Part shown: in pieces, positions 1 through 33,151 of the stretch
Numbering within the stretch: the stretch's first letter is position 1
Layout: each line of letters starts with the position of its first letter
Assembly (NCBI GenBank): GCA_035541455.1
Contig: DATKNH010000146.1
Span: 1-33,151, forward strand
Source: Syntrophorhabdales bacterium
Lineage (GTDB): Bacteria > Desulfobacterota > Syntrophorhabdia > Syntrophorhabdales > WCHB1-27
DNA length: 33,151 nt
Direction: 5' to 3'
Notes under the pieces: generated by a model
Told to the model about the DNA's origin: nothing
The model's input: the letters and a program-made list of their open reading frames with translations, nothing else
Databases searched by the model: none
Position numbers and translations under genes: made by a program

Positions 1-81
1 GCTTTCTTTATGGACGTCGATCCCCACGAAAACCTGTTTTCCTACATACGACCCTTTACCTATCTGCGCCACCATCTTCAT
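1..81 (-). CDS. IS110-family transposase, N-terminal fragment (runs off window)
   Basis: Only the first 27 codons are visible, reading from an ATG at 81 toward the window edge. A strong AGGAGG ribosome binding site lies just upstream at about 88-93. The fragment contains FVGIDVHKES. This matches the opening of IS110-type DEDD transposases, in which the Asp of GIDV is the first catalytic acidic residue of the RuvC-like fold. IS110 enzymes move a circular intermediate with the help of an element-encoded bridge RNA. No terminal inverted repeat is seen, as expected for this family. An in-frame ATG at 75 is an alternative start. The family call rests on a short stretch, so another RuvC-fold protein is possible. 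Confidence 0.68.
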   Translation of the reverse strand, partial: MKMVAQIGKGSYVGKQVFVGIDVHKES

Positions 82-382
82 TGCGAGCCTCCTTGTTTTT
101 CTTTCGAGTATAGCAATACCCGTCAGAGGGCACGCAATCTAGCATAGTATCTACAAAGGCAGAATTATCCGCCTTTGCGCCGTGTGAGGATTACCGAGGC
201 AAAGCGAGTATCTTATCAGGGTATGTTTCGGAGGTTTTTGTTCTATTCAGCAAATTCCAGTTGACTTGCGCAGGAGCTTGTTGGAGAATCAAGAAATGCA
301 GCCAATGTTATGTCACCTTGAGTCAAGTGCGCCGACGGACTTCAAAAGGCCGCATAGAACCAGATAAGAAGGAGGTGCTTAC
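82..382. other. Noncoding stretch upstream of the transposase, with a hairpin and a possible promoter
   Basis: No coding sequence is evident in these 301 bases. A perfect 7-bp hairpin (CAAAGGC 154-160, GCCTTTG 171-177) is present. On the minus strand a -10-like TATACT lies at 107-112 with a TTGCGT about 19 bases upstream, and could drive the transposase. In IS110-group elements the region before the transposase encodes the bridge RNA, so this stretch could contain the element end and that RNA. This is inference from the family. The element boundary cannot be set from one end. Confidence 0.35.
261..289 (+). promoter_or_regulatory. Candidate sigma70-type promoter for the lipoprotein gene
   Basis: TTGACT (261-266) is separated by 17 bases from GAGAAT (284-289). 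This would start transcription near 296 and give a leader of about 87 nt before the GTG at 383. The match is 5/6 for the -35 and 4/6 for the -10. It was picked by eye and is unproven. Confidence 0.35.
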
Positions 383-658
383 GTGAAGATTATTACTTTA
401 CTGCTCGCAGTTACGCTTGGCATGGTCATCGTTGCTTGTGCTTCTAGTTCTCTCCCGACCCAGGTGAGAAAAATCGGAGATAACCAATATGAAGTCTTTG
501 CCAAGAGTAGGTCGATTGGAAAGGACTCAGAGCTTGTGAGTGACTGGAATACGAAAGCCAGGGAAACTTGTGGCGGAGATTTTGATGTTATTAGTCGCAA
601 CTTCAATTCACAGACCCAAGGCTCTTCTACTATGACGGGTGTAATTTCTTGTAAGTAA
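383..658 (+). CDS. Small predicted lipoprotein, unknown function
   Basis: This 91-residue protein starts at a GTG with GGAGG at 371-375, seven bases upstream. The N-terminus (MK, then a hydrophobic run) ends in a lipobox-like I-V-A-C with the lipidated Cys at residue 19. Export and lipid anchoring in the outer or inner membrane are therefore likely. The mature part is about 70 residues and carries two more cysteines (near residues 63 and 90) that could form a disulfide. The fold is not recognised. The W..KA.E.C.G.FDVIS pattern recalls small YecR-like enterobacterial lipoproteins, but the similarity is too weak to name. It lies between the transposase and the broken Argonaute, and nothing links it to either. 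Confidence 0.72.
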   Translation: MKIITLLLAVTLGMVIVACASSSLPTQVRKIGDNQYEVFAKSRSIGKDSELVSDWNTKARETCGGDFDVISRNFNSQTQGSSTMTGVISCK

Positions 659-701
659 TCACCCCTCCGTAAAGGCTGGGTGATTAGCCCCGCCCCTTTT
701 T
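658..701 (+). terminator. Weak hairpin after the lipoprotein gene
   Basis: ATCACCC (658-664) and GGGTGAT (678-684) form a 7-bp stem that begins in the lipoprotein stop codon. A run of five T lies at 697-701. The 12-base gap between stem and T-run makes it a poor intrinsic terminator. Confidence 0.3.
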
Positions 702-767
702 CTGCTTGACTTGCACGGCGGTTTGGTGAAGAAGCAAAGTCGCGTTCAGCCGTGCGGGAGGGCACAA

Positions 768-2196
768 GTGAGCGATAGAGCATATATGCTCGCAGAACAC
801 ACGATCCTGCCTGAACCATCCTTGCTATTTGCCGATGGTCACCGGGATATACACCCGCTACGAGGCCTCACGGACGCTGGCCCTTACAGCTCCGATCTCC
901 ATTATCCAGCCTCGGTGAAAATAGCGTACTTCGCCCCTCGTGAGTCATTCTCGGCCCTGGATGGAATGATGGAATAATGTCAGAACTAAATACCACTGCT
1001 ACGCTTAAAGAGGCCACAAACTACTACCCGGTGTACAACGGTTTCGATAAGGTCTTCCGTGTTCCCATTGTAACACCGAATACAAATCTGAAATGGGAGG
1101 CACCTCCCGAGTGCCACAAGCTCGCCCAATCAAAGGACGGTCAGTCCCTCATTGCTTGCATTCTCGAGTCACTTAAGGGGCTTCTGCTTCAACGAACTTC
1201 CTTTGATGTGCTATTGATGTATCTACCGGACATCTGGAAGGACTGTTTCGAGTATGAAGGGTTTGATCTTCATGATGGAATCAAAGCAAAGCTGGCACGT
1301 TTGAGTGTGCCAATCCAGATAGTCAATGACACGTCTTTGAATCGCACATGCAGGGCAAATGTAATGTGGGGCATGAGCGTGGCGCTCTATGCAAAAGCGG
1401 GTGACATCCCTTGGAAGCTAGCCGTATTCGACAAGGACGAGGCGTGTATCGGGTTAAGTTATGCAATAAAAAAACACCCTGATGGCAATGACTACACTAC
1501 CTGTTGTAGTCAAGTCTTCGACCCTGATGGTAGCGGGTTCGAATTCGTTGCATACGATACGCGCGAATTCTCAACTGATCGAAAAGGTAATCCGTATCTC
1601 AGCTATCAAGAGATGCAATCTGTATTGTCCCGGACGCTGCTCGTCTATCAGCGTGGCCATAGCGGACGCATAGCACGCGAAATTTTCATTCACAAGACTT
1701 CCCATTTTACTGAAGAGGAAATTCAGGGAACGCTGGATGCCTTCGGAGTCAAAACCGAAATTGAAATGGTACAGGTTGTCCGTAGAAATAACTGGTACGG
1801 TGTAAAACTTAATCCCTACGTCAAAGGTAAGGTATTACGCCGACAAATTACCCGGTAGATAGAGGTTTGTACCAGCCACTCACAGAGAGTGAATGCCTGC
1901 TCTGGACACAGGGTACGGTGATGTCAGTCAATCCGATCAATCTGAATCAACCGGTTTTCAAGGAGGGAGGATTGAAACCTCTGCCTGACCCGATAATATT
2001 GCGTCGGTTTTCGGGAGATGGCGGTTGGTATGATACTTGCCTGACTATCCTTGGGTTTACGAAAGTCGACTGGAACAACAACACACTCTACAAGACACTC
2101 CCCGTCACACTCGTTTATTCTCAGGTATTCGCTGAAGTGATAAAGCAAGCGCCTGACCTAGTCAACGATGTTTACGATTGCCGTTTCTTCATGTAA
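768..2196 (+). pseudogene. Short prokaryotic Argonaute (MID-PIWI), split by two frameshifts
   Basis: Three fragments in three frames add up to one short pAgo of about 475 residues. Fragment A (768-977) starts at a GTG with GGGAGGG five bases upstream and carries ILPEPSLLF and LRGLTDAGPY, typical of the MID start. Fragment B (977-1858) has the MID segment [16 protein letters not shown] and the PIWI segments [53 protein letters not shown] and IHKTSHF. Fragment C (about 1831-2196) continues as YPVDRGL, LLWTQG, VDWNNN, LPVTLVYS and ends in RFFM. The first break is a TAATG stop/start overlap at 975-979; the second falls between about 1825 and 1840. Both look like single-base losses. IGLSY stands where active PIWI domains have IGIDV, so the catalytic Asp is absent, as in short pAgos, which bind guide and target and signal through a partner. 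No APAZ, TIR or SIR2 partner gene is adjacent. A sequencing indel could explain one or both breaks. Confidence 0.85.
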
Positions 2197-2262
2197 CCCG
2201 CAGCATTATAAATCATCACACGGTCGCACTTTCGGAATTGAGTGGCTAGGTCGCCGTCACCA

Positions 2263-2329
2263 TGCATAGCTTTATTTAAAATCTTGCATGACTTTATTTC
2301 ACGCGCCATGCATGACTTTATTTGACGCG
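2263..2329. repeat. Three short direct repeats (TGCATGACTTTATTT type)
   Basis: TGCATAGCTTTATTT (2263-2277), TGCATGACTTTATTT (2285-2299) and the same 15-mer again (2309-2323) are spaced 22 and 24 bases apart. The last two are followed by CACGCG and GACGCG. They fill the gap between the Argonaute remnant and the 3' end of the RNase P RNA gene. Their function is unknown; element ends, protein-binding iterons or decayed insertions are possible. Confidence 0.75.
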
Positions 2330-2363
2330 AACACAGAGATGATTTGCAGGCGGATGTAAAGAG

Positions 2364-2735
2364 CAGACGGGGTAGACTGTAAGCCGGGTTCTGTTGCTGA
2401 AGTGATCAGCCTGTAGCCATTTCTCTTGGACTCAGATTACTCTGAGCCTCTTGCGGCCTACCTGGGTTAAGGGACGGGCCATCCCCGCCGCAGATAACTG
2501 CAGCCCCCTTTTTGGCCTTGCGTCGGGTGGGGTTTGCAAAGCCATTCAGTCTCCTGAATGCTGGTGGGCTCTTACCCCGCCTTTTCACCCTTACCCCGCA
2601 TGAAGCGAGGCGGTATGCTTTCTGTTGTACTTTCCTTAGGGTTTCCCCCAGTCCCCGTTAGGGACCACCCTGCCCTGCGACGCCCGGACTTTCCTCAGGG
2701 ATTGCTCCCCGCGGCTACACGTCTACCCCGGCTGC
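2364..2735 (-). ncRNA. rnpB: RNase P RNA (bacterial type)
   Basis: This is the catalytic RNA that trims 5' leaders from pre-tRNAs. Read on the minus strand, the 5' part has GAGGAAAGTCCGGGC and GGGCAGGGTG, and the 3' part has ACAGAACCCGGCTTACAGTC. These are the universally conserved P4-region segments. The ends were set by the P1 helix, which pairs CAGCCGGGGTAGAC (minus strand, 2734-2721) with GTCTACCCCGTCTG (2377-2364) with one mismatch. The length of about 370 nt fits an A-type RNA. The 5' P1 strand overlaps the last codons of the upstream RNase H-like gene. No clear terminator is seen below 2364. Confidence 0.96.
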
Positions 2736-3130
2736 CGTGCAGCTGCACTTTTGGCGAGCTTGTCTGCAAGCCCGTTCTTCTCTCGGGGAATATGACGTAT
2801 CTCAAACCTTCTGAATTCGCCTATCAGACGGTGTGCTTCGTTGAGGTAGTTCTTCAGCCTGTCATTCTTCACTTTGTATAAGCCCAGGACCTGTTTTGCA
2901 ACGAGCTCAGAATCCGTATAAACGGACACGGCTTCAACGGCCATCTCACGCGCCATGCGCAGCGCGCGCACCAGGGCCTCGTATTCCGCCATGTTATTGG
3001 TCATTGTACCCAGATGTATGCTCTCCCTCCGGACTTCATTGCCGGCTTCGTCATACCCGACGATTCCGGCGCCTGACTGTCCCGGATTGCCCAGGGAAGC
3101 GCCATCCACGTAGACGGATAAATCCCTCAC
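2723..3130 (-). CDS. RNase HI family protein
   Basis: This is a predicted ribonuclease H that cuts the RNA strand of RNA-DNA hybrids in the cytoplasm. The product is 135 residues. The acidic catalytic set is visible in order: Asp in YVDGAS near the N-terminus, Glu in MAEYEAL, Asp in VYTDSEL and Asp in GLADKLA. It resembles the short archaeal/YpdQ-type RNase HI that lacks the basic protrusion. I chose the GTG at 3130 because it overlaps the stop of the upstream zinc-ribbon gene as GTGA and has AGGAAGA before it; a longer reading to 3172 is open but has no better site. The stop codon lies inside the P1 helix of the RNase P RNA gene, so the two transcripts must overlap or be processed apart. Confidence 0.88.
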   Translation of the reverse strand: MRDLSVYVDGASLGNPGQSGAGIVGYDEAGNEVRRESIHLGTMTNNMAEYEALVRALRMAREMAVEAVSVYTDSELVAKQVLGLYKVKNDRLKNYLNEAHRLIGEFRRFEIRHIPREKNGLADKLAKSAAARQPG

Positions 3131-3837
3131 TCTTCTTCCTGATAGCAAAAGATTCTGTTGCAACTGGGGCACGAGATCAGGCTGGCATTCTTGGTGACTT
3201 CGATGAAGAGTTGCGGAGGAATGTTCATGTAGCAGCCCAGACAGACACCATTCTTCACGTTGACGATCGCCAGTCCGTTTCTCTTCTCCATCAGCGTATG
3301 GTACCGCGCTTTGGCCTCTTTACTCACGTTCTTTAACAGTGCATCGCGTTGTTTTCTCAGCTCTGTCACTACAGCTTCGACAGAAGTCATCTCTTTTTCC
3401 AGTTCCTTCTTTTCAATCTCGACTTCTTTGTCCCTCTTCTTCACGTAGGCAATTGAGGCTTCATAATCCTTGCGCAGCTCCTCAATACGCTCGAGCAACA
3501 GAATGATCTCCTCCTCAGTCTTATCGTTGGCCGCCTGAGCCGCTTCGGTCTCCTTCAGTACTGCCTGATACTCCTTGTTCGTCTTTATCTCGTAAAGCTT
3601 TGACTGCACCTTTTTTATTCTTTCCTTCTCATCGTCGAGCTCCTTCTCCTTTCGCCGCCTCTCCTTGTCCAGCTCCTCAATGACCTCTTTCTCTTTGCTC
3701 AGCTTTTCCTTCGCATTCTGGAGGTCTTGCTCGATCTCAGCAATTCTTCTCGGGCCCTGTGCTCTCTTCCGTTCATGTTCAATTAACTGCGTGTCCAGTT
3801 TTTGCATCTCGCAAAGCGTACCCAATTCCTCTATCAA
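3127..3837 (-). CDS. Coiled-coil protein with C4-type zinc ribbon
   Basis: This 236-residue protein has a very long charged coiled coil (about residues 10-175, rich in E, K and R heptads). A C-terminal zinc ribbon follows, with CLGC and CPSC as the two Cys pairs. It matches the widespread zf-RING_7/CT398 family, thought to be a nucleic-acid-binding or scaffold protein, though its role is unsettled. The TTG at 3837 was chosen because AAGGAGG lies seven bases upstream (3845-3851); readings farther upstream cross the hairpin at 3861-3887. Its stop overlaps the RNase H start by four bases, so the pair is translationally coupled. This order, with rnpB downstream, suggests an RNA-metabolism unit, which is inference. 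Confidence 0.85.
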   Translation of the reverse strand: MIEELGTLCEMQKLDTQLIEHERKRAQGPRRIAEIEQDLQNAKEKLSKEKEVIEELDKERRRKEKELDDEKERIKKVQSKLYEIKTNKEYQAVLKETEAAQAANDKTEEEIILLLERIEELRKDYEASIAYVKKRDKEVEIEKKELEKEMTSVEAVVTELRKQRDALLKNVSKEAKARYHTLMEKRNGLAIVNVKNGVCLGCYMNIPPQLFIEVTKNASLISCPSCNRIFCYQEEE

Positions 3838-3860
3838 CGGCCTGCCTCCTTGAATGTAAA

Positions 3861-3887
3861 AGGGGGTGTACGGTCTGTACACCCCCT
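3861..3887 (-). terminator. Perfect 11-bp hairpin between tRNA and zinc-ribbon gene
   Basis: Arms AGGGGGTGTAC (3861-3871) and GTACACCCCCT (3877-3887) pair perfectly around a 5-base loop. On the minus strand the stem is followed by TTTTA. It most likely ends the tRNA transcript. Because it also sits about nine bases before the Shine-Dalgarno of the zinc-ribbon gene, it could act as a leaky terminator or leader hairpin for that gene. Confidence 0.75.
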
Positions 3888-3947
3888 CGTGGTAATCCTA
3901 CCTATTGCAGGAATAAATGACACTCATCCATGCCTCACTTAATTAAT

Positions 3948-4020
3948 TGGGCCCACCTGGGCTCGAACCAGGGACCTACCGGTTATGAGCCGGTGGCTCT
4001 TCCAGCTGAGCTATGGGCCC
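3948..4020 (-). tRNA. tRNA with anticodon CAT (probably elongator Met)
   Basis: The minus strand folds as a 73-nt cloverleaf. The acceptor stem is GGGCCCA/TGGGCCC with discriminator A, the D arm is GCTCAGCTGGAAGAGC, the anticodon stem-loop is CCGGCTCATAACCGG, and the T arm is CCTGGTTCGAGCCCAGG. The anticodon CAT fits elongator Met, or Ile2 if the C is modified to lysidine. The 5' end is fully paired, which argues against initiator tRNA. The 3' CCA is not encoded. Confidence 0.95.
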
Positions 4021-4032
4021 GAAGCACTCGAC

Positions 4033-4062
4033 AGTGTAACCGATGGTCCGGTCAATTGTCAA
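4033..4062 (-). promoter_or_regulatory. Sigma70-type promoter for the tRNA gene
   Basis: On the minus strand TTGACA (4062-4057) is followed after 18 bases by TACACT (4038-4033). This puts the start site about 5-7 bases before the mature tRNA 5' end at 4020. A perfect -35 box and a short leader fit a strong tRNA promoter. Confidence 0.7.
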
Positions 4063-4261
4063 GGGGCGGGCGTAGCACCATATTCGCCCACTCCGGTCAA
4101 AAAAGCTCCATTAGGTCGTTCTTACGATCACCCGTGGTTCTTGCGAAACCCACGAGATCCGTGGTGGACGTGCGACCGTACCATTTTGGCATACTTATTG
4201 CTTCCCCCAATGATGGGAATCCCTATAGTATCAAACTATCGGCATTGCGAGGAATGCCTCT

Positions 4262-5515
4262 ATGAACCAGTCCTTTATGACCAGGAATCCACTGTTAGAC
4301 AAGAGCCGGAATATCGTCGGATATGAGGTTCGATTCCGTGACATTAATGCCTTTCGGCCTGATGTCATACCGACGAAATCTCAGGGTGAGGCTCTCGCCC
4401 TTTTTCTGAAGGAAGGGGATCTTCGCCAGGTAACGGGAGAAAAGCTGGCATTAGTCAACCTTGGCCCGGACCTGGTAAATAACCACATCACTGCACTCGT
4501 TCCGAAGGAACGAGTGGTGCTTGGAATCTCCAGTGAGACTTCGCTGGAAAATGTGGTGTTGATAGAGCAGTGCAAGGTCCTTCACGAACAGGGATATCGT
4601 TTCTGCCTCAATAAATTCGCACCCGACAAGTCCTTCTCGCCATTTCTGCAAGTGGCCGAGTTTGTAGAGCTGAGCGCGACCGGGAAAGATCATGCCAGGA
4701 TGGCGGAAGACGTGAGCCTGGTCAAGAAACTACCGGCCAAACTCCTCGCTTCTGATGTAAACTCAGAGGAAGAGTACGCCATTTGCCAGGACCTGGGCTT
4801 CGACCTGTACGAAGGCCGATTCTACTATAAACAACCCGTAGCGGGTTCAAAATCCGTATCCCCGTCTCAACTGCTTCTCCTGGAGCTCTCGGCCCACCTT
4901 GCCAGAGACGAAGACGTGTACAAGGTGGAAGCCGTATTCAAGAAGAATCCGGAGCTTTCGTTCGGACTTCTCAAGTTGATTAACTCTGCCTTTTTCCGCG
5001 TGCAGCAGCGCGTTACCTCCATAAGACAGGCAATTGCTTTACTCGGCTACGGGAATCTGCAGAAATGGGTTGGATTGCTCCTCTTCACTGTTGATCATCG
5101 GGACCACACCTTCAACCCGCTTGTCGAGAAGGTCCTCACCCGCGGCCGCATGATGGAACTGCTGGCCGAGCGCGTGACGGGGAGCAAGACAGCCGCCGAT
5201 AGCGCCTTCATTGTCGGTATGCTTTCTTTCGTTGACGTGCTCTTTGGAAAACCACTTAAAGAAATCGTGGAAAAGCTGAGCCTTGCGGACGAAATTCGCG
5301 ACGCTCTTACGGAGCGGGCAGGAGTCCTGGGCACGTTGCTCGCCATCACCGAAGACCTCGATGATGAAAAGTATGAAGAGCTCAGTAACAAATGTACCTC
5401 GCTGGGCATTCGCCCCATTGATCTCCTCTCGATCGAGACAAAAGCCATGCTTGAATACCAAGCATCGCTAAATGACGATTTGCGGCGAGTCACACAGGAA
5501 AAAGAGGCCAGCTGA
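4262..5515 (+). CDS. EAL-like/HDOD signalling protein, EAL part strongly degenerate
   Basis: This 417-residue cytoplasmic protein has the YuxH-type layout: a degenerate EAL-like domain (about 1-195) and an HDOD domain (about 200-400). HDOD is clear from FKKNPELSFGLLKLINSAFF and TSIRQAIALLGYGNLQKW. The EAL half keeps only the fold signature (IVGYEVRFRD, FDLYEGRFYYKQP). GYEVRF replaces the EAL motif, LNKFAP replaces the DDFG-type loop and no K-x-D is left, so it cannot hydrolyse c-di-GMP. A binding or scaffold role is likely. The start has GAGGAA upstream. A paralogue follows 116 bases downstream on the same strand, so the pair is a tandem duplication that has diverged. Confidence 0.88.
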   Translation: MNQSFMTRNPLLDKSRNIVGYEVRFRDINAFRPDVIPTKSQGEALALFLKEGDLRQVTGEKLALVNLGPDLVNNHITALVPKERVVLGISSETSLENVVLIEQCKVLHEQGYRFCLNKFAPDKSFSPFLQVAEFVELSATGKDHARMAEDVSLVKKLPAKLLASDVNSEEEYAICQDLGFDLYEGRFYYKQPVAGSKSVSPSQLLLLELSAHLARDEDVYKVEAVFKKNPELSFGLLKLINSAFFRVQQRVTSIRQAIALLGYGNLQKWVGLLLFTVDHRDHTFNPLVEKVLTRGRMMELLAERVTGSKTAADSAFIVGMLSFVDVLFGKPLKEIVEKLSLADEIRDALTERAGVLGTLLAITEDLDDEKYEELSNKCTSLGIRPIDLLSIETKAMLEYQASLNDDLRRVTQEKEAS

Positions 5516-5631
5516 ACATTTCGGCCTATCGCAGGCGGCGGGTAATGAACGGTGTGCCGCCCCCTGGAGACGCCCTGGAGCGGGTCTTTGTGTTTACCAC
5601 CCAGGATTGACGGGACTGTGAGCAAGGCAGC

Positions 5632-6864
5632 ATGGACGTTTTTGTAGCACGACAGCCGATCTTCGACGCGCACCAGGCGGTGTACGGGTATGAGCTGCTC
5701 TACCGTTCGGGTTCCGCTAATGCGTATGAAGGAACTGACGGAAGCCAGGCTTCGCTCAGTGTAATACGTAACGCCTTTCTCATGGCAGGGCCCGAAGTAC
5801 TTACCGGTCGAAAAAAAGCCTTTATAAACTTCACCAAAGATCTGCTCGTGAGCGGCGTGGCTCTTAGTCTTCCCAACGATCGAACCGTCGTCGAAATACT
5901 GGAAGATGTGGAGCCGGACGAGCCCTCTCTTAAGGCGTGTCGTGATTTGAAGGAAGCAGGTTTCACCCTGGCACTCGACGACTACACGCTCGCCAACACC
6001 ACTCAGGACGCTTTTCTTCAGATTGCCGATATTGTCAAGGTCGACTTCAAACTTACGCCTGAACAAGATCGCGGAAAGGTTATCCAGCGCCTGTCACAGT
6101 ACTCAAAACAGTTTCTGGCTGAGAAGGTAGAAACCAGGCAGGACTTCAAGGACGCAGTCACGAAAGGTTACGCCTTATTTCAGGGATACTTCTTCAGCAA
6201 ACCGGTAATGGTTTCAGGGAAGGACATCCCCACTATCAAGCTCAATTACATGGAGATGGTACGGGAAGTAAACCGCCGGGAACTCGACTTCTTTCAGCTG
6301 GAAAAGGTGATCAAGCAGGATCCTTCCCTGTGTTACACGCTGCTTAACTACATCAACTCCGCATATTTCGGACTCCGCGAGCATATCACCTCTATCAGGC
6401 ACGCTATGGTCTTACTGGGCGAAAGTGAAGTGAGAAAATGGGCTTCCCTCGTCCTCTTCACATTCATCGGGAAGGACAAACCATCTGAAGTCATCGTCAC
6501 TTCCCTCATCAGGGCCAAAATGTGCGAGGCACTCACCCCTCACGTTGGCCTTAAGGGGGCCGAGTCAGAACTCTTTTTCGTGGGCATGTTTTCCCTGCTG
6601 GACGTTCTTATCGGTAGGCCCTTGTCTGAGATAGTCAAGTCGATGCACCTATCTGCCGAGGTGAAGAATGCCCTCCTCGGCATCAAGAACAAATACAGGG
6701 ATATTTTTGAACTGGTTATAAATTATCAGAGCGGGAATTGGGAGAAGTTCTTGAAGTCTATCAATAAGCTCTCGCTAAACCAGACAATAGTACCAAAGCT
6801 CTACCTGGAATCGGTCGAATGGGCTGACCAGATTGCGAGCCTCAAAGAGGATTCCGGGAACTGA
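5632..6864 (+). CDS. EAL-HDOD signalling protein (YuxH-like)
   Basis: This is a 410-residue paralogue of the preceding gene. It opens with FVARQPIFDAHQAVYGYELL, the standard YuxH start. The EAL half keeps more motifs than its neighbour: LALDDY (113-118), KVD (136-138) and AEKVET (163-168). The E-A-L tripeptide itself is E-L-L and the product ends in FQGYFFSKP. The HDOD half (about 200-390) has IKQDPSLCYTLLNYINSAYF and TSIRHAMVLLGESEVRKWASL. Residual c-di-GMP binding is possible; activity is doubtful. The start ATG at 5632 has AAGG nearby. In related bacteria such proteins affect motility or biofilm switching; nothing here shows the target. Confidence 0.9.
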   Translation: MDVFVARQPIFDAHQAVYGYELLYRSGSANAYEGTDGSQASLSVIRNAFLMAGPEVLTGRKKAFINFTKDLLVSGVALSLPNDRTVVEILEDVEPDEPSLKACRDLKEAGFTLALDDYTLANTTQDAFLQIADIVKVDFKLTPEQDRGKVIQRLSQYSKQFLAEKVETRQDFKDAVTKGYALFQGYFFSKPVMVSGKDIPTIKLNYMEMVREVNRRELDFFQLEKVIKQDPSLCYTLLNYINSAYFGLREHITSIRHAMVLLGESEVRKWASLVLFTFIGKDKPSEVIVTSLIRAKMCEALTPHVGLKGAESELFFVGMFSLLDVLIGRPLSEIVKSMHLSAEVKNALLGIKNKYRDIFELVINYQSGNWEKFLKSINKLSLNQTIVPKLYLESVEWADQIASLKEDSGN

Positions 6865-6895
6865 CGCCTCTTTATAATAGCCTGCCCGAAAGTGG

Positions 6896-6925
6896 TTGAT
6901 TTTTCTCATTCGCCTATGTTATAGA
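6896..6925 (+). promoter_or_regulatory. Possible promoter for the acetyltransferase gene
   Basis: TTGATT (6896-6901) is followed after 18 bases by TATAGA (6920-6925), about 70 bases before the start codon. It is only a visual match. Confidence 0.3.
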
Positions 6926-6998
6926 ATTCACAAGCAACACACAATCAACGAATATTCGCGGTACAGGAGCACCCGTACGCCCGCGATGGAGATTCATA

Positions 6999-7451
6999 AT
7001 GAGCAACTTCCTTGACAAACTCACCATCAGGATTATGAGGGACGACGACCTTGACGCAATCGTTGACATAGACACCAAGGTGCTCGGGGAACCACGACGA
7101 GATTACTGGGTGACGAAGATCATCAAGCAAGCTGATTCGCGCCCCCACGACGCATCTCTTGTAGCCGAGGTAGACGGGAAAGTGACGGGTTTCATTCTCG
7201 GCGAGGTCAGCGGGTGGGAATTCAAAGTCCCGAACAACATTGGCTGGATAGACACAATCGGTATAGATCCGGATTACCAGAATCGAGGCATAGCCAAAGA
7301 GCTGGCCAATGCGTTAGTAACCAATCTCAGGGCTCACAGTGTTGATACCATTTATACGCTTGTTAACTGGAACGATTGGGATCTTCTTCAGTTTTTCCAT
7401 GCGATGGGATTTACACGCGGGGATATGATTAATCTTGTCCTGAAAGTCTAG
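6999..7451 (+). CDS. GNAT-family N-acetyltransferase
   Basis: This 150-residue protein fits a single GNAT domain, which moves an acetyl group from acetyl-CoA to an amine. The acetyl-CoA pyrophosphate loop is the Q-N-R-G-I-A segment in [13 protein letters not shown] near residue 90, after the beta-4 strand GWIDTIGI. The C-terminal part ([20 protein letters not shown]) is the usual beta5-alpha4 pair. The substrate is unknown; RimI-like protein N-terminal or small-molecule acetylation are both possible. Its stop TAG shares the palindrome CTAG (7448-7451) with the stop of the convergent transglycosylase gene, leaving no room for a terminator between them. Confidence 0.88.
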
Positions 7452-9136
7452 CCTTTCTTATCGGGCAGGCGCAACTTCATGCCAGCCATAATGCGATCAT
7501 TTCTGAGCTTATTTACCTTCTTCAGCGTTACCATGTTCACGCCATACTTCTCAGAGATGTCTGAAAGGTTCTCTCCTTTTTTCACCGTGTGATACTTTGC
7601 GGCCGGTCTGGGCTGAGTCATTTTCTTGCTGACCAGCTCGATCCGCATGTTCGGGTAAATCTGGTCCTTCTTGAGCCTGTTGATCTCTTTCAGTGTGGCG
7701 ACATCAACACCATATTTCTCGGAGATATCTGTCAGCCGCTCACCTTTCTTGACAATGTGAAACGCCTTTACTTCTTTCTTCTTCTCAGCCTTGGGAGCCG
7801 TCTTGGGTACTGCAGGTGTCTCATTGCGGGCTTCCAAATGCTTCGCCGACACTTCCGTTTTCGGTGCACCTGCCGTCCTGACGTCCTCTTCGCTTTTGTT
7901 CGCAACCTGCTTATAGAATGATGGAATGTAGATCGCGCTTCCCTGCTTTGTTTTCAGGCCTCCATCGCAGTAATTGACCAGTGTGAGCTCGGCATAGGAG
8001 ACGCCGTAGCGTTTCATGATCTTCGGTAGAGAATCTTTCTTCTTCACGATATGCGTCGTGAAACCCTTTACCTTACGTTCGTTCTGCAGCGCCTGAACCA
8101 TATTCTCCCGGAACTCCTGTGCTTCAATCCCAGTTGGAAGTTTCATAGCATAAGACTGTGCATCGGGCGGTGTTATGCCTGTCAGCAGTTCCGGGTTGAG
8201 CGACTTGATTACGGCCATCTCAACAGACGCGGCGCGCGCTACAGTCTCGAGCCGCACACCCCCCGGGACCTGTACCCGAATAAACTCGATAGGGCTCTCA
8301 TACGCGATGTTGGTGAATCCATACTTTTCGGGATTCTTCGCAATAATGGCCGCAGCTATCAGTTGAGGAATATATTCCCGCGTCTCTTTCGGCAGCGTAT
8401 TGTATTTGCTCAGCTCCCAGAAATCGGTTGTCTCATGGCGTAGTATCGCCCTTTCAATCCGTTTTTCTCCAGCATTGTACCCGGCCGCTGCCAGGTACCA
8501 GTCACCAAACTGATTGAACAGGCTTCGAAGGTACCGTGCCGCTGCTATGGTTGATTTTTCCGGGTCTCTTCTCTCATCAACCCAGTGATTCACTCTGAGG
8601 CCGTATCGCTCCCCGGTCTCGTAGATGAATTGCCATGGGCCGCACGCCTTCATCGGCGAATAAGCCCTCGTATTGAAGCCGCTCTCAATCATCGCCAGGT
8701 AGACAAGGTCCTCAGGCAGATTGTGCTGCCTCAATATGTCCCTGATCATCGGCACGTACCGCTCCGAGCGGCGCAGCCAGTTCGTAAAGACTTTTCTCTT
8801 TTCGACGGTGAAAAAATGGATGAAGTATTGAACAGCCTCGTTGAAAACTACGGGGATATCAAAGTTCTCAAGGGAACCAGGGCCAACAAGAAGAGGCGAC
8901 TCTTCTTCCTCTATCTCAACGGAGGAGGAATCACTCGGATCACCGACCGCCCTCCCCTTCCCGGCAGGCAGCGTTATACTCAGATCGTTCCGGTCGTTTG
9001 CCAGAGACTGCCGATCTTCTAACATCGGCACGGCCACCGGTACGGACGCTATTGCGCTAGACCCATTTGGAGCGAGGGCAGTTGCCATTCCGAAAACAGC
9101 CAGCATGCACACGAGTCCGAGCAGCGCTTTTCTCAT
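7448..9136 (-). CDS. MltD-like membrane lytic transglycosylase with three LysM domains
   Basis: This 562-residue exported enzyme cleaves the MurNAc-GlcNAc link of peptidoglycan, forming 1,6-anhydro ends. A signal peptide ([22 protein letters not shown]) is followed by a low-complexity linker. The SLT domain follows, with catalytic Glu in IESGFN (about residue 151), then GPWQF and AGYNAGE. Three LysM peptidoglycan-binding modules are seen near 390-435, 465-512 and 515-560; the last two are close copies (SEKYGV, LK..N.L). The ATG at 9136 gives a clean signal peptide, but the GGAGGG lies almost against it. An ATG at 9235 overlaps the fmt stop (ATGA) and would add 33 non-hydrophobic residues, so the start is uncertain. 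The gene ends the def-fmt train. Confidence 0.9.
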
Positions 9137-9231
9137 CCCTCCTGTCCTAGCAAAAAGAATACCACCGGCCCTACTATCTTGATAATAAAGTCCAAAAGCC
9201 TGTCTGTCAACAGAAAAATGACCTAAGTGCG

Positions 9232-10155
9232 TCATAAGCCTAGCTTTTTACCGAGTATGCCCCTATAGCCTCTGGCGAATTCCGCGCCATTCATTCTCTT
9301 GCGATTCTCCATTTGTACGTCCCTTAACAGGACAGAACCGCCCGGCGTGGCTATCAGCAACCCTCCAGGCAATACTTCGAGCACCCTGCCCGGCTCCGCC
9401 TCTTCAGTTCGGTGCCCAAAGTCGGCTGCAAACACCTTCAACAGCTTGCCGTCGATATACGTGTAAGCTGTGGGCCAGCCTACCAGCGCCCTGACCTGCC
9501 TTACGATCTCACTTGCACCTGCAGCCCAATTGATCAGCCCCATCTCCCTGCTGATCATGGGAGTGTAGGTAGCATCCTCCTCTTTTTGAGCCCTGCCTTC
9601 CGGCAGTCCGCCCTGTTCGATCTCTCCTAAAAATCCTGGTAGCAGCACTGCTGTTCTTTGGGAAAGCCTCTCTGACAGCCTTTCAGCATCTTCGCTCTCC
9701 TCAATACAAAACCGCTCCTGATACAGGATGTCACCTGCATCCATCCTTTCGCTCATTCTGATGATGCTGATGCCCGTCTCTGACTCTCCGTTTCGGACAG
9801 CCCACTGAATGGGCGCAGGTCCACGATATTTCGGCAGAAGCGAAGGATGAACATTGATGGAGCCGATCGCCGGCGCATCGAGAAACCATTTAGGTATGAT
9901 AAGCCCAAAGCTGACTACCACGAGCAAATCCGGTCTGAGCGCCGCTATGTCATGGGCAACCGGATCTTTGAAAGAATCAAGCTCAAAAAGAGGCAATTCA
10001 AGGCTACGTGCAAACTGAGCCACATCACTGTCACCCACCACATAACCCCGCCCTTTTGGCTTTGCTCTTTTCGTAACAACAAAAGAGACCAGGGAATGAA
10101 TCGATTGAAGAGGAGGAACCGAAAAACGTGAGGAACCGAAGAAAAGTACCCTCAT
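9232..10155 (-). CDS. fmt: Methionyl-tRNA formyltransferase
   Basis: This 307-residue enzyme transfers a formyl group from 10-formyl-THF to Met on initiator tRNA. The N-terminal Rossmann domain holds [17 protein letters not shown] (101-117), with the catalytic Asn101 and His103, and the Asp loop MDAGD near residue 140. The C-terminal OB-like tRNA-binding domain is present and the length is normal. Its ATG follows the def stop directly (TAGATG), so translation is coupled. Together the pair adds and later removes the N-formyl group. Confidence 0.97.
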
Positions 10156-10647
10156 CTACTCCTTCATATATTCCTTTCGGAATAGTTGTCTCTTGATGGG
10201 GCTCAAATGGTCTACGAAGAGAATCCCGTTCAGGTGGTCAATCTCATGCTGACAAGCCCTGGCCAACAACCCTTCGCACTCCATTGTGAATTCTTTGCCG
10301 TCCACACCGACAGCCTTCACCAGTACCTTCTTTGCCCTTTTCACTGTCTCGTAAAATCCGGGCAGACTCAGGCAGCCTTCCTCGGCGGTCTCTTCTGAAG
10401 CGAGTTCAATAATCTCAGGATTAATGAGGACGAGCGGCTCCGATTCCTTTTCCAATCCCATGTCGAGGGTTATGATCCTCACAGCAAGACCTACCTGGTT
10501 AGCTGCCAGACCCACGCCCCGAGCCGCACGCATGGTTTCGATCATGTCTTCTGAGAGCCTGCAGAGTTCACCAGAGACATCGGTCACCTTGTCAGCAACT
10601 TTCCTGAGCACCGGATCGGGATACTTTCGGATGGGATGGATTGCCAT
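10156..10647 (-). CDS. def: Peptide deformylase
   Basis: This 163-residue metalloenzyme removes the formyl group from nascent proteins. All three signature motifs are intact: GVGLAANQ (44-51), EEGCLSLP (89-96, metal-ligand Cys92) and QHEIDHLNG (133-141, ligands His134 and His138 with catalytic Glu135). It lies 53 bases after the REC-GGDDF gene on the same strand and touches fmt. It may be transcribed from the signalling genes upstream; I see no clear separate promoter. Confidence 0.97.
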   Translation of the reverse strand: MAIHPIRKYPDPVLRKVADKVTDVSGELCRLSEDMIETMRAARGVGLAANQVGLAVRIITLDMGLEKESEPLVLINPEIIELASEETAEEGCLSLPGFYETVKRAKKVLVKAVGVDGKEFTMECEGLLARACQHEIDHLNGILFVDHLSPIKRQLFRKEYMKE

Positions 10648-10700
10648 GGCCCATATTTTAATCTGGCGTCATGGCATAGTCAACTTGCGCGGATACTTCC

Positions 10701-11630
10701 TTATGTTCTGCGGGTCAGGCGTTTGTCCAGTCTATAACAACTACCCTCCGTCTGCTTGGAATAGCGCTTCATCTCCGAAGCTATTTCCGTTATCTCAACT
10801 GAGAGGGTGAATGGTACAAATTTGTTGTGCGCCACGCCGATAGAGATGGACATTATGGGGAAAGAGAGGCTGTTTCCGGTCCTGTCAACTGCCTCTATGA
10901 AACCCTTCTCCCTTTCCTCCTCATCGTAGAATATCGAGATGATGCCGTCGAAATTTCGTATGATCTTCTCTGATATAACGCCAACCTGCTCGTAATTGAC
11001 GATGAATACGAAGTCGTCTCCTCCGATGTGGCCGATGAAGCTGTTGGCCGGCTGCTCCTCCTTGACTGTGTTGAGAATCAGCCTTCCTACCATTTTGAGC
11101 ACCTCGTCGCCGCGAGAGAACCCGTACTTATCGTTGAATGGTTTGAAGTCATCGAGGTCAGCCCAGGCCACCGCAAAGACTTCGCCTGAATCAAGCCTGC
11201 TCTGTATCTGCTTGAGGATGGCGATATTGCCGGGGAGTCTTGTCAATGGGTTGATCTCCACAAAACGGGCTGACCGCTGCAGGCATAACTCGACGCGGGC
11301 CCTCAATTCAGCCTCCAGGTTCGACTTTCTCACGTAATCATCCGCGATCATGCCGTGCCGGTTGGGTGAAACCATGGTATCTTCAGCGACGACCATGACC
11401 GGAATCTGGCCAAAAATCGGATCGTTTTTTAAGTCGCTCAGGATCCCCCATGTCCAGGGATCATTGACGCCTGCCGACTCGATGACAATAAGGTCGGGCA
11501 TAGAGCTGTATACATAGTCGAGGGAGGATTGAATATTACTGAAGAGAACCACACGAAAGGAATCGGCCAGAAGACGCTCCAGCTTGTTTCGCAGGACCAG
11601 ATCCGCAGTGAGCAGCACGACCGATTTCAA
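10701..11630 (-). CDS. REC-like plus GGDEF (GGDDF) protein, probable diguanylate cyclase
   Basis: The product is 309 residues. An N-terminal receiver-like domain (1-120) has DLIVIES where a response regulator has the phosphoacceptor Asp; residue 51 is Glu. It is therefore probably not phosphorylated, or mimics the phosphorylated state. The GGDEF domain (about 123-305) has the substrate loop ADLDDFKPFNDKYG and the active-site loop GGDDF (203-207), an accepted active variant. No RxxD inhibitory site is seen five residues before it, so product feedback is likely absent. The TTG start at 11630 overlaps the TGA of the upstream HDOD gene (TTGA), so the two are coupled. The role would be c-di-GMP synthesis in response to the HDOD partner. 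Confidence 0.87.
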   Translation of the reverse strand: MKSVVLLTADLVLRNKLERLLADSFRVVLFSNIQSSLDYVYSSMPDLIVIESAGVNDPWTWGILSDLKNDPIFGQIPVMVVAEDTMVSPNRHGMIADDYVRKSNLEAELRARVELCLQRSARFVEINPLTRLPGNIAILKQIQSRLDSGEVFAVAWADLDDFKPFNDKYGFSRGDEVLKMVGRLILNTVKEEQPANSFIGHIGGDDFVFIVNYEQVGVISEKIIRNFDGIISIFYDEEEREKGFIEAVDRTGNSLSFPIMSISIGVAHNKFVPFTLSVEITEIASEMKRYSKQTEGSCYRLDKRLTRRT

Positions 11631-12472
11631 GCTGCCCTTCCCGGCACCAGGAGATCTTCCGTTTGTGACAGCACGTCCTCCGTAGCGATCAATATCTCTC
11701 GTATATCCGCGTCGGAAAGATCCAGCAACCGCCAGGCGGTCTCGTTGACGTTCGGCACCAGTCCGTCACCCGCAAAGCCGAAACCCCTTCCCCTGACAAG
11801 TATATCGGAGAAATGCACGATCGCCGTCTGGAGGCCGTAATGCTTCGCAAGAGTGGGCCGATGATGATACGCGATCTCCTCGACCAGGCTGCGCGGAAAA
11901 TTCCACTTCTTTCCTATCCAGGCAGCGACCTCACCATGCGTCGCGCCGAAAAATTCCCTCTCCGCTTCAGTGATAAACATACACCTCGTGCCGGCTTCGT
12001 CCATAGACTGCTTGTACACGTCCGGGAACTGGAGGCTAAGGAAGACCTTGCCGATATCGTGGAGCAATCCGGCCACCGAGACCTCCTCCGGGTCCTTCAG
12101 TCCTTTTTTCTTACCGATGATTCCGCACACTATCGCACAGCCAACGGAGTGCTCCCAGAGACCGACAATCGATTTGCGCATAATCTCCAATACAGAAACC
12201 CCGAGGAGCAAGCCCCTGGCGACATTCAAACCGAGAAGGAGCAAAGCCTGGGTCAGCGACGATATGCGCCCTGGAAATCCGTAAATCGGTGAATTCACGA
12301 CTTTCAGAATTTTTGCGGCAAGTACAGGGTCCTGAGAGACAACCGTTGCTATTTCAGCCAGTGAAACTCTCGGATTTTCACACATTTCCAGCAACTTCCT
12401 CAGAACCGTCGGGATGGTGGGAAGCGCACCCATTTGTTCAATTTGCGATCTCACGTCACGTGCAGTCAGCAC
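11627..12472 (-). CDS. HDOD-domain protein
   Basis: This 281-residue protein has an HDOD domain with TIPTVLRKLLEM, VSQDPVLAAKILKVVNSPIYG and ISSLTQALLLLGL. Unlike many HDOD proteins it keeps an HD-like LLHDIGK (136-142) and AYHHRP, so it may bind metal. HDOD proteins usually act as signalling platforms. The GTG start at 12472 has GAGGAGC about nine bases upstream and overlaps the end of the small gene before it by seven bases. The next gene begins inside its stop codon. The three genes form a tight operon. Confidence 0.9.
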   Translation of the reverse strand: MLTARDVRSQIEQMGALPTIPTVLRKLLEMCENPRVSLAEIATVVSQDPVLAAKILKVVNSPIYGFPGRISSLTQALLLLGLNVARGLLLGVSVLEIMRKSIVGLWEHSVGCAIVCGIIGKKKGLKDPEEVSVAGLLHDIGKVFLSLQFPDVYKQSMDEAGTRCMFITEAEREFFGATHGEVAAWIGKKWNFPRSLVEEIAYHHRPTLAKHYGLQTAIVHFSDILVRGRGFGFAGDGLVPNVNETAWRLLDLSDADIREILIATEDVLSQTEDLLVPGRAA

Positions 12473-12762
12473 GAGTAAAGCTCCTCTAAATGCCCCTGCA
12501 GTAGGTTTCTCAGCTCTTCCATGTGCGGCTTTCCGCGGGTCCTGGCGAATCGTGCATCCAGGGCCGATAGCTCGTCTTCAAGGCGTACTGCGTCCGCCTC
12601 GCGCTTTACGAATACGTACCGGACGTTTGCATTGACGAGTTTCTGAATAATCTTATCCGTTACGACAGTGCCCTCGTTGATAAGCTTCACGCCGGCATCG
12701 TTGCATGCAGCTTTCGAAAGCTGCATGCCGACCTCCACGTATTTGAGTGCAATCCTAGACAT
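12466..12762 (-). CDS. Small protein resembling the N-terminal domain of HD-GYP phosphodiesterases
   Basis: This 98-residue protein opens with IALKYVEVGMQLSKAACNDAG, then VKLINEGTVVTDKIIQKLVNANVRYVFV. That pattern (K-x-V-x-x-G-M, then L-x-x-G-x-x-(L/V)-(T/S)-x-x-x-I-x-x-L) is the leader domain found in front of many HD-GYP proteins. Here it stands alone, followed by a charged helical tail. It overlaps the HDOD gene and is first in the operon. A partner-binding role with the HDOD protein is inferred. No catalytic residues are visible. Confidence 0.72.
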   Translation of the reverse strand: MSRIALKYVEVGMQLSKAACNDAGVKLINEGTVVTDKIIQKLVNANVRYVFVKREADAVRLEDELSALDARFARTRGKPHMEELRNLLQGHLEELYSC

Positions 12763-12795
12763 ACGATTCCTCTAATACGTTATCGACCATAGCGG

Positions 12796-12836
12796 CCTCA
12801 GGTTAAATGCAAAAAGCAATTTTTTTCAACCTGAGG
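12796..12836. promoter_or_regulatory. Perfect 9-bp inverted repeat between divergent genes
   Basis: CCTCAGGTT (12796-12804) and AACCTGAGG (12828-12836) flank a 23-base A/T-rich centre with an A-run and a T-run. It lies between the start at 12762 (minus) and the start at 12903 (plus), so it may be an operator for both promoters. A leader hairpin is the alternative. Confidence 0.5.
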
Positions 12837-12902
12837 ATGATATCTTGATAGTCGGGGCTTATATTGTATCAGGCAAACAGAATCACACCGTGGAGGGAAA
12901 AC

Positions 12903-13382
12903 ATGGCAAGACAAGATAGGCTGTTGCAGGAAGATGTACATGATCCCTATTTCGTCAAACAGAGATACCGTGATCCTTCAGTGTGCCAACGGTGCGGTGT
13001 TCTCTTCAGGAATGGCGCATTTGAATGGGTCAAGAAATTGCCCCCGCAAGCAGCCAAGATGGTCTGTCCAGCATGCCGCAGAATAGAAGACAAGTTCGAA
13101 GGCGGCGTCGTAACCCTCGCAGGCGATTTTCTTTTGCAGCACAAGAGCGATATCATGAACATTATCGCGAACACCCAAAAGGCGGAGCAAACGTCCCGTC
13201 CCCTTGAGAGGATCATCTCCTTGATAGACACCGGCACGAAGATAGAGATCCGCACGACCTATGAGCATATTGCCCGCAGGATAGGCGAAGCGGTCAACAA
13301 GGCATACAAGGGCGAACTTTCGGTTCAATACCCCGAAGGTGAGAAATACGCGCGGATATTCTGGAGGAGAGGCGAGGCATAA
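12903..13382 (+). CDS. BCAM0308-like zinc-binding protein
   Basis: This 159-residue protein has Cys pairs CQRCG (28-32) and CPACRR (55-60) that form a zinc ribbon. A helical part and a basic C-terminus follow. It resembles the BCAM0308 family of small bacterial zinc proteins with NMD3-like Cys motifs; the function is not established and RNA or ribosome contact is a guess. The ATG at 12903 has GGAGGG at a good distance; an upstream reading to 12864 has no comparable site. The 3' end overlaps the convergent CapA-like gene by 58 bases, so both C-termini share DNA. Confidence 0.75.
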   Translation: MARQDRLLQEDVHDPYFVKQRYRDPSVCQRCGVLFRNGAFEWVKKLPPQAAKMVCPACRRIEDKFEGGVVTLAGDFLLQHKSDIMNIIANTQKAEQTSRPLERIISLIDTGTKIEIRTTYEHIARRIGEAVNKAYKGELSVQYPEGEKYARIFWRRGEA

Positions 13383-14446
13383 AAAGCCCCCGTATTGTCA
13401 AACCGCAGGTTCTGCTCGCTGAAATCCTCTGAGGAAAGCGTTCGGATAAGGTGCAGCGCTGCCTGCTTTTGGTCCTTGAAGGGAATGCCGCCATTACGGA
13501 GCCTCACCGGGACTACTCTTCCCCATACAAGATTCCCTGTCTCCAGGTCCAGTTCGGCGTGGAGTATCAGGCTGATCCCACTGAGACCCTGCGTGTTGAT
13601 GCCTCTGTACGTAGCGAAATTCCCGAGACTGTACGCGATCAGTTTGTTCTTGTAGAGTTCGAAGCCCCGTACGACGTGCGGACCGTGCCCTATGAGCAGG
13701 TCTGCTCCGGCATCCACCGCCTCATGAGCAAATCGTTTTGTCTCGCCTCTTCTTTCCCCCTCATGGAATTCGGCGCCATCGCCTATGTGAAGCGCATCTG
13801 TTCCTTCGGGGCCTGCATGAAACGAGACGATAAGAATATCGTTTTCGGCTTTCAGTTTTTTCACTACGCGCCTCATGCCGTTGATGTCCAGGACTGACGG
13901 GAAAGATGAGCCGTTCTTCGAAAAGGAAAACCCCACCAGAGCCACTCTTTTCCCGGCGACGCGAATCCTTGCAACGTCCTTACCACCTGCCGGCTGCACA
14001 AATGCGCCCCGCAGGGTTGCCCGGGTACTTCTCTCCCCTTCAAGCCCAAAGTCCAGGATATGGTTGTTCGCGGTGCTCACCACGTTGAAGCCTGCCTCCG
14101 CCAGGTGCGCAACGTATCTGGTCGGCGTCCTGAACGTGTAGCACACTGCCGATTCTTCCCGGCCGGCACATTTGTCTGTGATGCCTCCGTCAATAAGGGG
14201 ACCCTCCAGGTTGCCGAACACTACGTCTGCGCCCCTCAGGCTCTTCCGTACCTCTCGAAAAAGATGCTGCCCGTCGTGGGGAGGGAGTTTCTCTGCAGGA
14301 AAGGTCGTCCCCATCATGACATCACCGACCGCCGCGATCGTGAGAAATCTTTTCTGTTGGACTGCAGGGTCGACAGATACTGTGATCAGCAGGAATATCA
14401 GCGCGGGAGTCATGCACAACGCGCAACGGGACAGTAGAGTCGCCAA
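13325..14446 (-). CDS. CapA-family protein (poly-gamma-glutamate synthesis type)
   Basis: This is an about 373-residue exported or membrane-anchored protein with a metallophosphatase-like CapA fold. Visible motifs are AAVGDVMMG, FGNLEGPLID, STANNHILDFG, VSFHAGPEG and LIGHGPHVVRGFELYKN. Members are tied to polyglutamate capsule or cell-surface polymer handling, but many are orphans like this one. A hydrophobic N-terminal segment (TPALIFLLITVSVD) is a signal or anchor. The TTG at 14446 has GAGG seven bases upstream; GTG 14473 and ATG 14413 are alternatives. No capB or capC lies nearby. The last 19 codons overlap the convergent zinc-protein gene. Confidence 0.82.
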   Translation of the reverse strand: MATLLSRCALCMTPALIFLLITVSVDPAVQQKRFLTIAAVGDVMMGTTFPAEKLPPHDGQHLFREVRKSLRGADVVFGNLEGPLIDGGITDKCAGREESAVCYTFRTPTRYVAHLAEAGFNVVSTANNHILDFGLEGERSTRATLRGAFVQPAGGKDVARIRVAGKRVALVGFSFSKNGSSFPSVLDINGMRRVVKKLKAENDILIVSFHAGPEGTDALHIGDGAEFHEGERRGETKRFAHEAVDAGADLLIGHGPHVVRGFELYKNKLIAYSLGNFATYRGINTQGLSGISLILHAELDLETGNLVWGRVVPVRLRNGGIPFKDQKQAALHLIRTLSSEDFSEQNLRFDNTGAFYASPLLQNIRAYFSPSGY

Positions 14447-14540
14447 TGGGTTACCTCGGAGTAACTGTAGCACACCGCCAGATCTCTTTCCAACACACCG
14501 TGCTTCGCGTCTCTCGTGCCCCCGCGCAATCGTGCCTGCG

Positions 14541-14549
14541 TGTTATAAT
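14541..14549 (+). promoter_or_regulatory. Extended -10 promoter abutting the radical SAM start codon
   Basis: TGTTATAAT is a TGn plus perfect TATAAT. The predicted start of transcription (about 14555-14557) falls on the GTG start codon at 14555. The mRNA may therefore be leaderless. There is no good -35 and no Shine-Dalgarno before the GTG. Confidence 0.5.
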
Positions 14550-14554
14550 AACGC

Positions 14555-15307
14555 GTGAGCCTAGTCGTCAGGGAAATACAGGCCAAGTCCATTCTCTCTC
14601 GGTCCGGGATCGAGGGCATCAGCTATACCGTCAATCCCTATACAGGGTGCTCCCATGGATGCCGTTACTGCTACGCCACTTTTATGAAGAAATATAGCGG
14701 CCATACTGAGCCATGGGGCCAATTCGTGGACGTGAAACTGAATGCACCGGTGCTTCTCGGACGTCAACTCCCGCGGGCCCAGAACGGCACCATCATTCTC
14801 AGCAGCGTCACCGATCCTTATCAGCATCTTGAAGGGAAGTATAAACTTACGCGTGAGTGCCTCTCAGTGCTTTCAAAGTACGAATTCCCTGTCGAGGTTC
14901 TTACGAAATCCCCTCTCGTGACAAGAGACGTGGACGTGATCGAGAAGTGTAAACACATCGAGGTGGGATTGACCATAACAACCGATGACGATCGGGTAAG
15001 GCGGATTTTCGAGCCGCAAGCCCCATCCGTGGAAAAGCGCTTCGCCGCTCTTCGTTCTCTCCGCGACGCCGGAATCAGAACCTATGTCTTTATAGGGCCT
15101 GTGCTGCCTATGCGTCCCGAGGCGCTCGCGAAGCAGATACGTCCTCACGTGGACCGGGTCTTGATAGATGCGATGAACTACTCTTCAAAAACTTTGGCTA
15201 TTTACAGGGCTCACAGTCTGGAGGATTGGCTCAAGCCCGCGTACGTGCACAGCGTCATCGAGAGACTTCGCGACTCATTCAACGCCGTGCCCACGGAGAT
15301 CTGTTAA
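14555..15307 (+). CDS. Radical SAM protein of the SPL/Rv2578c-like group
   Basis: This 250-residue enzyme has the iron-sulfur motif C32-x3-C36-x2-C39 in GCSHGCRYCYA. It would bind a 4Fe-4S cluster and cleave S-adenosylmethionine to a radical. SVTDPYQ, VLTKSPLVTRD and GLTITTDDDRVRRIFEP match the spore-photoproduct-lyase-like family that includes Rv2578c. Most members do not repair spore photoproduct; the substrate is unknown. The N-terminus (REIQAKSILSRSGI) aligns with the usual family start, supporting GTG 14555 although no ribosome site precedes it. Its TAA shares TTAA (15304-15307) with the convergent aminotransferase stop. Confidence 0.85.
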   Translation: MSLVVREIQAKSILSRSGIEGISYTVNPYTGCSHGCRYCYATFMKKYSGHTEPWGQFVDVKLNAPVLLGRQLPRAQNGTIILSSVTDPYQHLEGKYKLTRECLSVLSKYEFPVEVLTKSPLVTRDVDVIEKCKHIEVGLTITTDDDRVRRIFEPQAPSVEKRFAALRSLRDAGIRTYVFIGPVLPMRPEALAKQIRPHVDRVLIDAMNYSSKTLAIYRAHSLEDWLKPAYVHSVIERLRDSFNAVPTEIC

Positions 15308-16473
15308 ATATTCTGCAGCCATGCTTCAAGCCTGCGGCAACCTTCTTTGAGCTGCTCCAGGCTATTTGCAAAAGAAAAACGGACATGGGAATCTGCCCTG
15401 AAGTTCCCGAAATCGTACCCCGGCGTGAGCGCCACCCCGGCCTCATGAAGCGCTTTTTCCACAAAGCGCATGCTGTCGAGCTTCCATCGCTCGATTCCCG
15501 CGTAGATATAGAAAGCTCCTTTGGGCTCAACAGGCACTGAGAAGCCAATTCTCCTCAATTCCGGCAGGAGAAAATCTCGCCTCTCCCGGTAAATTTGCCT
15601 CATTCGGTCCACTTCCGCCACACAGTCGAAAGCGCTCATGGCCGCGTACTGGGAAATCGTAGGAGGCGAGATGAAGACATTCTGCCCAACCTTCTGCATA
15701 GGACGGACAAGCGCCGGCGGAACAACTACCCACCCCAGCCGCCAACCTGTCATGGCATAGGTTTTCGAAAAGCCATCCACAACCACAATATCATCTGAAA
15801 TCGAAAGCGCCGTGCGAAATGGGTCTCCGTACGTAAGTCCTGAATAAATTTCATCCACCACCATGACGCCTCTTTTCTTCCGGACGTACGACGAGAGCCG
15901 ACCCAGCGTTTCGGGATTGTAGACTGTGCCGGTCGGATTCGCCGGGTTGGCAACCAGCATGAGATGGGGCAGCCTTCCCTCTTGCCGAAGATTCTCTTCT
16001 GTGATCTCGAATCCCGTATCCTCAGAGATAGGTATGGGAGCAATGCGGGCATCGGCGAGCAGGCCAAAATTCCTGTAACAGGGATATCCGGGGTCTGATA
16101 GCACAAGATTCCTTCTCCTGTTCAGCAGCACTGCCGACAAGAGGAGGAACGCACCTGAAGTGCCGTTCGTAATAATGATGCGTTCCGGTGAGATGGACAC
16201 CTTGTAGGCGTTTTGATAGTGTTCGGCAATCTTTTGGCGGAGCGCGGGAAGCCCAAGGCTTTCCGTGTAAAAGGTCCGGTTCTCCTCTATCGCCTGGATA
16301 GCGGCTCTCTTCACCGCTTGAGGCGTGTCGAAATCAGGCTCACCTATTTCCAGATGGACGATCTTTGCTCCTTTGCGCTCTATCTCGCGCGCTTGCTCCA
16401 AGAGTTCCATGACATAGAAAGGCCCTATCCTCTTCGCCTTCCCGGTCAACAGTATGTTGTTCCGGCCGCTCAT
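15304..16473 (-). CDS. Class I/II PLP aminotransferase (aspartate-type)
   Basis: This 389-residue cytoplasmic enzyme uses pyridoxal phosphate. The Schiff-base Lys is in SFSKTYAMTGWRLGW (about residue 237). IGEPDFDTP, TNGTSGAF, NPANPTGT and DEIYSGLTY are the standard fold type I landmarks, and HVRFSFAN holds the carboxylate-binding Arg. The likely substrate is aspartate or a related amino acid, but this group is broad. The ATG at 16473 was chosen by alignment to the family N-terminus; a longer frame reaches 16608 and would overlap the HD-GYP gene. The ribosome site is weak (GAAG). Confidence 0.9.
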   Translation of the reverse strand: MSGRNNILLTGKAKRIGPFYVMELLEQAREIERKGAKIVHLEIGEPDFDTPQAVKRAAIQAIEENRTFYTESLGLPALRQKIAEHYQNAYKVSISPERIIITNGTSGAFLLLSAVLLNRRRNLVLSDPGYPCYRNFGLLADARIAPIPISEDTGFEITEENLRQEGRLPHLMLVANPANPTGTVYNPETLGRLSSYVRKKRGVMVVDEIYSGLTYGDPFRTALSISDDIVVVDGFSKTYAMTGWRLGWVVVPPALVRPMQKVGQNVFISPPTISQYAAMSAFDCVAEVDRMRQIYRERRDFLLPELRRIGFSVPVEPKGAFYIYAGIERWKLDSMRFVEKALHEAGVALTPGYDFGNFRADSHVRFSFANSLEQLKEGCRRLEAWLQNI

Positions 16474-16556
16474 ATTCTTCAGGCGTAAGCATACCATTTT
16501 TTGAGTGCGGGTGTTCAGGCGGGAGATTTCAGATACGGACGCGCACGGGTGCCTGT

Positions 16557-18500
16557 TTAGCCCTTTTCGTCGAAGGTGAAACCTCTTTGGCGGAAGAGCC
16601 GAAGACAAGCATCTACAACCTGAGGGCTATAAAGAATGCCCTTTTTTTCAGATATTTCTTCGAGGGCTTTATCTATGCCGAGGGCTTCCCTGTACGGCCT
16701 GCGCGACGCCATCGACTCCACAACGTCCGCCACTGCCAGAATCTCTGCCTCTACCGTCAGCGCCTCAGCCGTAAGCCCGGCCGGATAGCCTGAGCCGTTG
16801 CGGCGTTCATGATGCTGGAGCACAGCTTTGGCGACAGGCCAAGGGAATTCCAGGAGTTTGAGTATTTCGTAGCCGACGCTGGAATGAGTCCTGATGAGGC
16901 TCAATTCTGCATCGTTGATGCGGCCGGGTTTGCTCAGTATTTCTGCAGGCACAACGATCTTGCCGACATCGTGGAGAAAGCCGCTGACCCTGATGCCTTC
17001 GATCTGGTCTTCAGACATGCCCATCTCTTGAGCCACTGCTGACGCGAGCTTCGCAACCCGGCGCTGATGACCAGCCGTATAAGGATCCCGCATTTCACTC
17101 ATGCACGCTATAGCTTCCACGGTTTGAGTAAGGGCTTTCTTCATGCCCTGAAGGCTCGTGGCAAGCTCGGTCTCCAAACGGAGAGACTTCAATGCCACTG
17201 TTATGTCGCCTGCAGCCTCCATCAAGAACTCTATCTCCTCAGCGCCGAAGGAATCCTTTTCCCCGGAATAGACTTCGAGGCTCCCCATCACTTCACCATT
17301 GCTGACGAGCGGCAGGGCAATGGTCGATCTGAAGCCACGGTTCATGGCCTCCGCCTTCCACGGGGCATACGAAGGATCGTGTTGTGTATCATTCACAACG
17401 CAGGGCGCTCCGGTGGAGATCGCTGTTCCTGTGGGGCCGCGGCCGGCAGCCAATTCGTCCCACGAAAGGGTGCAGAAGATGAGAAAACCATCGGCTGAAC
17501 CCGCATGGGCCACTGGTCTGATCTCATATCGGTCCTTATCAAGAAGGCTTATGGTGACCAGCTTGAAATCCTCAACCGTCACGAGAGATTCACAGATCTG
17601 TTGAAAAAGCTCGGGCTCGCTTTTCACCCGAAGCAGGCTCTCGTTCATGTTCCGGACGGCCATAAGCAGACTGTTCATCTTTGTCCGTTTCTGCTCGGCC
17701 TTCTGCCTCTCACTCACATCCCTGAAAACGAGCACTGCACCGACTATGGTCCCGTTGTCGTCTACAATTGGAGCAGCGCTGTCATCCACGATGAGCTTGC
17801 TGCCGTCCTTCCCGATAAGTATGTTGTTTCTCAGATCAATAACAAGGCCTTCCTCCAGTACCTTTGCTACCGGGTTCTTGAGCAGAATGCATCCGTCCTC
17901 ATCCCTGACACTGAAGACTTCGCTGAGGTCCTTGTCGAGAGCCTCCGGAAGCTTCCAGCCTGTCAGGACCTCTGCTACAGGATTCATGAACGTGATGCGT
18001 CCCTGTGTATTGGTGGCTATGACCGCGTCGCCTATGCTCCTGAGAGTGGTACCAAACCATCGCTCGCTCTCTTTGAGCCGTTTCTGCATGGTATGGCGGT
18101 ACATGGCAACTTCGATGGTCGTGTGTAATTCTCTCTCATCAAACGGCTTAAGGATATACCCCGAAGGTTCGGTGACTTTTGCCCGGTTTAACGTATACTC
18201 GTCTGAGTACGCAGTGAGATAAATTACCGGGATGTGAAACTTGGATCGAATTGTCTCTGCGGCTTCCACGCCGTCGATGTCGCCCTTCAGTACAATATCC
18301 ATGAGAACGAGGTCGGGTTGCAGCGACTCTGCTTTCCTGATTGCCTCCTCACCCGCAGAGGCCGTGCCGCATACGCCGTATCCAAGGCCTTTCAGGCTCT
18401 CCTGAATGTCCTTGGAGACAACACTCTCATCTTCAACAACAAGGATCCGGATCTGGTTCGTGACTCCAGCGCCGGTATCCCGTTCACCTACCCAATGCAC
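16557..18500 (-). CDS. Response regulator REC-PAS-GAF-HD-GYP, c-di-GMP phosphodiesterase
   Basis: The 647-residue protein has a REC domain (about 17-135, phosphoacceptor Asp68 in LVLMD), a PAS domain (about 145-270), a GAF domain (about 290-430) and a C-terminal HD-GYP domain (about 450-640). The HD-GYP motifs are intact: GHQRRVAKLA, FLHDVGK, HHERRNGSGYP and ADVVESMASRRPYR. It should degrade c-di-GMP to pGpG or GMP when phosphorylated. The REC and first PAS parts are strikingly similar to those of the hybrid kinase at 25860-28895, which suggests a shared phosphodonor. The ATG at 18500 is the first good start. No kinase gene is adjacent. Confidence 0.9.
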   Translation of the reverse strand: MHWVGERDTGAGVTNQIRILVVEDESVVSKDIQESLKGLGYGVCGTASAGEEAIRKAESLQPDLVLMDIVLKGDIDGVEAAETIRSKFHIPVIYLTAYSDEYTLNRAKVTEPSGYILKPFDERELHTTIEVAMYRHTMQKRLKESERWFGTTLRSIGDAVIATNTQGRITFMNPVAEVLTGWKLPEALDKDLSEVFSVRDEDGCILLKNPVAKVLEEGLVIDLRNNILIGKDGSKLIVDDSAAPIVDDNGTIVGAVLVFRDVSERQKAEQKRTKMNSLLMAVRNMNESLLRVKSEPELFQQICESLVTVEDFKLVTISLLDKDRYEIRPVAHAGSADGFLIFCTLSWDELAAGRGPTGTAISTGAPCVVNDTQHDPSYAPWKAEAMNRGFRSTIALPLVSNGEVMGSLEVYSGEKDSFGAEEIEFLMEAAGDITVALKSLRLETELATSLQGMKKALTQTVEAIACMSEMRDPYTAGHQRRVAKLASAVAQEMGMSEDQIEGIRVSGFLHDVGKIVVPAEILSKPGRINDAELSLIRTHSSVGYEILKLLEFPWPVAKAVLQHHERRNGSGYPAGLTAEALTVEAEILAVADVVESMASRRPYREALGIDKALEEISEKKGILYSPQVVDACLRLFRQRGFTFDEKG

Positions 18501-18703
18501 TCTTGAATTACCTCATCCCTTTCAGATCCCCGATTACGCATCCCCCGGATTGCGCAACCCAGGCCCCTCTTGCAGTTCCTACCTCCGCCCGTGCGTTCCC
18601 ACCCGTAATTCTGGCCATGGAGATAGTGAACTTTCTTATTGTATCGGATTTTTGGCGGAAAACTTTAAGGCAAAAGCTAAAGGGTCGCGGGTCATGAGAC
18701 CCA

Positions 18704-18772
18704 GGGTTCAAGGGCTTGGGGCTCAAGGGTCCCAGGAAAGACGTGCGGTTTACGGCTCGTTTCCTTGAACCC
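18704..18772. repeat. Intergenic inverted repeat, GGGTTCAAGG type
   Basis: GGGTTCAAGG (18704-18713) and CCTTGAACCC (18763-18772) are 10-bp perfect arms around about 49 bases. The surrounding sequence repeats the words CAAGGG and GAACCC. It lies just after the nitrite reductase stop codon. The whole gap 18501-18787 holds no other feature I can support. Confidence 0.7.
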
Positions 18773-18787
18773 TCGAACCCGGAGGCT

Positions 18788-20434
18788 CTATTTCTTGGCC
18801 GCTGCCTGCTGGAGAATGGCTATGCCCTTCTGTGATTCATCCATGCTTCGCGTGAGGGATTCCCGGGCCAGTTCAGGATTGTGAAACCCGTCGGAGTTCT
18901 CTGCAGTCCAGTACTCCCACAGCACGTGCGCTCTCAGGTGCTGATCCTGGGCTTTTGCTATTGATTCTGCGTCAATGCCCGATTTCTTCGCCTCAACAAT
19001 CGCATCAATCAGAGCACATAGCCAGAACTCGGCCTTTCTCATTCTTCCTTTTGTGTAAGCCTTGATTGAGTCGATCGAGTATCTCGCCTGTTCTTCGTTC
19101 CAGTACTTGTGACATTTCAGGCATGTCTCCTTAAGCTGCACCCTCGGGGTGACTGCAAAATGAGACGTGTACGTCTTTCCGGTCTTTTTGTCTTTAATCC
19201 TCGGCGTATGACAGTCATCGCACTGCACGCCCGCCTTCGCGTGCACGGAATTGTAATGAGTCTCGCTTTCCGGATGCTGTGCTTTCCACAAAAGCCCGCC
19301 TGTTAACGCATGCTTCCAGTCAAGAAAGCTGATCTTATTCTTGTAATGGTCATAAAGACCCAGCACATCCTTGTACGGGAAATGATTTGTCCGCGGGTCT
19401 GCCATGGTGACGGAAGGGGTAGACAGATCAGGATTCCTCGGATCGTAGCCGGGGTTACAGTTGTATTCGACATGGCACTGGCCGCAGAGCAGCCTGGAAT
19501 CGTATTTCTCGAGCAGTGCTATTTTTCTCGTGAAGCCCCTCTCCCCCATATCGAGCACCCTGATACCCGTTCTCTTCGGATCCTTGTGCCACAGGGTATC
19601 TCCGTCCGGCTGTGTCAACGCCTCGATCAGCGCGTCTCGAACGATCCTCGGCCTGGCAGCGTGCGGGTCGTGGCACATGAAGCAGTTGAGACTATGTTGT
19701 AGGTTCCGGGCCATCTCCACTGGAGACGATGTTCTCGACCATTTAGCCCCTTTGCCGGGCTCCCCCCTGTACGCCCAGTCAAGGATCTGATCCTGGGACT
19801 TGCACTGAAAACAGACCGGGTTGGCCGCTGTCGCAGTCTGTGGCTTGAACGGCTTCTGCACATTGGTGGAGGGCTCCTTGTCCTGAAGCACGTCCCATAC
19901 CTTGCCTTTTTCAAGTATATAATTCCAACCCTTCTTCGGTTCGAATCTACCACCGAAAGCTCTGTCCACCACGAACTGATCAACGAGCGCGTACGAATGG
20001 CTCCTGGTCAGATTATGCTCCTTGGTAAAACCGTGCCCCATCATGAGCTTATCCCAGAAAGGATTGGGTGATCTGTTGGTCAGCTGCGATTTTTCGTCTC
20101 TGGCAGGACGATGCATCGAGACCTTCGTGAAACTGGCGTACTGCTCCTTGTGGCATTGACCGCACGCCTCCCACGCCGTGTTTGTCACCGGCCTTGTGTC
20201 GGGCCCGGGATTGGCCAGATGTTTTTCCAGTCCGCTGTGGCAGCTTCCGCACTGCACTTTTGCGTGCTTGCCCGCGGCGTGGAGCTCTTTTACCACGCCA
20301 TGACATTCGTAGCATTCGGCAATGTTCAGCTGCTTTCCTTTCGCTGTCTTACCTTCGGCGCCCGCTGCTCCTGATGTCAACAGGCTGACGACAGTCAATG
20401 CGATGACGATACTGCCAATACCCTTCCCCCTCAT
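18788..20434 (-). CDS. Octaheme cytochrome c nitrite reductase (TvNiR-like, ammonia-forming)
   Basis: This 548-residue periplasmic enzyme would reduce nitrite to ammonia with six electrons. A signal peptide ends near residue 26. Eight heme motifs are present: CYECH 41, CGSCH 62, CGQCH 91, CFQCK 208, CFMCH 251, CGQCH 317, CDDCH 405 and CLKCH 438. The fourth is CXXCK, the Lys-ligated catalytic heme of the NrfA/octaheme family, in the same order as in Thioalkalivibrio nitratireducens reductase. HVEYNC places Tyr324 two before Cys326, the spacing of the Tyr-Cys crosslink known there. KAQHPES gives the catalytic His387. AGGAGG sits six bases before the ATG. It lies 57 bases downstream of the Crp/Fnr gene. 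Confidence 0.93.
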   Translation of the reverse strand: MRGKGIGSIVIALTVVSLLTSGAAGAEGKTAKGKQLNIAECYECHGVVKELHAAGKHAKVQCGSCHSGLEKHLANPGPDTRPVTNTAWEACGQCHKEQYASFTKVSMHRPARDEKSQLTNRSPNPFWDKLMMGHGFTKEHNLTRSHSYALVDQFVVDRAFGGRFEPKKGWNYILEKGKVWDVLQDKEPSTNVQKPFKPQTATAANPVCFQCKSQDQILDWAYRGEPGKGAKWSRTSSPVEMARNLQHSLNCFMCHDPHAARPRIVRDALIEALTQPDGDTLWHKDPKRTGIRVLDMGERGFTRKIALLEKYDSRLLCGQCHVEYNCNPGYDPRNPDLSTPSVTMADPRTNHFPYKDVLGLYDHYKNKISFLDWKHALTGGLLWKAQHPESETHYNSVHAKAGVQCDDCHTPRIKDKKTGKTYTSHFAVTPRVQLKETCLKCHKYWNEEQARYSIDSIKAYTKGRMRKAEFWLCALIDAIVEAKKSGIDAESIAKAQDQHLRAHVLWEYWTAENSDGFHNPELARESLTRSMDESQKGIAILQQAAAKK

Positions 20435-20491
20435 CTCAATCCTCCTGAACGAGTGATATATGCGCCGCTAAAATGCAAGCATTCTCTCCAG

Positions 20492-21184
20492 TTACATAAC
20501 TGTTCTCCTGCCCGCAGCTACCTCCTCAAGCACACGTCGATTGAGAAGCCTGATGCGCCTGCCATCTACTTCGATAAGCCCTCCCTGCGTCATCTTGGCC
20601 AGGATGCGGGAGAGCGTCTCCGGAATGGTGCCCAGAGAATTCGCCAGCAAGGTTTTTGAGACATCGAGTTCCAGGAGATTGCTATCCCCCTGGTACTGGC
20701 TCATGTAGAGCAGGTAAGATGAAAGGCGGGCCGGAACATCCTTGAGCGACAGGTTCTCTATCAGACTGCTGAACTGCCTGAGGCGGCGGGAAAGCAGGGC
20801 CAACATATTCATGGCCACGGATGGTTCTTTCCTGATGAGGCGAATGAAGGCATCTCTCTCCAAGAAGAGAATCCTCGAGTCTTCCATGGCTTCCGCATTC
20901 GCGGGAAAGCGTTCGCCGGCAAACACAGCCACTTCTCCGAAAGGCTCCTGCATCTGGATAATGTGGAGAATCTGCTCTTTTCCATCAGGCGCAAGCTTTG
21001 CGATCTTCACGCGCCCGAAAATGACAACGTAAAACCCGCTCGCTTCCTCCCCTTCGGAAAAGACGCGTTCGCCTTTTCGATATGCCTTATACGAAGCAAT
21101 AGAAGCCAGCTGCTCTATCTGCGTGGACGGCAACCCCTTGAAAAGGGGTACATTCACTATGAACTCCGCAATATCCATAGTCAT
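20492..21184 (-). CDS. Crp/Fnr-family transcription regulator
   Basis: This 230-residue regulator has an N-terminal cyclic-nucleotide-binding-type beta barrel (about 10-125) with FSEGEEASGFYVVIFGRVKI and PFGEVAVF. A dimer helix and a winged HTH follow (SKTLLANSLGTIPETLSRILAKM). It lacks the N-terminal Cys cluster of oxygen-sensing FNR. A heme- or NO-sensing role (DNR/HcpR-like) therefore fits the neighbours, nitrite reductase downstream and hcp 1.3 kb away. The ATG at 21184 or at 21178 could start it; neither has a strong ribosome site. It probably heads a two-gene transcript with the reductase. Confidence 0.9.
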   Translation of the reverse strand: MTMDIAEFIVNVPLFKGLPSTQIEQLASIASYKAYRKGERVFSEGEEASGFYVVIFGRVKIAKLAPDGKEQILHIIQMQEPFGEVAVFAGERFPANAEAMEDSRILFLERDAFIRLIRKEPSVAMNMLALLSRRLRQFSSLIENLSLKDVPARLSSYLLYMSQYQGDSNLLELDVSKTLLANSLGTIPETLSRILAKMTQGGLIEVDGRRIRLLNRRVLEEVAAGRRTVM

Positions 21185-21215
21185 TTGCGTTATACGGTAA
21201 CACAGGAATGGAAAA

Positions 21216-21240
21216 TGTCAAACACCATTCTATTTGGTGT
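21216..21240 (-). promoter_or_regulatory. Candidate promoter and operator of the Crp/Fnr gene
   Basis: On the minus strand a perfect TTGACA (21221-21216) lies right after an inverted repeat, ACACCA (21222-21227) and TGGTGT (21235-21240) with a 7-base centre. The -10 is poor (TACCGT at 16 bases). Autoregulation by an upstream-bound dimer is possible. On the plus strand the hairpin runs into ATTTTTT. Confidence 0.4.
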
Positions 21241-21300
21241 ATTTTTTGCAACAACACGATACAGTATGAGAGACACGTTCGCGGAAGGTTAAAACAGCTT

Positions 21301-22386
21301 TTGCACTATCGCCCAAAAACCCAACCCGACACAGCCAGGAGGAGAATTTTCTCGGGAATCCTCCTGCTCATAGCGCTCCTCCTCAGCACACTTCCTGTTC
21401 AGGCGGCCACAATCAGTGATCGCTCCGGCGGCTCCATTTACTGGGGCGGCAAGTACGTCAATATAAAACCCTCGGGGTACAGGGATACGCTTGGCAGCAG
21501 AACAAGGGTCGATCAGATGGAAGTGGTAATGAAGGATGATGTGGTTACGGTCAAAATCACCGGGCCCTATTTCTACAACTACACACACAAGCTGAAGCGC
21601 ACCCAGGATGCACCGCCCGGCGACCTCTACATAGCGTCGCAGGGCTGGAAGGTATCGGGAAAACCGCCGCACAATGACGACATGTTTGAAGCTTCTGAGG
21701 GATGGGATTACGTCGTCTCCTTCGAGAACAAAAAAGTCTATGCGCTCAAGTTTTCCGATGTGATCATGACATCGGATGTTTCGCATGTAGGCAGGTACCG
21801 CGCGCAACAGGCATGGCGGGGCGGCTACGGCGAGGCTATCGACGACGCCGAGGTCATCTTGACCGACAGGGACCTGACCTTTATTTTCAGTGTACGAAAC
21901 ATGACTCTACGGAGCGACATCGGACTGCACTGGACGATGAAATGCGGCAACGATATCGTAGAGGGCAGCGCTTCACTACCCCCCATTGCTATCAGCGCGC
22001 CGCCTGCGGATCCAGCTGATGCGGATGTTGTCAACGCTGACCCGGCTGAGCCTGTTGGAGTTGATGGCTTACTCCCTGCTTCACTACCCATACCTGCTGC
22101 GGGAATTCTGCAGACACCCTCCGGCACCCTCACGTCGTCAGTGGGCGGGTGGGTCCTCCCGGCAGCAGGCACCTTAGCAATTCCCATATTTCATTCAAGC
22201 TCTGGTGATTATGGAGTAGTAATACCTCAGAACAACCCGGTAGCTCCCGCTCCTGCTCCCGCAGAGCCGGGCCACATAGATCCTCATCATTACGACCCCA
22301 CAACGCCGGTTCCCGAGCCGTCCGCAGCTCGTTTTCTCCTGATCGCTCTCGCTGCACTGGTTGCAAGAAAGCGTCTTTCAAAGTAG
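21301..22386 (+). CDS. PEP-CTERM-anchored exported protein, unknown function
   Basis: A Sec signal peptide (RRRIFSGILLLIALLLSTLPVQA) is followed by a beta-rich part with many aromatic residues (SIYWGGKYVNI, YFYNYTHKL). A Pro/Ala/Asp-rich linker follows. The C-terminus has VPEPSAARFLLIALAALV and then ARKR: the PEP-CTERM sorting signal (Pro-Glu-Pro, hydrophobic helix, basic end) recognised by exosortases in biofilm-forming bacteria. No exosortase gene lies in the window. The start is uncertain: TTG 21301 gives a normal signal peptide with GGAAGG 12 bases upstream, while the frame stays open to an ATG at 21208 without a proper ribosome site. The extracellular role is unknown. Confidence 0.75.
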   Translation: MHYRPKTQPDTARRRIFSGILLLIALLLSTLPVQAATISDRSGGSIYWGGKYVNIKPSGYRDTLGSRTRVDQMEVVMKDDVVTVKITGPYFYNYTHKLKRTQDAPPGDLYIASQGWKVSGKPPHNDDMFEASEGWDYVVSFENKKVYALKFSDVIMTSDVSHVGRYRAQQAWRGGYGEAIDDAEVILTDRDLTFIFSVRNMTLRSDIGLHWTMKCGNDIVEGSASLPPIAISAPPADPADADVVNADPAEPVGVDGLLPASLPIPAAGILQTPSGTLTSSVGGWVLPAAGTLAIPIFHSSSGDYGVVIPQNNPVAPAPAPAEPGHIDPHHYDPTTPVPEPSAARFLLIALAALVARKRLSK

Positions 22387-22406
22387 CCTCCCGAATCTTT
22401 ACTTTT

Positions 22407-22422
22407 CTTGATTTAAGTCAAG
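22407..22422. promoter_or_regulatory. Fnr/DNR/HcpR-like operator before hcp
   Basis: CTTGATTTAAGTCAAG is a palindrome with perfect CTTGA/TCAAG arms and near symmetry at the centre (TTGAT-N4-GTCAA). It resembles Fnr-family boxes (TTGAT-N4-ATCAA). Its centre at 22414.5 is about 41.5 bases before the start site predicted from TATACT at 22444-22449, the class II activator position. Confidence 0.75.
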
Positions 22423-22443
22423 GCAGCTAATCCATACCAGCCG

Positions 22444-22449
22444 TATACT
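22444..22449 (+). promoter_or_regulatory. -10 element of the hcp promoter
   Basis: TATACT (5/6 to TATAAT) lies 21 bases after the palindrome and gives a predicted start near 22456. No good -35 hexamer exists; the palindrome occupies that place, as expected for an activator-dependent promoter. Confidence 0.6.
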
Positions 22450-22510
22450 TGCATTCATGATGTATGAGACACACATTTCTAAAGATCAAATCTAAGGGAG
22501 GAGGCTGACT

Positions 22511-24139
22511 ATGTTTTGTTATCAGTGTGAACAGACGGCAAAGGGAGAAGGATGTACAGTGATGGGAGTTTGTGGCAAGCAGCCTGAGGTGGCCAGCCTG
22601 CAGGATGTGTTGGTCCATCTTGTGACCGGCATTTCCCAGTACGCCGTAGAGGGAAGAAAGGTGGGTGTGGTTGACGCGGAGGTCAACACGTTTACCTTTA
22701 AGGCTCTCTTTTCCACGCTTACCAACGTAAACTTCGATGCGGACTGGTTCGTCAAACTTATCGAAAATGGCACCAAGCTGAGGGACTCCCTCAAGGAAAA
22801 GGTAAAGGCAGCAGGCGGCAAAGTTGATTTTGCGGGAGGACCAGCGACCTTCCAGCCTGAGAAGACCAAGGATGCGCTTGTGAAGCAGGGGGAAACGGTT
22901 GGATTGAAATCCTTCCCTGCGACCGATCCCAATATCCTTTCCCTGCAGCACACGCTACTTTTCGGGATCAAGGGCATAGCGGCGTACGCTGATCATGCAC
23001 AGATACTGGGACAGCAAGATGACGCAATACCTGCTTTTATGCACGAGGGATTGGTAGCGACGTGGCGTACAGATCTTGGTCTTGAAGACATGGTAAAGCT
23101 GGTGCTCAAATGCGGAGAGATTAACTTGCGCACCATGGAAATCCTCGACGCAGCAAACACGGGCACCTACGGCCAGCCGGTACCCACCAAGGTCCCGCTC
23201 GGTACAAAGAAGGGTAAGGCAATCCTTGTGTCAGGCCACGACCTCAAAGATCTCGAAGAGCTCCTCAAGCAGACTGAAGGCAAAGGAATCAATGTTTACA
23301 CCCACGGCGAAATGCTGCCCACCCACGCGTATCCCGCGCTGAAGAAGTATGCCCATTTTTACGGCCATTACGGCACCGCCTGGCAAAATCAGATGAAAGA
23401 GTTTGTCAATTTTCCGGGCGCTATCCTTCTGACGACCAATTGCCTGATGAGGGTCCAGCAGGCTTATCAGGATAACATTTTCACGGCGGGTCTCGTGGGC
23501 TGGCCTGGTATTCCACACATTACCGATCAGAATTTTGGTCCTGTCATTCAAAAGGCCCTTGCAATGCCCGGATTCTCAGAGGATAAGGAGGCCGGATCTG
23601 TTATGGTGGGTTTCGGCAGAAGCACGGTCATGAGCGTTGCCGGAAAGGTGATTGACGCTGTCAAAAACAAGCAGATCCGCCATTTCTTTCTGGTTGCCGG
23701 CTGTGACGGTGCAAAACCGGGGCGCAACTACTACACAGAGTTCGTGGAAAAAGTCCCAAAGGATTGCGTTGTCCTGACCCTTGCATGCGGTAAATTCCGC
23801 TTTTTCGATAAGGACCTGGGTGACATAGGCGGTATTCCTCGCCTTCTCGACGTAGGACAGTGCAATGACGCCTATTCAGCGATTCAGATCGCGGTGGCGT
23901 TAGCCAAGGCTTTCAATATCGGCGTCAACGATCTGCCCCTGTCGATGGTGCTTTCATGGTACGAGCAGAAGGCTGTGGCAATACTTCTGACGCTGCTCTA
24001 CCTCGGCATAAAGAACATGCGCCTCGGTCCTTCTCTTCCCGCGTTCGTCACGCCGGCTGTACTCGACTTCCTGGTGAAGAATTATGACATAAAGCCGATT
24101 TCCACACCCGACGCGGATTTGAGAGCAATTTTGGGATAA
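22511..24139 (+). CDS. hcp: Hybrid-cluster protein / hydroxylamine reductase
   Basis: This 542-residue iron-sulfur enzyme holds a cubane cluster and the hybrid 4Fe-2S-2O cluster. It reduces NO or hydroxylamine and protects against nitrosative stress. N-terminal Cys3, Cys6, Cys15 and Cys21 bind the cubane cluster with the short spacing typical of anaerobes. Hybrid-cluster ligand regions are visible in GHDLKD, TTNCLMR, AGCDGAKPGRNYY, LACGKFRF and DVGQCNDAYSA. GGGAGGAGG precedes the ATG. The operator and -10 upstream suggest activation by a Crp/Fnr regulator, most simply the one encoded 1.3 kb away. Two accessory genes follow on the same strand. Confidence 0.97.
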   Translation: MFCYQCEQTAKGEGCTVMGVCGKQPEVASLQDVLVHLVTGISQYAVEGRKVGVVDAEVNTFTFKALFSTLTNVNFDADWFVKLIENGTKLRDSLKEKVKAAGGKVDFAGGPATFQPEKTKDALVKQGETVGLKSFPATDPNILSLQHTLLFGIKGIAAYADHAQILGQQDDAIPAFMHEGLVATWRTDLGLEDMVKLVLKCGEINLRTMEILDAANTGTYGQPVPTKVPLGTKKGKAILVSGHDLKDLEELLKQTEGKGINVYTHGEMLPTHAYPALKKYAHFYGHYGTAWQNQMKEFVNFPGAILLTTNCLMRVQQAYQDNIFTAGLVGWPGIPHITDQNFGPVIQKALAMPGFSEDKEAGSVMVGFGRSTVMSVAGKVIDAVKNKQIRHFFLVAGCDGAKPGRNYYTEFVEKVPKDCVVLTLACGKFRFFDKDLGDIGGIPRLLDVGQCNDAYSAIQIAVALAKAFNIGVNDLPLSMVLSWYEQKAVAILLTLLYLGIKNMRLGPSLPAFVTPAVLDFLVKNYDIKPISTPDADLRAILG

Positions 24140-24150
24140 AGACCGTTGCA

Positions 24151-24188
24151 GGTTGCGCGTTGCGGGTTCTCCCCTCCAGCGCGCAACC
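24151..24188. repeat. Intergenic inverted repeat, GGTTGCGCG type
   Basis: GGTTGCGCG (24151-24159) and CGCGCAACC (24180-24188) form a 9-bp perfect stem around 20 bases, with GTTGCGGGTT inside. It lies between hcp and the next gene and may partly end or process the transcript. Confidence 0.65.
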
Positions 24189-24214
24189 CGTTAGGTTTAA
24201 CGGAGAGGTGCTGC

Positions 24215-24946
24215 ATGATATGCCCCGGTCAGGATACGAGATACTGGAAGCCAGGCGACATCTTTGAGGCACCCTGTCCTCATTGCGGTCACTCTGTCGA
24301 ATTCTTCAAAGATGAGTCGACACGCAGATGCAGAGGGTGCCACCGACTGGTCACAAACCCTCGCATGGATTTTGGTTGCGCAGCGTACTGCAAATACGCT
24401 GAGCAGTGCCTGGGAGAATTGAGTCCTGATCTGTTGTCCAAGAGGAAGGACCTGCTCAAGGACCGTGTTGCCGTAGAAATGAAGAAATATTTCAAGCAGG
24501 ACTTCAAGAGCATCAGTCACGCCATGAAAGTTGCCCGGTACGCAGAGCAGATCGCCGGAATAGATTCCCACAACACTGGTGACCTTGCAGTAATCCTTTC
24601 CGCCGCGTACCTTCACGGCATAGCCTGTCCCGAGCCGGGCTCCACAGGCCCCGCATCAGGCGCCGTGTGTGAAGGCATCGGGAGTGTCAGTCTCCTGCTG
24701 GAAGGCATGGGAGCTTCCAGGGATCTGATTGAGGAAGTTCTGGACAGTATAACTGCGCTTCGGGATGGGTCGCAGAGAAAGGCATCAATGAACGCAAAGA
24801 TTTTGAAGGATGCACACACGACGGCCCACTGGCAGGAAAAAAGAGAAGAAGGCCTCACGAGCGACGAGGATGTGCTCAGGGCCCTGGAAGACGTATTCGA
24901 GACTGAAAACGGGAGGGCAATAGCCAGGCAAGTCTTGACTGGTTGA
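24215..24946 (+). CDS. Zinc-ribbon protein with degenerate HD-like domain, hcp-linked
   Basis: The 243-residue product begins with a Cys-rich part: CPHC (21-24), CRGC (39-42), then Cys55, Cys59 and Cys65. This could bind zinc or an iron-sulfur cluster. The remainder resembles an HD-domain helix bundle (ISHAMKVARYAEQIAG, then VILSAAYLHGIA), but the HD pair is YLHG, so the metal-binding Asp is lost. It then probably binds rather than hydrolyses. ATG 24215 has GGAGAGG upstream; readings from 24146 run through the intergenic repeat and were discarded. It lies between hcp and the ferredoxin-like gene, so a role in maturing or regulating Hcp is inferred. Confidence 0.72.
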   Translation: MICPGQDTRYWKPGDIFEAPCPHCGHSVEFFKDESTRRCRGCHRLVTNPRMDFGCAAYCKYAEQCLGELSPDLLSKRKDLLKDRVAVEMKKYFKQDFKSISHAMKVARYAEQIAGIDSHNTGDLAVILSAAYLHGIACPEPGSTGPASGAVCEGIGSVSLLLEGMGASRDLIEEVLDSITALRDGSQRKASMNAKILKDAHTTAHWQEKREEGLTSDEDVLRALEDVFETENGRAIARQVLTG

Positions 24947-25004
24947 GCAGTACGCGTTGCGTGGTTACCACCCCACTATTCAACAGAGAGGAAGGAACAG
25001 AGAA

Positions 25005-25760
25005 ATGAGACTAAAGCGAAAGATCATAGAGATCGATGAAAAGAAATGTTCGGGTTGTGGCCTTTGCGCAACAGCGTGCGCCGAGGGTGCCATCGAGCTT
25101 AAAGATGGTAAAGCACGGCTCGTATCTGAGGTATACTGCGACGGACTCGGCGCCTGTCTCGGCGAGTGTCCCGAGGGTGCACTCACCGTCATAGAGCGGG
25201 AGTCAGAGGAATTTAACCCTGAGGCTGTTGAAGAGTATCTCAAGCACAAGAGCCAGCCGGAAAAGGCCGAGCAGCCGATGGCCTGTGGTTGTCCCTCCCA
25301 GCACATCCAGATGTTTGCAAAAGACCGGGAAGCGCCGTTACACAGGCCTTCGGATCTAAAGAGCAGCAGAACAGCTTCTTCCCTCAGCCACTGGCCCGTG
25401 CAGATAAAACTGGTGCCGGCGAAAGCTCCTTTTCTTCAAGGCGCTGATCTGCTCATTGCAGCGGATTGTACTTCCGTCGCCTACCCTGACTTTCACTCAA
25501 GACTTCTTCCGGGAAAGGCCGTGCTCATAGGCTGCCCTAAGTTTGACAATATCGAGGAGTACCTCCAGAAGTTCGTGGACATCTTCAGGCAGGCCTCCAT
25601 CAGGAGCATCACTGTCGTTGACATGGAGGTTCCGTGCTGCTCTAAGTTACCTGCACTCGTGCGCCGCGCCCTCGAGTTGTCCGGCCAGAATATTCCGCTC
25701 AGCGAAATCGTTATCAGTGTAAGGGGAGAGATACTCGAGCAGAGCAGGAAAATAGCTTGA
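25005..25760 (+). CDS. 4Fe-4S ferredoxin-like protein, hcp operon
   Basis: This 251-residue protein has a classic cluster site, C15-SG-C18-GL-C21-ATA-C25, then Cys45, Cys51 and Cys55 in CDGLGACLGECPEGAL. The C-terminal part (about 100-250) adds ACGCPS, ADCTS, IGCPKFDN and EVPCCSK, so more cofactor sites are possible. It fits the ferredoxin-type electron donor often found beside hcp in anaerobes, but the long tail goes beyond a simple ferredoxin. GAGGAAGGA precedes the ATG at 25005. The gene is third in the operon and is followed by an inverted repeat. Confidence 0.88.
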   Translation: MRLKRKIIEIDEKKCSGCGLCATACAEGAIELKDGKARLVSEVYCDGLGACLGECPEGALTVIERESEEFNPEAVEEYLKHKSQPEKAEQPMACGCPSQHIQMFAKDREAPLHRPSDLKSSRTASSLSHWPVQIKLVPAKAPFLQGADLLIAADCTSVAYPDFHSRLLPGKAVLIGCPKFDNIEEYLQKFVDIFRQASIRSITVVDMEVPCCSKLPALVRRALELSGQNIPLSEIVISVRGEILEQSRKIA

Positions 25761-25781
25761 AGAAGGGAAAAAGATGAAAAA

Positions 25782-25851
25782 GGTTGAGGTTAAGGAAGGC
25801 AATACGCTTTAATCTTAACCTTAACCTTTGCTTTAAGTCCTTACCTCAACC
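25782..25851. repeat. Intergenic inverted repeat, GGTTGAGGT type
   Basis: GGTTGAGGT (25782-25790) and ACCTCAACC (25843-25851) pair perfectly, and the stem extends with one bulge (TAAGGA / TCCTT). The interior repeats the words CTTAACC. It lies between convergent genes and can serve as a terminator for both. Confidence 0.7.
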
Positions 25852-25859
25852 TCTCTTCT

Positions 25860-28800
25860 CTATTGGTCCAGGATGTCTCTGATCTTCCTCAGCAACTCAC
25901 TCGGCGCAACCGGCTTCGAGACGAAGTTGAGTCCTTCGTCCAGTACGCCCTTCTCATGTATTACGTCGGCGGTGTAGCCGCTCGTAAACAGGGCCTTTAT
26001 ATCTGGTCGTATCTTCCTGACATACTGGTATACTTCTTTTCCGTTCTTCCGCGGCATCACGACATCCAGCATGACAAGGTCCACTTTTCTTTTGTGCTTC
26101 AAAAATTTTGAAATTGCGTCTTCGCCGTCCACTGCCTCCACCACCGTGTAGCCGAATTCCTCCAGGACATTCTTTGTCAGCCGCCGAACCTCTGCGTCAT
26201 CCTCCGCTATGAGGATTGTCTCTGTTCCACCGACCGGCGGGGAGGTTGACGCCTCTTTCTCCTCGCCGTACGCAGACCGGATGAGCGGCAGGTACACCTT
26301 AAAGGTACTCCCGTGTCCAATCTCGCTATAGACGTTCACAAAACCATTGTGCTGCTTCACTATGCCGTACACGATCGAAAGACCGAGGCCAGTCCCCTTG
26401 CCCACCTCTTTGGTGGTAAAAAAAGGCTCAAACACCCGTTGCCTCGTTTGATCGTTCATGCCAACGCCGGTATCGGAGACCGAGATCATGGCGTACATTC
26501 CGGGTTTTCCGAAACCGTGCCTCTTGACAAAGGTGCTATCCAGCTGGACAAGACCGGTGCCGATCGTCAACTTCCCTCCATCGGGCATGGCATCCCTGGC
26601 GTTGGTCACGAGGTTCATCAAGACCTGCCCCATTTGCGCAGCATCCGCAAACACTGTGAGGTCTTTCTCGGCAAAGTGCGTACTGAGCTCGATATCTTCA
26701 GAGATGAGACGTGTGAGGAGCTTCTCCATGCTCTTGATTATCTCGTTAACCGTGATCGCCTTGGGATCAAGTATCTGCTTTCTGCCGAAGGCGAGCAGGC
26801 TCTGGGTCAGGTTCGCCGCACGCTCTGACGACGCAATGATCTGATCCACGTAACTCCGCAGTTGATTTCCCTCTCCCAGGCGCATCTGCAGCAGATTGGC
26901 ATAACCGATGACCGCCGTAAGGATGTTATTGAAGTCATGGGCAATGCCTCCTGCCAGCTGCCCTATGGCTTCCATCTTCTGTGAGTGGCGGAGTTGTTCT
27001 TCCAGCTTCTTGTGTTCGGTTATGTCCATGTGGTAACCGATTATGCCGGTGATCAGTCCCTTGCTGTCACGCAGAACAGAAAGGGACAGGTGGACGTAAA
27101 ACTCTTCGCCCGATTTCTTTTTCGTGCGAAGCTCCACTTCGTAGCCACCCGCAGCCCTGAGAGGAGCCATGACTGAGTCCTGCAGCATCTGGTACTGATC
27201 TTCAGGGTAAATAAGGGACACGTGTTTACTCAATGCTTCCTGGCTCGTGTAGCCAAAGAGGCGCTCCGCGCCCTTGTTCCATATGGTTATGTGGCCGGCA
27301 AGGTCGGTGGAAATCACCGAATCATGAATCTGGTCGATGATCTGCGCCTGCAACCGCAGGGCTTCTTCGGCACGTTTTCGCTCGGTAATATCATTACCCA
27401 CGCAGAGAATCTCTCTCACGTGTCCGTCCTTATCGAACGTCGGCTTATTCGTCCAGGAGATCCACACCCTCCCTCCGTTGCGCAGCATATTTTCATTTTC
27501 GTTGACACTGTATTTCTCAGGCTGCTTGATCATATCATCGATCATGACAGCAAGATTTCTTCCTGACGAATCTTTCTCCGGCACAATGGTGCCAACGATA
27601 TGCTTTCCCAGTATCTCCTGCTCTGAGTAACCGAAGAATTGCTGCGCAAACTCATTGAAGAAGGTAACATTTCCCATAGCGTCCATGCGCAGGATACTGC
27701 TGTTTGTGTTCTGCACAAGCTCACGATATTTTTCTTCGCTGGCTCGCAGGGCCTCCTCTGCCAACTTACGTTCGGTGATATCGGAAACGGTGAGAATAAT
27801 CCTTCCGTCGTCCAGCACGGTAGTCCTCATTTCAATGTCGCGGAACTCGCCGTTCTTGCAGCGCACGCTGAACGTTCTATCGATCGGCCTTCCTCGCGCC
27901 GCATCCTCGACCCAGGCACGGATTACCTTTTTTCTGTAATTGGCCTCGGGGTATGCCTTGCGAAACCACTCCTTCCCGCTCGGTATATCCTTCAACGAGT
28001 ATCCTGTGATCAGCGTGAATTGAGGGTTCACGTAAAGGTATCTTCCGGCCTTTTCAAAAAGGATAACCCCATAGGGCGCCTTCTGGAGCATGGCAAAAAA
28101 AGTTTCTTTCTCCCGCCTCAGCAACAGCTCGGATTTCTTCCTCTCTGTAACGTCCCGGAAGGCCAATACCATGCCGATCGTATCTCCCCGTTCATCACGA
28201 ATGGGCGCGGTACTATAATCAATCGGTATCGCAACATCGTTCCTGGCGATAAGCAGGTGGCTCGCCGGTCCGACCACGGTTCCCTCCCTGAGACTCTGAA
28301 GCCAGGGCTTCACGGGAAGGGGTGCGCCTTCCGAATCCCTTACGGTGAAGATACCATCCAGGACTTTTCCCAGAGCATCTGACTCTTTCCAGCCGGTGAG
28401 CGCCTCGGCATTCAGATTCAGGAAGGTTACCTGACCCTCTGTATTGGTGGTTATCACGCCATCGCTGATCGACTTGAGCGTGGTGGAGAGCCAGTACTGG
28501 CTTTGCTTTATACGGCGTTCTGTCTTGTGCTTGTAAAGTGCCACCTCGATCGTTGTGTGCAGCTCTCTCTCTTCAAATGGTTTAAGAATGTACCCGAAGG
28601 GCTCTGTCACCTTTGCCCGCTGCAGCGTATGTTCGTCAGCGTAGGCGGTAAGATAAACGACAGGGATATCGAAACGGGTGCGTACGTGTTCCGCTGCCTC
28701 CACCCCGTCGATACCTCCTTTGAGGACTATGTCCATCAGCACAAGATCAGGCTTGAGAGTCTCCACCTTCTCTAATGCTTCTTCTCCGGACGAAGCCCAT

Positions 28801-28895
28801 CCGCAAATGTTATAGCCCAGGCTTTTGAGACTCCACTGAATGTCTTTGGCGACGACACTCTCATCTTCAACCACGAGGATCTTTACCTGTGACAT
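25860..28895 (-). CDS. Hybrid sensor histidine kinase REC-PAS4-HisKA-HATPase-REC
   Basis: This 1011-residue cytoplasmic kinase has an N-terminal REC (Asp55 in LVLMD), about four PAS domains (roughly 130-250, 265-385, 390-510, 515-635), a HisKA domain with the phospho-His in [11 protein letters not shown] (near 653), an HATPase with LVTNARDAM and [11 protein letters not shown], and a C-terminal REC (about 895-1008, Asp in LVMLD). It is set up for a phosphorelay: an input REC controlling a kinase that passes phosphate to its own output REC. No DNA-binding domain is present. It starts six bases after the stop of the CHASE3 kinase gene, so the two are one operon. PAS ligands cannot be read. Confidence 0.93.
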
Positions 28896-28900
28896 TCTTC

Positions 28901-31021
28901 TTAAGCCCTTTCCTTGTATTTGATTTCCCCAAAGGTGATCTTGAACTCGGTCCCGCCCGTGCGATTAAGCTCTATGGCGCCGTCAAGCTGGTCTGTGAGG
29001 GTACAGACGAGTTGTAACCCCAATGAATCAGTATTCCGGAAGTCCACATGTTCAGGAAATCCAACGCCGTTGTCGCTGACCGTCAAGGTAAACTTTCCGT
29101 CGTCCCTGTGGAGGTTGACCAGGATCTCGCCCTGCTTATCAGGGAAAGCGTGTTTCAGTGAATTGGAAACCAGTTCGTTTATTATGAGGCCGCAGGGAAT
29201 GGCAGTATCGATACCGAGAAGTATATCGTCTACCTGGGTCTTCAGATTCACTCTCCCCGCACTATAGGAACGGAAGAGATTCGAGGAGAGGTTCTGTATG
29301 TACTCCGCCACGTCCAGGTTTGCGAGGTCTTTGGAGCGGTACAGCTTCTCATGGATAAGGGTCATAGAGCGGATACGGTTCCGGCTCTCCTTGAACATTT
29401 CGAGGGCCTGGTCATCTTTGATGTACTTGGACTGCAGGTTCAAAAGGCTCGATATGATCTGGAGATTGTTCTTCACGCGGTGATGCACCTCTTTGAGGAG
29501 TACCTCTTTCTCCTTCAAAGAGAGTCTTATCCTTTCCTCTGCAACCCTGCGCTCGGTGACATCCTGCATAAGCACAAGGAGTCGCTGATCCTCGTCATCC
29601 TCTCCACCAAGGGGCGACACAAGACAATCCAGGTAACAGTTACCTGAACGGCTCGTCTCCATGAGCATCTTTTCTCTTAACAGCGAAAAATTAAACTGAG
29701 CCTCAAATCGCACAGTCTCCCTGCTCTCTATCCTCTCCTTTATTTCCTCCGTCATCATCGGTTCTTCGAACAGTTTGAACTTTTTCGCCTCGTCCACGAT
29801 CTCGACACCCAAAATATGCATGCACGAATCATTCATCTCGATGAGCTTACACTCCGGGTCGTAAATCTGGATTCCGATCGGCGACTGGGTAAACACGTTT
29901 CTGAACCGCTCCTCGCTCTCCCGCAGCGCTTTTTGGCCCTGCTTTATTTCTGTGACGTCAAATCCCACGCCTATCAGCCCCACGACAGATCCTCTTTCGT
30001 TCTTCAGAGGCACCTTACGGGTGGCAACCGTCACAGTTTTGCCCCCCTCGACAACAGTCTCTTCACCCACGTACAGGGGTTCTCCCGTCATTATTACCCG
30101 CGCGTCGTCTCCTCTCAATTTGATCGCTCTGTCGCGGGAGTAGAAGTCATAATCTGTTTTCCTCACAATCTCCCTTTTCGAGAAACCGACCGCATCGCTG
30201 AACTTCTTGTTGGCACTCATGTAAACACTTTTCGAGTCTTTGAAGAAGACATACGCCGGAAGGCTGTCCAGCAAGGTCGAGACCTCCCGCTGACTCTGAC
30301 GGAGCATTTCTTCCATGCGTGTTCTTTCGGCGAGGTCAGACTGGATCATGTACGCTGCAACGACGAAAAGGACAAAAATCAGGAGGTATCCGAACGAGAT
30401 CACGAACGTGACGGTTCTCGCCCCCGCTTCCGCATTGTCGGAGCGCCTCCGCAGCACCTCTTTTTCATCTTTCTCGATGGCCTGGACTACGGTGCCGATA
30501 TCGTCGCTGATCTTCTTTCCCTCGTCCTTCATGATCACATTCATGGCAGCGTCAATACCTTGTGTTCGCTGAATATTGCCCAACTCCCTCACCAGGGCAA
30601 TTCTCTTCGAAAGAAGCAGATCCAATTGATCCACCCGCCGGCTCTGAGCCGGATTGCTTTCGGTAAGTTTTCGCAACTGCTTCAGGTCTTTCCTGATCGA
30701 TTCAATGGACTGTTGGTACTGGTCCACGCTTCCCTGCTTGCCCGTAATAACGCTTATACGTTGACTGCTCTCCGCCACGTAGAGGCGGAAATGCAGGTCA
30801 CTTATTTCACGGACAATTTCGTGGGAATGGATCGCCCAACTGGCATTGTCAATCACCCTGATTGTAGTCCAGTAGGACGAGATGCTTACCAGCACCAGTA
30901 CTACGAATGCGGCTGCAAATCCCGCGTAGATCTTCTTATCTTCCGGCCACTTCGCCTGATGGTCACGAGTGGGGCGGCGAGCTTTCTTCAACAGAATGTC
31001 TCCGCAAACCTTATCCCGCAC
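28901..31021 (-). CDS. Membrane histidine kinase, CHASE3-like sensor, PAS2, HisKA_2
   Basis: The 706-residue protein has TM1 (about 31-52), a periplasmic helical sensor (about 53-205, CHASE3-like) and TM2 (about 206-229). Two PAS domains (about 245-365 and 370-495) follow, then HisKA_2 with the phospho-His segment VHHRVKNNLQIISSLLNLQ (near 510) and an HATPase with ELVSNSLKHAF and DNGVGFP. This kinase class usually phosphorylates stand-alone REC proteins. The REC of the next gene, and the near-copy in the HD-GYP protein, are obvious candidates. GTG 31021 is the longest start; TTG 30991 has a better spaced GGAG. Translation ends 5 nt before the hybrid kinase. Confidence 0.9.
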   Translation of the reverse strand: MRDKVCGDILLKKARRPTRDHQAKWPEDKKIYAGFAAAFVVLVLVSISSYWTTIRVIDNASWAIHSHEIVREISDLHFRLYVAESSQRISVITGKQGSVDQYQQSIESIRKDLKQLRKLTESNPAQSRRVDQLDLLLSKRIALVRELGNIQRTQGIDAAMNVIMKDEGKKISDDIGTVVQAIEKDEKEVLRRRSDNAEAGARTVTFVISFGYLLIFVLFVVAAYMIQSDLAERTRMEEMLRQSQREVSTLLDSLPAYVFFKDSKSVYMSANKKFSDAVGFSKREIVRKTDYDFYSRDRAIKLRGDDARVIMTGEPLYVGEETVVEGGKTVTVATRKVPLKNERGSVVGLIGVGFDVTEIKQGQKALRESEERFRNVFTQSPIGIQIYDPECKLIEMNDSCMHILGVEIVDEAKKFKLFEEPMMTEEIKERIESRETVRFEAQFNFSLLREKMLMETSRSGNCYLDCLVSPLGGEDDEDQRLLVLMQDVTERRVAEERIRLSLKEKEVLLKEVHHRVKNNLQIISSLLNLQSKYIKDDQALEMFKESRNRIRSMTLIHEKLYRSKDLANLDVAEYIQNLSSNLFRSYSAGRVNLKTQVDDILLGIDTAIPCGLIINELVSNSLKHAFPDKQGEILVNLHRDDGKFTLTVSDNGVGFPEHVDFRNTDSLGLQLVCTLTDQLDGAIELNRTGGTEFKITFGEIKYKERA

Positions 31022-31203
31022 CCCTGAAAGGCGCCGAATAAGAGCATTCCTCCAAGACGCATTTCGGCCGTCATTGTATCGCGCAATTCTAGTATAGCGA
31101 TTGATGCTGCAAAGCGTGTACCAATCGCGGTGAAGCTCGTTAACATTGCCAAAGTATAATGTATTTGCTACTGCTTGTAAATGTTTCGGTGCGTGTAAAT
31201 CAT

Positions 31204-31232
31204 TTGCAATGGGGCAGCCTTTGTGTGATACT
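31204..31232 (+). promoter_or_regulatory. Candidate promoter close to the site-2 protease start
   Basis: TTGCAA (31204-31209) is followed after 17 bases by GATACT (31227-31232). The start site would be near 31239, only a few bases before ATG 31243, which has no Shine-Dalgarno. Confidence 0.4.
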
Positions 31233-31242
31233 AAAACCTACT

Positions 31243-31866
31243 ATGGGCCTTCTGAGCTTGCTATTCAGAGATCCAGCCGCTTTCGTGCTGCTGATCATAC
31301 CGCTGCTCTATTCGGTGATCATCCATGAAGTGGCGCACGGCTGGGTTGCAAGCAAGATGGGCGACCAGACTGCAAAGTGGCTTGGCCGCCTTACCCTAAA
31401 CCCAAGGAAGCACCTCGACCCTCTCGGCACAATTATGCTATTCATCGCCGGCTTTGGCTGGGCCAAGCCGGTACCTGTCAATTATAACAACCTGCGTGAC
31501 CCACGCAGAGGTCTTGTATTCGTTTCAGCAGCGGGAATAGTCGCGAACATACTCCTGGCATTTCTCTCCCTTTTCTCCCTGCGCCTGCTCCACCTCGCCC
31601 CATTTGGAGCAGTTACCACCATGCTCTTCTACATGGCGCGCATCAATATCATGCTCGCGGCCTTCAATCTAATTCCCATCCCTCCGCTGGATGGTTCTAA
31701 AATAGTCATGGGCTTTGCGTCGCGGCAGTTTCAATACTCGCTGGCCAGGCTCGAGCCTTACGGCTTTTTTATTATTATCGGGCTTCTCTGGTTAGGCTTC
31801 CTCGATCCAGTCATCAACTTTCTTGAATCGGTCATACTGCACCTGCTCAGTCTTGTAATACCTTAA
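31243..31866 (+). CDS. Site-2 protease family (M50) membrane metalloprotease
   Basis: This 207-residue polytopic inner-membrane protein has the zinc motif HEVAH (28-32) inside a transmembrane helix. The second metal-binding motif is [10 protein letters not shown], equivalent to the N-x-x-P-x-x-x-L-D-G of M50 proteases. It belongs to the short FtsH-unrelated group without PDZ or CBS domains, whose substrates are mostly unknown. ATG 31243 fits the family start ([13 protein letters not shown]). An open frame to 31159 carries no ribosome site. The sequence after the stop holds a long inverted repeat. Confidence 0.9.
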
Positions 31867-31901
31867 AGGCTTCGCAGCAAACAATTCACCCTCGCAAATG
31901 A

Positions 31902-31965
31902 ACGGCTCACGACCCTGAATAGCGAACCTCAACTATAGGCGTAGAAATAAAGAGTCGTGAGCCGT
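31902..31965. repeat. Intergenic inverted repeat, ACGGCTCACGAC type
   Basis: ACGGCTCACGAC (31902-31913) and GTCGTGAGCCGT (31954-31965) are 12-bp perfect arms around 40 bases. It lies between the convergent protease and NifU-like genes and probably ends both transcripts. No clear T-run follows. Confidence 0.8.
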
Positions 31966-32004
31966 GGGTTATCGAAAGATTGTATGGAGGTTTACAGCTG
32001 ATCC

Positions 32005-32226
32005 TTAGAGGGCAACGACCTCCTTCACCTCAGGCACTTCCTGCTTTATGACCCGTTCTATGCCCATCTTCAACGTCATCTGGCTCATCGGGCAACTGCC
32101 GCATGCGCCGGTAAGTTTCACCTTCACAATGCCGTCCGTACTCACGTCTACCAACTCGACGTTGCCTCCGTCCGCCTGGAGCGCCGGTCTGACCTTATTG
32201 ATTGCTGCTTCGACTTTCTCTTTCAT
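32005..32226 (-). CDS. NifU-like iron-sulfur scaffold (NFU domain)
   Basis: This 73-residue protein is a single NFU domain with [17 protein letters not shown] and the cluster ligands Cys42 and Cys45 in [13 protein letters not shown]. Such proteins carry or deliver a 4Fe-4S cluster to client enzymes, which are numerous here (Hcp, radical SAM, ferredoxins). GGAGGAGG precedes the ATG. The small gene at 32258 ends 31 bases upstream and is probably co-transcribed. Confidence 0.95.
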
Positions 32227-32257
32227 TGTTCCTCCTCCGGTTTAGTATCTGCAGCCA

Positions 32258-32455
32258 CTACGCTTCATACGTTACCACACGGATGATCCCGATGGTAGCG
32301 CCATTTGTATCCGTTGTGCACGTGTCGCTTGCAGAAATTATTTTCTTAACTCCTTTTTCGCTGACAAATTTATTAACCTGCTCGTCTAGAGCCTCCAATT
32401 CCCGGACGGTTTCGAAAACCTTGAGCGGCATTGTAAAGGTCTTGACTTTGATCAT
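32258..32455 (-). CDS. Small conserved-looking protein, unknown function
   Basis: The 65-residue product reads as a compact alpha/beta protein (VKTFTMPLKVFETVRELEAL, then KIISASDTCTTD and GIIRVVTYEA). No metal or nucleotide motif is clear apart from a single Cys in DTCTTD. A GGGGGTG site precedes the ATG. It sits upstream of the NifU-like gene with an extended -10 promoter before it. I do not recognise the family; a link to iron-sulfur supply is by position only. Confidence 0.65.
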   Translation of the reverse strand: MIKVKTFTMPLKVFETVRELEALDEQVNKFVSEKGVKKIISASDTCTTDTNGATIGIIRVVTYEA

Positions 32456-32521
32456 CAGATCACCCCCCTTCTCTTCCGGTTAAGATAATGCACAAAGGGG
32501 CTCGATGCAAGTCCGGCTGTT

Positions 32522-32530
32522 AGTATATCA
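32522..32530 (-). promoter_or_regulatory. Extended -10 promoter for the small gene and NifU-like gene
   Basis: The minus strand reads TGATATACT (32530-32522): TGn followed by TATACT. The start would fall near 32515, giving a leader of about 60 nt. No -35 hexamer is recognisable. Confidence 0.45.
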
Positions 32531-32642
32531 CGCCCGTAAGATTTTCACTTCGACGGGAAACGTCGATAGTGGGTCTGGTCCGCTTCCGAAACGTCGGTGT
32601 TGCTCCTCTGGGAATCGCTTTCATTGCAGGAAGGGCGGAAGG

Positions 32643-33151
32643 ATGCTACAATCTGACAAGGAAATGAGAGCCAGCGGTCCATTAGAGGTTGTCAAAGGAA
32701 TTTACACAGTCGCCGGTTCAGAAATGACCGACTCCAGGGACTGCGCAGTCTATCTTATAGACCTGGGAGAGCTCATTCTCATTGACACGGGCGCCGGACC
32801 GAGCGCTCCACAAATAGCCCGCAATATAGAGAAGGTGGGCCGGGATCCTCACAAGCTTTCCACCGTGATCATAACGCATTGCCACGTCGATCACAGCGGG
32901 GGAGCCCGTTTCTTTCAGCAGCAATTCGGGGCCCGTCTCCTGATGCACAACGAAGATGCCAGGGCCGTGCAAGAGGGAGATGGCGCGATGACCGCTGCGG
33001 CGTGGTACGGCCTTGAATTTGAGCGAACACAGGTAGATGTAACATTTTCAGAAGAGGAGCGGAGCTTCGCCTTCAACCCCCACTCGATCGTCTGCCTTCA
33101 CACGCCGGGACACACCCCGGGTTCCATCTCCTGTTACCTTGACCTGGATGG
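32643..33151 (+). CDS. Metallo-beta-lactamase-fold hydrolase, N-terminal part (runs off window)
   Basis: The first 169 residues are present. The zinc motif HCHVDH (79-84) in ITHCHVDHSGG and the later HTPGHTPGS are the hallmarks of the MBL-fold superfamily. LILIDTGAG is the preceding strand. The substrate cannot be told; glyoxalase II-like thioester hydrolysis is common. ATG 32643 has GGAAGGGCGG upstream; ATG 32664 is an alternative. Confidence 0.9.
   Translation, partial: MLQSDKEMRASGPLEVVKGIYTVAGSEMTDSRDCAVYLIDLGELILIDTGAGPSAPQIARNIEKVGRDPHKLSTVIITHCHVDHSGGARFFQQQFGARLLMHNEDARAVQEGDGAMTAAAWYGLEFERTQVDVTFSEEERSFAFNPHSIVCLHTPGHTPGSISCYLDLD

Follow-up and report, generated by a model that had tools for sequence, protein, structure and literature searches.

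A frame-broken short Argonaute gene beside RNase P as a probable remnant of a SPARSA operon

The DNA analysed here, a stretch of 33,151 nt from a Syntrophorhabdales bacterium (the window), carries near one end three adjacent reading frames resembling a short prokaryotic Argonaute (pAgo). The original prediction offered two readings: a defence system has been lost here, or a standalone pAgo has its frame affected by sequence errors. Does the locus represent a dying system, a new type of system or an artefact? We consider it highly probable that it is a decayed SPARSA operon which has lost both the NADase partner and the pAgo reading frame, and which was probably acquired horizontally beside the RNase P gene. 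The source assembly is a draft of 173 contigs (genome size 3.9 Mb, 97% complete, ~3% missing); the contig begins 767 bp before the pAgo, and the upstream view is limited to this stretch.

Three pAgo fragments and two frame breaks

The fragments were searched one by one with phmmer against solved structures and with the PADLOC pAgo_I model; the translated parts used as queries were 768-974 (A), 977-1855 (B) and 1831-2193 (C). The reference was the 473-aa 'Piwi domain protein' of PDB 8in8 (chain C), an entry whose second chain type is a Sir2 protein. Fragment A (768-977, plus strand as are B and C) runs from a GTG start to a TAA at 975-977 and matches MID residues 1-67 (E = 4.9e-15). Fragment B (977-1858, ATG start, TAG stop) covers the rest of MID and the first half of PIWI, residues 70-346 (E = 4.7e-128). 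Fragment C (1831-2196), whose frame is open from 1831 and closed by a TAA at 2194-2196, is the C-terminal PIWI part, residues 354-473 (E = 3e-60); its protein ends in RFFM, as had been predicted. Together the fragments align, in order, to 464 of the 473 reference residues, which bears out the proposal that the three frames belong to one MID-PIWI protein. A search against short pAgo families agreed: the pAgo_I profile was matched by A, B and C in three consecutive stretches (4-65, 64-341 and 344-457). A Pfam search of the three fragments gave no pAgo match, so the assignment would have been missed with Pfam alone. In sum the fragments have the architecture of a short pAgo, MID and PIWI only, ~470 aa.

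The fragments align end to end with the pAgo of the Geobacter sulfurreducens SPARSA system (GsSir2/pAgo; PDB 8in8, 8k87, 8k88 and others), with identities of 48% (A), 67% (B) and 72% (C), and share with it the residues of the guide 5'-end pocket and the C-terminal FM. SPARTA (TIR-APAZ) and SPARDA (DNase-APAZ) are likewise MID-PIWI short pAgos acting with an APAZ effector; solved short pAgos of these other kinds are far more distant in sequence (E of about 6e-8 to 4e-13 with fragment B), and the nearest clade for the window pAgo is that of Sir2-APAZ.

Both frame breaks had been described as single-base losses. For the first break this proved wrong. From the GPY motif to the next YY motif there are 143 nt in the window and exactly 135 nt in every one of the 22 relatives measured, and the excess is a perfect 8-bp tandem duplication, GATGGAAT GATGGAAT, at 960-975 on the plus strand. 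No other tandem duplication whose unit is 7-12 bp long exists in the 33-kb window, so a real mutation is more probable here than a miscalled base; replication slippage typically leaves such a doubled 8-mer, and base-calling does not usually do so. The second break does amount to a net −1 change, located at a 5-bp tandem repeat, AAGGTAAGGTA (1824-1834, plus strand), in a loop that differs in length between relatives. The repeat does not settle the cause of this break, since eight such 5-bp repeats exist in the window.

Could assembly or sequencing errors have split an intact pAgo, a whole gene standing alone with no Sir2-APAZ partner? There are only two breaks, the key residues are conserved and the assembly is a draft, all of which would suit such an explanation. 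Against it stand the nature of the first break, where a base-call error is unlikely, and the remaining window genes, which match their families over the full length and so argue against a general frame error. Together with the evidence on the partner given below, these observations leave the error explanation with a slim chance.

The Sir2-APAZ partner in relatives and in the window genome

SPARSA was described from G. sulfurreducens as a heterodimer in which guide RNA and target DNA are held by pAgo and APAZ; guide-target pairing is required for the NADase activity of Sir2, and the structure of the complex shows the PIWI domain as the main contact of the Sir2 domain, its linker and APAZ (PMC10781750). 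A scan of a genome collection for relatives of the window pAgo produced 25 loci, 51-70% identical to it among those keeping most of fragment B. Of the near-full-length relatives, 21 had their upstream flank covered; in each of these a Sir2-APAZ ORF of 579-616 aa abuts or overlaps the pAgo start, and none of them is without the partner. A Sir2 signature (e.g. MWFLGAGTSR) lies near the start of the partner ORF in the 21 relatives; four partners tested matched PADLOC Aga_SIR2, each with E = 3e-180 or better, and the solved Geobacter Sir2 protein has a near-identical counterpart in the partner at one locus (L010). By its nearest relatives and by the tree, the window pAgo falls in the clade associated with Sir2-APAZ. 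Among plasmids (76 records) the nearest homologue, from Bradyrhizobium, is 53% identical and has a SIR2 gene directly upstream; no homologues were found in viral contigs and phages. A literature search for decayed SPARSA or orphan short pAgos returned nothing specific.

The absence of an APAZ partner, noted in the original prediction, extends beyond the window. In the window itself a tblastn search for Sir2-APAZ pieces gave only noise. Neither a Sir2-APAZ protein nor the PADLOC family had a convincing match in the whole 97%-complete genome, and the APAZ-only profile found nothing there; in control genomes the PADLOC family and the APAZ profile detected their targets with E from 1e-101 to 1e-207. 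The best match to the partner family in the genome, on contig C116 (E = 0.011, 15 bits), was too weak to be accepted as the partner.

What may be left of the partner gene is its end. A frame reading KVAFSRAGGHK, about 11 codons, is closed by a TGA at 769-771 that overlaps the GTG start of the pAgo (736-771, plus strand). Partner tails in relatives look similar (e.g. TRTAYSRGG), and in nearly all of them the alanine codon lies roughly 16-26 nt from the pAgo start; in the window this distance is 26 nt. With a position-specific score built on the tails of relatives, the window segment ranks 14th among 51,036 stop-free octapeptides, for an estimated p of ~0.003-0.005 by position, counting ~11-16 positions. 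KVAFSRAGGHK is probably what remains of the partner's tail. It supports a former operon and is not proof of one, because a copy of a 32-nt direct repeat ends right beside it; the segment is short, abuts the repeat and may be a coincidence.

The operon kept by relatives and the probable tail at the right frame and spacing argue for a former operon and not for a stand-alone form, and both count against an intact pAgo split by errors. A stand-alone short pAgo, intact and with no APAZ partner, is moreover not what the window holds, as the frame is broken. Of the two readings offered originally, a lost defence system is the better one.

Flanks, repeats and acquisition

The expected place of the Sir2-APAZ gene is taken by a 91-aa lipoprotein-like ORF (383-658, plus strand) for which a family search gave no match. 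This ORF is bracketed by two copies of a 32-nt imperfect direct repeat (261-292 and 706-737, plus strand), the second being the copy that abuts the probable tail. The copies are 75% identical, and none of 300 shuffled versions of the region scored as high as the pair; no further copies were found in the genome. The bracketed segment is possibly a small mobile cassette, and the repeat pair may mark a rearrangement that replaced the Sir2-APAZ gene. On the minus strand (1-81) a putative IS110-family transposase gene begins and is cut off by the contig end after 27 codons; the assignment is weak, with only 27 aa to judge by, and Pfam gave no match to them. Four IS110-domain matches occur on other contigs of the same genome.

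These features allow a different history, in which the IS110-like element or the 32-nt-repeat cassette was inserted in the 3' end of the Sir2-APAZ gene and displaced the rest of it off the contig. The contig does end within the IS110-like gene, the repeats are in place at 261 and 706, and the probable Sir2 tail remains at 736-771. Searches whose positive controls worked found no Sir2-APAZ or APAZ piece elsewhere among the contigs of the 97%-complete genome, and the pAgo would be frame-broken even so. We regard displacement as improbable.

On the other side of the pAgo, at 2285-2329, between it and RNase P, are two 21-nt copies of TGCATGACTTTATTT(C/G)ACGCG spaced 24 nt apart. They may be an insertion-sequence end; a search of the genome found no additional copies of the 21-nt sequence, nor near-identical copies of the flank segments 1-380 and 2190-2370. 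The class A RNase P RNA gene (2364-2730, minus strand) is the conserved flank: alignment with related genomes begins only there (2360-2369). No close pAgo homologue is present in 148 related genomes, two of which have only remote ones (28-29% identity). Because the homology shared with related genomes reaches no further than RNase P, the pAgo region counts as lineage-specific and was probably acquired; for the same reason an empty-site comparison yields no insertion boundary left of 2360.

State and course of the decay

The residues that contact guide and target in G. sulfurreducens pAgo are kept in the window. D164, H166, Q181, N184, R190, N195 and Y359, named for GsAgo in PMC10781750, are identical, as is K170, checked additionally; K70 of the same paper corresponds to a conserved E in the numbering used here. 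At 131 columns invariant in the 21 relatives the window departs 8 times (0-5 for each relative in turn), a small excess that is weak evidence alone, and its branch in the tree is long and not extreme. As the guide-pocket residues survive, the data fit a loss of constraint that is not old. In principle the conserved pocket could reflect either recent decay or persisting selection.

Conservation of these residues would also suit a pAgo that works in split form, its three parts being made separately and reassembled without Sir2-APAZ. As predicted, the first break creates a TAATG overlap between the stop of A and the start of B (975-979), and a candidate TTG start for C lies at 1867, 8 nt beyond the stop of B. 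Restart at TAATG could in principle allow product B to be made; the predicted product would be without the 68 N-terminal MID residues and ~125 C-terminal PIWI residues. No relative shows the same split with both breaks, the first break looks like a fresh slippage duplication, and an APAZ protein that would complete the channel is absent. A working split pAgo is accordingly very improbable, as is the broader case in which all three frames are translated and reassembled, either acting as a split pAgo without Sir2-APAZ or interfering with another nucleic-acid-guided defence; we rank both below assembly error and displacement.

Returning to the decayed operon, we infer the following order of events. 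A SPARSA operon, Sir2-APAZ plus short pAgo, would have arrived beside the RNase P gene, probably by horizontal transfer. While the system worked, guide RNA and target DNA in the pAgo-APAZ channel would have turned on the Sir2 NADase, emptying the cell of NAD+ and aborting phage infection. Nearly all of the Sir2-APAZ gene would then have been deleted or replaced, with no more than its final ~11 codons left ahead of the pAgo start, and the pAgo frame would have been broken by the 8-bp tandem duplication and by the second, net −1 change. With no NADase there would be no effector, and with no intact MID-PIWI no guide-target sensor. Function is unlikely because Sir2, its linker and APAZ bind mainly PIWI and that partner is absent; most likely the remnant does nothing.

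Compared with the G. sulfurreducens system, then, the window has lost Sir2-APAZ save for a possible 11-codon tail, and its pAgo frame is broken twice. Decayed pAgos also occur elsewhere in the family. In the Bradyrhizobium niftali SPARSA locus (L022, 5800-7205) the pAgo frame is broken once, in the region of the variable loop (reference about 355-379), as in the window; unlike in the window, the Sir2-APAZ gene is still intact. Two Proteobacteria MAGs have a decayed pAgo of the same family and, like the window, no Sir2 partner (L027, 2475-2738; L028, 4861-5124), whereas their pAgo is PIWI-only, with about 70-90 codons recognisable; we count them as one event because their DNA is 99% identical over kilobases. 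In a Nitrospirales SPARSA locus (L025, 2470-2540) no start codon of the pAgo frame was found around the place where it usually lies, and the 5' end of this pAgo may be broken too.

Since two defining features of SPARSA, the same-operon partner and an intact pAgo frame, are missing, the locus should be filed as a remnant and neither as a SPARSA system nor as a stand-alone short pAgo. Its biology is ordinary, a relic of a known anti-virus gene pair and not a new stand-alone Argonaute. The locus illustrates the death of an abortive-infection system: the effector that destroys NAD is lost, while the half that binds guides is still there, its breaks recent. It is also a warning that a lone short pAgo should not be taken for a new partner-free system; here the operon rule in relatives and the probable partner tail point to loss instead.
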